Both the position numbers and the translations under genes were made by a program. 64,000 nt of DNA. Source: Burkholderia sp. SRS-46 (GTDB lineage: Bacteria > Pseudomonadota > Gammaproteobacteria > Burkholderiales > Burkholderiaceae). Position 1 is the stretch's first letter. Each line of letters starts with the position of its first letter. The stretch covers positions 682,001 to 746,000 of the forward strand of contig NZ_PTXL01000003.1 in the NCBI RefSeq assembly GCF_004343775.1, written 5' to 3'. The notes below the pieces were generated by a model that had not been told where the DNA came from, ran no database searches, and saw nothing but the letters and a program-made list of their open reading frames with translations. Of this stretch, positions 1 to 64,000 are shown piece by piece.

Positions 1-1
1 G

Positions 2-2734
2 CTGTGCATCCCGCGCGGCGCGATCGAGCCGATCCTGCGCGACAACCCGGCCGCGCAGTCGTTCGTGACGAGCTACGTCGCGATCAGCTCGGCCGGCGGC
101 TTCGTGACGCGGCTGTTCGACCTGCGCGGCAAGCTGACCCGCGCCGAACTCGAGGAATACGTGTCGAGCGTCGGCGTGAAACGCGTCGCGGCCGGCAAGG
201 AGATCGTCACGCAGGGATCGGGCGGCGACCTGAGGCTGTACGTGGTGCGCCAGGGGGAGGTGCGCGTCGCGTGCCACGAGGACGGCAACGACTATCCGCT
301 CGCGACGCTCGGTGCGGGCGAGATTTTCGGCGAGCGCGCGTGCCTGCTGCGGCAGGAACAGGCGGCGACCGTCACGGCGGTCACCGATACGCGCCTGCTG
401 GTGATTCCGGAAAAGACCGTGCACTTCATGCTCGAGCGCAACCCGAAGCTGCGCGAGGTGCTCGAGGAGCGCATTCGCTTCGTGGACCAGGAGCTGCAGC
501 GGCAGAAGAAGCTGGCCGAGCGGCGGCGCCATCCGCTGCAGATCGACATCGGTGCGGACGCCGGCTTCAACGAGCGCATGATCAAGCGTTTCGTGCTGGT
601 CGAGCAGGCCGAGGAAATGGATTGCGGGGCGGCGTGCCTCGCGATGATCTGCCGTCACTACGGCGTCGCGATGACGCTCGGCAAGCTGCGCGATCTCGCC
701 AACGTCACCACCCAGGGCGCGACGCTCGACAGCCTCGCGCGCACCGGCGAGGCGGTCGGCTTCGCCACGCGCGGCGTGCAGTGCACGTACGAGGCGCTGC
801 TCGGCTTCGAGCTGCCGTTCATCGTCCACTGGGAGGGGTACCACTACGTCGTCGTGTATGGCGTGTCGAAGTCGTGGGTGCGCATCGCCGATCCGGCGCT
901 CGGCTTCAGGAAGCTGAGCGTCGAGGCGTTCGAGCGCGGCTGGAGCGGCACCTGCCTGCTGTTCACCGCGAGCGGGCCGGCGGCGGCGCCGGCCGAGACG
1001 CGTTCGCCGTGGGTGCGCTTCATCGGCTACCTGCGGCCCTACAAGAAGATACTCGCGCACCTGTTCCTGGCGACCTTCGTGATCCAGGTGCTCGGCGTGA
1101 TCCCGCCGCTGATCATCCAGAACATCCTGGACGGCGTGATCGTGCACCAGAACGTGAGCCTGCTGCACCTGCTGATCGCCGGCCTCGTCATCTCGCATGT
1201 GTTCACGCAGCTGATGACCACGATCCGCGCGCACCTGTCGAACTTCATGGTGCGCAGCCTCGACTTCGCGATGATGTCGCAGTTCTTCAAGCACACGATG
1301 TCGCTGCCGTACTCGTTCTTCGCGCGCCGCAAGAGCGGGGACGTGTTCGCGCGCTTCCAGGAAAACCAGACGATCCGCGCGTTCCTGACGGAATCCACCG
1401 TCACCACCGTGCTCAATCTCCTGATGATCTTCATCTACTTCACGATCATGTTCCTCTACAACGTGAAGATGACGCTGCTGCTGATCGCGTTCGTGATTCC
1501 GATCATGGTGCTCACCGCGCTCGCGACGCCGAAGCTGAAAGGCTATGCGCGCGAGGTGTTCGCCGCGTCGACCGATGCGAAATCGCTGCTGATGGAGACG
1601 CTCGGCGGCGTCGAGACCGTGAAGGGCATGGGCATCGAGCGCTCGGTGCGGCTCAAGTGGGAGCGCAAGTATGCGAAGGCGCTCGACGTGCAGTACCGCG
1701 CGCAGGCGTTCCACATCCTGGTGGCGCTCGGCAGCCAGCTGCTGAATGCGGCGACGACCATCGTGATCCTGTGGGCCGGCGCCAATCTCGTGCTGTCGCA
1801 TGAACTCAGCATCGGGCAGCTGATTGCGTTCAACGCGTTCATGGGCAGCGTGCTGGCGCCGCTGATGGGGCTGGTCGGCATGTGGAGCCTGATGAACGAC
1901 GCGGCGGTGGCGATGGAGCGCCTCGGCGACGTGCTCGACATCGAGCCCGAGCAGAAGCCGTCCGACCTGGGCTCGCGCGTGCTGCTGCCCGACCTGCAGG
2001 GCGACATCCGCTTCGACGGCGTGTATTTCCGCTACGGCGGCAACGAGACGCCTTACGTGCTCGAGAACATCAGCTGCACGATCCAGCGCGGCGAGATGGT
2101 GGCGATCGTCGGGCGCAGCGGGTCGGGAAAAACCACGCTCGCCAAGCTGCTCGTCGGCTTCTACGCGCCGACGGACGGCAAGATCGTCGTCGACGGCTAC
2201 GACATGAACGCGATCGACAAGGCCTGCTACCGCGAGCAGATCGGCTACGTGATGCAGACCAACCTGGTGTTTTCCGGCTCGATCGCCGAGAACATCGCGT
2301 GCGGCGACGCGAGCCCGGACTGGCGGCGCATGGAGGAAGTCGCGCGGATGGCCGACGCGCATGCATTCATCAGCAAGTTGCCGCTCGGCTACGAGCAGGT
2401 GGTGGGCGAGCGGGGCGTGGGCCTGTCGGGCGGCCAGATCCAGCGGCTGTGCATCGCCCGCGCGCTGTATCACGACCCGCGCCTGCTCGTGTTCGACGAG
2501 GCGACGTCGTCGCTCGACACCCAATCGGAGAGCAACATCCTCGGCAACATGCACGAGATCCTGCTGGGCCGCACGGCGGTGATCATCGCGCACCGGCTGA
2601 GCACCATCATGCGCGCCGACAAGATTCTCGTGCTGTACGAGGGGGCGATCGTCGAACAGGGCACGCACGATGAACTGGTCGCCCGCCAGGGCATGTACTA
2701 CCAGCTCGTGCAGAAACAACTGGGCGCGACATGA
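2..2734 (+). CDS. cyclic nucleotide-binding / C39 peptidase / ABC exporter (5' partial)
   Basis: Peptidase-containing ABC transporter that should cleave double-glycine leaders and export the peptide cores across the inner membrane. The frame is open at the window edge, so the start lies upstream. Visible in order: the tail of one cyclic-nucleotide-binding domain (nt 2-65), a second complete one (about nt 170-480), a C39 peptidase domain (about 580-970) with the oxyanion Gln six residues before the catalytic Cys (codon at 623) in DCGAACLAM, and His and Asp in HYVVV and ADPALG. A six-helix ABC membrane domain (about 1015-1900) and a nucleotide-binding domain follow, with Walker A GRSGSGKTT near 2110, signature LSGGQ, Walker B LLVFDEA and an H-loop. 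All catalytic residues are present. The stop overlaps the next start (ATGA), so the two genes are probably co-translated. The four leader peptides at 4857-7446 are the obvious substrates. The family assignment is secure; regulation by cyclic nucleotide is inferred from the domains. Confidence 0.95.
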   Translation: MCIPRGAIEPILRDNPAAQSFVTSYVAISSAGGFVTRLFDLRGKLTRAELEEYVSSVGVKRVAAGKEIVTQGSGGDLRLYVVRQGEVRVACHEDGNDYPLATLGAGEIFGERACLLRQEQAATVTAVTDTRLLVIPEKTVHFMLERNPKLREVLEERIRFVDQELQRQKKLAERRRHPLQIDIGADAGFNERMIKRFVLVEQAEEMDCGAACLAMICRHYGVAMTLGKLRDLANVTTQGATLDSLARTGEAVGFATRGVQCTYEALLGFELPFIVHWEGYHYVVVYGVSKSWVRIADPALGFRKLSVEAFERGWSGTCLLFTASGPAAAPAETRSPWVRFIGYLRPYKKILAHLFLATFVIQVLGVIPPLIIQNILDGVIVHQNVSLLHLLIAGLVISHVFTQLMTTIRAHLSNFMVRSLDFAMMSQFFKHTMSLPYSFFARRKSGDVFARFQENQTIRAFLTESTVTTVLNLLMIFIYFTIMFLYNVKMTLLLIAFVIPIMVLTALATPKLKGYAREVFAASTDAKSLLMETLGGVETVKGMGIERSVRLKWERKYAKALDVQYRAQAFHILVALGSQLLNAATTIVILWAGANLVLSHELSIGQLIAFNAFMGSVLAPLMGLVGMWSLMNDAAVAMERLGDVLDIEPEQKPSDLGSRVLLPDLQGDIRFDGVYFRYGGNETPYVLENISCTIQRGEMVAIVGRSGSGKTTLAKLLVGFYAPTDGKIVVDGYDMNAIDKACYREQIGYVMQTNLVFSGSIAENIACGDASPDWRRMEEVARMADAHAFISKLPLGYEQVVGERGVGLSGGQIQRLCIARALYHDPRLLVFDEATSSLDTQSESNILGNMHEILLGRTAVIIAHRLSTIMRADKILVLYEGAIVEQGTHDELVARQGMYYQLVQKQLGAT

Positions 2735-4050
2735 AACTCTTCGATCCGCACGGATTCGGCAACTCGGCGGTGTCGTACGCCGGCCTGCTCGAGAAGATCG
2801 AGATCCTGCGCTCGATGCTGCGCTGGGCACCCAAGCTCGAGCGCCCCGACATCGAGAAGCTGCTCAACCAGGCGAACGTGCTGCGCGACGACGTGATGCA
2901 GATGTCGCGCAAGGAGCGCTTCGTCGACGCGGCCGCGGCCGCGCCGGAGGCGCTCGACATGCCGGAAGCGGCAGGGGCGGCCGGGTCGGCCGCGCACCGG
3001 CGCCGTCAGGCGCTGATCGAGCGCAGCTTCGTGTTCGAAGGCATCTTCGGCGACAACCCGAAGCTGCTCGCCGCGCTCGAGATCGCCGAGAAGGCCGCGC
3101 CGACCGATTTGCCCGTGCTGATCGACGGCGAAAGCGGAACCGGCAAGGAACTGATGGCGAAAGTCATCCATGCGAACGGCGGGCGCGCCGACCGGCCGTA
3201 CATCTCGGTCAACTGCGGCGCGATTCCCGACAACCTGATCGAATCCGAGCTGTTCGGCCACCGGCGCGGCGCGTTCACCGGCGCGTCGAACGATCGCAAG
3301 GGCAAGTTCGAGAGCGCGCACACCGGCACGATCTTCCTGGACGAGATCGGCGAGCTGCCGCTGCAGGGCCAGGTGAAGCTGCTGCGCGTGCTGGAGTCGC
3401 ACGAAATCCAGCGGATCGGCTCCGACGAGCCGATCGCCGTCGATACGCGCATCGTCGCCGCGACCAACAAGAACCTGCGGCAACTGAGCGAGCAGGGGCT
3501 GTTTCGCGAGGACCTGTTCTACCGGCTGAGCGTCATTCACCTGACGTTGCCGGCGCTGCGCGAGCGCCCCGACGAAATCCCGCTGCTGCTCGCGTACTTC
3601 GGCGACGAGGCGGCCGGCGCGCTGAAGCGCCGGCCCGTCAGGACGACGCCGAAGCTGCGCGACTTCCTGCTGACCTATGCGTATCCGGGCAACATCCGCG
3701 AGCTGCGCAACCTGGTCTACCGCCTGTCGTGCCTGGCCGGCGAGGTCGCGGATATCGAGCACCTGCCCGAGGACATCCGCCCGGCGGCGCCCGCACCCGC
3801 GCTGCGCGCGGCGGATGCCGATACGGCGGCCCGGCCGATGTCGCTCAGCGACGCGAAGCGTGCCGCGAGCGACGAGGCGGAGCGCGCGTTTCTCGAACGC
3901 GGGTTGCAGGAAACGGGGGGCACGGTGGCCGAGCTGGCGCGCCGCTGCGAGATGAACCGCTCGCATCTGCAGATGCTGCTGAAGAAGCACGGCATCCGCT
4001 CGAAGACGTTCCGGCACCAGGACGACGCGACGCGCGACAAGGAGGCGTGA
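2731..4050 (+). CDS. sigma-54-dependent transcriptional activator
   Basis: Enhancer-binding protein of 439 residues that should remodel RNA polymerase holding sigma-54. The N-terminal ~95 residues contain no receiver, GAF or PAS domain that I recognise, so the sensed signal is unknown. The AAA+ domain follows, with Walker A GESGTGKE (about residue 133), the sigma-54 contact loop GAFTGA (about 180), Walker B TIFLDEI (about 200) and the arginine-containing FREDLFYRLSV segment. A Fis-type helix-turn-helix lies at the C terminus (GGTVAELARRCEMNRSHLQM). The start ATG overlaps the exporter stop by four bases, indicating translational coupling. Three -24/-12 promoters 1.1-3.5 kb downstream (5190, 5520, 7519) are the natural targets. 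It is separated by 15 bp from the convergent phosphatase gene. Confidence 0.95.
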   Translation: MKLFDPHGFGNSAVSYAGLLEKIEILRSMLRWAPKLERPDIEKLLNQANVLRDDVMQMSRKERFVDAAAAAPEALDMPEAAGAAGSAAHRRRQALIERSFVFEGIFGDNPKLLAALEIAEKAAPTDLPVLIDGESGTGKELMAKVIHANGGRADRPYISVNCGAIPDNLIESELFGHRRGAFTGASNDRKGKFESAHTGTIFLDEIGELPLQGQVKLLRVLESHEIQRIGSDEPIAVDTRIVAATNKNLRQLSEQGLFREDLFYRLSVIHLTLPALRERPDEIPLLLAYFGDEAAGALKRRPVRTTPKLRDFLLTYAYPGNIRELRNLVYRLSCLAGEVADIEHLPEDIRPAAPAPALRAADADTAARPMSLSDAKRAASDEAERAFLERGLQETGGTVAELARRCEMNRSHLQMLLKKHGIRSKTFRHQDDATRDKEA

Positions 4051-4065
4051 GCGGCCGCCGCGCGA

Positions 4066-4836
4066 TCAGCGTCGCACGGCGGGATTCGCGAGCGTGCGGT
4101 CCGACGCCTCCGGATCGTCGGCGCGGATCACGATCGCGGTGATGTTGTCCCGCCCGCCCTCGCGCAGCGCATGCTCGACGAGCATGCCCGTCGCCAGCTC
4201 GCAATCGCCGCACGCGAGTGCGGCCGCGATGTCCGCATCCTCCATTTCATTGCTCAGGCCGTCGCTGCACAGCAGGAACATGTCGCCGTCGCGGACGTCG
4301 ATGCGTCCTTCGTCGAGCTGCAGCCGCTCGGTGGCGCCGACCGCACGCGTGATGAGGTGCTGCGCCGGATGATGACGCGCCTCCTCCGCGCTCAGGTGGC
4401 CCTGCGCCTGCAGTTCCGCCACCTGGGTGTGATCGAGCGTGAGCTGCGTCAGGTGCGCGTCGCGGTACAGGTAGATTCGGCTGTCGCCGGCCCAGAGCCA
4501 CGCGCATTGACGGCCGCTCGCGAGCAGCACCGCCACCGTGCTGCCGATCATGCGCACGCCGCATTCGGTGGCCGACGTGCGCAATTGCGCGTTGACGGCA
4601 ACGAGCGCGGCGCGCGCCGCCGCGACGAAATCCGCGAGCGTCGCCGGCACGGCCAGCCGCGCCAGCCCGTGCACGATCGTCCTGCTCGCGAGATCGCCGG
4701 CCGAATGGCCGCCCATGCCGTCCGCGACGGCCCACAGGCCGCGCTGCGGCAGCGCGAGGCAGTCGTCTTCGTTGATCTCGCGAACGTGGCCCACGTCGGT
4801 ACGCGAAGCCGACATCCACTGCAAGTCTGCGCTCAC
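4066..4836 (-). CDS. PP2C-family Ser/Thr protein phosphatase
   Basis: Metal-dependent protein phosphatase of 256 residues, essentially a bare catalytic domain. Motifs seen in order: RTDVGHVREINEDDC, the metal-binding VADGMGGH, GSTVAVLL, WAGDSRIYLYRD, LLCSDGLSNEM and GRDNITAIVI, so the metal-site aspartates are intact. The open frame runs far upstream, but I chose the GTG at 4836 because an AGGAGG lies just before it and the motif DVGHVREINED follows at the normal distance. It lies 20 bp downstream of leader peptide 1 in the same direction and is probably transcribed from the sigma-54 promoter at 5190-5206. The Ser/Thr kinase at 8005 is its likely antagonist. Related PP2C enzymes often partner kinases in secretion clusters; the substrate here is unknown. 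Confidence 0.93.
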   Translation of the reverse strand: MSADLQWMSASRTDVGHVREINEDDCLALPQRGLWAVADGMGGHSAGDLASRTIVHGLARLAVPATLADFVAAARAALVAVNAQLRTSATECGVRMIGSTVAVLLASGRQCAWLWAGDSRIYLYRDAHLTQLTLDHTQVAELQAQGHLSAEEARHHPAQHLITRAVGATERLQLDEGRIDVRDGDMFLLCSDGLSNEMEDADIAAALACGDCELATGMLVEHALREGGRDNITAIVIRADDPEASDRTLANPAVRR

Positions 4837-4856
4837 GGCGCACGATCCTCCTGGGT

Positions 4857-5141
4857 TTAGGCGAGCCGGTTCCTGCCGTCCTCGCCCACCACGACCGACA
4901 GATTGGCGCCGGCCGCCGAATTCGTGACGTCGACGTTCTGGATCTGGTTGACGACCTGGTTCGCGTAGAACGTGTTGAACGTCTGATAGAGGTTGACGAC
5001 CGGCCCGAACGGCGGCGCCGGCGGCACGTAAGGCTGGATCCAGCCGAATACCCACGGCGCGCCCGCGCCGCGGATGAACGACATCGCGTTGCGGTCGATG
5101 TCGCGCTGCAGGTGAAGGTCGGTAATCGCGAGCGTGGTCAT
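4857..5141 (-). CDS. leader-type secreted peptide 1 (GA variant)
   Basis: Small protein of 94 residues. The first 26 residues match the leader of three other small genes in this cluster (DIDRNAMSFIRGA against ELDRRAMSAVRGG), with Gly-Ala instead of Gly-Gly at positions 25-26, so cleavage there by the C39 exporter is plausible. The remaining 68 residues are rich in Pro, Asn, Gln and Val, contain no cysteine, and carry the motif QNVDV (residue 68) shared with peptides 3 and 4. The start ATG has GGAGA upstream and lies 49 bp from a sigma-54 promoter. The downstream PP2C gene follows after 20 bp. I recognise no named family. The inference is an exported peptide, perhaps a bacteriocin, signal or matrix component. 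Confidence 0.8.
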   Translation of the reverse strand: MTTLAITDLHLQRDIDRNAMSFIRGAGAPWVFGWIQPYVPPAPPFGPVVNLYQTFNTFYANQVVNQIQNVDVTNSAAGANLSVVVGEDGRNRLA

Positions 5142-5189
5142 GATGAGTCTCCGGATGGGCGCCTGGCGACGGACGGGATAACCGATACG

Positions 5190-5206
5190 TGCAAATCGCA
5201 TGCCAT
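5190..5206 (-). promoter_or_regulatory. sigma-54 (-24/-12) promoter for peptide 1 and PP2C
   Basis: On the minus strand the site reads ATGGCATGCGATTTGCA. It matches TGGCAYR-N4-TTGCA with the GG and GC doublets at the required spacing. It ends 49 bp upstream of the peptide 1 start. Confidence 0.8.
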
Positions 5207-5519
5207 GCGCGACGCGGGGCCGCATCGATCCGGCGAGTGCCCCATGCGGCAAGGCGCGGCGCCATCGGTACGCATTCCTTGCATGCTAGTGCGTCGCGGG
5301 CGCTTCCTGCAACGGTTGTCCGCACGCCGACACTTGCGGGGGCGAACGTGACCGGAAACCCGACACGTGCGCCGGAACCTGCCGATCGCGGCGGGTCGCG
5401 CCAACTGGTGCTGCCGCACCAACACAATCGCATGCAAACGGTTGGCCGCACGACGACAGACTGGCGCGCGGCGCGCCGGGCATGTCCCGCCACGCCTTGC
5501 GCATCGGTCCTCCGGTTCG

Positions 5520-5536
5520 TTGGCACGCTTGATGCA
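5520..5536 (+). promoter_or_regulatory. sigma-54 (-24/-12) promoter for the LRAT operon
   Basis: The site reads TTGGCACGCTTGATGCA, close to the consensus YTGGCACGRNNNTTGCW with correct GG/GC spacing. It lies 68 bp upstream of the LRAT-like gene and is divergent from the promoter at 5190-5206. Confidence 0.85.
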
Positions 5537-5603
5537 GGTTTGTTGGCAACCGGCCGACCTTTCGGCAGTCCATTCGGCCGGCAACCCGCCAACGGAGCCA
5601 GCC

Positions 5604-6134
5604 ATGAGACTCGACCTTCAACCGGTGACCCGCACAGCGTCCTGCGCCGCGGCCGTCGCCGCGTCGTCGATCGCGTGCGCGGCTTCGCCGACCGCCGCCG
5701 CCGACGCGCTGCCGCTCGGCGCGCACCTGGTGTCCGAGCGCGCCGGCTACAGCCATCACGGCATCTATGTCGGCGACGGTCGGGTCGTCCACTACGCGGG
5801 GCTGTGCGCGTCGCTGCAGCGCGGCCCGATCGAGGAAGTCACGCTCGAGCGCTTCGCCGGCGGCCACGCAGTGCGCATCGCATCGCATCCGCGCGCCGCG
5901 TATGCCGGCCGCGCGGCGGTGCTGCGCGCGCGCTCGCGTCTCGGCGAGAACCATTACCGCCTGCTGACCAACAACTGCGAGCACTTCTGTACGTGGTGCG
6001 TGGAAGGCAAGGGCCGCAGCGAACAGGTTCGCACCTGCGTGATGCATCCGCGCACGGCGCTGCGGTTCGTGCTGTCCGTTTGCCGCGCGCTGATGCTGAC
6101 GCGTCGCGCAGCGGTTGCGATGGCCCTTGCATAA
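5604..6134 (+). CDS. LRAT-domain (NlpC/P60-like thiol) protein
   Basis: Protein of 176 residues with the circularly permuted papain-like LRAT fold. His52 in SHHGIYVGDGR, His63 in VVHYAG and the nucleophile Cys125 in NNCEHFCTWC are all present. Family members are thiol acyltransferases, phospholipases or proteases. The first ~33 residues are Ala-rich and could be an export signal, and the last ~25 are hydrophobic and could touch the membrane. The ATG at 5604 was chosen because the frame upstream runs through the sigma-54 promoter. The gene leads a two-gene operon with the 80-residue protein at 6179. Placement among exported peptides and control by sigma-54 suggest a role in peptide maturation, lipid attachment or cell-envelope change; the actual reaction cannot be read from sequence. 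Confidence 0.85.
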   Translation: MRLDLQPVTRTASCAAAVAASSIACAASPTAAADALPLGAHLVSERAGYSHHGIYVGDGRVVHYAGLCASLQRGPIEEVTLERFAGGHAVRIASHPRAAYAGRAAVLRARSRLGENHYRLLTNNCEHFCTWCVEGKGRSEQVRTCVMHPRTALRFVLSVCRALMLTRRAAVAMALA

Positions 6135-6178
6135 GCGCCATCCCGACGCCATCGACTTTGCTGCCCGAGGAGGCTCGA

Positions 6179-6421
6179 ATGAACGCAACCGGATCCTCCC
6201 TGCGCATGCAGGTCGACAAGTGGCTCGCGCCGAGCGTGCGCGTGCCGGCGCGCGTGGTGCGCTTCAGCCGTATGCCGGCGCAACGGCGCCGCTATGTCTG
6301 CGTCGAGGCCGCGCATCCAACCGGCACCATCGCGATCTTCTTCTTTCGTCACGACGACGGCTCGTGGTGCGTGTTCCCGCCGGCAGGCGGGCGCGTCGCG
6401 ACGACGATGCGCGCGGCCTGA
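6179..6421 (+). CDS. small hypothetical protein of the LRAT operon
   Basis: 80-residue basic protein with no family I recognise. A strong GAGGAGG sits just before the ATG and the LRAT stop is 44 bp upstream, so co-transcription from the 5520 promoter is likely. The middle and C-terminal part (RRYVCVEAA, TIAIFFFRHDDGSWCVFPP) alternates hydrophobic and charged residues as in a small beta-sheet domain. It has no signal peptide or double-glycine leader. Function unknown. Confidence 0.6.
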   Translation: MNATGSSLRMQVDKWLAPSVRVPARVVRFSRMPAQRRRYVCVEAAHPTGTIAIFFFRHDDGSWCVFPPAGGRVATTMRAA

Positions 6422-6456
6422 GCGCGCGAGCGGCGCTCGACCACCGTGCGTGCCGC

Positions 6457-6675
6457 TCAACGCAACAAGGTCGGCTGCGCGTGCGACGCGACGGCTTCGG
6501 CCTTCGGCGTGCGCGCGAGCCCGGCGTCGGGTGCTCCGGTATGCAGATGGGGAAACGGCTGCGGCGCGAGCATCGTCTGATGCGCGTGGACCATTGCGCC
6601 GCCCGTGACGGCGGCCATGGCCTGCCGGTCGAGGTCGACGCTTTCAGGAAGATCGTGGATCACGAGAACGCCCAT
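6457..6675 (-). CDS. leader-type secreted peptide 2 (short, His/Pro-rich core)
   Basis: 72-residue protein. Residues 1-26 are a family leader (DLDRQAMAAVTGG, Gly-Gly at 25-26). The 46-residue core differs from the other three: it is rich in His, Pro and Ala, lacks the Q-x-V-x-V motif and lacks cysteine. The frame extends upstream to 6822, but the internal ATG at 6675 was chosen because it makes the leader exactly 26 residues like its paralogs and has a GGAG upstream. It is the last of three peptide genes on this strand and is separated from peptide 3 by a hairpin, so it may be expressed at a lower level or from its own promoter. Likely substrate of the C39 exporter. Confidence 0.7.
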   Translation of the reverse strand: MGVLVIHDLPESVDLDRQAMAAVTGGAMVHAHQTMLAPQPFPHLHTGAPDAGLARTPKAEAVASHAQPTLLR

Positions 6676-6797
6676 GGTCTGCTCCGCGACACGGGATGGA
6701 AAGAACGGCGGCCGAGCGGCAGCCTGCGCTGCGCTGGCCTCTGTCCAGTATAGGTGTCGGGGCAGGTCGGCGCGCCTCGAAAAGCGCACGGCGGCGC

Positions 6798-6820
6798 GGC
6801 CGGAGCGGGCGGCTCCGGCC
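6798..6820 (-). terminator. hairpin between peptide 3 and peptide 2
   Basis: Perfect 9-bp inverted repeat (GGCCGGAGC / GCTCCGGCC) with a 5-base loop, 20 bp after the peptide 3 stop. Only a short T-run (CTTTTC) follows some distance downstream, so it may attenuate rather than fully stop transcription into peptide 2. Confidence 0.5.
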
Positions 6821-6840
6821 ACGCCGTTTCGGGCCGGCGG

Positions 6841-7110
6841 TCAAGCCAGGCTGAAGCCCGTGCTCGCAAATTGCGAGGGACTGACGTCGAGCTTGAATTG
6901 CCCGATGCCCGGGCCGATGTAGCCGATGTTGTTGAATGCGTTGACCTCGACCGCCTGAAACTGCTGGATGTTCTGCGACACGCCGACGTTGACGGTGGCG
7001 ATGGGGCCAAGGCCGGCGAGCCATGAATTGGTGCCGCCGCGAACGGCTGACATGGCTTTGCGGTCGAGCGCCGATCCCGGCGCGAGTTCGCGGATCATGA
7101 TGGAAGACAT
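6841..7110 (-). CDS. leader-type secreted peptide 3
   Basis: 89-residue protein with a 26-residue leader ending ALDRKAMSAVRGG and a 63-residue cysteine-free core. The core contains FQAVEV (Q52) followed by an Asn/Gly/Ile-rich stretch, matching the Q-x-V-x-V element of peptides 1 and 4. A GGAGC ribosome site precedes the ATG. It lies 72 bp downstream of peptide 4 without a promoter of its own that I can see, so it is probably in the operon driven by the sigma-54 promoter at 7519-7535. Inferred substrate of the exporter at the left end of the window. Confidence 0.82.
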   Translation of the reverse strand: MSSIMIRELAPGSALDRKAMSAVRGGTNSWLAGLGPIATVNVGVSQNIQQFQAVEVNAFNNIGYIGPGIGQFKLDVSPSQFASTGFSLA

Positions 7111-7182
7111 GGCGCTGCTCCGAATGAAAGGATCACGTCGCGCGAGCCGGGCGGGCGCCTTGCGGCCCCGCCCGCGCCGCGC

Positions 7183-7446
7183 TCAGAAGTTGATCGTGTT
7201 GTGCGCGTTCTGCGTCGGGTTGACCGTCGAGCGGATGTTGGTCGCGAACGCGACGTCGTTGCCCGTGTTGTTCACCACGTTGACGGTCTGGCCGATCAGC
7301 TGCTCGGCATTGAAGTTGGTGGTGTCGAATTTGTACGACGGGTAGTACAGCGGCCACAGGCCCAGCGTGCCGCCGCGCACCGCGGACATCGCGCGGCGGT
7401 CGAGTTCGTGGGTCACGTTCAGGTCTTCGATGATGAGCTTGTTCAT
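7183..7446 (-). CDS. leader-type secreted peptide 4
   Basis: 87-residue protein, first gene of the minus-strand peptide operon. The leader ends ELDRRAMSAVRGG with Gly-Gly at 25-26. The 61-residue core has an aromatic start (LWPLYYPSYKF) and an Asn/Thr/Val-rich tail containing GQTVNVVNNTGND, with no cysteine. The ATG at 7446 is preceded by GGAGA and lies 73 bp from a near-consensus sigma-54 promoter. Longer upstream frames lack this context. The absence of Cys argues against lanthipeptides or disulfide bacteriocins, and no Ser/Thr dehydratase or cyclase is in the window. Confidence 0.83.
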   Translation of the reverse strand: MNKLIIEDLNVTHELDRRAMSAVRGGTLGLWPLYYPSYKFDTTNFNAEQLIGQTVNVVNNTGNDVAFATNIRSTVNPTQNAHNTINF

Positions 7447-7518
7447 GGCAGTTCTCCGGATGGATGCACAACGGCGGTGGGTGATCGAGCTGCAGGTTTG
7501 CGCGCTCGCATCACTTAC

Positions 7519-7535
7519 TGCATGGGACGTGCCAG
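7519..7535 (-). promoter_or_regulatory. sigma-54 (-24/-12) promoter for the peptide 4-3(-2) operon
   Basis: Minus strand reads CTGGCACGTCCCATGCA, nearly the full YTGGCACGRNNNTTGCW consensus with correct GG/GC spacing. Confidence 0.85.
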
Positions 7536-7923
7536 CCATGCCCGCGCGCGCATTCGACACGCGGCGCGTCTTGCGTGGCGGGCCTGGCAAGATTCGTCGG
7601 GGCACGCGTTCGACACGGTCCGGCGTTGCTTTTGGCAGGAAAATGACTGCGCCGGCCCAACAGGTTCCGGCCGGTTCGTTGGCCAGCGCGCGACAGGCCC
7701 GGGAAGGCCCGGGCGGCGCAGCGCCGGCGCCGGCCTGCGTCGGCCAGCCGGCGGGACGTCGAGTTCCGGTACCGATTGCACAGGGCGTGAGCGCGGACTA
7801 GTATGATTTGTTAGATGTCCTGTCGGAAGGCGTGGCGCGCGGTCGGTTTCGTCAGACGATGGCGTGACGGCGTCGTCGACGACGCCCGGACCTTCGCCGA
7901 CGCATTGCGCCGCATCGGGACGT

Positions 7924-7940
7924 GCATGGACAGTCCATGC
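7924..7940. promoter_or_regulatory. perfect palindrome upstream of the kinase gene
   Basis: GCATGGAC-A-GTCCATGC, 8-bp arms around one base, centred about 73 bp before the kinase ATG. The size suits a dimeric regulator. A weak sigma-70-like pair (TTGCAC, 17 bp, TAGTAT) lies about 110 bp further upstream. Confidence 0.45.
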
Positions 7941-8004
7941 CCTGGAGGCGCCGCGAGGCGCCCGATCGGGTCGGCCAGCCTGAAGCTGAGTTGAAGGCGT
8001 ACGA

Positions 8005-10095
8005 ATGATGAGCCTTGCGCAGCTGATTCAAACGTTCCAGAGCGGAGCGCTGTCCCGGGACGCGTTCTACTCGGAGATCGACCGGGCGCTGGCGACCGAT
8101 CGGCTCAATTGCGCACGCCTGCGCGAAGTGCTCGACGAGACGCAAACCACGCATCCGTTGTCGGACGAGGTCTACTCGGAGGTGCTGCGGCACATCGAGC
8201 GGTTCCATGACGGCACGGCGTCGGTCGGCGACGAGACCCGGCTCCAGGAAAGCGCCTTGCCGGCAGCGGGGCTGCCCGGCGTGCCGGCCGACGGCCCGCT
8301 GGTCGACGGCGAGCGCGTGAAAGGCATCGGCGACACCTTGAACGGGCGGTTCGTGCTGGAGGCGTGCCTCGGCGTCGGCGGCATGGGCACCGTTTACAAG
8401 GCGCTCGACCTGCGCAAGCTGGAGGCGTCGGACCGCAAGCCGCACATCGCGATCAAGGTGCTCAACGTGCAGTTCCGCGGCCAGCCGACGTCGCTGATCG
8501 CGCTGCAGCGCGAAGCCCGCAAGGCGCAGACGCTCGCCCACCGCAACATCGTCACGGTCTACGATTTCGACCGGGACGGGCCGCTCGTGTATCTCACGAT
8601 GGAGTACCTGTCCGGCAAGCCGCTCAGCAAGGTGCTGCGCGCGCCGGGCTTTGCGGGGATGCCGCTCGACGCGGCGCTGCCGATCATCGCCGGCATGGGG
8701 CAGGCGCTGGCCTACGCGCACGAGCGCGGCTTCGTCCACTGCGATTTCAAGCCCGCCAACGTGTTCATTACGGACAGCGGTGAAGTGAAGGTGATCGACT
8801 TCGGGATCGCGCGCGTGTTCCAGCGGCGCGACGAGGATCCCGACGTCACCGTGTTCGACCCGGCGAGCCTCGGCGGCATCACGCCGGCCTACGCGAGCCC
8901 GGAGATGTTCGAGCATCGCGAGCCGGATCCGCGTGACGACGTCTATGCGCTCGCGTGCGTGACCTACGAGCTGCTGGCCGGGCGCCATCCGTTCAAGCGG
9001 CTGTCGGCCACCCAGGCGCGCAGCGACAACTTGCGGCCCGAACGCCTGCCGGGCCTCGACCGCACGCAATGGCGCACCTTGAGCGCGGCGCTGTCGTTCG
9101 ATCGCGCGACGCGTACGCCGGGCATCAACCCGTTTCTCGAAGGCATGGGCGTGTTCAAGCGCCCGTCGACGCTGTCCGGCGTGCGCGTCGGCGCGGCGGC
9201 CGGCGCCTGCGCGCTGGCGGCGATCGTCGTGCTCTGGTATGGCCTCCAGGCGCTGTCGCGCAACAGCGAGCGGCATCCCGCGGCGAGCGCGCAGGCGCTG
9301 GCGCCCGCGGCCGGCAATGACGCCGCGACGGCGCATGCCACAGCCGCCAGCGCGCCGGCAGCCGTCGCCGCTGCCGTGAATCCGGCCGCCCCTGCCGCCA
9401 GCGCGCCGGCCGCGCCGGCCATCGCGCTGGCATCGGTGATGGCGGCGCTGTCGCGCCTGCCTTGTTCGGCGCTGGATGCTTCCGTGCGCGACCACGCGCT
9501 GCAGGTGCGCGGCTATGTGGAGGCCGTGGGTGGCGCCGCACGATTGCAAACCGCGCTCGATGGCATGGCGCTCGGGCAGGCCGTCAATCCGGACGTGCAG
9601 CCGATCGACGGTCACAACTGCGAAGTCGTGAATGCGCTGGCTGCGTACTGGCGAGCGAATCGCGCGTCGGCGCATGTCGCCTCGATCCGCACGCGGCCGC
9701 CGGATGCGCGTCTCGCCGAAGGCAGCCCGCTCGTCATCGACATCACGACGCCCGGCTACGACACGTACGTCTACGTCGACTACTACGTGCTGAACGGCAG
9801 CGTCGTGCATCTCGTGCCGAGCAGCCACGCGCGCGACAACCAGGCGCCGCCGAATTACTCGGCCACGATCGGCAGCATGGGCGACTGGGTGATCGGCAAG
9901 CCGTTCGGCACCGAGATGATCGTGCTGATCGCGACGCCCGCGCCGCTGTTCGATGCGCTTCGCCCGCCATCGGAGCCGCGCGCCGCCTATCTCGCGGCGG
10001 TCGATCGCCAGTTGAAGCTGTTCGACGCGAAGTATGGCGCGGGGCGCGTCGCCGCCGATTTCGTCCAGATCACGACGCACGCCGGCCGCAACTGA
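8005..10095 (+). CDS. transmembrane Ser/Thr protein kinase with DUF4384-like C-terminal domain
   Basis: 696-residue Hanks-type kinase. After an N-terminal ~110-residue region comes the kinase domain (about 112-370) with a Gly-rich loop LGVGGMGTVY, Lys151 in IAIKVL, Glu170, catalytic Asp247 in HCDFKPAN (HCD instead of HRD) and Asp265 in DFG. One membrane helix follows (about 392-415), then an Ala/Pro linker and an extracytoplasmic domain (about 560-650) resembling DUF4384 (ITTPGYDTYVYVDYYVLNG, DWVIGKPFGTEMIVLIAT). This layout places a sensor or cell-wall-facing domain in the periplasm. Two ATGs are adjacent; the first was taken. With the PP2C at 4066 it makes a reversible phosphorylation pair bracketing the peptide genes. 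Likely targets are the sigma-54 activator or the exporter, but this is inference. Confidence 0.93.
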   Translation: MMSLAQLIQTFQSGALSRDAFYSEIDRALATDRLNCARLREVLDETQTTHPLSDEVYSEVLRHIERFHDGTASVGDETRLQESALPAAGLPGVPADGPLVDGERVKGIGDTLNGRFVLEACLGVGGMGTVYKALDLRKLEASDRKPHIAIKVLNVQFRGQPTSLIALQREARKAQTLAHRNIVTVYDFDRDGPLVYLTMEYLSGKPLSKVLRAPGFAGMPLDAALPIIAGMGQALAYAHERGFVHCDFKPANVFITDSGEVKVIDFGIARVFQRRDEDPDVTVFDPASLGGITPAYASPEMFEHREPDPRDDVYALACVTYELLAGRHPFKRLSATQARSDNLRPERLPGLDRTQWRTLSAALSFDRATRTPGINPFLEGMGVFKRPSTLSGVRVGAAAGACALAAIVVLWYGLQALSRNSERHPAASAQALAPAAGNDAATAHATAASAPAAVAAAVNPAAPAASAPAAPAIALASVMAALSRLPCSALDASVRDHALQVRGYVEAVGGAARLQTALDGMALGQAVNPDVQPIDGHNCEVVNALAAYWRANRASAHVASIRTRPPDARLAEGSPLVIDITTPGYDTYVYVDYYVLNGSVVHLVPSSHARDNQAPPNYSATIGSMGDWVIGKPFGTEMIVLIATPAPLFDALRPPSEPRAAYLAAVDRQLKLFDAKYGAGRVAADFVQITTHAGRN

Positions 10096-10110
10096 GACGC
10101 GGCGGCCGCC

Positions 10111-10569
10111 TCAGCGGCCGAGCGATTTCGCCGCCAGGTGAATCGCCTTGCGCAGGCGCGGAAACGTGCCGCAGCGGCAGGCGATGTCCTTCATCGCGTC
10201 GTCGATCTGGCGGTCGTCGGGGTGCGGGCAGCGCGACAGCAGGGCCGCGGCGACGACGAGCTGTGCACTCTGGCAATAGCCGCATTGCACGACGTCGCAG
10301 GCGAGCCATGCGTCTTTCAGCGCGCGCGCCTCGACGCTGTCGAGCCCTTCGATGGTCGTGACGTGCGCGCCGTCCAGCGTGCCGACCGGGATCTGGCAGG
10401 CCGGCACCGGCTGATCGTTCAGCAGCACGGTGCACGCGCCGCAGATCCCGACGCCGCAGCCGAACTTCGTGCCGGTCAGTTTCCGTTCGCAGCGGATCAC
10501 CCAGAGCAGCGGCGTGTCGGGCTCGGAACGGATACGAGCGGTTTCCCCGTTGATACGGACTGACACCAT
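10111..10569 (-). CDS. 2Fe-2S subunit of a molybdenum hydroxylase (IorA/CoxS type)
   Basis: 152-residue electron-transfer subunit. It has the plant-ferredoxin cluster (FGCGVGICGACTV plus a following Cys) and the helical second cluster (QCGYCQ, CRCGTFPR), all eight cysteines present. Length is normal for the family. Its start overlaps the 3' end of the molybdopterin subunit gene by about 73 bp in another frame, so translation is probably coupled. It passes electrons from the molybdenum site of its partner to an external acceptor; isoquinoline 1-oxidoreductase and aldehyde oxidoreductases are the nearest named types, and the substrate is unknown. Confidence 0.93.
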   Translation of the reverse strand: MVSVRINGETARIRSEPDTPLLWVIRCERKLTGTKFGCGVGICGACTVLLNDQPVPACQIPVGTLDGAHVTTIEGLDSVEARALKDAWLACDVVQCGYCQSAQLVVAAALLSRCPHPDDRQIDDAMKDIACRCGTFPRLRKAIHLAAKSLGR

Positions 10570-12881
10570 CGGTCGTCTCCCGGTTGCGGTGGGCGCGGCT
10601 GGACGAGCGGCAACGTGCGATGGCGCGTACCCGTGAGCGCATACAGCGCATTCGCCACGGCCGGCGCGACGGGGGGCGTGCCCGTTTCGCCGACGCCGCG
10701 CGGCTCGGTGCCGCTTTGGAGCACGCGCGTGACGATCTCGGGGCAGGTCGCCATGTCGACCAGCGGATAGTCGTCGAAGTAGTGCTGCGCGACTTGCCCC
10801 TTGTCGATCGTGATCGCCTGCTGCAGCGCGGCCGACAACCCGAACACGATCCCGCCTTCGAGCTGCTGCTCGACGAGGTTCGGATTCACCGCGAGTCCGC
10901 AGTCGATCACGCAGTACACGCGCGTCACGCGGAAACCGTCGCCGTCCTGCCGGACTTCGGCGACTTGCGCGACCACGCTGCCGAACGATGCGTGCATCGC
11001 GACGCCGCGCGCGAATCGCACGCCGGCCTTGTCGCGCCACGTGTAAGGCGCGCGCCAGCCGGACAGGTCGGCGAGCGCACGCAGGACGGCCGCATGACGC
11101 TGGTGTGCGGGCGTCGTCAGCATGTCGAGGCGAAACCGGATCGGGTCTTGCCGCGCCAGCGCCGCCAGCTCGTCGATGAAACTCTCGACGAAGAACGCCT
11201 GGTGCGAGTGCCCGACCGAGCGCCAGTAGCCGACCGGCACCGGCAGCGTCACGGCGTGGTGCGCGACCTGGATGTTCGCGCATTCGTAGGGCTGGTCGAA
11301 TGCGCCTTCCGCGGTGGTGGCGTCGGGCATCAGTTGCGCGGCGACGCGCGGCGTGCCGAACGTGCGGGGCATCGCCTGCGCGCTGATCGACTGGCTGGCC
11401 GATACGCTTTTCCACGCAATCAGCCTGCCGCCGGCATCGAGCGCCCCGCGGTATCTCGACACGCAGGCCGGGCGATAGAAGTCGTGCGTCATGTCCTGCG
11501 GGCGCGACCAGATCGTTTGCACGGGCCGCCCCTTCGCGTGCCGCGCAATGGCGGCCGCCTGCACGATGAAATCGACTTCCAGTCGCCGGCCGAACGCGCC
11601 GCCGATCAGCTGCTGGTTCACGACCACCTGGTCTTCGTCGAGGCCCAGCAGCGCCGCGACCGCCTTGCGCGCGATCATCGGAACCTGTGTGCCGACCCAG
11701 ACCGTCGCCGATCCGTCGTCGACCCGCACCGTGCAATTGAGCGGTTCAAGCGCTCCGTGGGCCAGGTAGGGCGCTTCGTACCGCACGTCGAGCGACTGCG
11801 TCCTGGCCAGCACCGCATCGGCGTCGCCGCTCGCGTAGAAGACGTGGCGGCCCGCGTCGTCGTCGAGGGCACGCGTCAACACGGCCCGCACATCGGCGGT
11901 ATTCACGCCGGCGGCTGCCCCGTGATCCCATGTGACCGCCAACCGGCACAGCGCGCGCATCGCGAGGTACGGATTGTCCGCGATGATTGCGACGCCGCCG
12001 GTTCCGCCGTTGGCCGGCTCGACCGTGAAGACGCCCGTCACGCCGTTCAGGCCGGCGACCTTGCTCTTGTCGACATCCCGCACCGTGCCGCCCAGTGTCG
12101 GGCACATCGTGATGCTCGCATACAGGAGCTGGTCCGGCAGGGCATCGATGCCGAAGCGCGCGGTACCGTCGAGCTTCGAGCGGGCCTCGATGCGGTTCAG
12201 CCGCTTTCCGATCAGCGTGAACGCCTTCGGATCCTTGAGCGGGACATGCGCCGGGCGCGGCATGTCGCGCGCAACACGAACGAGTTCGCCGTACGTCGCC
12301 GAGCGCCCCGACCGGTGCAGCACGAGGCCGGCCTTGGTCTCGCATTCGTCGACGGGCACGTTCCAATGCCTGGCCGCGGCGCTGCGCAGCATCATGCGGG
12401 CCGTGGCGCCTGCCTCGCGCATGGGCTGCCACAGGTCGGCCATGCTCGTCGATCCGCCCGTCACCATCGACCCGACGTAGCGTGCGCCACGGCGCGCCAG
12501 CGCCTCCATGCCGCGCGCGAGCAGGCCGTCGTCGTCCGGGCGGAACGGCAAGCCGTCGGCGAGGTTTTCCCGGTTCTTGTAGATCGCGTCGAGCGGGGAC
12601 ATCGCGACGCGCACCTGCTTCCAGTCCGCATCGAGTTCCTCGGCCAGCAACATGGCCGCGCCCGTATGGACGCCCTGGCCCATCTCGCACTTGCTCATGA
12701 CGATCGTCACGTCGTTGTCCGAATTGATCGCCACCCAGCCGTTCAGCGGGATGTCCACGCGCGAGGTTTCCAGCTCGGCGGGCGTATCCAGCCGGTCGTC
12801 GGGCCGCCACCACGCCCAGCCGATCACGAGCATGCCCGCCGTGCCCACGCCGCCCAACAGGAAGGTTCTACGCTTCAGCAT
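10497..12881 (-). CDS. molybdopterin-binding subunit of a xanthine-dehydrogenase-family oxidoreductase (IorB type)
   Basis: 794-residue catalytic subunit. The start at 12881 gives a twin-arginine signal (KRRTFLLGG followed by a hydrophobic run), so the folded complex is probably exported to the periplasm. Family motifs: SKCEMGQGVHTG near the N terminus, the duplicated aldehyde oxidase/MoCoBD core, GGAFGRR, and VGETGTPPVAPAV near the C terminus. An earlier in-frame start at 12968 would bury the Tat motif. It works with the 2Fe-2S subunit downstream. No FAD subunit or cytochrome is adjacent, so the final electron acceptor must be encoded elsewhere. Maturation factors (XdhC type) are not in the window. 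Confidence 0.92.
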   Translation of the reverse strand: MLKRRTFLLGGVGTAGMLVIGWAWWRPDDRLDTPAELETSRVDIPLNGWVAINSDNDVTIVMSKCEMGQGVHTGAAMLLAEELDADWKQVRVAMSPLDAIYKNRENLADGLPFRPDDDGLLARGMEALARRGARYVGSMVTGGSTSMADLWQPMREAGATARMMLRSAAARHWNVPVDECETKAGLVLHRSGRSATYGELVRVARDMPRPAHVPLKDPKAFTLIGKRLNRIEARSKLDGTARFGIDALPDQLLYASITMCPTLGGTVRDVDKSKVAGLNGVTGVFTVEPANGGTGGVAIIADNPYLAMRALCRLAVTWDHGAAAGVNTADVRAVLTRALDDDAGRHVFYASGDADAVLARTQSLDVRYEAPYLAHGALEPLNCTVRVDDGSATVWVGTQVPMIARKAVAALLGLDEDQVVVNQQLIGGAFGRRLEVDFIVQAAAIARHAKGRPVQTIWSRPQDMTHDFYRPACVSRYRGALDAGGRLIAWKSVSASQSISAQAMPRTFGTPRVAAQLMPDATTAEGAFDQPYECANIQVAHHAVTLPVPVGYWRSVGHSHQAFFVESFIDELAALARQDPIRFRLDMLTTPAHQRHAAVLRALADLSGWRAPYTWRDKAGVRFARGVAMHASFGSVVAQVAEVRQDGDGFRVTRVYCVIDCGLAVNPNLVEQQLEGGIVFGLSAALQQAITIDKGQVAQHYFDDYPLVDMATCPEIVTRVLQSGTEPRGVGETGTPPVAPAVANALYALTGTRHRTLPLVQPRPPQPGDDRWCQSVSTGKPLVSVPSPTRRCSG

Positions 12882-13105
12882 CACGTGCTCGCCGACATGT
12901 CTCGTTCGCGTCACCGGGCCGGCAAGGCATCCGGCCACGGGCCTCGTTGATTCACGTTTCAAACACAATCGCGCGTTTTATTTCTGCTGCAATCACCTAT
13001 ATTAGTCACTGGCATCGGCGACTGAAAACCCGAATGTGAGGTTCGTTTGAAACAGCCGCTGAAAATGCAGCCCGCCGCGACCGCACCACTCTCCGGAGGT
13101 CGTTG

Positions 13106-15454
13106 ATGCTTGCCGATGACGTTCACGCGATGCTGCTCGCACTGTCGTCGCCGTGGCTGACCGTGTTCAGGCGTCATGGTCTCGACCTGGCCGACTCGGA
13201 CGCGCCCGACGAAACGGCAAGACGGCTGATCCGGCCGCTGCAGATCGACTGGGACGATCCTCGCGTGCGCGATCTCTGCGCGACCACCGAGCGCGCGATC
13301 GAGCCGGGCAGCCCCGCACGCAGCCTGATCTATCACCTGCTCGCGCTGTCCGAATGCCCGTCGCCGGATGGCGGCGTGCGTCTCGAAGCGATCGACCTGC
13401 TGGAAAACTACATCTACTCGCTCGCGCCGCTGCCGTCGGACTGGCAGACGCTGGACATCGCGGTGCTCGCGTACCAGTACCGGCCGGCCCGCCGCACTGG
13501 GCATCGACAGCATGCCGATCTCGTGTTCTCGCGGCTCGGTATCGCGCGCAACGGCGATACCGGCGCGCACTATGACGCGCTTTCCCGCAGCTTCGTGCCG
13601 CACGCGCCGGACGGCATCGAGCATGTGCGCGTGATGCCCGCGCGCTACGGTGCGTTCCTGGTGCGCCGGGTCACGGGCCCCGATACGCTCGCGCTGATCG
13701 AAGGCACGCAACCGGGCGATGAGCGGCGAACGTTCGTCGAGCCCGTGCGCAAGCTGTTTCCCGAAGGATGTTTGCCGGGCCGCCGGTTGTCGCTGGCGTT
13801 CGGCCACCGCCACGTCGGCGAGAAACTGAGGCGCGCGGTCGATGCGCGATGGGGCGTGCGGCCCTCGCCGCCGGGGGACCTGAGCGGGCCGCCGTACGTG
13901 GTTGCGTGCCAGGAGCCCGGCGCGGCAAAGATGGCTGGGGGCGGCGCGCCGCTGATGACGCTGCAGTGCTCGGGCGCGGCCGTGCTGTTGATGCCGGCCG
14001 CACGGCCGCTGATCGAACCCGTGACGCCCCGCAATTTCAACGTGCGCGGTTTCGGCGTGCCGGCCGAATGGCCGCTGGTGCCGCTCGTGAACCGGCGCTT
14101 CACGACGATGCGGGTGGTCACCGATCTGTGGAAGCTGGTGCTGGCCGGCATCGACGAAGCGCGGCAGCATTATTTTCCGCATTTCGCGCCGGGATGGCTG
14201 CGCTTTCCGGAGCCGCGCAACGCACCGGAGTTCATCAACATCCGCCACAAGGCGCACGAGGACGGCCGCTATACGGACATGCGCGCGCATCCGGCCGGCC
14301 GGGAGGATTTCCTCGACGAAGTCAGGAAGGGCGGCTACCACGCGCAACTGTTTCTCGACCATTGCAGCGAGGGGATCGTCACGGTCAGGGTCGCGGAGCT
14401 GGCGGATCACGCGGTGTTGCCGGCCTATTCGATCGTCTCCGCGCCGGATTTCTATCCGTATGCGGACCAGGCGGAATTGCAGCGCTGGTTCACGGAGCAC
14501 AAGATCGATCCGAAGTCGCAGTTCCGCAGCGGCTCGCCGGTATCGCTCAGCGCCGAGCGTCTCGCGGCGAACCCCGGTCACCTCGATCCGTTCGACGGGA
14601 AACGCGCGTTTTCCCGCGACGACGACACCATCGCGGTCTCGTTCAGCCTGGCCGCACGCGCGCGGCGTCGGCAGGGTGGGGACGAGCATGTGCCGCGCAT
14701 GGTGTCGTTCCTGTCGGATGCGTCGTCGGGTGTCTTTGCGCCCGGCTGGGACGTCACCTATGCCGGCAACTGGCGGGGCATCTTCCTCGCGACGTTCGGC
14801 CTGGGCAGCCCGTTCGCCGAAGACATCAAGCTCTGTGCCGCGTCCAACAGCTTCTGGCCTGCCGTGAGCCCGGATGCGTCGCGGACTTTCAATCGCGCCG
14901 ATACGCCGACCGCCATTCCGATGCTCGACCGGGAGCTTGGATTCCACCCGTCGCATCCGCTGGTCGAGCGTGGCGACGAGTCGAATACGCGGCGCGGATG
15001 GGACGGCGAATACGGCCCGTACCTGACGCCCGACGGCAGGGTGGATTACGCGGACATCGAACGCTCGGACTATGTCGCGAACGCGGTGCAGGGCGAGATG
15101 CTGTATGGCGCGTTCGAGCATGTCGATTCGGCGGAACTGATCCGGCGCATCGCGGCATTCCGGCATGCCGTCGCGTCTTGCGACAACGGGCAGACGCCGT
15201 CGCAGACGCGGCTGTGGCTCGTTTCCGCACGCCTGCTGCGCGAGTCCGCCATGGCGGGCGCGCCGCATGCCGCGTGGGTCTACCGTTTTCTGTTCGTGCT
15301 GCCCGACGACGGCGATGCGGTACCGGTCCAGCATACGCCGGGGCGGCTGCGCGTGCGCTATGGGCAGGCGATCCGTTGCGACGCGTCGGAGGCGGGCGTC
15401 GTCGGCCATGCGCAACGATGCGAACCCGGGCCCGGGGCGCTCGGGCTCTACTGA
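13106..15454 (+). CDS. large protein of unknown function, distant LodA/GoxA-like candidate
   Basis: 782-residue protein; GGAGG precedes the ATG at 13106 with good spacing. No signal peptide or membrane helix is visible. I do not recognise the family with confidence. Two stretches, SSGVFAPGWDVTYAGN and DIKLCAASNSFWPAVSPD, recall the conserved cofactor region of LodA/GoxA oxidases, which form cysteine tryptophylquinone. Where those have a Cys-x-Gly-Gly I see Ser-Ser-Gly, so the quinone may be absent or built differently. The next gene, 10 bp downstream, is a LodB-like flavoprotein, the known maturation partner of LodA, which supports the idea. Alternative: an unrelated large enzyme or structural protein. 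Confidence 0.55.
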   Translation: MLADDVHAMLLALSSPWLTVFRRHGLDLADSDAPDETARRLIRPLQIDWDDPRVRDLCATTERAIEPGSPARSLIYHLLALSECPSPDGGVRLEAIDLLENYIYSLAPLPSDWQTLDIAVLAYQYRPARRTGHRQHADLVFSRLGIARNGDTGAHYDALSRSFVPHAPDGIEHVRVMPARYGAFLVRRVTGPDTLALIEGTQPGDERRTFVEPVRKLFPEGCLPGRRLSLAFGHRHVGEKLRRAVDARWGVRPSPPGDLSGPPYVVACQEPGAAKMAGGGAPLMTLQCSGAAVLLMPAARPLIEPVTPRNFNVRGFGVPAEWPLVPLVNRRFTTMRVVTDLWKLVLAGIDEARQHYFPHFAPGWLRFPEPRNAPEFINIRHKAHEDGRYTDMRAHPAGREDFLDEVRKGGYHAQLFLDHCSEGIVTVRVAELADHAVLPAYSIVSAPDFYPYADQAELQRWFTEHKIDPKSQFRSGSPVSLSAERLAANPGHLDPFDGKRAFSRDDDTIAVSFSLAARARRRQGGDEHVPRMVSFLSDASSGVFAPGWDVTYAGNWRGIFLATFGLGSPFAEDIKLCAASNSFWPAVSPDASRTFNRADTPTAIPMLDRELGFHPSHPLVERGDESNTRRGWDGEYGPYLTPDGRVDYADIERSDYVANAVQGEMLYGAFEHVDSAELIRRIAAFRHAVASCDNGQTPSQTRLWLVSARLLRESAMAGAPHAAWVYRFLFVLPDDGDAVPVQHTPGRLRVRYGQAIRCDASEAGVVGHAQRCEPGPGALGLY

Positions 15455-15464
15455 ACGCATCGCG

Positions 15465-16424
15465 ATGCGTGCCCGCGTGCTGATCGTCGGAGACGGGCCG
15501 GCCGGGTGTGCCGCGGCGATCGCCGCGGCGAGGGCCGGGTGCGACGTGTCGATGCTGGGCCACGGGCGTGCGCGTGCCGCGCCCGAGTGCGTGTCCGGTG
15601 CGGCGTCGATGCTGCTCGACGGGTTGGTGCCGAATCTCGCCGGGCAGTCCGGCGCATGGCTCGACGCGGTGACCGATGCACACGGCGGGCGCGCCATCAT
15701 CCGCAGCCGCCTCGACGACGCGTTGCGCACCGAAGCGCTGGCCGCGCGGGTGCGCTATGCCCGAGCGCCCGCCGGCCCGCTTGCGCCGCGCGTCGAACAC
15801 GGCACGATCGTCGGCGTCATGCATCGCGGCGGCACCATCGACGCCGGCATCGTGATCGATGCGACCGGCGTGGGCGGCTGGCTGCGTCGCGCACTCCGGC
15901 TCGAGGCGTCGGCCGACTCCTCGTCGTTCTGGCTGCGGCGCGGCTACGCACGCACCGAGGGGGCGCGCGGCGGTACACGCTGGCATATCACGCGCGATGG
16001 ATGGCTTTGGCTGCGCGCGACCGCCACGTACCCGATCTGGACGTCGCTGCACGCGGTGCGCGACGACGATGTGCCATGGCCCGACGACGCTTCGCCCGTC
16101 GGGCCGGTGTGGCGGGAGTGCCGACGCTGGCGGTGTCTGCGGCGGGCGGCGGGGCCGGGCTACATCGTGTGCGGCGATGCGGCGAGCCATCTCGATCCGG
16201 CGACGGGAGACGGCCTGCGATTCGCGATGGCGTCAGGCCTGCGCGCGGGGGCGCTCGCCGCCGACGTCCTTCATCATCCTCATCGGTCGAGCGTGCTGAG
16301 CGCGCTTTACTCGGACTGGGTCGTGCAGACCTACGAGGGCAACCGAGCCTTGTTGGCCCGGCATTACGCGTTGTCGGGGCTGGATATCGGCGCGCGCGAC
16401 CCGCTTCTTCTTCCGGATGCTTGA
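15465..16424 (+). CDS. FAD-dependent oxidoreductase (LodB / halogenase-like)
   Basis: 319-residue flavoprotein. A Rossmann motif starts at once (RVLIVGDGPAGCAAA), and the second FAD motif is GDAASHLDPATGDGLRFAM. The architecture is that of LodB, QhpG and tryptophan-halogenase relatives, but I see no halogenase WxWxIP motif. It begins 10 bp after the preceding stop and is probably co-transcribed. The ATG at 15465 was chosen because it puts the dinucleotide fold at the N terminus; an in-frame ATG about 57 bp upstream would overlap the previous gene. Likely role: post-translational oxidation of a residue in the 782-residue partner (inference). Confidence 0.75.
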   Translation: MRARVLIVGDGPAGCAAAIAAARAGCDVSMLGHGRARAAPECVSGAASMLLDGLVPNLAGQSGAWLDAVTDAHGGRAIIRSRLDDALRTEALAARVRYARAPAGPLAPRVEHGTIVGVMHRGGTIDAGIVIDATGVGGWLRRALRLEASADSSSFWLRRGYARTEGARGGTRWHITRDGWLWLRATATYPIWTSLHAVRDDDVPWPDDASPVGPVWRECRRWRCLRRAAGPGYIVCGDAASHLDPATGDGLRFAMASGLRAGALAADVLHHPHRSSVLSALYSDWVVQTYEGNRALLARHYALSGLDIGARDPLLLPDA

Positions 16425-16699
16425 TCGCATGAAGGGTGCGGGTGTGCGATTCATGCATGTCGTCGATGCACAGTTCGACGGCGGTCGTGCGAGCACACGA
16501 ATCGTCGTGCGCGACATTCACGGAAACCCCTGATCGGCTCAGGGCGTCATGCGATTCCTCCAGATTTTGCAGAAGTCCTTTCCTGTGCAGCGCGTTAATC
16601 GCCGATAGCGCCATCTCCAATAATGCCCTTCCATCCGCCTGTCGATCCACCGCGGTGGCCCGTCGGCATTCTCGCCAAAGCAACTTGAAAAAATAATAT

Positions 16700-17959
16700 A
16701 TGTACTGCTACAGACCGAACCAAACGCGCAACGCGAACCAGGCCATCACGAACGGAGCAGCGCACGGCAGCCGGCGGATGTCCGGCATCGCCGGCGCCGT
16801 CGTGGCCGCGTGTCTCGCCGGCTTCGGCGCGGGGGCCGCGCACGCGCAGAGCAGCGTGACGCTGTACGGCCTGATCGACACGTCGATCACCTACGCGAAC
16901 AACCAGCGCACCCATGGCGCGGGTTCGCCGGGCAGCAGCAATTGGTCGATGACGAGCGGGGCACTGAATGCGTCGCGCTGGGGGCTGCGCGGCAGCGAGA
17001 ACCTCGGCGGCGGGATGTCGGCGATCTTCGCGCTGGAGAACGGTTTTTCGTCGTCCAGCGGCGCACTGTCGCAGAAGGGGGTCGACATGTTCGGCCGGCA
17101 GGCGTGGGTCGGGCTCGGTTCGAAGACGGGCGGCACGCTCACGTTCGGCCGCCAGTACGACCTGATCTTGGATTTCGTGACGCCGCTCGGCGCGTCGGGC
17201 CCCGGCTGGGGCGGCAACCTGGCCGTGCACCCGTACGACAACGACGATTCGAACCGCAACATCCGCATCAACAACTCGGTGAAGTACACGAGCCCGACGG
17301 TTCGGGGCTTCACGTTCGGCGCGATGTACGGCTTCTCGAACACGGCCGGCCAGTTCAGCAACAACGCGGCATGGAGCGCGGGCGTGTCGTATGCGAACGG
17401 GCCCTTCAAGCTCGGCGCGGGGTACCTGAAGATCAACCGGAACCGGAACCTTGCCAACCCGAACGGCGCGCTGAGCACGACGGACGGCTCGGCGACGATC
17501 ACCGGCGGCAGCCAGCAGATCTGGTCCCTGGCCGGGCGATATGCGTTCGGCCGGCATTCGGTCGGCCTCGGCTGGTCGCATTTGGCGACGGACGGCGTGA
17601 GCGGCGTGCTGCAGGGCGGCAGCATTGCACCGCTCAAAGGCGAGTCGCTGGTGTTCGACAACTTCTCGGTCGACGGACGGTACTTCGTCACGAACGCGCT
17701 TAGCCTGGCGGCCGCGTATACGTACACGATGGGCCGCTTCGAGACGCGCTCGGGCGAAACGCGCCCGAAGTGGAACCAGGTGGTCGCGCAAGTCGACTAT
17801 GCGTTTTCGAAGCGAACGGACGCGTACCTCGAAGGCGTCTACCAGAGCGTGAGCGGCGGCAACGGGAATCCGGCGTTCAACGCGACGGTCTGGACGCTGA
17901 CGCCGTCCGCGAACAGCAACCAGGTGATCGTCGCGCTGGGCTTGCGGCACAAGTTCTGA
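16700..17959 (+). CDS. outer-membrane general porin (OmpC-like)
   Basis: 419 residues as written. Signal peptide ends GAGAAHA-QSS; the mature protein begins SSVTLYGLIDTSITY and ends in GLRHKF with C-terminal Phe, both hallmarks of Burkholderia 16-stranded porins. Many regularly spaced aromatic/Gly strands (RWGLRGSENLGGGMSAIF, GGTLTFGRQYD). The start at 16700 gives a long N-region without a clear ribosome site; an ATG at 16778 would give a standard-length signal and 393 residues, so the start is uncertain. Diffusion channel for small solutes. It stands alone and converges on the peptidase islet. Confidence 0.93.
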   Translation: MYCYRPNQTRNANQAITNGAAHGSRRMSGIAGAVVAACLAGFGAGAAHAQSSVTLYGLIDTSITYANNQRTHGAGSPGSSNWSMTSGALNASRWGLRGSENLGGGMSAIFALENGFSSSSGALSQKGVDMFGRQAWVGLGSKTGGTLTFGRQYDLILDFVTPLGASGPGWGGNLAVHPYDNDDSNRNIRINNSVKYTSPTVRGFTFGAMYGFSNTAGQFSNNAAWSAGVSYANGPFKLGAGYLKINRNRNLANPNGALSTTDGSATITGGSQQIWSLAGRYAFGRHSVGLGWSHLATDGVSGVLQGGSIAPLKGESLVFDNFSVDGRYFVTNALSLAAAYTYTMGRFETRSGETRPKWNQVVAQVDYAFSKRTDAYLEGVYQSVSGGNGNPAFNATVWTLTPSANSNQVIVALGLRHKF

Positions 17960-17976
17960 GCGATCGCTTGCTGCGG

Positions 17977-18007
17977 CAGCCCGGCTTGGACAGGTCCTGC
18001 CGGGCTG
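17977..18007 (+). terminator. hairpin after the porin gene
   Basis: Perfect 9-bp stem CAGCCCGGC / GCCGGGCTG around a 13-base loop, 18 bp after the porin stop. No T-tract follows, so termination is uncertain. Confidence 0.4.
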
Positions 18008-18057
18008 GAGACGTTGCCGAGCCGCTTACCCTTCTTGTTCTGCTCATTTCGTCCTCT

Positions 18058-18089
18058 CCGGATTACATCAGCTTAGCTGATGTGTCCGG
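18058..18089. repeat. inverted repeat at the left edge of the low-GC islet
   Basis: ACATCAGC / GCTGATGT around TTA, extended by CCGGA / TCCGG outside. It lies between convergent genes exactly where base composition falls. It could be a bidirectional terminator or the end of a mobile element; no T-tract is present. Confidence 0.5.
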
Positions 18090-18142
18090 GGAGAACGGGG
18101 GAAGGCCAAGCTGTTTCCTGGTTTGTACACAGTCCTTGGATC

Positions 18143-19510
18143 TTAGTGGAGCTTCAGTGGGAGGCCGAATACCTCGTGGAGGAACTTCGGCCAGCCAGTA
18201 TTCTTGACGAACGAAACCGGCTTAAACGCGTTCGACACGTCGTAGCCGCTCACATCATCAACTCGCTTGTAGTCGATGTTGTTCTTGGGGAAAAAGATCG
18301 ACAGACCTTCGTCGCCGCATGTGTTGGCCTTGCCCTGACATCTCGCGCGGTAGTTCGCGATCACCGCCGAGTGGAGGCTAGTGCGCGCGAGCTTGGCTGC
18401 GGATGCCGTCGCCGGATCGGTCTGTTTGTTCGCCACGAGATTGTCGAGCCACGAGAACAGGTCGACCGCACCGGTATCCGGACCGGAGTAGTACTGCAGC
18501 GGCACGCGCGCTTCGCGCGCGGCGGCGGCACTGTTGAACGGCGATTGCGCGGAAACGGGCGCGCTGCCGCGTCCAAATGGCGATGCGAGCAATGCGCGTT
18601 CCGCTTGTGTGTTGGCACTGATCGACGCGACGGTCTTATTCAAATTGTCAATGATCGAATCGACATTGGCGAGATCAACCGCTGACAGCGTTACGTGCTC
18701 AAACGGGTTGGGGTTGGCGGTGTAGTAGCGCTGGTAATGCGCGACGATTAACCTCGACAGGTCGCGGGCGCTCATCGCCGGATTCGCGGCGAGATCACCG
18801 AGGAAGCCGTAGTCCCAGCCGGCGGCCGGCTCCAGCTCCTCGCTGCCAACGAGGTAGCGCGCCCGCGAGCGTAGTTCGTAGGCGTTCTCGACGTTCGCCA
18901 TCAGGCACGCGTCGAAACCCGCGATGTCAACCTTGTCGTCGCCGAACACCTGGTGAATCGCGTTCGCGACATCGACGTTGTAGAGCGCGTGCTTGGTTTC
19001 CTCGTCGTACGACACCGAACGAGTCGTGGGCGACCACTTCGTCTTCGCGCGCCATCCCATCCCGTGATTCCAGACGACCACAAGGTAATGTTTCGCCGGG
19101 TGATATTGCCTGCCCCATGTGAGGAATTCGCGAAACGCGTCGATACTTCCCATGTCGGTGTTTTGTACCGCTTGAGCGGGATCCTGAACCGCGTTGGCCG
19201 CATCGGCAGTCATGCCCCTCGCGACGACGAACCGCTTCACACCGGTCCAACCGCCGGCCTCGTCGGAATTGCCGATGCGACCGAGTTCGACTGCAATCTT
19301 CAACTGGTTCGAGCTGCCCGTGTCGGCCATCTGCCTCCAATTGGGGAAGGCGTAGCGTTCGAGATCATTTTTGGCGTTCATATAAACCAGCACACTCCAT
19401 TCGGGCAGTGGTTCGGGAACGGCTTGGGCGGCCGAGGCGTTAGCGGAGCCGGCGAGCGCGGCAGACAACAGCAACGCGGTTGACACAAGTGACCTAGACA
19501 ATTTTTTCAT
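18143..19510 (-). CDS. secreted clostripain-type cysteine peptidase (family C11)
   Basis: 455 residues with a signal peptide (residues 1 to about 28). Caspase-like C11 fold: catalytic His149 in VVVWNHGMGWR and Cys202 in IAGFDACLMANVENAYEL, the standard pair. SVLVYMNAKNDLE near the N terminus is the first strand of the fold. Clostripain relatives cleave after Arg or Lys and are often self-activated by calcium; the two genes upstream on this strand encode a degenerate EF-hand protein and a serine carboxypeptidase lipoprotein, giving a possible exported proteolytic set. GC content is lower than in the flanks, suggesting acquisition. Confidence 0.9.
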   Translation of the reverse strand: MKKLSRSLVSTALLLSAALAGSANASAAQAVPEPLPEWSVLVYMNAKNDLERYAFPNWRQMADTGSSNQLKIAVELGRIGNSDEAGGWTGVKRFVVARGMTADAANAVQDPAQAVQNTDMGSIDAFREFLTWGRQYHPAKHYLVVVWNHGMGWRAKTKWSPTTRSVSYDEETKHALYNVDVANAIHQVFGDDKVDIAGFDACLMANVENAYELRSRARYLVGSEELEPAAGWDYGFLGDLAANPAMSARDLSRLIVAHYQRYYTANPNPFEHVTLSAVDLANVDSIIDNLNKTVASISANTQAERALLASPFGRGSAPVSAQSPFNSAAAAREARVPLQYYSGPDTGAVDLFSWLDNLVANKQTDPATASAAKLARTSLHSAVIANYRARCQGKANTCGDEGLSIFFPKNNIDYKRVDDVSGYDVSNAFKPVSFVKNTGWPKFLHEVFGLPLKLH

Positions 19511-19594
19511 CGATTTTCCTTTTAATTTGATGGTGAAAAAGCATGCAGGACAGCTATATCGCGAAGTATTTTCTTGTTCCTCCTATGCGACGCT

Positions 19595-19954
19595 TTACGC
19601 TCCAGGAAGCCGGATCGCTGCACGACGCCTGACATAACGCGCGACATCCTCGAAGCGAACGGAACCTTTATGTTTCGTGTCCATCTCTGAGAAATGATCT
19701 GCAGCCCATCCCCAGCCGCTCTTGACTGCGTCATCTTTCGTCAGCAGATGGGTCGATGGGTTTGCTGCAGCATCAAACTGCTTCTTTAGATTCACAATGA
19801 TCGCGTCGCCGGCTTCCTGCTCCGTGAGCGGGGCTCTCGGAGCGCTTGACGAGATTGGGGGCCTCCCAAATCGCTCACCTGCGTAGACGGCTTGACCGGC
19901 GAGCATCAGTAGCGGTGCCAGCAGCGCCGTGCCGATTAAAACATGACGAGTCAT
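19595..19954 (-). CDS. exported protein with a degenerate EF-hand
   Basis: 119-residue protein. The start at 19954 is preceded by TTGGAG at good spacing; a TTG at 19966 is less likely because it overlaps that ribosome site. A signal peptide ends around QAVYA. Near the C terminus, EMDTKHKGSVRFEDVARYV has the spacing of an EF-hand loop (Asp at 1, Gly at 6, hydrophobic at 8, Asp at 12), but positions 3 and 5 are Lys, so calcium binding is doubtful. The gene lies 84 bp upstream of the C11 peptidase and just downstream of the S10 peptidase on the same strand. Possible regulator or inhibitor of these peptidases; unproven. Confidence 0.7.
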   Translation of the reverse strand: MTRHVLIGTALLAPLLMLAGQAVYAGERFGRPPISSSAPRAPLTEQEAGDAIIVNLKKQFDAAANPSTHLLTKDDAVKSGWGWAADHFSEMDTKHKGSVRFEDVARYVRRRAAIRLPGA

Positions 19955-19998
19955 TTTGTTCTCCAATAGTCGATAGACGGCCGATCGAATTGCCGGAT

Positions 19999-21804
19999 TT
20001 ATGTGCCGTAGAAGATGTCGAGATTGGCGCGCATCGACGTACGCGACGATTCAGTCAAATATTCCATGTGACCGCCATCGTCCTCCTTGACAACAACGCG
20101 GCCGCCTTTTCCGGGATTCGTCAGATCCAGCAGGCCGACGTACGCCAGATCGAGCTCGGTCTGGAAAAACGGGGTCACACTGTCATGATAACCATGCAGC
20201 ACTAGAACCTTGACATCTGGCGCATACACCAATGTTTCGACCAGGTCGAGTACGCTGCGGCTCTGACTTTCCCCTCTATGTCCATGCACCCAGTAATTGA
20301 CGGCGACGTCACTGCCATAGAGTTGCATTTCATTGGCGTTCCTGTAATTAAATTGCTCCACCAATAGCGGTTTGATGGCGCCATAGAAAGCCGCATCCTC
20401 GTAGAAAGACAATTTAAAATTGAATTCTCCCGTCTTCAGCATGCGCCCATCGTAGTCATTGAACGACACGGAAGTGCCTGCCGGATAAAGCTGAGTGCCG
20501 ATGGAGCGGAAATTAAAATTCCCCAGGTCAAGTGGCCGAGACGCCAGGTCATTTGCTGACCACCCTCCAATCCTGTTTAGTTCAAGGGCAAGCGAATTGG
20601 AGATAGTTACAGTGAAATTTATTGATGGGGAAAGTTTGTCAATTACAAATTTCCGAAGGTGGGATGCATAATCATCATTTGACTGCGCGCCTCGGACAGA
20701 GGATTTCCCAAAAAAAGCGGCCACTTCTGCTACCGTTGGGAAACTCCCCAGTGCATTATCACCTTTGGTTGCCACGTATCCATAATCCAGGATGGGTGAT
20801 TGAAGGGCCATTCCGGACAACACAATCGGCTTCTTTCCGGTTGGGTCCTGCGCGTAATCCCGTGTGCCTGCTTTCACGAGCAGATCGGCCAGAATGGGGG
20901 TGCGAATGCCACTATAGGATTCGCCCATCAGATATTTCGGCGAACTCTGGCGATTATTTCGGTTGATATATGCAGTGATGAAATCCCGAAACACTTCCGC
21001 ATCGGCATCCGTACTCCAGAAATCGCGATTCTTGTGAGGCGCGATGGCTTCCGAGTAGCCGCTTCCAACGATGTCCACGTACACGAGATCCGTCTGATCC
21101 AGCAGGGTCTGATCGTTGTCGACCAACGGGTAGCTATCGGGCATATCGGGACCATCGGGCACCTTCGGTGCACCGACCGTCAGCCGTTTGGGTGCCCACG
21201 AACCCAAATGCAACCAGATCGACGGCTCACCCGGGCCGCCGTTGAACACGAAAGTAACCGGTCGTTTGTCCTTGGGCAAGTCATCACGCGTATAGGCCAT
21301 ATAGAACACCGACGCCTTGGCATCCTTCTTCGTCGGATTGGCCGAATCCTTGGGCGCCCATGCGATCAGATGGCCCGCCGATGCGGTGTACGCGATTGTT
21401 TTGCCGTTGGCGGTCATTTGATGATGTTTGGCACTCGGCGTCTCGTCAACGGATTTGAGATCGAGGCTTGCCGAGGCAACGTCATCGGTGGTGTCACCTG
21501 CACCACCATTGGGGCCGCTGCGATAACTCACGCTATTCATCGCATCTGCGTCCTGGGCAGCCGCATAGTGGTTGGGGTCTACGATCGCATGGTCAGCCGG
21601 CCAATTGATTGGCGATGCTGGCGGCGACGAATTGGTTTGCGGTGGTGAACTAGTCGCTGATGGCAGAGTCGGCGCGGTTTTGGCGATACTCGTGGAATCG
21701 TTATCTCCGCCGCACGCAGCCAGTGTCACCGTAATCAGGAGGCCGAGCGAAAGTTTTAGTCTGACATTTGATGAGAAAAGATACTTAAACGGGCAGCGAC
21801 GCAT
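19999..21804 (-). CDS. serine carboxypeptidase-like lipoprotein (peptidase S10)
   Basis: 601 residues. Lipobox TLAAC puts the acylated Cys at 31, followed by a Ser/Thr/Pro linker, so it is a membrane-anchored exported enzyme. S10 alpha/beta-hydrolase motifs: FNGGPGEPS oxyanion region (about 188), nucleophile Ser296 in MGESYSG, Asp541 in LHGYHDSVTP and His579 in DDGGHMEYL. Start chosen at the ATG at 21804 (GGAGA upstream). S10 peptidases remove C-terminal residues, best at acidic pH. Base composition is clearly lower in GC than the chromosome around it. It is first in a run of three same-strand genes with the EF-hand and C11 proteins. Confidence 0.9.
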   Translation of the reverse strand: MRRCPFKYLFSSNVRLKLSLGLLITVTLAACGGDNDSTSIAKTAPTLPSATSSPPQTNSSPPASPINWPADHAIVDPNHYAAAQDADAMNSVSYRSGPNGGAGDTTDDVASASLDLKSVDETPSAKHHQMTANGKTIAYTASAGHLIAWAPKDSANPTKKDAKASVFYMAYTRDDLPKDKRPVTFVFNGGPGEPSIWLHLGSWAPKRLTVGAPKVPDGPDMPDSYPLVDNDQTLLDQTDLVYVDIVGSGYSEAIAPHKNRDFWSTDADAEVFRDFITAYINRNNRQSSPKYLMGESYSGIRTPILADLLVKAGTRDYAQDPTGKKPIVLSGMALQSPILDYGYVATKGDNALGSFPTVAEVAAFFGKSSVRGAQSNDDYASHLRKFVIDKLSPSINFTVTISNSLALELNRIGGWSANDLASRPLDLGNFNFRSIGTQLYPAGTSVSFNDYDGRMLKTGEFNFKLSFYEDAAFYGAIKPLLVEQFNYRNANEMQLYGSDVAVNYWVHGHRGESQSRSVLDLVETLVYAPDVKVLVLHGYHDSVTPFFQTELDLAYVGLLDLTNPGKGGRVVVKEDDGGHMEYLTESSRTSMRANLDIFYGT

Positions 21805-21962
21805 GTTGTCTCCATACCAATCTTGGATGTTGATGATTGCACGATAATTAGTTTGCCTAAACAAATGAAACAGATAAAAATCAATCTTGGTCGAGATAGG
21901 GTAGGTTTCGTTTGCAAGCTGGAGCGGATGAAATATTTGGTAGCAAGGTGGCTGCTATATAA

Positions 21963-22694
21963 GAGACGGTTTCATAGAGCCTGTTCGGCGCGCCGGAGAG
22001 CGTTCCAGCAGATTAGGCAGCAACCGAGTTTGAGGAGCGCGCCGTGCATATCGGCACGGCGCTTGAAACGAATACGGAGGCGACGGAAGTGATGCAGCCA
22101 AGCATGCCTGCGTTCAACGACCCAGCGATATTTGCCAAGGCCGCTGCCATGTTCGGTTCGGCGCTCGGCGATCACCGGCTCGATACCGCGCTTGCGCAAT
22201 GCTCGTCGATGTCGCTCGGCGTCGTAACCGCGATCGGCGTAGACCACACGCGGTCTCTGCAGTGGGTGGCCGCGCAATCCGCGAATCGATGATGAATCGA
22301 CAGCGGCTCGCGAGAAGTCGATCTGGTCTGCTGCTCGCAGCTTCGCGGGCAGCAGTTCGTGCAAGCGGTCCCGCACTCCGGCAGCCTGCCGATCGCGTAG
22401 CCGTCGCCAACATGTCACGCCCGAGCCGCATCTCATCTCGGCGGGCAGGTCGCGCCAGCGCAGTCCGGTCTCGAGAACGAACAAGATTCCGATCAGCGCG
22501 GCGCGATTCGAAACAGGCAGGCGACCTGGATTCTTCTCGCGCCGCGGCTTGGCTGGCGGCAGTAACGGCTCGATCGTGTCCACAATTCGTCGTCGATGAT
22601 CGGCTTGCCCGTCTCCTCTGCCTCGGTTGTTCCGATGCCTGAGAACAGCTCGCCGCACAAGTTAAGCCTCACGGGGCCTTTGTGAAACCGTCTC
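21963..22694 (-). mobile_element. decayed IS5-family insertion sequence
   Basis: Bounded by a 12-bp perfect inverted repeat: GAGACGGTTTCA at 21963-21974 and its complement at 22683-22694. Contains one transposase pseudogene. I see no clear target duplication. A solo copy of the right end recurs at 23080-23163. Confidence 0.8.
21972..22612 (-). pseudogene. IS5-family transposase remnant (start lost, frameshift, internal deletion)
   Basis: Recognisable IS5/IS427-type transposase: KPIIDDELWT, then EPLLPPAKPRREKNPGR, GLRWRDLPAEM, FSRAAVDSSS, VVYADRGYD, RRTEHGSGLGKYRWVVERR and the C-terminal LKLGCCLICW. Three lesions are visible. The codon where ATG is expected reads ACG (22610-22612), whereas the solo end copy retains ATG. 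The frame changes near 22574, consistent with a one-base loss. About 50 residues normally between DSSSIR and GLRGHP are missing in frame, apparently by recombination between two Ile-Arg codons. That segment carries the middle Asp of the DDE triad, so the enzyme cannot be active. Confidence 0.85.
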
Positions 22695-23079
22695 CAAAGC
22701 ACTTCAACTCACCAGACGGCGCGTGCGCGGTCAGACCTCTCCGCGATCTCGTTGACGACGGGAGAGACTTGACCTTGAGTACGACACGAAACCAGTCGAT
22801 GCCTGGCACAAGCATTTCGACCGGTAATAGACGCTGGGTCTCAGGAGCAATTGTCGCGACGAAGCTGAATTGCAGCAATGACCCGATCTCTGAATTTATG
22901 TATAGGAATACTCCTAAATAAAGTATCGGAAAAGCCTGATTTCAAAGTTTTATTTTTACACGTGCTAATTTGCACAATTGAATCATGCTGGAATAATATT
23001 CAAATAAAGTTCGCATGGCTCAATAACATTGAGTGCCTTCCAGTCACCTGCCACAAAAAATGCGACCTCGCTCTCCATC
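22695..23079. other. AT-rich stretch between IS remnants, no gene recognised
   Basis: Short open frames exist on both strands, but none has family features or a good ribosome site. Composition is lower in GC than the flanks, as in the islet to the left. Confidence 0.5.
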
Positions 23080-23163
23080 TCCTCTGCCTCGGTTGTTCCG
23101 ATGCCTGAGGTTAACAGCTCGCCGCACAAGTTAACAGCCCAACGGGGCCTTTTTGAAACCGTC
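23080..23163 (-). repeat. solo end of the IS5-family element
   Basis: About 84 bp that repeat 22613-22691 almost exactly (CTCTGCCTCGGTTGTTCCGA through GAAACCGTC), with small indels. It breaks off right after the position of the transposase ATG, so only the terminal non-coding part remains. Direct orientation relative to the first copy. Confidence 0.8.
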
Positions 23164-23165
23164 CC

Positions 23166-24125
23166 TTAGAGACCACCCTGCGCCTCCATGCGCACGTCGC
23201 GCCGAACCGCCTGCGGCGGCACGCCGAATCCGCGTACGAAGGCTTCGCGCATGTGGCGGCGGTCGCGAAAGCCGGTTTCCTTTGCGATCACGTCGAGCGG
23301 ATGCCGGCTCTGCTCGATCATCAGCCGCGCCGCTTCGAGCCGAAGCCGCTCGATGGCCTTGGCCGGCGACTGTCCCGTTTCGAGCGTGAACACGCGGCTG
23401 AACTGGCGCGGGCTCAGGTGTACGGCGTCGGCCAGTTCCTCGACCGTCAGCGCGTGGCTCAGGTTCTGGCGCGCATAGTTCAGCGCATTCTGGATGCGGT
23501 CGGATTTCGGCGCGAGGTCCAGCATCTCCGAATGCTGCGACTGGCCGCCGGCCCGGCGCTGGTGCATCACCAGCTTGTGCGCGACTGACCGGGCCGTTTC
23601 CGCGCCCAGATCCTTTTCCACCATCGCGAGCGCCAGGTCGAGGCCGGCCGTCATGCCGGCGGAGGTCCAGATCGGCCCGTCGACGATGTAGATCCGGTCG
23701 TCCTCGACGCGGATGTCCGGAAAGCGCTTCTGCATCTCGCGCCCGAACGCCCAGTGCGTCGTCGCGCGCCGCTGCGCCAGCAGGCCCGCTTCCGCGAGCA
23801 CGAAGCCGCCGGTGCAGATGCCGGCGATGCGCCGCGCGCGCGTGCCCGTCTTGCGCAGGAACGCGAGCACGCCGTCCGGCGCGGGCGAGGCGAGCGGATC
23901 GTTGACCCCGGCGACGATCCACGTATCGACGTCGAGCCGGCCGCGCAGCGGCCGCGTGCTCACCGCGACGCCCAGCGACGAGCGCACGTCGCCGCCGGCG
24001 ACCGAGAAATTGTCGAGCGTGTAGAACGCGTCGCCCGTCGTGAGGTTCGCGTACTCGAACACCGACTGCGGCGCGAGCGCCATGATCTGGAAACCGTCGC
24101 TGATCAGGAAGCCGATCCGGTGCAT
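23166..24125 (-). CDS. GlxA-type AraC transcriptional regulator with DJ-1/PfpI domain
   Basis: 319 residues. The N-terminal DJ-1/PfpI-like domain (about 4-190) has the nucleophile-elbow motif GICTGGFVLAEAGLL. A C-terminal AraC/XylS double helix-turn-helix follows (about 215-310; LTVEELADAVHLSPRQFSRVF and GFRDRRHMREAFVRGFGV). Family members sense small metabolites. Divergently transcribed from the short-chain dehydrogenase at 24264, 138 bp away, which is its likely target. The 3' end abuts the solo IS end at 23163, leaving the gene intact. Confidence 0.93.
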   Translation of the reverse strand: MHRIGFLISDGFQIMALAPQSVFEYANLTTGDAFYTLDNFSVAGGDVRSSLGVAVSTRPLRGRLDVDTWIVAGVNDPLASPAPDGVLAFLRKTGTRARRIAGICTGGFVLAEAGLLAQRRATTHWAFGREMQKRFPDIRVEDDRIYIVDGPIWTSAGMTAGLDLALAMVEKDLGAETARSVAHKLVMHQRRAGGQSQHSEMLDLAPKSDRIQNALNYARQNLSHALTVEELADAVHLSPRQFSRVFTLETGQSPAKAIERLRLEAARLMIEQSRHPLDVIAKETGFRDRRHMREAFVRGFGVPPQAVRRDVRMEAQGGL

Positions 24126-24263
24126 GTCCGTTCTCCCGTCGATTCGCGCAAAGCGGTCACGCGATGTCCTGAATCATACCCATCTACGTCATTTCCGTCT
24201 TTCCGGGTCAAGGCCAGAATGCACTCACGCATTCATTCATGACCTTCAAACAGGAGTGACGTC

Positions 24264-25064
24264 ATGTCTCAAGCACACCGTGGTACAGCCCTGATTACCG
24301 GCGCATCGTCGGGTCTCGGCGCCATTTACGCCGACCGGCTCGCACGCCGCGGCTACGACCTGATCCTGGTCGCGCGCAACCGCGACCGGCTGGTCGCGCT
24401 GGCCGAGCGCATCACGAACGACACGCACCGGAGCGTCGAAATCGTCGATGCGGACCTGAACGACCGCGCGGCGCTTGCCGCCGTCGAAGCGAAACTGAAG
24501 CAGGACGCGAGCATCACGCTGCTGGTCAACAACGCGGGCGTGGGCACGCATACGCCGCTGCTCGACAGCGACGTCGACGCGATGACGCGGCTGATCGACC
24601 TGAACGTCACCGCACTCACCCGCCTCACGTATGCCGCTGTGCCGGGCTTCGTCGCGCGCGGCAACGGGGCCGTGATCAATATCTCGTCGATCGTCGCGAT
24701 CTCGCCGGAGACGCTCAACGGCGTCTACGGCGGCAGCAAGGCGTTCGTGCTCGCGTTCAGCCAGTCGCTGCATCACGAGCTCGCCGACAAGGGCGTGCAG
24801 GTGCAGGCGGTGCTGCCGGGCGCAACGGCGACGGCGTTCTGGCAGACCGGCGGCCTGCCGGTCGAGCACTTGCCGAAGGAGATCGTCATGTCGGCCAGCG
24901 ACATGGTCGATGCGGCGCTGACGGGCTTCGATCGTCGCGAACTCGTGACGATCCCGTCGTTGCATGCGGGTGAGGAGTGGGACGCGTACGAGGCGGCGCG
25001 GCGCACGATGTCGCCGCACCTGTCGAACGATGTTCCGGCGCCGCGCTATACGGCGGCGCGATAA
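24264..25064 (+). CDS. short-chain dehydrogenase/reductase (classical SDR)
   Basis: 266 residues. NAD(P)-binding TGASSGLGAIYADRLA (residues about 12-27), NNAGV, the catalytic Ser in INISSIVA, and YGGSK carrying the Tyr and Lys. The Arg in VARNRDR suggests NADP(H) preference. AGGAG ribosome site upstream. Single gene divergent from the GlxA-type regulator. Substrate unknown. Confidence 0.93.
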   Translation: MSQAHRGTALITGASSGLGAIYADRLARRGYDLILVARNRDRLVALAERITNDTHRSVEIVDADLNDRAALAAVEAKLKQDASITLLVNNAGVGTHTPLLDSDVDAMTRLIDLNVTALTRLTYAAVPGFVARGNGAVINISSIVAISPETLNGVYGGSKAFVLAFSQSLHHELADKGVQVQAVLPGATATAFWQTGGLPVEHLPKEIVMSASDMVDAALTGFDRRELVTIPSLHAGEEWDAYEAARRTMSPHLSNDVPAPRYTAAR

Positions 25065-25165
25065 GTCGTCCCTGTCGATCCGGCATTCGATCGAAACCGA
25101 TCAGGAGTCCATGTCACGGGGCTCAGTTTCGAAGGCGAGCAGTCACGCGCGAACGCGATGCGGGA

Positions 25166-25942
25166 TCATTTGGCTGCGGCCGCGTTGTCCTTTGCCGCGG
25201 ACGTCGACGCGCCGATGTTGCTCGATTGCCTGACGAGCTGCTCGGTCATCGCGGCGGCGACTGCGTTGGACCCCGTGGACGAGCCGCGCTGGTCCGTGCT
25301 CGAGCGAGCTGGAAGGTTGGGCATCGGCAATGAAGGATCGAGCTTGGCCGACTCGCGCACGAGCGCGGCCGTTTCAGGCGTCGTGCCCTGATTCGGCGTT
25401 GCGTGACGTTCGAGGCCGTCGCGTCGGCGCGGCGCGCGTTGTGCCGGGCCTGTCTTGGAAGCGGAAGAGTCCTGGGCATCGACCGACACGACGGTGACGG
25501 ACGGTGGCGCGCTCGGCTGCGGTTGGGGCTGCGGGTGCAGTTGCACGCTGACGCGCGGTGTCGCCGAGCCCGATGCGGGCGCCGCGCTGACGGCCACGGG
25601 TGCCTGCTTTGGCGGCGCGCTCACGGGCGCGGGCGGCGGTTGCGATACGGTGCTGACAGGTGCAGGCGGCGGTGGCGGCGCAGCGTCGACATGCTTCGCG
25701 GGCGCAGCGGGCGCGACAGGTGCAGGCGCGGCGGAAACCGGCGCGGGCCGGATGCTGCCTTGCGACGCGTGATCTTCGTTCGATCGGACGTCGGCGGACA
25801 GCGTTCGGGCAGGATCGGCGATGCCGGCCGTGCCTTCTTCCATCGCACGGTGGTCCGCCTTGAGGAGCATCAGGTACGACGTGCCTGTCGCCACAACCAG
25901 AAGCCCCCCGGCAATCATCAGTGTCTTGCGGGCATTCCTCAT
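25166..25942 (-). CDS. membrane-anchored Pro/Ala-rich protein
   Basis: 258 residues. One N-terminal membrane helix (about 8-26, TLMIAGGLLVVATGTSYLML) is followed by a long low-complexity region of Ala, Pro and Ser with QPQPQP-like runs, then a hydrophilic tail. The layout resembles a periplasm-spanning linker protein anchored in the inner membrane, as in TonB or secretion accessory proteins, but no functional domain is recognised. The ribosome site is weak. Convergent with the SDR gene. Low complexity makes homology searches unreliable. Confidence 0.6.
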   Translation of the reverse strand: MRNARKTLMIAGGLLVVATGTSYLMLLKADHRAMEEGTAGIADPARTLSADVRSNEDHASQGSIRPAPVSAAPAPVAPAAPAKHVDAAPPPPPAPVSTVSQPPPAPVSAPPKQAPVAVSAAPASGSATPRVSVQLHPQPQPQPSAPPSVTVVSVDAQDSSASKTGPAQRAPRRRDGLERHATPNQGTTPETAALVRESAKLDPSLPMPNLPARSSTDQRGSSTGSNAVAAAMTEQLVRQSSNIGASTSAAKDNAAAAK

Positions 25943-26062
25943 ACTTCATTCACCGGTCATTCAATCGACATGACTGGACGATGATAAACGAGCGTCGCCG
26001 CATCCCCTCCGATGAATACAATTTGTTGCATTGCGCTGATACCCCATTTCCCCGGGGCGTAT

Positions 26063-27196
26063 CTACCCGAATCGCACGCAATAGACGGGCGGCAAATGCG
26101 CTGAAACAAGGTGCCAGCTTTCGCCGCCGTCGCCGGACGTCCAGAGCCCGCCCGTGGTCGATCCCATCGCGAGGCGCGTGCCGGAGTCGTCGATCGCGAG
26201 CCCGTGGCGATACACGAGGTCATACGCGGGCGCAGCGGGCAAGCCGTTCGAGAAGCGTTCGAACGTGCGGCCGCCGTCGCGCGTGCGCGTGACGACGAAC
26301 GCGCCGTTCACCGGGATCCGGCATTCGTCCTTCACGGCGGGCACGAACCATGCGGTGTCCGGTTCGCGCGGGTGCACGGCCACCGCGAAGCCGAAGCTCG
26401 ACGGCTGCGCGTCGATCCGATGCCAGTGCGCCGCGCCGTCGGTCGAGCGGAAGATCGCGCAGTGATGCTGGGTCCACAGCACATCGGGGTGGGCCGCGCA
26501 TTGCACGACGCGGTGCGGATCCTGCACGTTGGCTTCGCCGCGCCGCTCGGGCGGCATATAGTCGGCCTCCATGCCGTCGGCAGTCACGCGCCAGGTCGCG
26601 CCGCCGTCGTCGGTTTGCCAGACGCCGCCGCACGATACGCCGATCGACACGTGCCGGCTGTCGCGCGGATCGACCATCACCGAATGGATGCCCGGCGCGT
26701 CATAGCCGCCGCCGAACCACTCGCGGCGTTCCGGGCGATCCCACAGCGCGCGGTTGAGCGTCCAGGTGTCGCCGCCGTCGTCGGAACGGAACAGCCCGCC
26801 CGGAATCGTGCCGGCCCACAAGGCGCCCGGCTCGTCCGGGCCGCCGGTTTCGAGCGACCAGATTTGCTGGAGCGACCACGCCGGCGCAGGCGGGCTGGGG
26901 GTGGGTGTGCTCGCGTTGTCGGTGCTTGCTTTCGCTGCATCGTCCGATGGCTGCGGCGGGTAGACGGGTACCGCGCACGCTTCCCAGTCGGTCTTCCCCG
27001 CACGCTGACGATGCAGCTTCACACCGAAGTGGCCGAGATTGAGGGCGGCGTACAACGTTCCGTCGCGCGGATCGGGCAGCACCATGCTGACCGGCTCGCC
27101 GGCGAAATGCGGTGCGCCGAGCGTCCAGCCGCCGTTGCCGTCGGTCTGCAGAACGAACAGACCCTTTCGAGTCGCGACAAGCAATCGATCGTTCAT
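26063..27196 (-). CDS. BNR/Asp-box beta-propeller protein (sialidase-like fold)
   Basis: 377 residues. At least four Asp-box motifs (SDDGGDTW, TDDGGATW, TRDGGRTF, SGDGGESW) mark propeller blades, and MNDRLLVATRKGLFVL is a typical N terminus. No signal peptide, so it is predicted cytoplasmic. The family is often labelled exo-alpha-sialidase or glycosyl hydrolase, but I do not see the arginine triad of true sialidases and would not assign that activity. Start at 27196 has AGGAG upstream. It lies 57 bp downstream of a MoaD-like gene on the same strand, probably one operon. Confidence 0.85.
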   Translation of the reverse strand: MNDRLLVATRKGLFVLQTDGNGGWTLGAPHFAGEPVSMVLPDPRDGTLYAALNLGHFGVKLHRQRAGKTDWEACAVPVYPPQPSDDAAKASTDNASTPTPSPPAPAWSLQQIWSLETGGPDEPGALWAGTIPGGLFRSDDGGDTWTLNRALWDRPERREWFGGGYDAPGIHSVMVDPRDSRHVSIGVSCGGVWQTDDGGATWRVTADGMEADYMPPERRGEANVQDPHRVVQCAAHPDVLWTQHHCAIFRSTDGAAHWHRIDAQPSSFGFAVAVHPREPDTAWFVPAVKDECRIPVNGAFVVTRTRDGGRTFERFSNGLPAAPAYDLVYRHGLAIDDSGTRLAMGSTTGGLWTSGDGGESWHLVSAHLPPVYCVRFG

Positions 27197-27253
27197 GTCG
27201 AGTGTCTCCTGTCGACCAGGGTGGCCCATCCAATGCGCGAGAATGCGACCCCG

Positions 27254-27523
27254 TCATCCGCCCGACAGCGCCTGGACGACGTACACCCGGCTTTCATCGC
27301 CGAGTGCATCGGACAGATGCTGGCGGTCGCGCACCGGCTGCCCGTCGACGAACACGGCGAGATGCTTTCGCAGCGCGCCCTGATCGTCGAGGATGTAGCC
27401 GCGCAGCCCGGGTTGCGCGGTGAAGACGGTTTCGAGTGCGTCGCCGAGCGTGCGCGCGTCGATCTCGCGCTCGGGCGTTGCGACATGTCGCTGGATCGAA
27501 GCCGCGAAGAAGAGGTGCGCCAT
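27254..27523 (-). CDS. MoaD/ThiS-family ubiquitin-like protein
   Basis: 89 residues with the beta-grasp pattern of sulfur carrier proteins, ending in Gly-Gly (ALSGG), the C terminus that is adenylated and thiocarboxylated in MoaD and ThiS. The middle shows LGDALETVF and HLAVFVDGQPV as expected. No E1-like activator (MoeB/ThiF) or MoaE is adjacent. It is upstream of and probably co-transcribed with the Asp-box protein. Role may be sulfur transfer or protein tagging; not determined. Confidence 0.85.
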   Translation of the reverse strand: MAHLFFAASIQRHVATPEREIDARTLGDALETVFTAQPGLRGYILDDQGALRKHLAVFVDGQPVRDRQHLSDALGDESRVYVVQALSGG

Positions 27524-27683
27524 GGCGGGAGGCCGGCGGAGAGGCCGCGCGGGGAGGGCTGTGCCCGTTGGTTCTGTAGTTTAGGCGATACGTCGCGCGC
27601 GCGGCGGCGTGGCGGTTCGACAGAACCGGGCGAATCGGCAACAATGCGGCCCGGATTGATATTGAGTGACGGAGTGATCTGGA

Positions 27684-28049
27684 ATGCCGCAACTGGCCTT
27701 GTCGATTGTCGAGCCCGCCGTAGAAGACATCCTCGCGGGAAGGAAGCAGGTGGAGATCCGGTCCTGGGCGCCTCCGGAGATCCCGCTGGTCGATCTCGTG
27801 CTGGTTCAGAACAAACGCTACTTGCGACAGGACGGGCAGGAAGATCCGGACGGCGTTGCGCTCGCGCGGGTCGACGTCGTCGGTGTACGCGACTGGACGC
27901 CCGACGACGCGCGTTCGCAAGGCAAGCAGTGGTGTGCCGGGTACGTTTGCTGGGAGTTGGCCAACGTGCGGGCGATCGACCCGCCTGTCCCGTGCATCGC
28001 CCGGCGCGGCATCTATGCGCTGGAACCGGCCCGCCCCCCGGCACCCTAG
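27684..28049 (+). CDS. ASCH-domain protein
   Basis: 121 residues. LALSIVEPAVEDILAGRKQVEIRSW has the ASCH/PUA-like pattern, in which a short helix and the Glu-x-Arg turn bind RNA or a modified nucleotide; VLVQNKRYL and ALARVDVVGV follow as beta strands. ASCH proteins are proposed RNA-binding coactivators, and some are amidohydrolases on acetylated cytidine. It sits between the divergent MoaD operon and the convergent cysS gene. Confidence 0.75.
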   Translation: MPQLALSIVEPAVEDILAGRKQVEIRSWAPPEIPLVDLVLVQNKRYLRQDGQEDPDGVALARVDVVGVRDWTPDDARSQGKQWCAGYVCWELANVRAIDPPVPCIARRGIYALEPARPPAP

Positions 28050-28052
28050 CGC

Positions 28053-29447
28053 TTACGGGCGAGCGTCGTCGGCGGGGATCGGTACCGGTGTGGGTCCGTC
28101 CTTGCCGTCGTCGATCCGCCAGCCGAGCGTGTGCAACGTCGCTCGCAAGTTGTCGGCCTTTGCCCAATCCCTGTCGGCGCGTGCCTGCGCACGTGCTTCG
28201 AGCAATGCTCGAACGTCTTCGGGAATATCGGTGACAGCCGGCTTCCAGTCCTTCAATCCAAGCCCGAGGACCCCGTCGAAGTAGTCGATGGTCGCTCTCA
28301 ATGTCGCGGGCGGCAGGTCGCTTTTCACGAGTTCCCAAAGCACAGCGAGTGCCTTCGGCATGTTCAGGTCGTCGTTCACTTCGCGGTCGAATCGCTCGGC
28401 GAAGCCCGCATCGATGCGGCCGCCTTCCGGCCAGCCCGCAACCATGTTCCGAAGCCGATTCAACGCCGTGTGCGCCGCGTCGAGCGATGCCCAGTTGAAG
28501 TGCAGCTTGCTGCGATAGTGCGCGCTGACGCACAGATAGCGGTACGCGAGCGGATCGACCCGCCTGTCGCGCAGCGTGTCCAGCCGGATGAACGTGCCGC
28601 CCGACTTCGACATCTTCGCGGCGTCCAGCGTCAGGAAGTGCCCGTGCATCCAGTAGTTCGCGAGGCGCGTGCCATGGGCCGCCTGGGTCTGCGCGATCTC
28701 GTTGCTGTGGTGCACGGCGATGTGATCCTCGCCGCCGCAATGGATATCGAACCACGTGCCCAGGTACTTCGCGGCCATGGCCGAGCACTCGATATGCCAG
28801 CCCGGAAAGCCGCGGCCCCACGGGCTGTCCCATTCCATCTGCCGCTTCACGCCGGCCGGGCTGAACTTCCACAACGCGAAGTCCGTGATGCTCCGTTTCG
28901 CACCGAGCGCGACGCGCTTGCCCGCCTGCAGGCCCGCGCGGTCCAGCCGCGCCAGGTAGCCGTAGTCGTCCTGCCGGCCGGTGTCGAAGTAGAGGCCGTC
29001 GTCCGTCCGGTACACGTAACCCGCGCGTTCGATTTCGGCGATCAGCGCGATCTGCTCGTCGATATGGTCCGTCGCGCGGCACCAGACGGACGGCTCCAGC
29101 AGGTTCAGCGTGCGCCAGTCCGAAACGAACGCGTCGGTATAGCGTTTCGCGAGGGTCCACGCCGACTCGCCGGTGCGCCGGCTGCCTTTCTCCATCTTGT
29201 CCTCGCCTTCGTCGGCATCGGATGCCAGATGGCCGACGTCGGTGATGTTCACGACGTGACGCACGTCGTAGCCGTTGCGCATCAGCGTGCGACGCAGGAT
29301 GTCCTCGAACACGTAGGTTCGCAGGTTGCCGATATGCGCATGGTCGTAGACGGTCGGGCCGCAGCAATACATCCCGACGGAGCCGGCATGGATCGGTTCG
29401 AACGCGCGCAGGGTGCGCGACCAGGTGTCATACAACGCGAGCGGCAT
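28053..29447 (-). CDS. cysS: cysteinyl-tRNA synthetase
   Basis: 464 residues, class I synthetase that charges tRNA-Cys. Zinc ligands: Cys in YCCGPTVYDHAHIGN, Cys in WHIECSAM, and His in HHSNEIAQ. The nucleotide signature is HIGN, and KMSKSGG is the second ATP motif. C-terminal DALR-type helical and anticodon regions are present. Start at 29447 chosen over longer frames because the protein begins at MPLALYDTWSR, as usual. Upstream lie a Cys-rich leader ORF and a rho-independent terminator, so expression is probably controlled by attenuation. Position among accessory genes suggests a second cysS copy in this genome (inference). Confidence 0.95.
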   Translation of the reverse strand: MPLALYDTWSRTLRAFEPIHAGSVGMYCCGPTVYDHAHIGNLRTYVFEDILRRTLMRNGYDVRHVVNITDVGHLASDADEGEDKMEKGSRRTGESAWTLAKRYTDAFVSDWRTLNLLEPSVWCRATDHIDEQIALIAEIERAGYVYRTDDGLYFDTGRQDDYGYLARLDRAGLQAGKRVALGAKRSITDFALWKFSPAGVKRQMEWDSPWGRGFPGWHIECSAMAAKYLGTWFDIHCGGEDHIAVHHSNEIAQTQAAHGTRLANYWMHGHFLTLDAAKMSKSGGTFIRLDTLRDRRVDPLAYRYLCVSAHYRSKLHFNWASLDAAHTALNRLRNMVAGWPEGGRIDAGFAERFDREVNDDLNMPKALAVLWELVKSDLPPATLRATIDYFDGVLGLGLKDWKPAVTDIPEDVRALLEARAQARADRDWAKADNLRATLHTLGWRIDDGKDGPTPVPIPADDARP

Positions 29448-29482
29448 GGCAGTTTCCCGTCCTGAAAGGGTTGAACGAAAAC

Positions 29483-29513
29483 AAAAAGGCCGCCGGTTTT
29501 TCAACGGGCGGCC
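29483..29513 (-). terminator. intrinsic terminator / attenuator in the cysS leader
   Basis: Minus strand: stem GGCCGCC / GGCGGCC with a 12-base loop, followed directly by TTTTTGTTTT. It lies 36 bp before the cysS start and 35 bp after the leader ORF stop. Confidence 0.75.
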
Positions 29514-29547
29514 AGAGGGCATTCGATGCGGCGATGTATCGCGAACG

Positions 29548-29625
29548 CTAGACGCAGCTTCCCCCCGGCATGTCGCGACAACATGCGAAAACGAACGAGG
29601 CGGGGAAGGGGTAGGTGCGATGCAT
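29548..29625 (-). CDS. putative Cys-rich leader peptide of cysS
   Basis: 25-codon frame ending TAG, with tandem cysteine codons TGT-TGT at positions 15-16 and a third TGC two codons before the end. The position before a terminator and cysS is what ribosome-mediated attenuation would need: stalling at Cys codons when Cys-tRNA is scarce would prevent the terminator forming. No clear Shine-Dalgarno is visible before the ATG, which is the main weakness. Confidence 0.5.
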   Translation of the reverse strand: MHRTYPFPASFVFACCRDMPGGSCV

Positions 29626-29724
29626 GTGGACGATGGTAGCGTCTCTTGCGTGTCGAGGTCAATCGGAGCCGGCTGATCGGAAATGGGCGGCAGCCGTCGC
29701 GTCTCGAAAACGGCCCATGCTATA

Positions 29725-29736
29725 TTCGCATGCGAA
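29725..29736. promoter_or_regulatory. MarR operator TTCGCATGCGAA overlapping the -10 box
   Basis: Perfect 12-bp palindrome 21 bp before the marR start, overlapping TATATT. The same palindrome occurs twice upstream of the enoyl-CoA hydratase gene. Confidence 0.75.
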
Positions 29737-29756
29737 CAATTCATGAGGTGTGGGGA

Positions 29757-30194
29757 ATGGATCATCGGCTCGTCTATCTGCTGAATGTGGGCCAACGTCG
29801 CCTGCACAGATGGTCACAGGCCAGGACGGCCGCGGGCGGGGTGACGGCGGCGCAGGCAGGCCTGCTCTTTTATCTGGCGAAGAACGACGGCGCGCTGACG
29901 AGCGAGGCGGCGGCGGCCCTCGATCTCAAGGCGCCGGGAATGAGCGGGCTGGTCGATCGCGCCGAGCGCGCGGGCATCATCGAACGCCACGCCGACGAAA
30001 CCGATCGACGCGCGTCGCGCCTGTGGCTGACCAAGGAAGGACGCGCCGCGCTCAAGCGCACGAAGGCAGGGCTCGCCGATTTGAATGCGCGGCTGACAGA
30101 AGGGTTTACGGCGCCCGAGATCGACGTCGTGGCGCGATGGCTGGCAAGCTTGCAGGACAAGTTTCCCGACCTCGACGACGCGCCGGACGCGTAA
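29757..30194 (+). CDS. MarR-family transcriptional regulator
   Basis: 145 residues with the winged-helix core: AGLLFYLAKNDGALTSEAAA, recognition helix KAPGMSGLVDRAERAG, and wing ADETDRRASRLWLTKEG. The ATG at 29757 begins MDHRLVYLLN, a normal family N terminus, with GGGGA upstream. The palindrome TTCGCATGCGAA overlaps its own promoter and recurs upstream of the convergent enoyl-CoA hydratase, indicating autorepression plus control of that gene. Ligand probably an aromatic or CoA-linked acid (family knowledge, not shown here). Confidence 0.93.
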   Translation: MDHRLVYLLNVGQRRLHRWSQARTAAGGVTAAQAGLLFYLAKNDGALTSEAAAALDLKAPGMSGLVDRAERAGIIERHADETDRRASRLWLTKEGRAALKRTKAGLADLNARLTEGFTAPEIDVVARWLASLQDKFPDLDDAPDA

Positions 30195-30254
30195 CGCGAG
30201 GGCGCCGGCGGCGCCCTGCGGTGCGTATTGCCGGCTATCGCCGGTTATCGCGGG

Positions 30255-31031
30255 TTATTGCCGAACGATCTTCGTGAAATCAGGCTGGCGCTTTTGAGCA
30301 AACGCCATGAAGGCTTCCTTCGCTTCGGCGCTGGCAAGCCGCTCGACGAAGATCGCGCTTTCGCTATCCATCTGGGCGACCAGCTTCTCCGCGTCCCGCA
30401 TCAGTTGCTTCATTGCGGTGAGCGACCCGATGGGTCTCGCGGCAATTTTTTCGGCGACGCGGCGCGCTTCCGCGTGCAGCTCCCCAGCCGGAGTCGTCCG
30501 GTTTGCGATACCCCATGCGACGGCCGCATCGGCCGGAACAGGATCCCCGAGCGCGAACATTTCGAACGCGCGCACATGCCCGATCCGCAATGGCAGCAGG
30601 TAGCTCGAGGCGGCTTCCGGAACCAGCGCGAGGTTCACGAACGGGGTGATCAATTGCGCGTCGTCGGCAAGCAGCACGTAGTCGCAATGGAGCAGCATCG
30701 TCGTGCCGACGCCGACAGCCTTGCCCTGAGCCGCCGCGATGATCGGCACCGTCGCGGTCGCCAGGCCGCGCAGAAAACGCAGGACGTTCGGCTCCTTCGG
30801 CCCGTTGCCCATCGCCTGCGCCGCGAATTCCGACACGTCGTTGCCAGACGTGAATGCGTCTCCGTCGGCCTGGATCAGCAGCACCCGAATCGCGTCGTCG
30901 TCGTTCGCTCTCGCGATGGCATCCGCGAGTGCGCCGTACATGTCGTTGGTGAGCGCGTTTTTCTTGTCCGGCCGCGAAATCGTTGCGGTCAGTATGCCGT
31001 CTGAAAGGTCCATCCTGATTTCTGGGGTCAT
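30255..31031 (-). CDS. enoyl-CoA hydratase/isomerase (crotonase family)
   Basis: 258 residues. Crotonase features: RPDKKNALTNDMYGAL, the oxyanion-hole segment DAFTSGNDVSEF, the second oxyanion turn AVGVGTTMLLHCDYVLL, and acidic ALVPEAASS. The residue pattern around the active site resembles the isomerase/hydratase subgroup more than the classical hydratase with two Glu. Strong AGGAGG before the ATG. Its promoter region holds two copies of the MarR palindrome, 23 bp apart and flanking TATACT, so the neighbouring MarR protein probably represses it. Confidence 0.93.
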   Translation of the reverse strand: MTPEIRMDLSDGILTATISRPDKKNALTNDMYGALADAIARANDDDAIRVLLIQADGDAFTSGNDVSEFAAQAMGNGPKEPNVLRFLRGLATATVPIIAAAQGKAVGVGTTMLLHCDYVLLADDAQLITPFVNLALVPEAASSYLLPLRIGHVRAFEMFALGDPVPADAAVAWGIANRTTPAGELHAEARRVAEKIAARPIGSLTAMKQLMRDAEKLVAQMDSESAIFVERLASAEAKEAFMAFAQKRQPDFTKIVRQ

Positions 31032-31088
31032 TGCCTTGCCTCCTGAAAATGCGGTGGTGCGCCGCTGGAACGCCAGCAAGCGTTACGG

Positions 31089-31123
31089 TTCGCATGCGAA
31101 GTATATTGTTGTTCGCATGCGAA
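31089..31123 (-). promoter_or_regulatory. double MarR operator of the enoyl-CoA hydratase
   Basis: TTCGCATGCGAA at 31089-31100 and 31112-31123, centres 23 bp apart. TATACT on the minus strand lies between them as a -10 box. Confidence 0.75.
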
Positions 31124-31178
31124 GTAAACGCGCATGAGCAGATCGCCTGCAGACGAGGCGGATAACCGCGTCGATCGA

Positions 31179-32510
31179 TCAGAAGGTCTGGTCCGCAATG
31201 GCATGAGCGACCCTTTCCAGGGACTGCTCGAGCGTGGACAGGCTGACGGAACCGAGTGCCAATCGAAGGGCATGAGGAACGTGCGACGACGTCGCGTACG
31301 GATGGGCCGTCGACACCGAGATCCGTTCGCGCTGCAGCGCCATCGCGACCGCGTCCGCGCGCACCTCGTGTGCGAGCGGAAGCCACAGAAAATACGATGC
31401 GGGATGGCCGACCCGTTTCAGGCCGTGCAACACGCGAGCCGCGATTTCCTGGCGCTGCGCGGCGTCCCGGCGTTTTTCGGCTTCGAGCAGGGCGACCGTG
31501 CCGTCTTCGATCCATCCGCACGCGATGGCCGTCATGGTCGCGGGGGTGTTCCAGGTCGTCGCGCGAATCTTGCGCTCGATCTTCGGAACCCATTCGCGCG
31601 GCGCATGGACGAAGCCGACGCGCAGCCCCGTTGCGACACTCTTCGACAGGCTCGATACATGGACCGTCGCTTCCGGCGCGAGCGACGCGAGCGGCGGCGG
31701 CGCGCCTTCGGCGAGGAAAGCGTACGCGGCGTCCTCGATGACGAGCAGCCCGTGCCGTCGTGCGATCGCGACGAGCTCCCGGCGTCGCGTCGCACTCGTC
31801 ACCCAGCCGAGCGGATTGTGCAGGGTCGGCATCGTGTAGACGGCGCGCACGCGCCGCCGCTTGCACAATGCGGCCAGGGCGTCGAGATCGGGGCCGCGCC
31901 CGGCGGCCGGGATCGGCGCGAGCTCCAGCCGATTGGCCTCGGCGGCCAGCTTGAATCCCGGGTAGGTCAGCGCATCCACGGCCACCACGTCGCCCGGTTC
32001 GAGCAACGCCATGGCGACCGTCGTCAAGCCGTGCTGCGCGCCGCTCACGAGCAGGACGGTTGCGGCCGTTGCCGCCAGGCCCTGGCCGGCCAGGTGGCGC
32101 GCCGCCGTGGCGCGCTCGTGCTCGCGCCCGCCGTGGGGCTGGTAGCGCAGCAGGGATTCGAGGTCGCCTTTGGCCGCGAGCTGGCGCAGCGCCGTCCGGA
32201 ACAGCTCGGTCTGGTCCGGCGAAGACGGGTAGTTGAAGCTGAGGTCGACCGTGTCCGCGCCCCACGTCTGCAGGTCGATGCCTTGCCCGAGCGGCAGCGG
32301 CGCCTTGACGAAGGTGCCGCGCCCCGTTTCGCCGCTGACCAGCCCCATCGCCTGCAGCTCCGCGTAGACGCGGGTCGCCGTCACCAGCGCGAGGCCCTCG
32401 CGGGCAGCCAGGTCGCGGTGTGTCGGCAGGCGCGTGCCGGGCAGCAGGCGGCCTTCGCGGATGTCCGCCGCGAGTCGATCGACCAGTGGCTTGTAGCGGG
32501 GCGCGCGCAT
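31179..32510 (-). CDS. MocR-type regulator (GntR helix-turn-helix plus aminotransferase domain)
   Basis: 443 residues. GntR-type winged helix at residues about 5-70 (GTRLPTHRDLAAREGLALVTATRVYAEL, here split by the usual turn), then a linker and a fold-type I PLP domain with VSGAQHGL, YPGFKLA, MPTLHNPLG and the PLP Lys in VSSLSKSV. Regulators of this class sense amino-acid or vitamin B6-related ligands. Divergent from the DJ-1 family gene at 32599, its probable target. Confidence 0.93.
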   Translation of the reverse strand: MRAPRYKPLVDRLAADIREGRLLPGTRLPTHRDLAAREGLALVTATRVYAELQAMGLVSGETGRGTFVKAPLPLGQGIDLQTWGADTVDLSFNYPSSPDQTELFRTALRQLAAKGDLESLLRYQPHGGREHERATAARHLAGQGLAATAATVLLVSGAQHGLTTVAMALLEPGDVVAVDALTYPGFKLAAEANRLELAPIPAAGRGPDLDALAALCKRRRVRAVYTMPTLHNPLGWVTSATRRRELVAIARRHGLLVIEDAAYAFLAEGAPPPLASLAPEATVHVSSLSKSVATGLRVGFVHAPREWVPKIERKIRATTWNTPATMTAIACGWIEDGTVALLEAEKRRDAAQRQEIAARVLHGLKRVGHPASYFLWLPLAHEVRADAVAMALQRERISVSTAHPYATSSHVPHALRLALGSVSLSTLEQSLERVAHAIADQTF

Positions 32511-32598
32511 GCCAGCGTATCCATGACAATAATTTGATTGTATTGATTGTCGGTCCTAGCATGGCGCAATACAACCTCACCGCTTGCACGACGACGCC

Positions 32599-33195
32599 AT
32601 GCACATCGCCATCCTGACATTCGAAGGCTTCAACGAACTCGATTCACTGATCGCGTTCAATCTCCTCAACAGGGTCGGAAAACCCGGCTGGCGGGTCTCG
32701 ATCGCGAGTCCGGAGCCACGCGTGCGCTCGATGAACGGCGTGGTGCTGGAGGCCCAGGCGTCGCTGGAGGAGGCATGTGTGGCGGACGCCGTGCTCGTCG
32801 GCAGCGGGGTGCGAACGCGGGACATCGTCGCCGATGCCGGGTTGATGTCGCGGCTCAGGTTCGACCCGGCACGCCAGTTGCTGGGCGCGCAATGCTCGGG
32901 CACGCTGGTTCTTGCCCGGCTGGGTTGGCTCGACGGCGTGCCGGCTTGCACGGACCTGACCACGAAGCCGTGGGTCGAAGAGGCCGGTGTCGCGGTGCTC
33001 GACCGGCCTTTCGTGGCGGCGCACAACGTGGCGACCGCGGGAGGATGTTTGTCGTCGCAGTACCTCGCGGCGTGGGTGATCGCGCGTCTCGCGGGCGTCG
33101 ACGCGGCACGCGCCGCGATTCACTACGTCGCGCCGGTGGGTGAGAAGGAGGCCTATGTGACGCGTGCGATGGAAAACATTGCGCCGTTCCTGTGA
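32599..33195 (+). CDS. DJ-1/PfpI-family protein
   Basis: 198 residues. LTFEGFNELDSLIAFNLLN carries the conserved acidic residue, and the nucleophile elbow is LLGAQCSGTLVLARLG with Cys. The family includes isocyanide hydratases, glyoxalases and deglycases; this one is closest in layout to isocyanide hydratase-like proteins. The ATG at 32599 was chosen over a TTG 15 bp upstream; neither has a strong ribosome site. Divergent from the MocR gene. Confidence 0.88.
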   Translation: MHIAILTFEGFNELDSLIAFNLLNRVGKPGWRVSIASPEPRVRSMNGVVLEAQASLEEACVADAVLVGSGVRTRDIVADAGLMSRLRFDPARQLLGAQCSGTLVLARLGWLDGVPACTDLTTKPWVEEAGVAVLDRPFVAAHNVATAGGCLSSQYLAAWVIARLAGVDAARAAIHYVAPVGEKEAYVTRAMENIAPFL

Positions 33196-33287
33196 GGAAA
33201 CCGAATCACTGCCTGACGCGCCGGCGGCTGGCGTCTCCGAACTCGCGATCGGCCGTCTTGTCGAAGGAATATCGCCGGAGACATCTA

Positions 33288-33593
33288 ATGAAGCGCCTTG
33301 GCCCTGCCGCTGTCCTGTTCCTGCTTGCCGCCGCCAGCCTGTCGACCGCCTTCGGCGCAGGCCAGGGCAACGCTCCCCCGGCTCCGGCGGACGCAAGGAA
33401 TTGCGTGCCGCCGACCGCCGTCGATGCGACGCACCCCGCTCGCTCCCCGTCGAAACCCCCGTTGATCCGCGTGTGCGCCGGTGATTCCGACACGCAACTG
33501 ACGCTGCCCTGGTTTCTGACCGACATCATCCACGCGGTGAACACGCATCAATCGGGCCGCGATCTGCTTCGCAAGATGCGAGAGGATTTCTGA
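33288..33593 (+). CDS. small secreted hypothetical protein
   Basis: 101 residues. Signal peptide MKRLGPAAVLFLLAAASLSTAFGA, then a short Pro/Ala stretch, two cysteines (RNCVPP and IRVCAG) that could form a disulfide, and a C-terminal amphipathic segment. GGAG precedes the ATG at 33288, and the frame upstream lacks such a site. No family recognised. Convergent with the TetR gene. Confidence 0.6.
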   Translation: MKRLGPAAVLFLLAAASLSTAFGAGQGNAPPAPADARNCVPPTAVDATHPARSPSKPPLIRVCAGDSDTQLTLPWFLTDIIHAVNTHQSGRDLLRKMREDF

Positions 33594-33641
33594 GTCGCGG
33601 CCCGCCGTGGTGGTCGCGGGGTTCCGGATCGGGCCGCGCCG

Positions 33642-34280
33642 TCATGACGACGCTTGCGGGCCGTAGGTCTCGAGGTAGGCGGTGACGAGGCGTCGTGCCT
33701 CCTTGATCCGTGCGTTGTCGCCTTCCGGGTCGTGCTGGTACGCGGCATCGAGAATCGTGTCCCCGGCCATGAGCGCGACATGCAGGACGAGCAGCGGCGT
33801 GCTCGGGCGCAGGAGCCCTTGCTGGACGAGGTAGTGCCGGAGCCGCTTGACCAGCGATTCCTGATAGCTTCGCGCCATGTCGGCGAGCGCCTTGCTGTCG
33901 CCGGCGTACCAGAGCTGGAGGAAGCCCGGGTGCTGGTTGTAGTAGTCGAGCTGCCGGTCGATGACCGCATCGACGACGTCGCGCAGGCTGCGTGCCTTGG
34001 GAAGGTGCAGAACCGGGGTGAGGTATGCGTCTAGATCGCGCAGATGGCGTTGCGCGAGTTCGATTTCCACCTGATGGCGGTCGGCGAAGTAGTGGTAGAC
34101 GGAGGCAATCGGGATCCCGGCGCGATCGCCTATCGCCTTCAGCGTGGCAGCCTCATAGCCTTTTTCGGAGAGCAGGGCCTCGGCGGCGTCGAGGAGCGCG
34201 CGCCTGCGCTCGACGCCTCGGCGTTGTACCCCGGCCGTGCGTACTGGCATTGCGGTTGTCGGATCCTTTTTTTCGATCAT
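33642..34280 (-). CDS. TetR-family transcriptional regulator
   Basis: 212 residues. The N-terminal helix-turn-helix is typical: RRRALLDAAEALLSEKGYEAATL, then AIGDRAGIPIASVYHYFADRHQV. The C-terminal ligand/dimer domain (QLDYYNQHPGFLQLWYAG) is of unknown ligand. The start at 34280 is not supported by a good ribosome site; an internal ATG at 34250 is possible. No divergent structural gene is adjacent, so its target is not evident. Confidence 0.92.
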   Translation of the reverse strand: MIEKKDPTTAMPVRTAGVQRRGVERRRALLDAAEALLSEKGYEAATLKAIGDRAGIPIASVYHYFADRHQVEIELAQRHLRDLDAYLTPVLHLPKARSLRDVVDAVIDRQLDYYNQHPGFLQLWYAGDSKALADMARSYQESLVKRLRHYLVQQGLLRPSTPLLVLHVALMAGDTILDAAYQHDPEGDNARIKEARRLVTAYLETYGPQASS

Positions 34281-34654
34281 GGTTCGAGAATTTATCGGTC
34301 GAGACCGGCGGAACACAGCGCGCGTCGGGCGAATCGGTCGATCCGGCCACGGCGCATTCCGGCCGTTGCTCGACCTGGGTAGTTCCTGGGGAGTCGCAGT
34401 ATCGACACGGAAATATCGAACACCTGAATGCAAACGCGATTCGATATCTGGTTTGTGGATGCCCGGGCAGATACCTCACGCAACGGACGTAACAGTGTAC
34501 ATGCGCGTCGTGCGAACAGGGCGAAACGAGCATGGGCGACGACGTCGGTATCTCGTACCGTGCACCGCCGCCGAGCCTGCCGGGCAGCGGGTACACGCCG
34601 GGTACAAGGCGGATTCAACGGGTCGTCGCAACATCTCCAGATTGGAGGTGTTGA

Positions 34655-34813
34655 ATGGGACGACCACTGGGATGGGGCTCGGAACAAACGGGAAGGCCCG
34701 TCGTGCGATCACCTGGCAGACCGGGTGTCAATCAACTCGACGAGATCTGCGCAGACCGCGTGTTCAAGATGATCGACATGGAACACCTGGCCCCGCCGGC
34801 CCCACGCAATTGA
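34655..34813 (+). pseudogene. IS30-family transposase N-terminal remnant
   Basis: 52-codon frame behind a strong GGAGG. Its first ~29 residues (GRPLGWGSEQTGRPVVRSPG) match the typical N terminus of IS30-type transposases. After NQ the sequence diverges to an unrelated stretch and stops, so only the 5' tip remains. No inverted repeat found. The rest of 34281-34897 holds nothing else I can support. Confidence 0.55.
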
Positions 34814-34897
34814 CCCGGCCGGGCGCCGGCAGCGCGTGCCCGCACTCGTGAACGCGCCGCCACGGGAAGCACGGTTTTTCCTCGATTGGTACAACCT

Positions 34898-35530
34898 CTA
34901 GTGCTGCGATTCCAGTGCGATACGCACCGCCAATCCGGCCAGCACGGTACCCATCAACCAGCGCTGAACCCGTGCCCAGACCGGCCGCCTGGCGAGAAAC
35001 ACCGCGATCGAACCCGCCATGCTCGCGATCACGGTGTTGACGCTGACGCTCACCAGGATCTGTACGCAGCCGAGCGCCAGCGATTGAGCGAGCACGCTGC
35101 CGTGTCCGGGCGAAATGAACTGCGGCAGCAGCGACAGATACATCACCGCGATCTTCGGATTCGTGAGGTTGGTGACGAACCCCATCGTGAAGAGTTTGCC
35201 GCGACTGTCGTGCGGCAGCTGCCGGACCTGAAACGCCGAGCGGCCGCCCGGCTTGAGCGCTTGCCAGGCGAGGTATGCCAGGTACAGCGCGCCACCGATG
35301 CGCAATGCATCGTATGCGTAGGGCACGGTCAGCACGAGCGCGGTGATGCCGAATGCCGCGCAGAACATGTAGAACACGAACCCGAGCGCAATGCCGCCGA
35401 GCGAAACCAGGCCCGCGCGGCGGCCCTGGCAGATCGAACGCGAGATCAGGTAGATCATGTTCGGTCCGGGTGTGAGGACCATGCCGAGCGACACGAGTCC
35501 GAAGGCAAGCAGAGTGGGGGTGGCAGGCAT
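34898..35530 (-). CDS. LysE/RhtB-family amino-acid exporter
   Basis: 210 residues with about six membrane helices. Family motifs LVSLGMVLTPGPNMIYLISRS near the N terminus (split here by normal helix breaks) and NLTNPKIAVMYLSLLPQF in the middle. Exports amino acids or homoserine lactone-like compounds. It lies 125 bp downstream of the LysR gene on the same strand, so the LysR protein may control it. Confidence 0.93.
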   Translation of the reverse strand: MPATPTLLAFGLVSLGMVLTPGPNMIYLISRSICQGRRAGLVSLGGIALGFVFYMFCAAFGITALVLTVPYAYDALRIGGALYLAYLAWQALKPGGRSAFQVRQLPHDSRGKLFTMGFVTNLTNPKIAVMYLSLLPQFISPGHGSVLAQSLALGCVQILVSVSVNTVIASMAGSIAVFLARRPVWARVQRWLMGTVLAGLAVRIALESQH

Positions 35531-35655
35531 GGGGGCGCTATCCGGAGGGCGGAATCAGGTTGACGGGTGCCAATCAATGTATTGCATATCGACTTTATCT
35601 TGTGTGAATAAAATGCAAGCCACCCATGAGCACGCTTCATCACTCCGCGCGCCGT

Positions 35656-36552
35656 TTACGTTTGCTTTCGCACCCGCGTCTTGGTCGTCTTGCTCCCCTT
35701 GCCGCGTTGTGCGGTGGTGAGCCGGATGAATTCGTCGACCACCGCATTGCCTGCGGTGTTCCATGACAGCCGAACGGAACGATGCAATTTCGGCGACAGC
35801 TCCAGTACGCGGCCGCCAAACGGCGTATACGTGAGCGTGATGCGAGGGACGATCGATACGCCCATGCCGGCCTCCGCCATCGACAGGACAGTGCGCGTCT
35901 CGACGACGTTGAACGCGGGCCGAAGCTGGCCGCCGCTGCGCGCAAAGTAATCGGCGATCACCGGCCCGCAGCCTCCCTTCGAGAAGATGTACGGCAACGC
36001 GGACAGCTGCTTTGCCGATACGCTCTTGCGGCCGTCGAACGTGCCGTCCGCGGCGACCGCGACGAAATCGTCGTCGAGTAGCGGCAGGTTGTTCGCGAAG
36101 GTCTTGGCGCCTGCCACGACGCCGATGTCGACGGTGCCGCTCTCGATCCACTCCTCGACTTCCTGGTCGGTGCCTTCGAGCAAAACCGCCGAAACGCCTG
36201 GGTGCATCTTTTTCAATTCTTCGAGTGCGGGCGCGACGAATGCGAGCGACACGCTCGGCAGCGAGCCGATCACGAGTCGGCCTTCGAGCTTGCCGCGCGA
36301 CAGGCTGAATTGCTGCCGGAGTGTCTGGGTTTCTCGGACTACGTTCTGGATGTACGGCCAGAGACGTTCGCCAGCGGCCGTCAGTACGACGGGCTGGCGG
36401 TCACGCAGAAGCAGCTTGACCTGGGTGATGTCCTCGAGCTCGGTCAACGCGTGACTGATCGCGGATTGGCTGCGGTTGAGGCGGTCGGCGGCGGCGGTAA
36501 GGGAGCCGAGCTCGACGACGGCGGCGAGTGCTTGGAGTTGGGCTAGCGTCAT
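35656..36552 (-). CDS. LysR-family transcriptional regulator
   Basis: 298 residues. Winged helix at the N terminus (LQALAAVVELGSLTAAADRL, SQSAISHALTELE) and a substrate-binding domain (LVIGSLPSVSLAFVAPALEEL, SIVPRITL). C-terminal tail is Lys/Arg/Thr-rich. Located just upstream of the LysE-type exporter. Confidence 0.94.
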   Translation of the reverse strand: MTLAQLQALAAVVELGSLTAAADRLNRSQSAISHALTELEDITQVKLLLRDRQPVVLTAAGERLWPYIQNVVRETQTLRQQFSLSRGKLEGRLVIGSLPSVSLAFVAPALEELKKMHPGVSAVLLEGTDQEVEEWIESGTVDIGVVAGAKTFANNLPLLDDDFVAVAADGTFDGRKSVSAKQLSALPYIFSKGGCGPVIADYFARSGGQLRPAFNVVETRTVLSMAEAGMGVSIVPRITLTYTPFGGRVLELSPKLHRSVRLSWNTAGNAVVDEFIRLTTAQRGKGSKTTKTRVRKQT

Positions 36553-36659
36553 TCATACCTCTCGTTCCATGGCATGCATATCGTGCATGGAACGATGATA
36601 GTTCATGAGCTATCTGGATGGGGTGTCCCTTGACCGCCGAACAAACCGACGCGCTTCTT

Positions 36660-36908
36660 TCATGGCGAGTCTTTCTCGGGTTCTCGATCCACACACATCC
36701 ATCGCTGGGTTTGTGCCAGCATCGCTTCGCAAGAAGCGCGCAAAAGCGGAAATGCCGTCATTACCTTGCGCAGCTGCCGGATACGAATTGAATGATCGAT
36801 GAATGGGTACGCATCCTGGTTTAATGCGATCCAGACTTTGTCCGCATCCGAGCAGGTGTCGATCCACCTTTCCAGGGTGGCGCGTACGAGCTCAAGCCGA
36901 TTGGTCAT
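36660..36908 (-). CDS. small hypothetical protein
   Basis: 82 residues, largely helical by pattern (ELVRATLERWIDTCSDADKV, IRIRQLRKVMTAF). No signal peptide or known domain. Its ATG overlaps the end of an in-frame coding remnant upstream (36892-37083), an arrangement that suggests former translational coupling. No family recognised. Confidence 0.45.
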   Translation of the reverse strand: MTNRLELVRATLERWIDTCSDADKVWIALNQDAYPFIDHSIRIRQLRKVMTAFPLLRASCEAMLAQTQRWMCVDREPEKDSP

Positions 36909-37083
36909 TTGCCACGAGTTGGTTGAGGGTTTTTTTGCCGATCTTGGTCAGCACCAACTGACCGTCACCGATCCATAGGCTTGAAGCAAAAGGCAACCAT
37001 TGTTGGGTATGGAAGACACAGTCGACGTTTGAGTGCTTGGGTATGCTTGAGAGTGAGCGAGCGGAATTGGCCGGTCGTCGACG
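36892..37083 (-). pseudogene. possible gene remnant without a start codon
   Basis: Open frame ending GQLVLTKIGKKTLNQLVAND. No ATG or GTG in frame; a TTG at 36996 would give 34 residues. The protein-like C terminus and overlap with the next ATG suggest the tail of a longer lost gene. Confidence 0.3.
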
Positions 37084-37226
37084 TCAGCGAGCGGCGACTC
37101 CGACCCGGAGCGGTCTGTCGATCGCAGAAAATCGAGTGGCCGGTATGCGAACTCAACCGGCCACTTGGCCCAGATCAGGACCGGTTCCCCATGCGGAGGT
37201 TACGTGAGACGCCCGGCTGGGCACTA

Positions 37227-37250
37227 GGCGGCCGCTTCAGCATGGCCGCC
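37227..37250 (-). terminator. hairpin downstream of rpsU
   Basis: Stem GGCGGCC / GGCCGCC with a 10-base loop, 14 bp after the bS21 stop on the minus strand. No T-tract. Confidence 0.35.
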
Positions 37251-37263
37251 CGGCAGTTCCCGG

Positions 37264-37476
37264 TCAGTACCGCTTTTTCGGCGGCAGCGACCGTTTGATC
37301 TGCTTGCGCAGGCGTGCCACTGCAGCAGCCTTTTTGCGTTTGCGTTCTGCGGTAGGTTTTTCATAGGCGGTCCGGGCCCGAAGCTCCGGAATCAAGCCGT
37401 TGCGCTCGATCGCGCGACGGAAACGGCGTAATGCAACTTCCACGGGCTCGTCGGGTTTCAGAATTACGGTAGTCAA
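37264..37476 (-). CDS. rpsU: 30S ribosomal protein bS21 (paralog)
   Basis: 70 residues beginning [20 protein letters not shown] and continuing with [20 protein letters not shown], the standard bS21 sequence. It starts at TTG (37476), with AAGGA upstream, inside the 3' end of the IF-1 gene (TTGA overlap), so the two are translationally coupled. Basic throughout; binds the small subunit near the mRNA platform. Divergence from canonical bS21 and the odd start suggest a second copy, perhaps used in particular growth states together with the cold-shock gene nearby. Confidence 0.93.
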
Positions 37477-37850
37477 TTTTTTCCTTGGTTGAGATCCGCC
37501 GGCAATGGCGAATGGTGATGTGGATGTGCACGCAGCGTCGTGGCACAGGCAAGGGTTACAGCCGACGGTCGCGTATCGCGCCATCGACGACGGCGAAATG
37601 CCGGTCGTTGCGTTGCGCCGCCGCTCCGTTCATTCTTACGTCGAAAATCGATTCGTCCTCTCGTCAGGTCGTACGCCGAGCGTTCCGGCGTTACCCGATC
37701 GCCCGCAAGGATGCGAATGTGATGCTTGCGAATACGACCGGACGCGTACGCCCCTTCCACCACGCCATTGTCGAGCGTGACGCGGTAGCGGCTGTCTGGC
37801 AGCACTTCGTCAACGATACCATCGAGTTCCAGCAGTTCTTCTTTGACCAT
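37473..37850 (-). CDS. infA: translation initiation factor IF-1 with C-terminal extension
   Basis: 125 residues. The first ~74 are an S1-like OB fold: [55 protein letters not shown]-1 normally ends about there (roughly 72 residues, slightly longer in beta-proteobacterial paralogs). Here ~50 more residues follow, rich in Arg, His and Pro ([19 protein letters not shown]). The extension is needed for the stop codon to overlap the TTG of rpsU. Whether the extension is functional or the result of a lost stop is open. Confidence 0.92.
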
Positions 37851-38369
37851 TCAAGGTTCCTGATCAATTGGCGGGACATGGGCTCGGATGCTGCATCGAG
37901 GAAGAAGCCGCGAGCGTTGATCGACATGCGCTTGCGCGGTAGTGGAAGCATGACATTTGCTCGGCAGCCCTTGCGTCCTGGAAGTCGTGGGCACCGCCTT
38001 GTCCGGGCGGCGCACCAGGTACGCGAGGGGATTGGTCAGACGAGACGGCTCGCAATACCGATGCGAGTCGGGGCGTGCAGTCCGGCGAGCTCGGCTATTG
38101 CTGGCGTCACTGGACTACCAATCAAAGGAAGATTCGCGACTAGCCGACACGCGTCTTTTCGGTGCTGTGCGAAGCGAACTAGGTTCTGCATTGTAACCGA
38201 GGGCCGCCATCTGCCCCGCCATTATCGGCGGGACCAGAAGGAAGGGGGGTTGTCAGCCATGCGTGCCGACGATGCGCAGTTCGGGATCCCACGTGATGTT
38301 TGGGTGCGCTTTGTCGCACCCGCCCTGGCGCCTCGGATGCGTTGGGTGTTACGAGCCGTGGCGTCGTCT
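37851..38369. other. no gene recognised between infA and the next small gene
   Basis: 519 bp of ordinary composition. Open frames exist on both strands, but none shows family motifs or a convincing ribosome site. Confidence 0.4.
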
Positions 38370-38594
38370 TTAACCGCGCATGTCGACCCAGTTGCGTGCC
38401 CACTGGGCCGAGTGCTGCAGCGCTTGCTCTTCACTCTTGAAGTAATCGAGCGAATAGAACCAGTAGCGGCTTTCGGCTCGCGTGCTATCGATGCGTTCGA
38501 GCAGCAGGTTGGATGAAAAGCTGCCGTCGGGCAAGCGATGCGCCGAGGATTGGACGGCATAGCCGTTGTATTGTTGAATTTGTTTGCTTTGCAT
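38370..38594 (-). CDS. small hypothetical protein of the cold-shock region
   Basis: 74 residues starting MQSKQIQQYNGYAVQSSAHR. Contains GYAVQSSAHRLPDGSFSSNL and WFYSLDYFKSEEQALQHSAQ, the pattern of a compact alpha/beta protein with paralogs near csp genes in related bacteria (recollection, unverified). No signal peptide. Longer upstream frames lack support. Confidence 0.6.
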   Translation of the reverse strand: MQSKQIQQYNGYAVQSSAHRLPDGSFSSNLLLERIDSTRAESRYWFYSLDYFKSEEQALQHSAQWARNWVDMRG

Positions 38595-38835
38595 TTTAAT
38601 TTTAATGATATTTGAGTGCGCACGTGCCGTGCGAAAAGTGCACGGGTGCGCCGATTCAAGGCCGTTCGAGCCGAATTCTGCAGCAGTCGAAAAGCGAAAA
38701 ATGGCGTTGAAGCCTGAGGGGAGAATGAGGCACAACGAGGCGTATGACGCTTGGCAAGCTGCTCAATAAACAGATGCCAATCAGGAGCGATCGCGCCAAC
38801 TGAGGGAGGCAAAGCTCCGCGAGGGTATCGCTGCA

Positions 38836-38863
38836 ACCCGGCATCCGTCTCGGGAGGCCGGGT
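38836..38863 (-). terminator. hairpin after the cold-shock gene
   Basis: ACCCGGC / GCCGGGT stem with a 14-base loop, 10 bp beyond the csp stop on the minus strand. No strong T-tract. Confidence 0.45.
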
Positions 38864-38872
38864 GCTTCAACT

Positions 38873-39076
38873 TTACATCGGCTTGATGTTAGCCGCTTGC
38901 AGCCCCTTCGGGCCTTGCTTCGTTTCGAAACTCACCTTCTGATTTTCAGCCAGCGTCTTGAAGCCGTCGCCCCTGATTTCGGAGAAGTGAGCGAACAGGT
39001 CGTCGCCGCCCTTGTCCGGGGTGATGAAGCCAAAGCCTTTGCTGTCGTTGAACCACTTAACGGTGCCGGTATCCAT
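38873..39076 (-). CDS. cold-shock protein (CspA family)
   Basis: 67 residues, complete cold-shock domain: [18 protein letters not shown] (RNP1 KGFGFI), DDLFAHFS (RNP2-like), and [13 protein letters not shown] at the C terminus. Binds single-stranded RNA/DNA and melts structure at low temperature. Start at 39076 with AAGGA upstream; the 5' region is long enough for the usual csp leader. Same strand as the IF-1/bS21 genes. Confidence 0.95.
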
Positions 39077-39117
39077 GAAGAATCCTTGAGAAAAAATACG
39101 AAGATTTGCGCTATTAA

Positions 39118-40803
<1,686 letters not shown>

Positions 40804-40831
40804 TTCCCGAACCTGTCGGTCGCGATGGCCT

Positions 40832-40863
40832 GAGGCGGCAGCCCGTTGTGCACGGGCCGCCTC
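40832..40863. terminator. bidirectional terminator
   Basis: GAGGCGGC / GCCGCCTC stem, with CCCGT / ACGGG pairing inside, between the convergent reductase remnant and the YbhB-like gene. Confidence 0.55.
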
Positions 40864-40884
40864 ATTCGAACCCGTGACCGCGCA

Positions 40885-41439
40885 TTACTTCCGAAACGTC
40901 CCGAGCAATTCGGCCTGCGCGACCACATGCCCCTTCATTGCCTTCTCCAGCGCGGCCTTGGTGGGCTGGTGCAGATCGGGCAGCACCGTATCGAGCGCAT
41001 ACAGCTTGTGGAAATAGCGGTGACGGCCGACGGGCGGGCAGGGGCCGCCATACGCGGTGCGCCGGAAGTCGTTGGTGCCTTCGAGCGTGCCCGGCGGCAG
41101 CGCGCTTCCGGCGAGCGCCTCCTGCAGCCCGGGCGCCGTGGGCGGGATGTTGTACAGCACCCAGTGGACCCAGGTCATCTGTGGCGCGGCCGGGTCCGGC
41201 GCGTCAGGGTCGTCGACGATCAGTGCGAGGCTCTTTGCGTTGGCGGGCACCCCGGACCACGCGAGCGGCGGCGACACGTCCGCGCCCATGCAGGTATGGC
41301 GGCGGGGAATCTCGCTCCCTTCGCGAAAGGCCGCCGAAGTCAGGATCAAGGTCATGGCGTGCTCCTCGGCGACGCTCTGCGCCGCCAATCCGGCGGCGCA
41401 GATCAGCGGGATCAGCAGGGATGCTGCGCGGCAGCGCAT
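40885..41439 (-). CDS. YbhB/YbcL (PEBP, Raf-kinase-inhibitor-like) exported protein
   Basis: 184 residues. Signal peptide from the start at 41439 (GGAG upstream) ending near QSVAEEHA. PEBP motifs: DVSPPLAWSGVPANAKSLAL, IVDDPDAPDPA, MTWVHWVLYNIP, and PCPPVGRHRYFHKLYALD. Bacterial members are periplasmic or cytoplasmic with no firmly known ligand. Longer frame to 41523 lacks a ribosome site. Confidence 0.9.
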   Translation of the reverse strand: MRCRAASLLIPLICAAGLAAQSVAEEHAMTLILTSAAFREGSEIPRRHTCMGADVSPPLAWSGVPANAKSLALIVDDPDAPDPAAPQMTWVHWVLYNIPPTAPGLQEALAGSALPPGTLEGTNDFRRTAYGGPCPPVGRHRYFHKLYALDTVLPDLHQPTKAALEKAMKGHVVAQAELLGTFRK

Positions 41440-42430
41440 CGCAGGTGCTCCATCGGATTGCCCGGTGACGATCGTCACGCGCAAGCGCGGTCGGATCGTG
41501 CGCGCCAACGTTTGTCGATCCATGTCTCGCGAGGCGTCGCAGCGTCATTCGGGTATTTAAAAAAGCTAGTGCAGGCTGCGGCCAAATTCAACAGGCGGCG
41601 CGCTAACGGTCGAAGGGCTGTTTCTTGTCGGACAAAATTCGAAAGCAGGCGGTGCGTCAGCCGGTATCCGCTGCAAGGGAGCCGTTGCCCCATTTCTCCG
41701 CGGGCGCGCCGGTCGATGGCCGCGATCCCCCCCAAATCGATTCCCAGCCGGTCGCACCTCTGTCCGCGTCGACTTCAGGCCACGATGCTGCCATTCGTCG
41801 AAGCCTTTACCGGTTTTGCACAACCTCGGATAGTACGGCTTTGTCTGCGTCCATTCGATAATCCTCTTCTTCAACTTGTTGTCGGATGAAATGTTTTGCC
41901 TGTCGATACGTGCTCGACAGAGGGGTAATTAATATTTCGACAGGTAAAACGAATTGGCGATATTTTCGATAGGTAAAACGCATTTTCGAAATTTGACAAT
42001 TTTTTTGTCAAATTCGTCGATAGGTCGCTAAAGAGTCGGGTTAGACTGCGTCTCGCAATGATGATGCGAGAGAAGCTGGTAATCGTGTGATGATTTTTGA
42101 TATCGATCGCATATCGCCAGGTAAAACTCACCGGAAATGCGAGGCGGCGTGAATGATATGTTGGCCACGTTATTTGTTGAATGGTTCGCCTGAAGTGAGT
42201 TGAAGCATCCAAATGAAGAATGGAATATGTGTTTTCGAAATATCGGAGACGCAGGGGTATCTTTGGCGTGGGTTCCGAGGTTGAGTGTGATGTTGGCCAT
42301 TGTGCGCTGGCTGCCCATGCGGTGGCGGACGCCACGGTTATGCCTGTGGCTGCTCGCGAATTTCCAGCTTCCAATCGATGCATGCCTCCCTTCCGTTGTT
42401 TTGGCACAGCGACGCGTGCGGCACGGCAAC
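41440..42430. other. long AT-rich intergenic region with repeats
   Basis: Nothing coding is supported. From about 41880 the GC content drops sharply. It contains recurrent GGTAAAAC elements (41943, 41972 and 42118) and a strong hairpin at 41990-42014. Confidence 0.5.
41990..42014. repeat. perfect inverted repeat with T-rich loop
   Basis: AATTTGACAA / TTGTCAAATT, 10-bp arms around five T. AT-rich arms are unlike ordinary terminators and could be an operator; half-sites TTTGACA/TGTCAAA. Confidence 0.6.
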
Positions 42431-42652
42431 ATGATTATCGAGTGCTGTGCCTATAAGGGAATCACGCCTGGCGACGTGCAGGCGAAGAATATATATGGAT
42501 CGTCCGTTGCGTTGAGCTATTACGACCTGGTGGGCGTGTCATCGATGCCACAGCTCCGGCCGGTGGGAAGCTCAAAGTGGACATGTGATCAACTGGAAAG
42601 CTTGCGCCACCTGGGCATCCGGCACGGTGCGGATTTGAGAGATCTTCTCTGA
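42431..42652 (+). CDS. small hypothetical protein, doubtful
   Basis: 73 residues from the ATG at 42431, beginning MIIECCAYKGITPGDVQAKN and ending HLGIRHGADLRDLL. Codon use from here on looks coding, whereas the frame upstream to 42200 does not. No ribosome site and no family. Might be a remnant. Confidence 0.3.
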   Translation: MIIECCAYKGITPGDVQAKNIYGSSVALSYYDLVGVSSMPQLRPVGSSKWTCDQLESLRHLGIRHGADLRDLL

Positions 42653-42787
42653 GTCAATGATAGCGGTGCAGGGAGGACATGTCTTCCTGATTGCGCGCAC
42701 CGATATCGACGATCGAATGTTCGAGCGTGCCTGCTCGCCAGCAGTGTATTAAAAGTTATCTACGTTGCCCGGGGTGGGGAAACTGTA

Positions 42788-43546
42788 ATGAACTACATCG
42801 TCGACGCGGTCGACAGCGCGCTGAAGCTTTTGAATTGCGTGGCCGAGCATCCGCATCTCGGTGTGACCAGACTTGCGTTGAAGCTCGGCATCAACAAGTC
42901 TCGCACGTACCGTTTGCTCTGCACGCTCCAGCTCCATCGATACGTCGTGCGGGACGAGCGCACGTCGACCTATGCGCTCGGAACACAGGCGTTCGTCATC
43001 GGCGTCGCGGCGCTGCGACAGAGTGCGCTCATGCATGCCGCGCAGCACCACATGTTCGCGCTCAGCCTGGCAATCAACGAGACTGTCGTGCTGCGCGTGC
43101 GCGAAGGGCTCGAGACGATCTGCATCATGCGCTGCAACACGACCTGCGAGACCCGCACGATCGGCTCCGTCGGCAACCGGCGATCGATCGGACTCGGCGC
43201 ATCGGGCAAGGTGTTGCTCGCGTTCGCACCCGTCGCGGTACGCGAAGAATATTTCGCATACCTGGGTAAATCCGCGGGCGGAAGTTCGCTTGAGATCGGC
43301 GACGCGCTCGACGCGATCGCGCGCAATGGTTACGCGGTGAGTGTCGGCGAGGTGACGGCGGGAACCGTTGCGATCGCGGTGCCGGTTTGCGACCGGACGG
43401 GCGCGGCGGTCGCGTCCCTCAGCGTGACGGGGCCGGAAATACGGATCAGCCGCGTCAACATTCATGACTATCTCGGGCGGTTGCAGGCATGCAGCCGCGC
43501 CATCTCCGCCCAACTCGGCCAGATCCCGATCCGCGCCGTGACTTGA
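42788..43546 (+). CDS. IclR-family transcriptional regulator
   Basis: 252 residues. N-terminal winged helix (VDSALKLLNCVAEHPHLGVT, GINKSRTYRLLCTL) and C-terminal effector domain (GLGASGKVLLAFAP, VGEVTAGTVAIAVPVCDRTG, AAVASLSVTGP). The start follows a GGGG-type site. Regulators of this family sense small organic acids. No obvious target gene is adjacent; an H-NS gene follows. Confidence 0.92.
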   Translation: MNYIVDAVDSALKLLNCVAEHPHLGVTRLALKLGINKSRTYRLLCTLQLHRYVVRDERTSTYALGTQAFVIGVAALRQSALMHAAQHHMFALSLAINETVVLRVREGLETICIMRCNTTCETRTIGSVGNRRSIGLGASGKVLLAFAPVAVREEYFAYLGKSAGGSSLEIGDALDAIARNGYAVSVGEVTAGTVAIAVPVCDRTGAAVASLSVTGPEIRISRVNIHDYLGRLQACSRAISAQLGQIPIRAVT

Positions 43547-43833
43547 TCGGCTTCGATCCCGTGTTTGGCCTTGGGGTGCGGCTGGCCTGTTCGCGAATCA
43601 GTGGGTGCCGGTGTCGGCGATATGCCGCGTATCGACTCCGCCAAGATCGACCGGGACCACGACCGGCGTGCGGGGCTCCATTCACGCAGGCCGGGCGCAG
43701 TGCGCAACCCAGGTTCAGCGAGTCACCTATGCGCTGCCAGCGCGGACGGGATGCGTTGAGGCGCCCGCGAGAATCAGTCACGGCCGGGGATCGAACATCG
43801 ACGACTGAAGAGAGACCGGCGCAGGAGCACGTG

Positions 43834-44127
43834 ATGAAGACATATGGTGAGCTAATGGTGCAATTTGATCAGCTGAAGAAGGAGATCGAAATCGCGCGAG
43901 AGCAAGAGGCGCAACGCATCGCACGCCGAGTGCTCGAGTTGTTGGCCGAAAGCGGAGTGGATGTGCGGGAAATGGCGAAGCCGCAGCTCCGTGGACGGAA
44001 GGTTTCCCCGAAATACTGGAATCCGCAGACGGGCGCCACGTGGTCGGGGCGGGGACGCACGCCCAAGTGGCTGGTTGGTCAGGATCTGCGTCAATTTCTG
44101 ATCGCGAACTCCGACGACGAGCAGTAG
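43834..44127 (+). CDS. H-NS family nucleoid protein
   Basis: 97 residues. An N-terminal coiled-coil (MVQFDQLKKEIEIAREQEAQ) mediates oligomerisation, and the C-terminal DNA-binding loop TWSGRGRTPKWL carries the G-R-G-R-T-P-x-W signature. AGGAG before the ATG. H-NS proteins silence AT-rich DNA; the AT-rich regions on either side (41.9-42.2 kb and 44.2-44.85 kb) and the adhesin gene downstream are candidate targets. Confidence 0.93.
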   Translation: MKTYGELMVQFDQLKKEIEIAREQEAQRIARRVLELLAESGVDVREMAKPQLRGRKVSPKYWNPQTGATWSGRGRTPKWLVGQDLRQFLIANSDDEQ

Positions 44128-44864
44128 CCGTTGCACACAGATGGTATGGGCGAGGCGGGAACCCGAGTCCGGCTCCGGATCGAAATGTTTCGCTTGCCGA
44201 CACGGGTAATCATATTAATAGAGTGTCTTGTTTTGATGAATAAGATATCGGTGTTGTGTTTTATCTGGCGATATGAGTTTGTATAAATTTAACATTGACT
44301 TCGCGTGAGTCGGCTTCATTTTTTTAAAATCAAATATAAACTGACTGAACTGAAGGGCGGCATTGTCGTGAGCCTGCATGGCGCTGCCAACGATGGTGAG
44401 GCGCAACCGGCATGCATGCGCATGGTTTCGTTGCTGCCGTGCGAAATATAAATGGATCTGAGAGGAGGCGATATCGATGCTCGCCTCGAAATTGACGGCC
44501 GGCAAGATTGAAATTGGACTGCAGCGAAAATAACGCGCCGGTTAAACCTGGCGGAATTATCGCGTGACCTTCGTCTGTTTATTGTTTTCGGCATGTCTTC
44601 GGCGACGCAGAAATTATCGGGCTGCGATTGCAGTCCGTCATAGTCGTATTGCTTTTCCAGTCATTGCCACTCGAGCGTGAAATGATTCGGTCGGTTTGCG
44701 GGGGCTTTGCCGCCCCCTGCTTCCTGGGAGAGATGCGGAAGAAGCGGGTGGGTGAGTTGATGATCGTGTTGTAACCATGAACATGGTTCGACGTGCAAGT
44801 CACATGAAATGTTGCTTGTCGATTGATATGGACTGCAAATTTATAGCGGCGGGGAGGGATGGCG
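44128..44864. other. AT-rich upstream region of the adhesin gene
   Basis: About 735 bp of low-GC sequence without a supportable gene; minus-strand frames here look random. Probably regulatory DNA of the adhesin and a likely H-NS binding zone. Confidence 0.45.
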
Positions 44865-47800
44865 ATGAACAAGATCTATAGAAGAGTCTGGAGCAGGTCA
44901 CGGGGGCAGGTAGTGGTCGTTTCCGAGCTGTCATCCGGGAATTCGCGCGGGAGCGCGTCGCGGGGAACAGGCTTGGTTGCGACCGTTGCGGGCGCGGTCT
45001 CGCTGCTTGCGACGTTGGCGCTCTCGTCGACGGCTTATGCGGCGGTTACGGCGTCGGATACGGGCGTTTCGTATAACAATTCCGGCACGGCGCATGCAGG
45101 TGGAAGTGCAGGTGGGCCTGGCGCGACAGCATCGGCCAACTCGATCGCGATGGTGGGCGATGGAGATTGCAACACCTTGACCTCCGGCCCCTTCACCGCG
45201 GCCGGCGTGTACGGTACGGGATCGAATTTCTCCGGTGGTATCTATGGCTTCGGCGTCCAGAACACCGCAACCAGCTACAACGATCCGACCAACGCCGGCT
45301 CTGGGCAGACGGGAATGCAGGGCTGGACCGCGAACAACAGTGCTACCGGCAATGTTCAGCAGAGCGCCAACGGAATTGCAAGCACGACCGCCTATGGCCT
45401 GCAGGCGACGGCTATGGGCTGCGATGCGCATGCAAACGGCTGGGCGTCGCAGGCATTCGGATGGGGCGCAAACGGGAGTGGCGCCGGAGCGGTCGCGATA
45501 GGTGTGTATGCGACCGCATCGGGTCAAGGTGCGATCGCATTCGGAATCGGCGCGGTTGCGTCGGCAATGGATGCCTATGCGGTGGGCGCGCTTGCGAAAG
45601 CCAGCGGGCAGGGAGACATTGCAATCGGCGCGCAATCGGTGGCCAACTCGGGCATCACGTCCGGAACGTCGGAGCAATCGGCTGTGGCTGTCGGGCATGC
45701 TGCGACAGCAAGCGGCCAGAACGCGGTGTCGTTCGGCAATGCGGCGGTCGCAAACGGTGCGGGAGCGATTTCGATCGGCGGTGCGGCGAACTCGGCCACC
45801 AAGGCGGTCGCGCTGGGATCGGCTGCGACGGCCAGTGCGCTCGATTCGAGTGCGATCGGCAATGCATCGACGGCCGCGGCCCCGTCTTCGGTCGCGATCG
45901 GTGATTCGACGGTGGTGGCCGCCTCGGCAGGCGCGGGCGCAACCGCGATCGGCTACCTGTCGAGCGCCGGCAGCGGCACCGGCGCGGTCGCGATCGGCAG
46001 CCGGCAGACCGCTAGCGGCAACGGTGCGGTTGCAATCGGCGACCCGAACACGGCGACCGGGACCGGTGCGGTTGCTGTCGGGGCCAGCAATGTCGCAAAT
46101 GGGCAGGGAGCGGTCGCGCTCGGAAATTCGAACACGGCGACCGGCACGGGAACGATTGCGCTCGGCAATGCGTCGACTGCAGTGACGAACGGAGGTGTGG
46201 CACTCGGCGCCGGCGCAGTGGCGAGTAACGCGAATGACGTCTCGCTGGGGTCGGGCGCCGTGACGGCTGCACCCAATGCGACTTCGGGTGCCACGATCGG
46301 AGGCGTGCCCTACGCGTTCGCCGGTGCGTCACCCACCAGTGTCGTGAGTATCGGCGCCGCGGGAGCCGAGCGACAGATCACGAACGTTGCGGCCGGAAGC
46401 CTGACGGCGTCGAGCACCGACGCCGTGAACGGTTCGCAACTCTATTCGACCAATCAGGCGATCAATGCCTTGTCGACCTCGACGGCGACCGGGCTGTCGT
46501 CTGCCAACAGTTCGATCGCTTCGTTGTCGACTTCGACGTCGACCGGCATCAGCGCGGCGCAAAGCGGCGTCGGTTCGCTGTCGACGGGTCTCTCGTCGAC
46601 CAACAGCGCGGTGGCATCGCTGTCCACGTCGGCCTCGACGGGCGTCAGCTCGGCCAATAGCTCGATCGCTTCGTTGTCGACCTCGACGTCGACCGGCATC
46701 AGCACCGCGCAAAGCGGCGTCGGTTCGCTGTCGACGGGTCTCTCGTCGACCAATAGCGCAGTGGCATCGCTGTCCACGTCGGCCTCGACGGGCGTCAGCT
46801 CGGCCAATAGCTCGATCGCTTCGCTGTCGACTTCGGCCTCGACCGGCATCGGCTCGCTGTCGACCGGCATCAGCGCGGCGCAAAGTGGTGTCAATTCGCT
46901 ATCGACCGGCCTCAGTTCGACCAATAGCTCGGTCGCTTCGCTGTCTACGTCGACTTCGACAGGCATCAGCACGGCGCAAAGCGGTGTCAATTCGCTATCG
47001 ACCGGCCTCAGCTCGACCAATAGCTCGGTCGCTTCGCTGTCTACGTCGACTTCGACAGGCATCAGCACGGCGCAAAGCGGTGTCAATTCGCTATCGACCG
47101 GCCTCAGCTCGGCCAATAGCTCGGTCGCGTCGCTGTCTACGTCGACGTCGACCGGCATCAGCACGGCGCAAAGTGGCGTCAATTCGCTGTCGACCGGTCT
47201 GTCGGCCACCAACAGCGGCGCCGCCTCGCTGTCGACCTCGGCGTCGACCGGTATCTCGTCGGCCACCAGCTCGATCGCTTCGCTGTCCACCTCGACCTCG
47301 ACGGGCATCAGCTCGCTGTCGACTGGCCTGTCGACGGTCGCGACGACGACCAACGATCTCGGCAACAGTACCGCCACGGCGCTCGGCGGCGGCGCGACGT
47401 ACAACCCGGCGACGGGCACAATCTCCGCGCCGTCGTACACGACGTACAACGCAAACGGCACGGCGACAACGAATAACAGCGTCGGCGCGGCGATCGACAG
47501 CATCAACGCGAAGGGCATCAAGTACTTCCACGCAAACGCGACGGGCACCGATAGCGTCGCGACGGGCATGGACGCCGTCGCGATCGGCATGGGCGCGACC
47601 GCCTCGACCAGCGACTCGGTTGCGCTCGGCGCGAACTCGCTGACGGCCGCAGCGAACCCGACCGGCAGCGCGACGGTCGGCTCGACCACGTTCGGCGCGT
47701 TCGCAGGCAGTGCGCCCGTCGGTGTCGTAAGCGTTGGCGCGCCGGGCGCGGAACGCCAGATCACGAACGTCGCAGCCGGCCAGGTCACGGCCGCCAGCAC

Positions 47801-50120
47801 CGACGCGATCAACGGCAGTCAGCTCTACTCGGTCGCGTCGAAACTCGATTCGGCGTCGAGCTCGATCTCGTCTTTGTCGACAGGCCTTTCGTCGACGAAC
47901 GGCGCGGTTGCATCGTTGTCCACGTCGACGTCGACCGGCATCGGTTCCGCGAACAGCTCGATTGCTTCGTTGTCGACATCCACGTCGACCGGCATCGGTT
48001 CGCTGTCGACAGGGCTCTCGTCGACGAACAGCGCGGTTGCATCGTTGTCCACGTCGACGTCGACCGGCATCGGTTCCGCGAACAGCTCGATTGCTTCGTT
48101 GTCGACATCCACGTCGACCGGCATCGGTTCACTGTCGACAGGGCTCTCGTCGACGAACAGCGCGGTTGCATCGTTGTCCACGTCGACGTCGACCGGCATC
48201 GGTTCCGCGAACAGCTCGATTGCGTCCTTGTCGACATCCACGTCGACCGGCATCGGTTCGCTGTCGACAGGGCTCTCGTCGACGAACAGCGCGGTTTCAT
48301 CGCTGTCCACGTCGGCTTCGACAGGTATCAGTTCCGCGAACAGCTCGATTGCGTCCTTGTCGACTTCCGCGTCGACGGGCATCGGTTCGCTGTCGACAGG
48401 GCTCTCGTCGACCAACAGTTCGGTTGCATCGCTCTCCTCATCGACCTCGACAGGTCTAAGCACAGCGGGCAGCAACATCGCGTCGCTGTCTACCGGATTG
48501 AGTTCGCTGTCGACCGCAGTCAATGGCGGTGGAACAAAGTACTTTCATGCCAACTCGACCCAGCCCGACAGTCAGGCGCTCGGGACGAACGCGATCGCCG
48601 TAGGCCCCGCGACCACGGCGTCAGGTGCGAGCAGCGTCGCCATCGGCGATGCCGCGAACGCGTCTGCAAGCGGCGCGGTGGCGATTGGACGAACCGCCGT
48701 CGCAACGGGCGGGCAGGCGGTCTCGATCGGTGTCGCGAATACGGCGAGCGGTGATGGCGCGGTGGCGATCGGCGATCCGAACGTCGCAACGGGCACCGGT
48801 GCGGTCGCGTTGGGCGCGAACAACGCTGCGAACGGCCAGGGCGCCGTTGCGCTCGGCAACGCGAACACCGCAACGGGGGCGGGCTCGCTGGCGCTTGGCA
48901 ACACGTCCACGGCTGCGGGGAGTGGCGCGGTTGCGTTGGGTGCCAACGCCATCGCGAACAATGTGGGTGATGTCGCGCTGGGCTCGGGCAGCGTGGCCGG
49001 GGCGGCGAGTCCGGTAGGCAGTGCGGTGATTGCCGGCCAGACGTATTCGCTCGCGGGCGGTTCGCCGACAAGCGTAGTGAGCGTGGGTGCGCCGGGGGCT
49101 GAACGACAAATCACCAATGTCGCGGCAGGGCGGATTTCCGCCGCGTCGACCGACGCGGTGAACGGCTCACAGATGAATGCCGTGACGCAGGCGCTCGCAT
49201 CGCTGTCGACTTCGACGGCCAATGCGTTGTCGACGACGCAAAGCGGCATGAGCTCCTTGTCGACGGGGCTAAGCACGACGAGCAGCAACATGTCGTCGCT
49301 GTCGACCGGCTTGAGCACAACGCAGAGTGGCATGGCCTCTCTTTCGACGGGGTTGAGTACGACGGACAGAAATCTCGAGTCATTGTCGACTGCGATGTCC
49401 GGCGGGGGAATCCACGCCAATAGCGTGGGAGGCGTATCGGTGGGGCCGGCAGCGAACGCCTCGGGCGGCAACAGCACGGCGGTGGGTGAGGCGGCGTCTG
49501 CATCGGGAAACAATGCCACCGCACTCGGGCAGGCGTCGAACGCTTCGGGCGGCAATTCGACGGCGCTGGGGCAAGCGTCGAGCGCGTCCGGAAACGGTGC
49601 CACGGCGGTCGGACAGGGCGCGAGCGCGTCAGGCGATGGAGCGTCGGCATTCGGCCGGGGAGCGGTCGCCTCCGGTGCGAACTCGACGGCGCTCGGCGCC
49701 GATTCGACGGCATCGGCACCGAATGCCGTGGCGATCGGCGCGAATTCGGTCGCGTCCGAGCCGAACACGGTGTCGTTCGGTTCGGCGGGCCATGAGCGTC
49801 GGCTCACGAACGTCGCGCCGGGGATCGACGGCACCGACGCCGCGAACATGAACCAGCTGCGGGGCGTGCAATCGAGCGTCGATCAGGCCGCGCGCCGCGC
49901 CTATTCGGGTGTGGCGGCCGCCACCGCGTTGACGATGATCCCGGAAGTCGATCCCGGCAAGACGATTGCGGTCGGTATCGGGGCAGGCAGCTATCAGGGA
50001 TATTCGGCATCCGCGATCGGTGTATCGGTCCGCTTCTCCGACAACCTGAAGGCGAAGCTCGGCGTGGGGATCAGCGGGCAGGGCAGTACGTACGGTGGCG
50101 GTGTCTCCTACCAGTGGTAG
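44865..50120 (+). CDS. trimeric autotransporter adhesin (YadA-like)
   Basis: 1751 residues. The second of two nearby ATGs (44865) is preferred because it has a usable GGGGAGGG spacing. Extended signal peptide: MNKIYRRVWSRSRGQVVVVS, then a hydrophobic core ending STAYA. YadA-head repeats of the AVAIG-x-x-A-x-A-x-G type occur at about 140-480, 885-998, 1224-1428 and 1515-1638. Neck motifs AERQITNVAAG-x-x-x-A-S-TDAVNGSQL recur three times, separated by Ser/Leu/Thr-rich stalk blocks (535-825, 998-1221, 1442-1510) made of SLSTS-x-STGI units. The membrane anchor is the last ~75 residues, ending GGGVSYQW. Surface adhesin for host cells, matrix or self-aggregation. Confidence 0.95.
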   Translation: MNKIYRRVWSRSRGQVVVVSELSSGNSRGSASRGTGLVATVAGAVSLLATLALSSTAYAAVTASDTGVSYNNSGTAHAGGSAGGPGATASANSIAMVGDGDCNTLTSGPFTAAGVYGTGSNFSGGIYGFGVQNTATSYNDPTNAGSGQTGMQGWTANNSATGNVQQSANGIASTTAYGLQATAMGCDAHANGWASQAFGWGANGSGAGAVAIGVYATASGQGAIAFGIGAVASAMDAYAVGALAKASGQGDIAIGAQSVANSGITSGTSEQSAVAVGHAATASGQNAVSFGNAAVANGAGAISIGGAANSATKAVALGSAATASALDSSAIGNASTAAAPSSVAIGDSTVVAASAGAGATAIGYLSSAGSGTGAVAIGSRQTASGNGAVAIGDPNTATGTGAVAVGASNVANGQGAVALGNSNTATGTGTIALGNASTAVTNGGVALGAGAVASNANDVSLGSGAVTAAPNATSGATIGGVPYAFAGASPTSVVSIGAAGAERQITNVAAGSLTASSTDAVNGSQLYSTNQAINALSTSTATGLSSANSSIASLSTSTSTGISAAQSGVGSLSTGLSSTNSAVASLSTSASTGVSSANSSIASLSTSTSTGISTAQSGVGSLSTGLSSTNSAVASLSTSASTGVSSANSSIASLSTSASTGIGSLSTGISAAQSGVNSLSTGLSSTNSSVASLSTSTSTGISTAQSGVNSLSTGLSSTNSSVASLSTSTSTGISTAQSGVNSLSTGLSSANSSVASLSTSTSTGISTAQSGVNSLSTGLSATNSGAASLSTSASTGISSATSSIASLSTSTSTGISSLSTGLSTVATTTNDLGNSTATALGGGATYNPATGTISAPSYTTYNANGTATTNNSVGAAIDSINAKGIKYFHANATGTDSVATGMDAVAIGMGATASTSDSVALGANSLTAAANPTGSATVGSTTFGAFAGSAPVGVVSVGAPGAERQITNVAAGQVTAASTDAINGSQLYSVASKLDSASSSISSLSTGLSSTNGAVASLSTSTSTGIGSANSSIASLSTSTSTGIGSLSTGLSSTNSAVASLSTSTSTGIGSANSSIASLSTSTSTGIGSLSTGLSSTNSAVASLSTSTSTGIGSANSSIASLSTSTSTGIGSLSTGLSSTNSAVSSLSTSASTGISSANSSIASLSTSASTGIGSLSTGLSSTNSSVASLSSSTSTGLSTAGSNIASLSTGLSSLSTAVNGGGTKYFHANSTQPDSQALGTNAIAVGPATTASGASSVAIGDAANASASGAVAIGRTAVATGGQAVSIGVANTASGDGAVAIGDPNVATGTGAVALGANNAANGQGAVALGNANTATGAGSLALGNTSTAAGSGAVALGANAIANNVGDVALGSGSVAGAASPVGSAVIAGQTYSLAGGSPTSVVSVGAPGAERQITNVAAGRISAASTDAVNGSQMNAVTQALASLSTSTANALSTTQSGMSSLSTGLSTTSSNMSSLSTGLSTTQSGMASLSTGLSTTDRNLESLSTAMSGGGIHANSVGGVSVGPAANASGGNSTAVGEAASASGNNATALGQASNASGGNSTALGQASSASGNGATAVGQGASASGDGASAFGRGAVASGANSTALGADSTASAPNAVAIGANSVASEPNTVSFGSAGHERRLTNVAPGIDGTDAANMNQLRGVQSSVDQAARRAYSGVAAATALTMIPEVDPGKTIAVGIGAGSYQGYSASAIGVSVRFSDNLKAKLGVGISGQGSTYGGGVSYQW
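46480..47340 (+). repeat. first stalk repeat block (about 96-bp units)
   Basis: Near-identical units of 32 codons, e.g. starting at 46943, 47039 and 47135, encoding STSTGISTAQSGVNSLSTGL and following residues. Confidence 0.85.
47869..48430 (+). repeat. second stalk repeat block (129-bp units)
   Basis: Units of 43 codons with starts at 47869, 47998, 48127, 48256 and a partial one at 48385, almost identical in DNA sequence. Copy number can change by slippage or recombination without shifting the frame. Confidence 0.9.
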
Positions 50121-50133
50121 GTGGGTAACGAGC

Positions 50134-50170
50134 ACCCCGGATGCGGAACCGCGCGTTCCACGTCCGGGGT
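50134..50170 (+). terminator. hairpin after the adhesin gene
   Basis: ACCCCGGA / TCCGGGGT stem with GGAA / TTCC pairing inside, 13 bp after the stop. No T-tract. Confidence 0.45.
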
Positions 50171-50227
50171 ATCGGCTCCACTCGCGCGTTTCGAGGTTCG
50201 AATGTTTGTGATAAAAATCGCATCATC

Positions 50228-50247
50228 AAGATAATGAAAGTTATCTT
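50228..50247. promoter_or_regulatory. inverted repeat upstream of the integrase gene
   Basis: AAGATAA-TGAAAG-TTATCTT, 7-bp arms in an AT-rich patch 31 bp before the integrase ATG; candidate operator. Confidence 0.45.
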
Positions 50248-50278
50248 AACGTCTGCATTTTTATGTCACACTGACGGC

Positions 50279-51982
50279 ATGAACCCGCCGCCGCGCCTCC
50301 CCAGCCAACCCGAATCCGCTCCCGCCGATTTCCCCGATGCCGACGAACTCGCCGCGTTGCGCGCGTGGTACGCGGGCATGACCGTCCGCCACGCGGTCGA
50401 GCGCTATCTGCCGGACCGTCTGGGCGACGGACGGTCGGCACGCGGCGTACTCGGCGGCATACGCCGGCGCCTCGTCCGCGCCGCCCGTCTGGCGCATCGC
50501 CCCGATCTCGCGCAGGTGCTGGCGCACCCCGACGGTGAGCGTTTACAGGAAGCGAAAGCGGTCGGCGAAGCGATCGAGATCCTGCGCCATGCGCGCGCGC
50601 CTGCGCCGCACATCGGTGACGACATCGACCGCTGGCTGCCGGCCCGCGCCGTCGCCACGCTGCGCGCGTTCGGCATTGCGACGCTGGCCGACCTCACCGT
50701 GCGGATTCCGCGCCGGCGCCAGTGGTGGAAGGCGATTCCCGGCCTCGGCGCGGCCAGCGCGCGCCGCATCGAAGCGTTTTTCGCCGCGCATCCCGAGCTG
50801 ACGGAGCGTGCGCGGGCGCTCGTCGCGGCGTCGCCGCGCAGCGGCATCGTGCCGTGGGAGCAGTTGCGGCTGCCGCACGAGGTCGACGGGTCGGCCGGGG
50901 CGTTCCGCGCACCGCGCGCCACCTGCACGCTCGACGCGGACGACGATTACCGCGCGGTGCAGGCGTGGCTGTCGCTGCACGAATCCGCCGCGACCCGGCG
51001 CGCTTACCGGAAGGAGGCCGAGCGGCTGATCCTGTGGGCGATCGTCGAACGCGGGCGGGCGCTGTCGTCGCTGACGACCGAAGACGCTGTCGCGTACCGC
51101 GCGTTCCTGCGCCACCCGTCGCCGCGCGAGCGCTGGGTCGGGCCGGTCCGGCCGCGCGGCGCGGCCGACTGGCGTCCGTTCTCCGGCAACCTGTCGGCGC
51201 GCTCGGCGGCGTACACGCTGTCGGTGCTCGGCGCGCTGTTCCGCTGGCTGATCGAGCAGCGCTACCTGCTCGCGAATCCGTTCTCCGGCGTGAAGGTGCG
51301 CGACACGCGCCGTTCGATCGTGCTCGATACGTCGCACGCGTTCACCGAAGGGGAGTGGCTGCTGGTCCGCACGATCGCCGACGGGCTCGAATGGTCGTAC
51401 GGCTGGGACGCGGCGGCCGCGCAGCGGTTGCGCTTCATTCTCGACTTCGGCTATGCGACGGGCCTGCGTGCGAGCGAGCTGGTCGGCGCGACGCTCGGCG
51501 ACATCGAAACCGATGCGCACGGCGATCCGTGGATCAAGGTGATCGGCAAGGGGCGCAAGGCGGCGCGGGTCGCGTTGCCGCCGCTCGCCCGCTCGGCGCT
51601 CGATCGTCATCTGGTCGCGCGCCGCCTGCCGGTCACGCCGAGCCGCTGGCGGCCCGATACGCCGTTGATCCCGAGCCTGGCCGAAGACGGCGGCGCGGCG
51701 ATCACCAGCGTGCGGCTCTGGAAAGTGCTGCGGCGCTTCTTCGCGCAGACGGCCGCCATCGTCGATGCCGACAACCCGGCGCTCGCGGCGAAGCTGCGGC
51801 AGGCGAGCCCGCACTGGATGCGCCATACGCATGCGACCCACGCGCTCGCACGCGGCGCGGAGCTGACCACGGTGCGGGACAATCTCCGTCACGCATCGAT
51901 CTCGACGACGTCGATCTACCTGCACGGCGACGACGTGAAGCGCGCGCGCCAGTTGTCCGACGCGTTCTCGGCAGACAAGTGA
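50279..51982 (+). CDS. tyrosine recombinase / site-specific integrase
   Basis: 567 residues. An N-terminal ~230-residue region with a helix-hairpin-helix-like stretch (WWKAIPGLGAASARRIEAFF) precedes the SAM-like core-binding domain (DYRAVQAWLSLHESAATRRAY) and the catalytic domain. Catalytic residues: Arg in TGLRASELVG, His-x-x-Arg in HWMRHTHATH, and the Tyr in STTSIYLH. Start at 50279; an earlier in-frame ATG at 50234 would lie inside the inverted repeat. I found no attachment-site repeats or tRNA, so it may be a chromosomal recombinase and not the marker of an island. Confidence 0.93.
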   Translation: MNPPPRLPSQPESAPADFPDADELAALRAWYAGMTVRHAVERYLPDRLGDGRSARGVLGGIRRRLVRAARLAHRPDLAQVLAHPDGERLQEAKAVGEAIEILRHARAPAPHIGDDIDRWLPARAVATLRAFGIATLADLTVRIPRRRQWWKAIPGLGAASARRIEAFFAAHPELTERARALVAASPRSGIVPWEQLRLPHEVDGSAGAFRAPRATCTLDADDDYRAVQAWLSLHESAATRRAYRKEAERLILWAIVERGRALSSLTTEDAVAYRAFLRHPSPRERWVGPVRPRGAADWRPFSGNLSARSAAYTLSVLGALFRWLIEQRYLLANPFSGVKVRDTRRSIVLDTSHAFTEGEWLLVRTIADGLEWSYGWDAAAAQRLRFILDFGYATGLRASELVGATLGDIETDAHGDPWIKVIGKGRKAARVALPPLARSALDRHLVARRLPVTPSRWRPDTPLIPSLAEDGGAAITSVRLWKVLRRFFAQTAAIVDADNPALAAKLRQASPHWMRHTHATHALARGAELTTVRDNLRHASISTTSIYLHGDDVKRARQLSDAFSADK

Positions 51983-52356
51983 ACGCCGGCGCATGCGCAC
52001 GCGCGCGCCGAGTACTGCGTGGTGATTGGACTTCGGATTGGAGGCTGTCCCCTCGCGCCGGCAAGTTGACGTCGAGTATCACGGGAACTACGGGCCGGGC
52101 GGCTCGACGTTCACCGCGAAGTCGGTCTATACGGAGCCCGGCAACGCCACGCGTGGGCAGGAAGGCGCAACCTTTCAGACCCGGCTGCTCTTGATTGCCT
52201 GCTCCTTTCGGGGGCGGGTCTTTCCGAAGGGTGCGCGGGCAAGGCTTTACGGCCTGCCCGCCCTGCCAGGGTGATGGAACATTATCTACACCCAGCTGGA
52301 AAGCAATATGCGCCATGGGTCACACAAGGCACGGCGCTGGCAGCATATTCGCGGGC
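51983..52356. other. no gene recognised downstream of the integrase
   Basis: 374 bp. GC falls towards the right end. A short plus frame (VEYHGNYGPGGSTF) looks protein-like but has no start or end context. Confidence 0.35.
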
Positions 52357-52836
52357 TTAAGCCAAGGCGTGCTGCAACTCAGGCTTATCCTGGTTCGATG
52401 ATTTGCTTGTAGCGTCATCAATGCTTACTTGGCAATGGTTACCATCGTACGGAGAGTTGGCGTACAAAATGGTCGACGTCGGATCGCTATGGCTGCGGCT
52501 CACCGCTTTGGTGGTGTCTTTGTCGGCAAGGATGGCATGCAGTTCGCCGCCGATCAGTTCCCAAGCACAAACAGTGGACTTTTCGACGCTGAACCAGGGC
52601 TTGGTAACCTTGAGTACCGAGGAGGTCAGGGAGAAGTCCATGTAGCTATCCTTGGTGCCGGATACTTTGAAGTAGAAGCGAGTCATGCTGCCCTTGTAGC
52701 TTTCAAGCTCGAACTCCACAGCCTCTTTCTCGGAGCCGCCACCATAGAATGAATCGCTTCCCTTCTGCATGCGCACATAGCCGAAATCTTGATTTTGGAA
52801 CCTCAGCTTCAGAATTTTTTTCCCATTTGCAGTCAT
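52357..52836 (-). CDS. hypothetical protein
   Basis: 159 residues, start supported by AAGGGG. Beta-rich pattern: KLRFQNQDFGYVRMQKG, EFELESYKGSMTRFYFKV, YMDFSLTSSVLKV, then a hydrophilic Ser/Asp/Gln-rich tail. No signal peptide or known domain. Lower GC than neighbours, so perhaps acquired. Two cysteines. Confidence 0.55.
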   Translation of the reverse strand: MTANGKKILKLRFQNQDFGYVRMQKGSDSFYGGGSEKEAVEFELESYKGSMTRFYFKVSGTKDSYMDFSLTSSVLKVTKPWFSVEKSTVCAWELIGGELHAILADKDTTKAVSRSHSDPTSTILYANSPYDGNHCQVSIDDATSKSSNQDKPELQHALA

Positions 52837-53359
52837 GATGAACCCCTTTTCATGGTTATTGGTGTTAGCCGATTATTTAAAAAATTACTATCCACCTTCT
52901 AATGAAGCCGGCTTCCCGGGAAGGCACCGCAAGACCCTGCCCAGGCGAGCCGCGCACAACGCAAAAAATCAAAAAATATATCGCCGAGAAAAATATTGAA
53001 ACTCGTCGAAGCGTGAGCAATCCGATGATGGCGTGCGCCGATCACCTTGCGTGACGATCGCGCAGCCCAAAGGCTTTAGTGGTTAGATATTGTGGAGGTT
53101 GCGCTTACAATCGACGCAAGCGCGATATCTTGCCTCCCTGTTCACCGATCATATGCAAACTCGGTACGGCAAAGCTGACAAGTCCTGACACGCGGGCTCG
53201 ATGCGTAGTGGCCGATTCAAGCCATGACATCCGCGATGCCGCATGGAGCATCTAATGTTTTCGTGGGGCCAACCGTAAAGCAGGCCGCAAACCTGGCCTG
53301 GTTTCGGACCGTATCGACCTCGCGAACAAAAAGCGTCCAAGAAGGCGTCGAGGCCATAC
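52837..53359. other. no gene recognised upstream of the histidine kinase
   Basis: 523 bp, AT-rich on the left. Presumably holds the kinase promoter; no clear motif assigned. Confidence 0.35.
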
Positions 53360-55471
53360 ATGCACAAGAACATGCACAAAAGCGGCGATTGTCACGGGTT
53401 GCGCGATCGCAACGGCCCTGCAGGAGCGACTGGATCGCACATCGCGCTTCGGCTCATTCTCATTCTGCTGTTGTGCTGGACCGAACATGCCATCGCATCG
53501 CCGGCCATTTCGCTACCCGAAGCGGGCCGGATACCGATCCGTCAGAACTGGGATCGGTTGCACGATCCAAGCGGCAATCTGACGGTGGAAAAGATGTCAC
53601 AGCCGGAGGTCGCCCGCATGTTCCAAGGCCAGCACACCGCCCCGGCGCTTGGTTACGTCAAAGGCTCGATGTGGTTGCGCCTTACCGTGATTCGGCCAGC
53701 CAAAGCGGCCTCGATGTGGTTGCTCGAATTGCGCTCGCCGCTTCTGAACGACGTCACCCTGTTCGTGCCCCGGCCCGGTGGCTACGAACGCCATATCGCG
53801 GGCGACCGGCAACCGGTGGAGCGCCGCGACGTGGCGTATCGGAACCCCGTATTTCGACTTGACCTTCCGCCGGACCAGCCGGTCACCATATATCTAAGGA
53901 TTCGCAGCCATAGCACCATGAGCTTTTCCATGGTGCTGTGGTCGCCGGACGCGTTCATCTCGGCCGTAAGCACCGAGTCCCTGCTTTTTGGCATTTTCGA
54001 CGCGGTACACCTCGTCCTGTTGCTTTCGTGTCTATGGCTCTATTGGGTGACACGCGATGCTTCCTTCGGCCTCTTCGGCCTAAGCGTGTTCGTGAATCTG
54101 ATCACGTCGCTGGGCGCCGAAGGCTATCTCTATCAGTATTTGCTGCCGGACTTCCCGGTGGCGAGCAATACCCTCTATATACTGAGCTGGCTACTCGGCA
54201 CACCGGTGGGCACGCTATTTGCGGCGCACTATCTCGGCCTGTTTCGGTCGCCTTGTCGCCGCGCGACGGTCGCCTTCACGTACCTCACGCTCGGCGTGGC
54301 GCTGGCAGCCGTGACTTGCGTGCTCGTTGTCAATGTCTGGTGGGCGCGCCCCCTCTACATGCTTTGGCAGGCGAGCGTGATCGTCGTCACACTGGCGGTC
54401 GCGGCCTGGCTCGCATCGCGTGGCAACAGGCCGTCGCGGGTGATCGTGATTGTGCTGCTACTGCTGCTCGGCGGCACGATGCTGCGCGTCGCACGCAACG
54501 TTGGCTGGATTGCCCCCGGCATCTTTGCCGACAATGCCGACTATCTGGGCATGCTCGCCTTCATGTTCATCATGAACTCGGCGATCGGCTTTCGCTACAA
54601 CGAGATGCGGGCAGCAAAGCAGGCGGCGCAGGCCGAAGCGTTGCGTGTGGCGCGTCAGGCCGAACGCGATTTGGAAGCGAAGGTCATGCTGCGTACCCAG
54701 GCGCTGCGAGAAGCGATGGAGCAGGTCGAAGCATCGCTCGCCACGGAGCGCCGCGCACAGGATGAACAGCGCCAGTTCCTGGCGACCGTCTCGCACGAAT
54801 TGCGATCGCCACTGGCTGTGATCGATGCCACCGCACAGAATCTCAACCTCGATGATTCGCACATTGATCCGCTGACGTCGGCCCGGTACCAGAAGATTTT
54901 GCGGGCCACACAGCGTTTGACGCTGCTGCTGAGCGACCCGCTGCACGAGGATGGCTTCGAGTTGCTGAGGAATCGCTGCAAGCCGGCGCCCACCGATCTG
55001 ACAACCCTGCTCGAGGATGCTGCAGCAGCGGCGAGCCCATTATCGGAGCGCCATCGGCTCGAAGTCGAGGCGAAAGGTTTGCCGGATACCTTCCTATGCG
55101 ACAGCAGCCTGTTGCGCCTCGTATTGCGGACGCTCGCGGACAACGCGGTGAAATATACGCCGACGGGGACGCGCGTGGTTTTCCGAGGACGTTTAATGCG
55201 GGAAGGGGTCGAACTCGAGGTGGAGGACGATGGTCCGGGCATCGAGCCAGCGGATCTGCCTCACGTATTCGAGCGCTTCTATCGTGGCCGGAACGTGGGG
55301 CAGAAGCCCGGAACCGGACTTGGCTTGTCGCTTGCTCAGCGCATGGTCGAGATGCAGGGTGGTTCCCTGAGTCTGGACAGCTTGCCTGGCCGGGGTTGCC
55401 GTGCCCGGATTTTCCTGCCGTCCCTACACGCTGGATTTCACGTTAATGCGAGCGGCTCGGTAAAGGTATAG
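53360..55471 (+). CDS. sensor histidine kinase with 7TMR-DISM-type sensor
   Basis: 703 residues. A signal-like first helix (about 29-45) precedes an extracytoplasmic beta-rich domain (about 50-190; GYVKGSMWLRLTVI, LELRSPLLNDVTLFVP) typical of 7TMR-DISM extracellular domain 2. Seven membrane helices follow (about 205-400), then a coiled coil and the kinase core: H-box ATVSHELRSPLAV, N-box LRTLADNAVKYTP, G1 VEDDGPGIE and G2 GTGLGLSLAQ. The start at 53360 has GAGG upstream. Its 3' end overlaps the convergent response-regulator gene by 34 bp. Likely senses a carbohydrate or envelope signal (family knowledge). Confidence 0.93.
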   Translation: MHKNMHKSGDCHGLRDRNGPAGATGSHIALRLILILLLCWTEHAIASPAISLPEAGRIPIRQNWDRLHDPSGNLTVEKMSQPEVARMFQGQHTAPALGYVKGSMWLRLTVIRPAKAASMWLLELRSPLLNDVTLFVPRPGGYERHIAGDRQPVERRDVAYRNPVFRLDLPPDQPVTIYLRIRSHSTMSFSMVLWSPDAFISAVSTESLLFGIFDAVHLVLLLSCLWLYWVTRDASFGLFGLSVFVNLITSLGAEGYLYQYLLPDFPVASNTLYILSWLLGTPVGTLFAAHYLGLFRSPCRRATVAFTYLTLGVALAAVTCVLVVNVWWARPLYMLWQASVIVVTLAVAAWLASRGNRPSRVIVIVLLLLLGGTMLRVARNVGWIAPGIFADNADYLGMLAFMFIMNSAIGFRYNEMRAAKQAAQAEALRVARQAERDLEAKVMLRTQALREAMEQVEASLATERRAQDEQRQFLATVSHELRSPLAVIDATAQNLNLDDSHIDPLTSARYQKILRATQRLTLLLSDPLHEDGFELLRNRCKPAPTDLTTLLEDAAAAASPLSERHRLEVEAKGLPDTFLCDSSLLRLVLRTLADNAVKYTPTGTRVVFRGRLMREGVELEVEDDGPGIEPADLPHVFERFYRGRNVGQKPGTGLGLSLAQRMVEMQGGSLSLDSLPGRGCRARIFLPSLHAGFHVNASGSVKV

Positions 55472-56097
55472 CCCACGCGATGCACCGTCTTGAGCGGTAG
55501 CTCGGTACCCAATTCATTGCGCCAGCGCTGCCGCAGACGGCTGACCGTCGCTTCGAGCCTGCGCTCATCGTACTCCAGCCATGTGTAGCCGAAGCGTTCC
55601 GCGATCTGGCTGCGGCTGACCGGCTGCGCCGGATGGCACGCGAGCAATTCAAGCAGGATGCGTTCGCTGGCGGAGACTTCCAGGCGGTCCCCATTTGGCG
55701 CATACAGCGCGCCGGCCAGCCTGTCGAGCCGCCAGCTACTGACGACCCTTCGACTCAAGGCATCGAGAATCGCCCCGAGTTCGAGTAGCGTGATGGGTTT
55801 GACCAGGTAATGATCGGCCCCGCCTCTCAGGCCGCTCACCTTGTCCTGGGTTTCGCCGCGTGCGGTCAGCAAGACGATGCCGCAGCCGTTGCGCTGCGTT
55901 CTCAACCAGGCGGCCGCGTCGAAACCACTGCCGTCGGGCAGCATCACGTCGATCACTGCCATGTCGGCCTGCATGGCCAACACCTTGAACTCCGCAACCG
56001 TACCCGCCTGACTGACCAGCCAGTCACGCTTTTCCAGAAAGACGGCAATCTCCTCGCGCAGCTCGACGTCGTCATCGAGCAGTAGTACCTTGGCCAT
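55438..56097 (-). CDS. OmpR-family response regulator
   Basis: 219 residues. Receiver domain with the acidic pair DDD (about 8-10), phospho-acceptor Asp in AVIDVMLPDGSG, Thr in VLLTARGE and Lys in YLVKPI. The winged-helix output domain ends LKTVHRVGYTF. ATG at 56097 chosen (AGGA upstream) over longer frames. Convergent with, and overlapping, the kinase gene, so antisense pairing of the mRNA ends is possible. Confidence 0.93.
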   Translation of the reverse strand: MAKVLLLDDDVELREEIAVFLEKRDWLVSQAGTVAEFKVLAMQADMAVIDVMLPDGSGFDAAAWLRTQRNGCGIVLLTARGETQDKVSGLRGGADHYLVKPITLLELGAILDALSRRVVSSWRLDRLAGALYAPNGDRLEVSASERILLELLACHPAQPVSRSQIAERFGYTWLEYDERRLEATVSRLRQRWRNELGTELPLKTVHRVGYTFTEPLALT

Positions 56098-56574
56098 CTC
56101 TGTGTCCTGGAGGGGTATCGTCAATTTGTTGGATGGGGTGCAGGAGGAAAGTAAATTTATAAGGATTGCTGTCTTGCTCGACAAGACATTCCGGCAGTGG
56201 ATAACCCGTCACCATCTCCCACGTCTCGAAGGCCTGCTTGCGTGCCCGCCGTTCCTGTCGCACGTTTCGGTTCGTTGCCATTCATGGCCCAAGCTTCTCC
56301 CACGCGACGGCCGTGGTACAGCTGTCAGTTCCAGCAGGCAAGGACAAATATTGGGTATCTGTGCAAATCAGTATCAGGTGTTGATGGCGCTGTAAAACCG
56401 CGCTTGAACGGCGGGGCAACCGGGACGCCGCCCGCGAGCGTGTCTACCGAGTCGGGCGACTCAAGGATGCCGGCAAGGACTCGTCCCTCGCAGCCGCTTC
56501 CGCGATCGCGACAACTTCACTATCCTCTACGCCGTGCGCACGGGCGTTTCCGTGCCGCCTTTCCAGGAAGGTTC
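56098..56574. other. no gene recognised between the response regulator and the TfoX-like gene
   Basis: 477 bp. A minus-strand frame of 69 codons overlaps the regulator start but has no supporting features. Confidence 0.35.
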
Positions 56575-56925
56575 ATGGCATCCAGTCAAAGCACCGTGGA
56601 TTTCATCGTCGAGCAGATGGCCGCGGCCGGCGCCATCTCGGCGAAGAAGATGTTCGGCGAATTCGGCGTCTACTGCGACGACAAGATCGTCGCGCTCGTC
56701 TGCGACGACCGCCTGTTCGTCAAGCCGACGCCCGACGGCAAGGCGTATCTCGGCACGTTCGAGGAGGACAGCCCCTATCCTGGCGCGAAACCCTATCTCG
56801 TGATCCCAGGCGAAAAATGGGATGACCACGCGTGGTTGTCCCGGCTGATCGCGATCACGGCCGCGCAATTGCCGCCGCCCAAGCCGCCCAAGCCGCGCAG
56901 CCGCACGCGCAAAGGCGTAAGCTGA
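56575..56925 (+). CDS. TfoX N-terminal-domain protein
   Basis: 116 residues. Family motifs SAKKMFGEFGVYCDDKIVALV and FVKPTPDGKAYL. Contains only the N-terminal TfoX domain, plus a Pro/Lys/Arg tail (PPPKPPKPRSRTRK). TfoX/Sxy proteins activate competence genes with CRP in gamma-proteobacteria; stand-alone N-domain forms are common and of unclear role. Ribosome site AGGAAGG. Single gene. Confidence 0.85.
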   Translation: MASSQSTVDFIVEQMAAAGAISAKKMFGEFGVYCDDKIVALVCDDRLFVKPTPDGKAYLGTFEEDSPYPGAKPYLVIPGEKWDDHAWLSRLIAITAAQLPPPKPPKPRSRTRKGVS

Positions 56926-56968
56926 GCGTCATGCGCACGCCACGTGCGCCGATTGCCGGAGCACGCGA

Positions 56969-57892
56969 ATGTCGACCTCTGAAGTTTGCGCCGCAGCACC
57001 CGGCGCGAACCGGCCGTTCCGGCCGGGATGGCGCGTCGTCGTCGCGGCATGCGGCCTGTGCTGGAGCGTGCTGTCGTTCGGCGCGGACCCGGCCGCCGCG
57101 CTGCGCGACCGCTACCGCGACCTGTCCGAGCAGCTGAAACGCAACCCGTTCCGTCGCCCGCTCTACCTCGAATCGTCGGAAGCGAAATCCTCGCTCAAGG
57201 GCGACATCTACGCGGTGGTGGACTACCCGTACGCGGTGGTCGACGGCAAGCTCAACGACCCCGTGCAAGGCCCGGCGAACTGGTGCGCGGTGCTGATCCT
57301 GCATCTGAACGTGAAGTATTGCCATGCGTCGTCCGCCGGCGACGACGCCGTGCTCGACGTCAACATCGGCAGGAAGATCGAGCAGAAGCTGAGCGATACC
57401 TACCGCGTCGAGTTTCGCTACCGCGTGCAGCCCGCCACGCCGGGCTACTTCCAGGTCGATCTCAATGCCGACAGCGGGCCGATGAGCACGAAGGACTACC
57501 GCATCGTGCTGGAGGCGGTGCCGCTCGGCGACACGCGCACGTTCGTGCACCTGACTTACTCGTATGGCTTCGGTACGCTCGGGCGCGTCGCGATGAAGAC
57601 CTATCTGGCCACCATCGGCAGCGACAAGGTCGGCTTCACCACGGTCGGGACGCCTGCCGCAACGCCACCCGACTATATCGGCGGCGTGCGCGGCCTGCTG
57701 GAGCGCAACACGATGCGCTACTACCTCGCGATCGACGCGTACCTCGGCACGCTCGACAAGCCGCTGGACCAGCGCCTCGCCCGCTGGTTCGATGCGACCG
57801 AGCAGTACGCGCGGCAGCTCCACGAACTGGACCGGCCGGACTACATGCAGATGAAGGCGAAGGAGATCCAGCGCCAGCAGACCGCGCGGTAG
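56969..57892 (+). CDS. exported conserved hypothetical protein
   Basis: 307 residues. A hydrophobic stretch at about 22-38 (VVVAACGLCWSVLSFGA) follows an unusually long N-region and is probably a signal. The mature part has repeated beta-strand patterns (YAVVDYPYAVVDGKL, RVEFRYRVQPATPGYFQVDL, TFVHLTYSYGFG), suggesting a START-like or lipid-binding fold, but this is a guess. Followed by a strong terminator. No family recognised. Confidence 0.6.
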   Translation: MSTSEVCAAAPGANRPFRPGWRVVVAACGLCWSVLSFGADPAAALRDRYRDLSEQLKRNPFRRPLYLESSEAKSSLKGDIYAVVDYPYAVVDGKLNDPVQGPANWCAVLILHLNVKYCHASSAGDDAVLDVNIGRKIEQKLSDTYRVEFRYRVQPATPGYFQVDLNADSGPMSTKDYRIVLEAVPLGDTRTFVHLTYSYGFGTLGRVAMKTYLATIGSDKVGFTTVGTPAATPPDYIGGVRGLLERNTMRYYLAIDAYLGTLDKPLDQRLARWFDATEQYARQLHELDRPDYMQMKAKEIQRQQTAR

Positions 57893-57911
57893 CGTGCGGC
57901 AGCCACGGTGC

Positions 57912-57941
57912 AAGCACGCCCGCGTGAGAGCGGGCGTGCTT
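57912..57941. terminator. strong bidirectional terminator
   Basis: 12-bp perfect stem AAGCACGCCCGC / GCGGGCGTGCTT with loop GTGAGA, between convergent genes; TTTCTC follows on the plus strand. Confidence 0.75.
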
Positions 57942-57963
57942 TCTCCTGCCGGATCGGCAGGGG

Positions 57964-60105
57964 CTACTTCCAGACGGGCGCAGGCGCGATCAGCATCGTA
58001 TAGGCCGTCGCCGGCAGCAGCGTCAGGTACGAAATCGACTGGCTGCCGTAGGTTTCGATCGACGTGCCGAACCTGACGCCGGTCACGGGCACGACGACGG
58101 ATTGCCCGTCCGTGCGCGCGCCGCTCACGGTGATCGTCTTGCCGGGCGTCAGCGTGGCGACCACGTTCGACGCGTTGTAGATGCTGCGCTGGAACGCCAG
58201 CGTGCCGAGGTCGGTCAGGTACGGGCTGACGATCGGCAGGTTCTTGTAGTACTTGTTGTACTTCGTCAGCGTCGCGTTCAGCAGGTCGCCCAGCAGGAAA
58301 TTCTGCCCGCCGTAGTTGCGCAGGTTCGACTGGTGGAACATCAGCGGCCGGTTGTCATAGGTGAGCAGGTACGACACCAGCGTGTCGGACACCTTGTCGA
58401 GCACCTGCGCGTACGTGAGGTCGAAGCCCCACCGCGTCGGATCGATGCCGTTCGCGCCGTAGAAGTAGTTGTACTCGTCGACCCACTCCTGCGGCTGCGA
58501 CACGTTGTAGAACAGCGCGGTCGCATATCTCGGCACCTCGAAGATGCCCTGGTTCACGCAGTTGAACTTGCCGGTGTTGAACGCCGGAAGCGGCCATGGC
58601 GTGCCGCTGTTGTTGGTCGGGCAGCCCGGCGTGCCGACCGGCGGCGTCGGCTTCGACGAATCGGACACGAGCACTCGCGTGCCGAACGACACCAGCGCGC
58701 CGAGCGTCGTCGGGTTGTACAGGCCGGAAATCTCCGGCGTCACGAGCGTCTGCGTCGAATAGGTCGAGAAGCCGAAGCGGCGCGCCACGGTGTGGTTGCT
58801 CTGCATTTCGGTCGTGACCTGGCCGGCCGTGGTCGTGAACGGCGGATCCAGCAGCAGGTGGTCGTACGTGTGGCTGGTCCACTTGAAGCGGCTCTGGTTC
58901 GAGCGGACCTGCGTGGTCAGCGTATCGGTGCCGGTGGCCGGGTAGTCGCCCAGGCCGCCATACGCGGTGCTGAACCCCGAGCCGTTGAACGCGAAGGAGA
59001 ACTTCAGGGCCGACGCATTCGCGGTCTTGCCGTTCACGTTCGACTGCCACTTGACGACGTTGTTGAGATCGGCGCCGGTGAAGCGGTACTCGCATGACGT
59101 AGTGCCCGTGTACGACGCGACCGATCCCGGCGGGTTGCCGAGCGGGCAGAGCCCGCTCGGGCTCGTGCCGGTCACCGCGCCCGTCCTCACGTCATACCAG
59201 AGGCCGGTGAGATCGGATTGCGCATACGGAAAGATCTCGTCCGGAATGCCGACGTCGTCCACCTGCGGATCGATGTAGACGTGCCGGTTGCCGAGGAACA
59301 GCCCGCGCGTGAGCCAGTTGACGAGGCCGTACGACAGCGTCATCGAATGGAGCAGGAACGGGTTGTTGTCGAACATCAGCGACATGATTTCCCGCGACGT
59401 GCTGTCGCCCGCGAGCGGCGTCGTGTTGCCGAACAGGCAGGTCGCGGCGATCGGGTACGTGACGTTGTTCGCGCCGGCCGCCTGCAGCACCGACGTGACG
59501 GTCGTGCCGGCCGGCAACGGGCTCGCCGGCGACGCGAAATAGGTCCATGCGTTCTGCACCGTCAGCGGGTTGCTCGCGGTCGTGCCCGCGTTCATGTACG
59601 GGAACAGGGCCGCGCCCGCCGTCGTGAACGTCGACGCCAGCGGCGACGCGCTCGTGTCGCGGTAGCCGACGTACTGCAGGCAGGCCGTGTCGCCCGGCCA
59701 CGTGTAGAGGCTCGCGAGCCGCACGTTGTACTTGAACTGGAAGCGCGCGAGTGCGGTCGCGAGCGCGCTGCCGGAGAACGGGTTCATGTAGCGGTAGTCG
59801 CTGACGGGCATCAGGACGCCCTGGTACAGCGCGTGGTTGCCGGTTTCGAGCGGCGGCAGCGTCGGATTGCTGGTGTCGTAGCTGTAGACCGTGTACGGCA
59901 CGCCGACGCGATCGAGAATCGCCTGCGCGGCCTGCAGTTCCGGGCCGTTGCCGGTCTGCTGGCTCGCGAGGATCAGGATCTTCAGGTCGATCTGCGCATC
60001 GAGCGGTACGGCGTGGCCGGCGTTCGCACTCAGGCAGAGCCACGCGACGACGATGCCGCGCGCCATAAGATTCGGAAAACGAAATAATGTCCGGATTGCG
60101 CTCAT
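57964..60105 (-). CDS. exported Agd3/CE18-like polysaccharide deacetylase
   Basis: 713 residues with a signal peptide ending near NAGHA (32). The sequence follows the layout of fungal Agd3, a deacetylase of galactosaminogalactan (carbohydrate esterase family 18): an N-terminal strand-rich domain (LKILILAS, VPYTVYSYDT), WLTRGLFLGNRHVYIDPQVDD with metal Asp283/284, SHTYDH giving the His412-x3-His416 metal pair, then PEISGLYN, PRYATALFYNVSQPQEWVDE and LMFHQSNLRNYGG. Predicted to remove N-acetyl groups from an amino-sugar polymer outside the cytoplasm. The start at 60105 has GAGG upstream. A small exported protein and a glycosidase-like lipoprotein lie upstream on the same strand, suggesting an exopolysaccharide-processing group. 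The family assignment is from remembered motifs. Confidence 0.75.
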   Translation of the reverse strand: MSAIRTLFRFPNLMARGIVVAWLCLSANAGHAVPLDAQIDLKILILASQQTGNGPELQAAQAILDRVGVPYTVYSYDTSNPTLPPLETGNHALYQGVLMPVSDYRYMNPFSGSALATALARFQFKYNVRLASLYTWPGDTACLQYVGYRDTSASPLASTFTTAGAALFPYMNAGTTASNPLTVQNAWTYFASPASPLPAGTTVTSVLQAAGANNVTYPIAATCLFGNTTPLAGDSTSREIMSLMFDNNPFLLHSMTLSYGLVNWLTRGLFLGNRHVYIDPQVDDVGIPDEIFPYAQSDLTGLWYDVRTGAVTGTSPSGLCPLGNPPGSVASYTGTTSCEYRFTGADLNNVVKWQSNVNGKTANASALKFSFAFNGSGFSTAYGGLGDYPATGTDTLTTQVRSNQSRFKWTSHTYDHLLLDPPFTTTAGQVTTEMQSNHTVARRFGFSTYSTQTLVTPEISGLYNPTTLGALVSFGTRVLVSDSSKPTPPVGTPGCPTNNSGTPWPLPAFNTGKFNCVNQGIFEVPRYATALFYNVSQPQEWVDEYNYFYGANGIDPTRWGFDLTYAQVLDKVSDTLVSYLLTYDNRPLMFHQSNLRNYGGQNFLLGDLLNATLTKYNKYYKNLPIVSPYLTDLGTLAFQRSIYNASNVVATLTPGKTITVSGARTDGQSVVVPVTGVRFGTSIETYGSQSISYLTLLPATAYTMLIAPAPVWK

Positions 60106-60173
60106 GACGAACCTCACGCAACGAGTAGCGGGTGGCGGGACGTTTGCCCGGGGGCACTGCAATGGTTCGGCGC

Positions 60174-60419
60174 CTAGAGTTTCTTCGGCGTGACGGCCTG
60201 CCGGCTCATCGCTTCGCCCGGATGCGGGCCGGAGGGCATCGGCGGGCGCTTCGCGGGCAGTTGCGCATTGGGCGCGAGCCGCTGATGGCCGATGGGGCGC
60301 TTGCCGGCGGCGAGTGCCGACGGCGAATCCAGTGCGGAGAAGGCGGCCAGCGCGGCGCAGGTGGCGCACAGCAGCGTGCGCCATGCGTGCCGGAGCCGTC
60401 TGATTCGGCGGGGGGGCAT
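60174..60419 (-). CDS. small exported basic protein
   Basis: 81 residues from ATG 60419 (GAGG upstream). Signal peptide ending SALAAG, then a 45-residue basic, Pro-rich tail (KRPPMPSGPHPGEAMSRQ). Sits 68 bp upstream of the deacetylase on the same strand. No domain recognised. Confidence 0.55.
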   Translation of the reverse strand: MPPRRIRRLRHAWRTLLCATCAALAAFSALDSPSALAAGKRPIGHQRLAPNAQLPAKRPPMPSGPHPGEAMSRQAVTPKKL

Positions 60420-60848
60420 GGTGTCCTCGTAGCGTCGCAGGCGCGGTTGGCGATGTTGCAAAAGCGACCCTGCATCCGGCGGCGTGGCCTGCGTTCCACG
60501 CGCACCGGCATGACCCGGTGTCATCCGGGACGATGGCGAATGGTCTCCTCCACAAGCCGGTACGTCGTGGGGCGCCTGCGCTGCAACGTGTTCCGCGAAG
60601 GGGGGCGGCACGCTGCCGGGCGGTCGCGCCGGCACGATGCCCGGCTTGTACGGCTTATGTAAGCCATTTGCATGCCATGCCGTGCAAGTGGTTGATTTTT
60701 CGTCGGCTTTTGGAAAGGCGCGGCGGCGTGCCGTCTGGAAATCGTAAGAAACGTTTCAGGTTTGACACGCGGCGGTGGGAAGGCGGGGCGGTGACCCGCG
60801 CAGGCGTGGGCTGTGCGGAGGAGGTGCGCAGCCCCGGCACCGGGATGG
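60420..60848. other. no gene recognised between glycosidase and small exported protein
   Basis: 429 bp with only shadow frames. Includes an AT-richer patch near 60690-60760 that could hold the promoter for the minus-strand genes to the left. Confidence 0.35.
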
Positions 60849-63035
60849 TCATGACGCCGCGTCTTTCACGGCATGGGCGGCATGCCCCGCCGCCGTCTCC
60901 GTCGAGCCGCGCCGCGGCGTGTCGCCGCCGGCCGCGCGCGCTTCCCACCAGTACTTGCCCGCGCGCAGTTGCGGATCCCGGATCGCCAGATAGGTCGTGC
61001 TCCACAGTTGCGCCGCGTTCGCCTCGGTCGCATCGGCGCTGCGCGTGCCGAACGCCTCCGTCTGGTATCGCCCGTTCGCGTACGACCACGACCACATCTC
61101 GGTCAAGCGCATGTCCTTCGCGTTCGCGATTACCTGCCAGATCTGCTGGCGCGCCTGCGTGAGCAGCGTGCGCACGTCGCTCGGCAAATCGGTGCGCGCG
61201 AGTTGACGGTCGAGGCCCGCGACCCACATCGCCTGCTGCCACGACCAGATCACCGTGCCGTGATACGCGGCGCTCGTGAAGCGCGGCCACAACGTCGGGT
61301 CCGCGTACGCCGGATTCGCGATCAGCACGCCGACGTCGGTCACGAGACCGACCGGGAACGGCTGCATCACGTCGGTGACGATGCGCGCGAGCAGCGCGGG
61401 CGACGGATTGCCGAACAGCAGCACGAAGCCGCCGTCCGAGTGCATGATCGGAATCGGGTTGCCGCTCGCGTCGAGCGCGATCGCGTCGAACTGCAGCGCC
61501 GTGTTCGGCACCGCGCCGGCTGGCACTCCAGTCTGCGGCGCATACGCGGCGAGCCTCGCGCGCGCGTCGTTCGGCGTGACGGCCACCTGGAAGTACGGCG
61601 GCGCGGCGCGCTCCCAGACATCGGCCGCCGCGCCCGCGTTGGTGAGTACGGCACGCTGGTCGGCGCTCAGGTACGGGTCGAGCAGCCCGCGTGCGAGGAA
61701 GTTGCTCGTCGCGCGCAGCGCGGCCGGCACGAGCGCGACGTTCACGTCGTACGGATAGACGCCGCCGCCGATGCCGTCGGTGCTGTCGCGCCAGTTGCCG
61801 ACGATCTCGCCGGGGCGCAGACGGATCAGGTTCGCGGCGAGCGCCTGTTGCGCGAACGGCTGCGCGGTCTGCGCGACGCGCACCAGATTGGCAATGAAGC
61901 GGCTGCCGTTCGTCACGCCATCGGCACCTTTCTGCGCGAGATACGCGGCGGCGCGCGCCTGCCCGCGCGGATCCTCGATCAGCCAGTCCTCCATGATCGG
62001 CGCGAGCAGGTAGTCGCCGTCGACCATCTTGTAGTCGTAGGCCGGCGTCGGATCGTTCGGACGGCCGTGCTTCCGGTTGTCGATCAGCGCGAATTCGCCG
62101 ATGCCTTCCTCGTGCGCGACTTTGCCGTCCGGCGACAGGCGGCTCAGCACCGAGCCGAGCCCGGCCTCGATCACGTCGGGCTGCAGCACCGGCATCAGCA
62201 TGCGCACCGAGATCAGTGTGTCGCGGCCGAAGTAGGTATCGTATTGCCACGAGCCCGCGAGCAGCTTGTCGCTGAAGCTCAGGAATTCGAACACGTTCTG
62301 GCTCAGCGGATCGGGGTTGACCGCCGACGTGAACAGATTCGCGTGCGTGATCGGCTGCAGCGGCGTCTCGCCGCTGAACGCCTCGATGCGCAGCCGCAGC
62401 GCCGGCGTGCCGGGCGGCGATTGCAGCAGCAACCCGCCGGCGCCGCCAGCGGCGATCGCGCCGCCGTCGATCGCCGTGACGCGCAGCGCGTAGCCGGGCG
62501 CACCGTCGACACGATTGCGCTGCCAGAGCGCGACGTTGCCGGACACGGACGGCTGCGCGACGATGTCGGACGGCACGCTCGCGCCGCCGTTGTAGTCGCG
62601 CAGGAAGCGCACGGAGCTGAGCAGTGCCTGCCGGATCGACAGGTTGTTCGTATCGGCCGATACGTCGACGCGGATGCCGTACAGCGTCCGGCCCAGTGCA
62701 TCCTGCAGGGTCGCGGGCGAAATCGGCGTGTCCTGGCGCCAGTTGACGGGCCGCGACGTGTCGTCGAACCAGAGGCCCGCGCCGCTGTTGCCGGCCGGAA
62801 ACACGACGAGCAGGCGCGGCTTCGTCGATGCGCGCATCAGCAGATGCGCGGCGATCTTGTCCTGCCGATAGAACGCGTTGATCTGCCCGCCGCGGTCGAG
62901 CCGGAACGCGAGCGCGGATGCGGGCGGATCGCCGCCACCCGTAATGTCGTCGTGATCGGAACAACTCGCGAGAAAGGCAATGAAAAAGGCGAACAAATAA
63001 CTGAAGACTTTCCTCGTATCAAGACGCGCCTTCAT
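60849..63035 (-). CDS. six-hairpin glycosidase-like lipoprotein
   Basis: 728 residues. Lipobox FLASC with Cys25, so it is envelope-anchored. An N-terminal beta-sandwich-like region (about 35-260) precedes an (alpha/alpha)6-barrel-like region: GSWQYDTYFGRDTLISVRML, SPDGKVAHEEGIGEF and EMWSWSYANGRYQTEAFG. The acidic pairs EEGIGE and the Asp in FGRDTL are candidate catalytic residues, as in glucoamylase or debranching-type enzymes. GGAGG before the start at 63035. With the Agd3-like deacetylase downstream it suggests processing of a surface polysaccharide. Substrate unknown. Confidence 0.75.
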   Translation of the reverse strand: MKARLDTRKVFSYLFAFFIAFLASCSDHDDITGGGDPPASALAFRLDRGGQINAFYRQDKIAAHLLMRASTKPRLLVVFPAGNSGAGLWFDDTSRPVNWRQDTPISPATLQDALGRTLYGIRVDVSADTNNLSIRQALLSSVRFLRDYNGGASVPSDIVAQPSVSGNVALWQRNRVDGAPGYALRVTAIDGGAIAAGGAGGLLLQSPPGTPALRLRIEAFSGETPLQPITHANLFTSAVNPDPLSQNVFEFLSFSDKLLAGSWQYDTYFGRDTLISVRMLMPVLQPDVIEAGLGSVLSRLSPDGKVAHEEGIGEFALIDNRKHGRPNDPTPAYDYKMVDGDYLLAPIMEDWLIEDPRGQARAAAYLAQKGADGVTNGSRFIANLVRVAQTAQPFAQQALAANLIRLRPGEIVGNWRDSTDGIGGGVYPYDVNVALVPAALRATSNFLARGLLDPYLSADQRAVLTNAGAAADVWERAAPPYFQVAVTPNDARARLAAYAPQTGVPAGAVPNTALQFDAIALDASGNPIPIMHSDGGFVLLFGNPSPALLARIVTDVMQPFPVGLVTDVGVLIANPAYADPTLWPRFTSAAYHGTVIWSWQQAMWVAGLDRQLARTDLPSDVRTLLTQARQQIWQVIANAKDMRLTEMWSWSYANGRYQTEAFGTRSADATEANAAQLWSTTYLAIRDPQLRAGKYWWEARAAGGDTPRRGSTETAAGHAAHAVKDAAS

Positions 63036-63567
63036 GTTTCCTCCATGTTCTCGTGGGCAAGGGCAATTGCGTCGATGAACCCGATGAACGGATGTCGCCT
63101 GCCGGCGAAAGCACTGCTGAATGACGCTTGAATCGGGATGCTCGGTGCGAGACCGCCGGATGCTCGCGGGATCGCGAGGCGGATCGTGTGCCGACGCGGC
63201 AACGCGCCGTCGTGGTGCGCGCTTCGGCGGAAACTTTTGGACTTCGGCTACGTCGCGTGCTGCACGCTCGCTCCCACACGCAGGTGTGGTTCGGTAGCAC
63301 GATTGCATGCTAAACCATTCGTCTGATGAATGGGGCGGGAATGCGCATTGTTCATCCCGTTTTTGATCACGCAGGGTCGTTAATGAATCGCGCAGCGGCG
63401 CATTGGCGAGGCGAATCGTGTGACGCAGCCCGTGTTGATTTTCGGCGCGCCGGATGTCGAGCGGGTATCCCGCGCGGATCGATTATTCCGCAGTCCTTGG
63501 TAATGTGATCGAGCTTTCCTCTTCGGCAGTCGTACAGCTTGCACTGCCGGTACTGCCCGAAGCGCGC
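63036..63567. other. no gene recognised in this intergenic region
   Basis: 532 bp between two minus-strand genes; presumably holds the promoter for the glycosidase-like gene. No clear motif. Confidence 0.35.
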
Positions 63568-64000
63568 TCAGCGCGCCCGCAGCCGCGCGACCATCTCGTG
63601 GATCACGATATGGCGGATCGCCCTCAGCAGCCGAATTTCGCCACCCAGCGTCGCCGCGAGTTCCGGGCGCTCGGCCATCAGCGCCTCGTTGTCGCGGCCG
63701 ACTTCGAGCAGCAGGGTGTCGGCCTCCGCCGGAATGCGCTGCAGCAGGTCGTCGATATGGCGCAGCGCGGTCGCGCGCGTCAGGCCGAGCGCCGCGCCGG
63801 CGGCCGCGAGCACCTCGCGCGTGAAATCCGCGTAGCGCTGCACGCCGGCGACCGGCCGCGTGAATTCCGCGAGATCGGGCCAGCGGCTGCGCATGCTGTA
63901 GGTCGCGGTTTCGTACACGCAGTCGCACAGCAGGTCGTAGTGCGGCGCCAGCGACAGGCCGCTGTCGGCGACGACGAAGCTCAGGTTCTTCAGGTGCGAA
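63568..64000 (-). CDS. HipA-like kinase, C-terminal part (5' end outside window)
   Basis: The visible 144 residues begin SHLKNLSFVVADSGLSLAPH and continue YDLLCDCVY, the metal-binding and substrate-loop end of HipA-family Ser/Thr kinases (compare H-x-KN followed by APxYDLL), then a helical C-terminal domain (DLLQRIPAEADTLLLEVG). HipA phosphorylates glutamyl-tRNA synthetase and causes persistence; the matching HipB antitoxin would lie beyond the window edge. The catalytic base is outside the window, so activity cannot be judged. Confidence 0.8.
   Translation of the reverse strand, partial: SHLKNLSFVVADSGLSLAPHYDLLCDCVYETATYSMRSRWPDLAEFTRPVAGVQRYADFTREVLAAAGAALGLTRATALRHIDDLLQRIPAEADTLLLEVGRDNEALMAERPELAATLGGEIRLLRAIRHIVIHEMVARLRAR

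Follow-up and report, generated by a model that had tools for sequence, protein, structure and literature searches.

A putative matrix-peptide secretion locus with a dedicated sigma-54 regulon in Burkholderia sp. SRS-46

Four small genes with a common leader peptide lie beside a peptidase-containing exporter at the start of a 64,000-nucleotide stretch of Burkholderia sp. SRS-46 DNA (the window). This raises the question of how the encoded peptides leave the cell, what controls their production and what they are for. Gene co-occurrence, synteny, promoters and enhancer-type sites give strong support to a dedicated peptide-export system controlled by sigma-54. As for function, we lean slightly towards a matrix-peptide secretion system of the peptidase-containing type I kind that would be controlled by Ser/Thr phosphorylation and sigma-54. 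If this reading is true, Burkholderiales gain a dedicated secreted peptide material, and eukaryote-like kinase/phosphatase/FHA signaling, sigma-54 transcription and C39 export are linked in one locus.

Organization of the locus and its exporter

The partners that the original prediction had placed beside the leader genes, namely a C39-ABC exporter, a sigma-54 activator, a PP2C phosphatase, an LRAT-like protein and a membrane Ser/Thr kinase, were all present in the window as Pfam matches above cut-off (Table 1). The motifs that we presume to be catalytic in these proteins were found as well. The window, however, holds only the last 910 of the 1025 exporter residues, and the cluster itself starts some 7.65 kb before it. 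A PPIase, HlyD, a double-FHA protein, an outer-membrane channel and a fifth leader gene lie 5' of the exporter gene. Seven core genes were present in all 21 neighborhoods examined. The phosphatase also matched an NCBIfam Stp1-type model below its cut-off. Matches to PADLOC kinase, ATPase, phosphatase, cNMP-type and RtcR-type activator models were taken as generic domain matches, and anti-phage defense was rejected as a label.

Table 1. Positions of the genes and regulatory sites of the locus in the window.
Feature	Position	Strand	Basis
Exporter, C-terminal 910 of 1025 residues	1..2734	+	Pfam; full reading frame starting 343 bases upstream of window
Sigma-54 enhancer-binding activator	2731..4050	+	PF00158 5.8e-69; Walker A, GAFTGA, Walker B
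PP2C-type Ser/Thr phosphatase	4066..4836	-	PF13672 1.3e-14; motifs
pepA, 26-aa leader ending GA + 68-aa mature peptide (GAPWVFGWIQPY...)	4857..5141	-	orthologues A5
pepA sigma-54-type promoter (TGGCATGCGATTTGCA), 48 nt before ATG	5190..5205	-	
Dyad upstream of pepA promoter, 2 mismatches	5314..5332	-	
Dyad upstream of LRAT promoter, 1 mismatch	5406..5424	+	
LRAT gene sigma-54-type promoter (TGGCACGCTTGATGCA)	5521..5536	+	
LRAT-like thiol protein, same regulon	5604..6134	+	PF04970 1.5e-23; promoter
u80, conserved 80-aa protein	6179..6421	+	kept in 18/21 neighborhoods; no Pfam match
pepB, 26-aa GG leader + 46-aa peptide, cationic class	6457..6675	-	
pepC, 26-aa GG leader + 63-aa Asn-rich peptide	6841..7110	-	
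pepD, 26-aa GG leader + 61-aa Asn-rich peptide; heads pepD-pepC-pepB run	7183..7446	-	
Sigma-54-type promoter of pepD-pepC-pepB run (TGGCACGTCCCATGCA)	7519..7534	-	
Second enhancer-like site of pepD (TGTTGGGCCGGCGCAGTCA), spotted by eye	7644..7662	-	
Dyad upstream of pepD promoter, 2 mismatches	7677..7695	-	
Ser/Thr kinase, hydrophobic segment, C-terminal DUF4384	8005..10095	+	PF00069 1e-38, PF14326 7.2e-7

The full exporter consists of two cNMP-fold domains, a C39 peptidase, and ABC membrane and ATPase domains; the window part covers the second cNMP-type domain onwards, the first being N-terminal. The C39 residues Q317, C323, H396 and D412, which we take to be catalytic, were invariant across 15 homologues, ABC motifs were present, and PCAT and HlyB structures were among the best PDB matches. 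Two features of PCATs were found: ABC membrane and ATPase domains joined to a C39 domain that carries the catalytic Gln, Cys, His and Asp, and precursors with a GG or GA leader linked to the exporter. The original description of a cyclic nucleotide-gated C39 exporter stands for the peptidase and its catalytic residues, but the protein has two cNMP-type domains and not one. Gating by cyclic nucleotides was dropped because the ligand-binding Arg is absent from both domains. In the phosphate-binding cassette of PKG this Arg binds the cyclic phosphate; its position holds His in domain 1 and Gln in domain 2, each invariant in the alignment of the 15 homologues. The two domains may sense another ligand or merely transmit state.

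A related exporter module is known from cyanobacteria. Bacteriocin clusters of groups I, II and VI combine HlyD, a SurA-type rotamase and a long-type CAP_ED-C39-ABC exporter, group II clusters having several precursors each and those of groups I and VI fewer (PMC3140520). The claim that no named system has this composition held, within our searches, for the locus as a whole, whereas the exporter module with its several GG precursors is shared. The differences are the single extra CAP_ED of the cyanobacterial long type compared to two cNMP-type domains here, and the sigma-54 regulon and phosphorylation genes, which do not appear in the available part of that account. None of the papers listed in our literature searches, which covered a part of the journals and in some cases a part of the matching papers, was recognized as an account of such a cluster in Burkholderiales.

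Leader peptides and their association with the exporter

As originally proposed, the four small genes share a leader of exactly 26 residues with GG (three genes) or GA (one) at positions 25-26, and all are on the minus strand. A leader profile search of the 8.6 Mb genome gave five matches with E values from 1.5e-16 to 2.2e-14, namely these four genes and one more copy, 6.5 kb upstream of the window. The one further match below E 1 was weak (5.6e-4, or 3e-5 with a wider profile). The 26-residue frame fits 106 of 107 leaders. In one species-level genome collection 275 stretches encode an exporter relative, and the best 80 of these are referred to as the named loci; among 203 leaders from 75 of them, 191 keep the 26-residue frame and the other 12 are one residue longer. 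The system extends over multiple genera, occurring in Burkholderia and related soil and plant bacteria. Paraburkholderia xenovorans LB400, an environmental laboratory strain, is among its carriers.

Co-occurrence of leaders and exporter had been put forward as a check, and leaders without the exporter proved to be rare. Of 249 genomes of the family, 79 have the exporter and all of these have leaders, as do 5 of the 170 that lack it (Fisher p 1.6e-59, a statistic that ignores kinship of the genomes). This association is more than chance. In 398 genomes of the phylum the leader profile matched only the three with a close exporter. Two of the five exporter-negative leader genomes gave marginal matches (E 0.002 and 0.008) and the other three are in one genus, taken to be Caballeronia. 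Neither the exporter (E 1e-25) nor the activator (1e-100; positive control G000) was present in any of the five, while one of them (G215) keeps OMF and FHA matches. Conversely, loci L148 and L157 have the PPIase, exporter and activator, and no leader within 10 kb.

Distant exporters were found in five genomes of other families and in Skermanella. Identity was 34-36% along most of the protein for five of the loci, and 32% across 681 residues for the sixth. HlyD was present in five of these six loci, the PPIase in three, the sigma-54 activator in two, and the kinase and FHA protein in one; no leader was found in any of them at E up to 0.1. Taken at the sequence level, peptide export is well supported. 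The cytoplasmic C39 domains would cleave the small precursors after the 26-residue GG/GA leader, and the mature peptides of 45-70 residues would pass out via the ABC exporter, the HlyD adaptor and the outer-membrane channel, presumably aided by the PPIase.

The sigma-54 regulon

The pepA, pepD and LRAT genes each have a near-consensus sigma-54 promoter, with the dyad TGTYG-N9-CRACA upstream of it. Sites were scored against what we take to be the -24/-12 consensus and counted at a score of at least 24.5 of 30 and less than 95 nt from the start (for LRAT at least 25, within 250 nt). By this measure a site occurs before 21 of 21 pepA, 31 of 41 pepD and 5 of 19 unclassified peptide genes, before 10 of 11 LRAT genes, and before none of 17 pepC and 7 pepB genes, which are downstream in the run. 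In the 68 named loci outside the discovery set, with a limit of 110 nt, the promoter was found at 56/59 pepA and 59/65 pepD genes, accompanied by the dyad in 55/56 and 59/59 cases, respectively. A shuffle comparison gave the dyad in 63 of 67 promoters versus 3.6 in shuffles, and one combined pattern returned 23 sites in 14 genomes, 22 of them inside the cluster. pepA lacked the promoter in Aromatoleum and in one Noviherbaspirillum locus.

The -24/-12 promoters, upstream sites and an activator with GAFTGA make the predicted sigma-54 control strongly supported; no receiver domain was matched by Pfam in the activator. The dedicated regulon is a new element and is well supported at the sequence level. 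Sigma-54 would turn on the peptide operons and the LRAT-like enzyme through the cluster's own enhancer-binding protein acting at the dyad, with the timing most likely set by the membrane kinase, the PP2C phosphatase and the double-FHA protein. The promoter-dyad code provides a means to find further members, and the hypothesis is directly testable.

The peptide genes are the main output of this regulon, and the kinase has a C-terminal domain beyond its hydrophobic segment. Both would suit a circuit in which the peptides are extracellular signals sensed in feedback by the kinase/phosphatase/FHA arm and the activator, but we consider this unlikely. Signal peptides are seldom such co-located Asn-rich sets of 45-70 residues, and there are four or five here; no receptor was identified, and peptides kept across genera would offer little specificity. 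A precedent is HetC of Nostoc PCC 7120, a C39-ABC exporter proposed to export a regulatory peptide, whose N-terminal cNMP-type domain binds ppGpp in vitro (PMC10986499). According to the available part of that account HetC has neither a membrane fusion protein gene nor a GG substrate nearby, whereas the Burkholderia locus links substrates, adaptor and channel.

Membership of the LRAT gene in the regulon would also fit a RiPP-type nature of the peptides, as substrates that this enzyme acylates or modifies in some other way before export. The LRAT copies listed keep their His/Cys motifs, the copy in the window lacks a strong hydrophobic segment, and 20 of 41 pepD members weakly match TIGR04149, a model of rSAM-modified RiPPs (best E 0.0004). 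That match is probably to the generic GG leader, however, no radical-SAM or classical RiPP enzyme was present among the Pfam-scanned genes, and 3 of 21 neighborhoods that keep exporter and peptides yielded no LRAT gene. Such modification appears quite improbable to us.

Mature peptides and their possible role

The mature peptides fall into four classes, of which A, C and D are Asn-rich and B is cationic. Classes A, C and D have 14-15% Asn versus 2.5% and a median pI of about 5, the class D set behind the composition and dN/dS values having held at least one class C row. The dN/dS values of class D and of Paraburkholderia class B were set aside. Mature pepA (dN/dS 0.24 and 0.10) and pepC are under purifying selection, and pepA is of one sequence type from Burkholderia to Aromatoleum. 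Profile scores for the comparison of mature A, C and D, obtained with cleaned sets, were 23.8, 23.3 and 22.2, and the highest values from 20 column shuffles each were 16.0, 15.3 and 19.7. On these scores a common origin of the three classes as paralogues is probable.

No convincing Pfam or PDB family match was found for mature A, C or D. Known-family labels from Pfam, NCBIfam and PDB were rejected, the matches being weak and judged leader-level or chance. Pfam matches of 41, 59 and 15 members, taken up to an E value of 1, included no curlin family, and the curlin repeat was not found. The AlphaFold model of pepA was uninformative (mean pLDDT 45.7) and was set aside, and therefore no beta fold or fiber is shown.

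Bacteriocins typically have GG leaders and C39 exporters, and the peptides could accordingly be bacteriocins or class II microcins. Weak matches to ComC (best E 0.0009), Bacteriocin_IIc and a CTB-bacteriocin model point the same way, although they were taken as leader-level, as does the naming of the cyanobacterial clusters with the same exporter module (PMC3140520). We nevertheless hold toxins to be distinctly unlikely, given the purifying selection on pepA and pepC and the single pepA type across genera. Core peptides of the cyanobacterial clusters are described as having very little conservation, whereas the A, C and D classes here reappear in different genera. A bacteriocin cluster usually has a cognate immunity gene next to its precursor, typically for a small membrane protein. 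A crude test in one genome, blind to a soluble immunity protein such as u80, found no small membrane immunity-type gene among the window peptide genes. At 4.0-8.0 kb a single small ORF is hydrophobic (ATG/GTG starts only); it is antisense, overlapping pepC and pepD, and u80 is not hydrophobic.

By analogy, a matrix role as biofilm-type material rather than toxins is most likely. In Synechococcus elongatus, EbfG1-4 are four GG/GA-leader proteins of 6-7 kDa when mature, and their efficient secretion needs the Cys of the C39 peptidase transporter PteB (PMC4997328, PMC9981879). They are biofilm matrix proteins, with amyloid evidence for EbfG1-3 (PMC9981879, PMC4997328). Judged by description, the systems are alike in having several small GG/GA precursors and a C39 transporter, but PteB/EbfG belongs to another phylum, and the available part of the EbfG account mentions neither a sigma-54 regulon nor a kinase, phosphatase or FHA partner. 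Both the biofilm role and the amyloid evidence were shown in Synechococcus. In the Pseudomonas Fap amyloid system a C39-type protease is likewise needed to secrete Asn/Gln-rich matrix proteins (PMC5557850); as described there, FapD is periplasmic and outside an ABC exporter, and FapF is a dedicated barrel.

As a matrix system, the locus would have its Asn-rich peptides most likely assemble outside the cell as surface or biofilm-matrix material, as in the EbfG case. More tentatively, and with doubt prevailing, it could form a separate extracellular peptide-matrix route, in which probably self-assembling Asn-rich A, C and D and cationic B leave by type I export and a Ser/Thr phosphorylation switch licenses production and export through a private sigma-54 enhancer code.

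The cationic pepB evolves faster (dN/dS 0.38, 8 Burkholderia sequences) and is unlike a matrix subunit.

Organization and conservation of the exporter cluster

The original prediction placed the cluster at 2..10095 of the window, which covers C16:682001-746000 of an 8.59 Mb genome. The genes are present there, but when 18 kb of upstream sequence was read this stretch turned out to be only the right-hand part of a cluster that continues upstream. 3' of the exporter gene follow the genes for the sigma-54 activator, PP2C, pepA, LRAT (an LRAT-like thiol protein), u80 (a conserved 80-aa protein), pepB, pepC, pepD and the kinase. The N-terminal 436 residues of the exporter are 90-96% identical to those of Burkholderia species, the nearest named relatives.

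Positions of cluster features and associated loci (window coordinates, negative values upstream; L numbers, fetched stretches)
Feature	Position	Domain or remark
Caspase-domain protein fused to FGE-sulfatase domain	-10001 to -8013 (L009:7999-9987)	adjoins DUF4399 pair
Two DUF4399 proteins	-7654 to -6796	Pfam DUF4399 (twice)
pepE, fifth leader gene	-6464 to -6201	
Outer membrane efflux protein	-6075 to -4600	Pfam OEP
Double-FHA protein with a single hydrophobic segment	between OEP and HlyD genes	Pfam FHA
HlyD adaptor	after FHA gene	Pfam HlyD
PPIC-type isomerase	between HlyD and exporter genes	Pfam rotamase
Exporter, 1025 aa	start -343	N-terminal cNMP domain by Pfam
Divergent pepA/LRAT intergenic region	5142-5603	dyads for both promoters
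Extra dyad-like site in this region	5441-5458	may be common to both promoters
61-aa gene with diverged GG leader	L016:1480-1665 (own genome C15:888960-889145)	

Gene content was compared by tblastn with score thresholds in 25 stretches from 22 genomes, the window included, of which 21 contain the exporter. Genes for the outer-membrane channel (OMF), FHA protein, HlyD, isomerase, ABC exporter, sigma-54 activator and PP2C each occurred in all 21 exporter neighbourhoods, both DUF4399 genes in 20, and LRAT and u80 in 18. The kinase was found in 16/21 and in three separate stretches of genomes without a kinase nearby. Together with peptide genes it lies right of the core, left of the core or more than 100 kb off, so the kinase-peptide block behaves as a module. 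The apparently xanthine-dehydrogenase-type gene after the kinase is present at this place in 3/21 neighbourhoods and is not conserved there. Matches to the caspase-FGE protein occurred in 19/21, in a loose test that may include unrelated FGE or caspase-type proteins.

Co-occurrence of leaders and exporter

The predicted linkage of leader and exporter was borne out among 249 family genomes, for which lists of leader matches (E <= 0.01; 84 genomes) and exporter matches (E <= 1e-25; 79 genomes) were compared by hand. Leaders occurred in 79/79 exporter-positive and 5/170 exporter-negative genomes (Fisher p 1.6e-59, which overstates independence since the genomes are kin). Two of the five leader-only genomes (G133, G169) have single marginal matches and three (G179, G191, G215) better ones (E 2.6e-6 to 2.2e-13); the activator was absent from all five at E 1e-100, compared with 3e-290 in the control genome G000. 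G215 (L114), with an orphan leader and no exporter match, retains OMF and FHA matches, which makes decay of an earlier cluster likely in this genome. The cluster of G242 (L097), with a shortened exporter match and one leader found, may also be eroding.

Among 398 phylum genomes the leader profile A9 (E <= 1e-4) matched three, and these are the genomes whose exporter match exceeds 850 bits; five further genomes have only distant exporters (143-211 bits). A named collection contained 275 stretches encoding an exporter relative. The best 80 of these were fetched and are mostly from Burkholderia, Paraburkholderia and Trinickia, with Noviherbaspirillum, Aromatoleum, and Oxalobacteraceae and Rhodocyclaceae MAGs also represented. 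Leader genes were present in 75 of these 80 loci (stretches of at most 10 kb on each side). Contig ends cut short the stretches of three leader-less loci (L120, L123, L125). The stretches of L148 (Noviherbaspirillum massiliense) and L157 (Rhodocyclaceae MAG) yielded neither a leader gene nor a called HlyD match near the exporter, and the substrates may be encoded elsewhere. Both loci keep the isomerase-exporter-activator island at 71-78% identity.

Peptide classes and their sigma-54-type promoters

The 26-residue leader frame was found in 106 of 107 leader genes of the neighbourhood set, the remaining leader being one residue longer. In the named loci 191/203 leaders have 26 residues (ending GG 167, GA 22, GR 2), and the other 12 are one residue longer, by tally all with GG at 26-27. 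Short sequence patterns divided the mature peptides into class A (mean 69 aa, mostly starting G(G)APWV-GWI), B (49 aa, median pI 11.7), C (64 aa) and D (65 aa, copies often on both sides of the exporter). Asn makes up 14-15% of mature A, C and D versus 2.5% of other proteins in the same stretches, and their median pI is 4.8-5.4, the D set being slightly contaminated in both cases. The cleaned classes comprised 69 A, 19 B, 16 C and 78 D peptides, with 21 left unclassified. Profile-profile scores among mature A, C and D were higher than any obtained from 20 column shuffles per comparison, though narrowly so for C-D (22.2 vs 19.7); the three are probably paralogues with a common core around Q-x-I-x-Q. 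For the mature part, mean dN/dS was 0.24 (8 Burkholderia sequences) and 0.10 (9 Paraburkholderia-group sequences) for pepA, 0.27 for pepC (7 Paraburkholderia-group sequences) and 0.38 for pepB (8 Burkholderia sequences), compared with 0.13 and 0.08 for the exporter N-terminus. Same-leader peptides beyond these classes (GFFDQANATQQ..., GSNFNIGN..., SVFQN...) occur in L196, L197, L145 and the genome G199 (L078). The 61-aa gene of L016 (leader E 5.6e-4, two Cys in the mature part) sits downstream of an apparent outer-membrane efflux protein gene.

The sigma-54 promoter consensus is TGGCACG-N4-TTGCW. Sites scoring at least 25/30 within 250 nt preceded 58/106 peptide genes (one of the 107 was left out for its short upstream sequence) and 10/11 LRAT genes, compared with 39/553 other gene starts, ten of them LRAT genes, 23/321 genes without known relation to the cluster, and 37/2120 shuffled upstream sequences. 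By class, among the 105 genes whose upstream sequence was long enough, promoters (score >= 24.5, < 95 nt) preceded A in 21/21, D in 31/41, C in 0/17, B in 0/7 and unclassified peptides in 5/19, which fits operons led by A or D with C and B downstream. A sigma-54-type site precedes OMF in two genomes, G199 and G016, and in neither does a pepE lie in front of OMF.

An inverted repeat, TGTTG-N9-CAACA with at most 2 mismatches, lies upstream of 63 of 67 promoters located < 110 nt from their gene (57 peptide, 10 LRAT); the controls gave 3.6 in shuffles, 5/49 promoterless genes of the set and 15/317 other genes. Dyad-promoter distances cluster by eye near 61, 97, 108, 117, 128 and 142 bp, with some outside, and the peaks are spaced by approximately whole helical turns. 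The dyad, discovered in this set, was then checked in those named loci that lie outside it (68 of 80; relatives rather than independent loci): promoters preceded pepA in 56/59 (dyad in 55/56 of those), pepD in 59/65 (59/59), unclassified peptides in 8/20 (8/8), pepC in 0/11 and pepB in 1/12, that one without a dyad. Promoter and dyad combined at 115-145 bp gave 23 matches across 14 whole genomes; 22 of these matches fall in the cluster by position, and the reversed control gave none. Spacing of 85-115 bp was much less specific: 6 of its 10 matches fall in the cluster, and the control gave 2. The cluster's activator, which carries GAFTGA, is the obvious but unproven binder of the dyad. The regulon reaches partially beyond the family: in Noviherbaspirillum (L178) and Aromatoleum (L196, L197) promoter and dyad occur at some other peptide genes, not pepA.

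Proposed mechanism and related systems

The sequence itself shows the catalytic residues, the linkage of the genes, their conservation, and the promoters with their dyad. In the proposed mechanism the cluster's activator would switch on transcription, the C39 peptidase of the exporter would cleave off the leader at its end, the peptides would leave through HlyD and the outer-membrane channel, and kinase, phosphatase and FHA protein would exert control. The exporter had been described as cyclic nucleotide-gated. Sequence matches to PKG and CRP assign the cNMP fold to both of its N-terminal domains, but neither has the phosphate-binding Arg, which makes gating by cAMP or cGMP unlikely. According to a report on HetC, its cNMP-type domain binds ppGpp (PMC10986499), which for the present domains is no more than a lead.

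The best precedent for the outside function is the Synechococcus EbfG1-4/PteB system, reported as four small GG/GA proteins with C39-dependent secretion and a link to biofilm (PMC4997328), with amyloid evidence for EbfG1-3 (PMC9981879). The peptides are conserved, Asn-rich, multi-copy and co-regulated, and no immunity gene is evident; an extracellular role as structural material would fit these features better than one as toxin or signal. The structure prediction for pepA, with a pLDDT of 45.7, is uninformative on this role.

The exporter module is of a known kind, since a set of HlyD, SurA-type rotamase and CAP_ED-C39-ABC is described for cyanobacterial clusters (PMC3140520). PMC12322963 names only a DUF4399 protein, and no description of the cluster was recognised in the literature searched. 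Within the scope of these searches, three things are new: the peptide classes, the private sigma-54/dyad regulon with LRAT as a member, and the fixed association with genes for FHA protein, PP2C and kinase. HlyD, isomerase, sigma-54 activator or kinase/FHA genes also neighbour the exporter in some of six distant-exporter loci in other families, so parts of the coupling may predate the Burkholderiales version. An earlier coupling is also hinted at by one distant genome (L210), where a similar exporter occurs together with FHA matches, a Ser/Thr kinase and one additional cNMP-type match.
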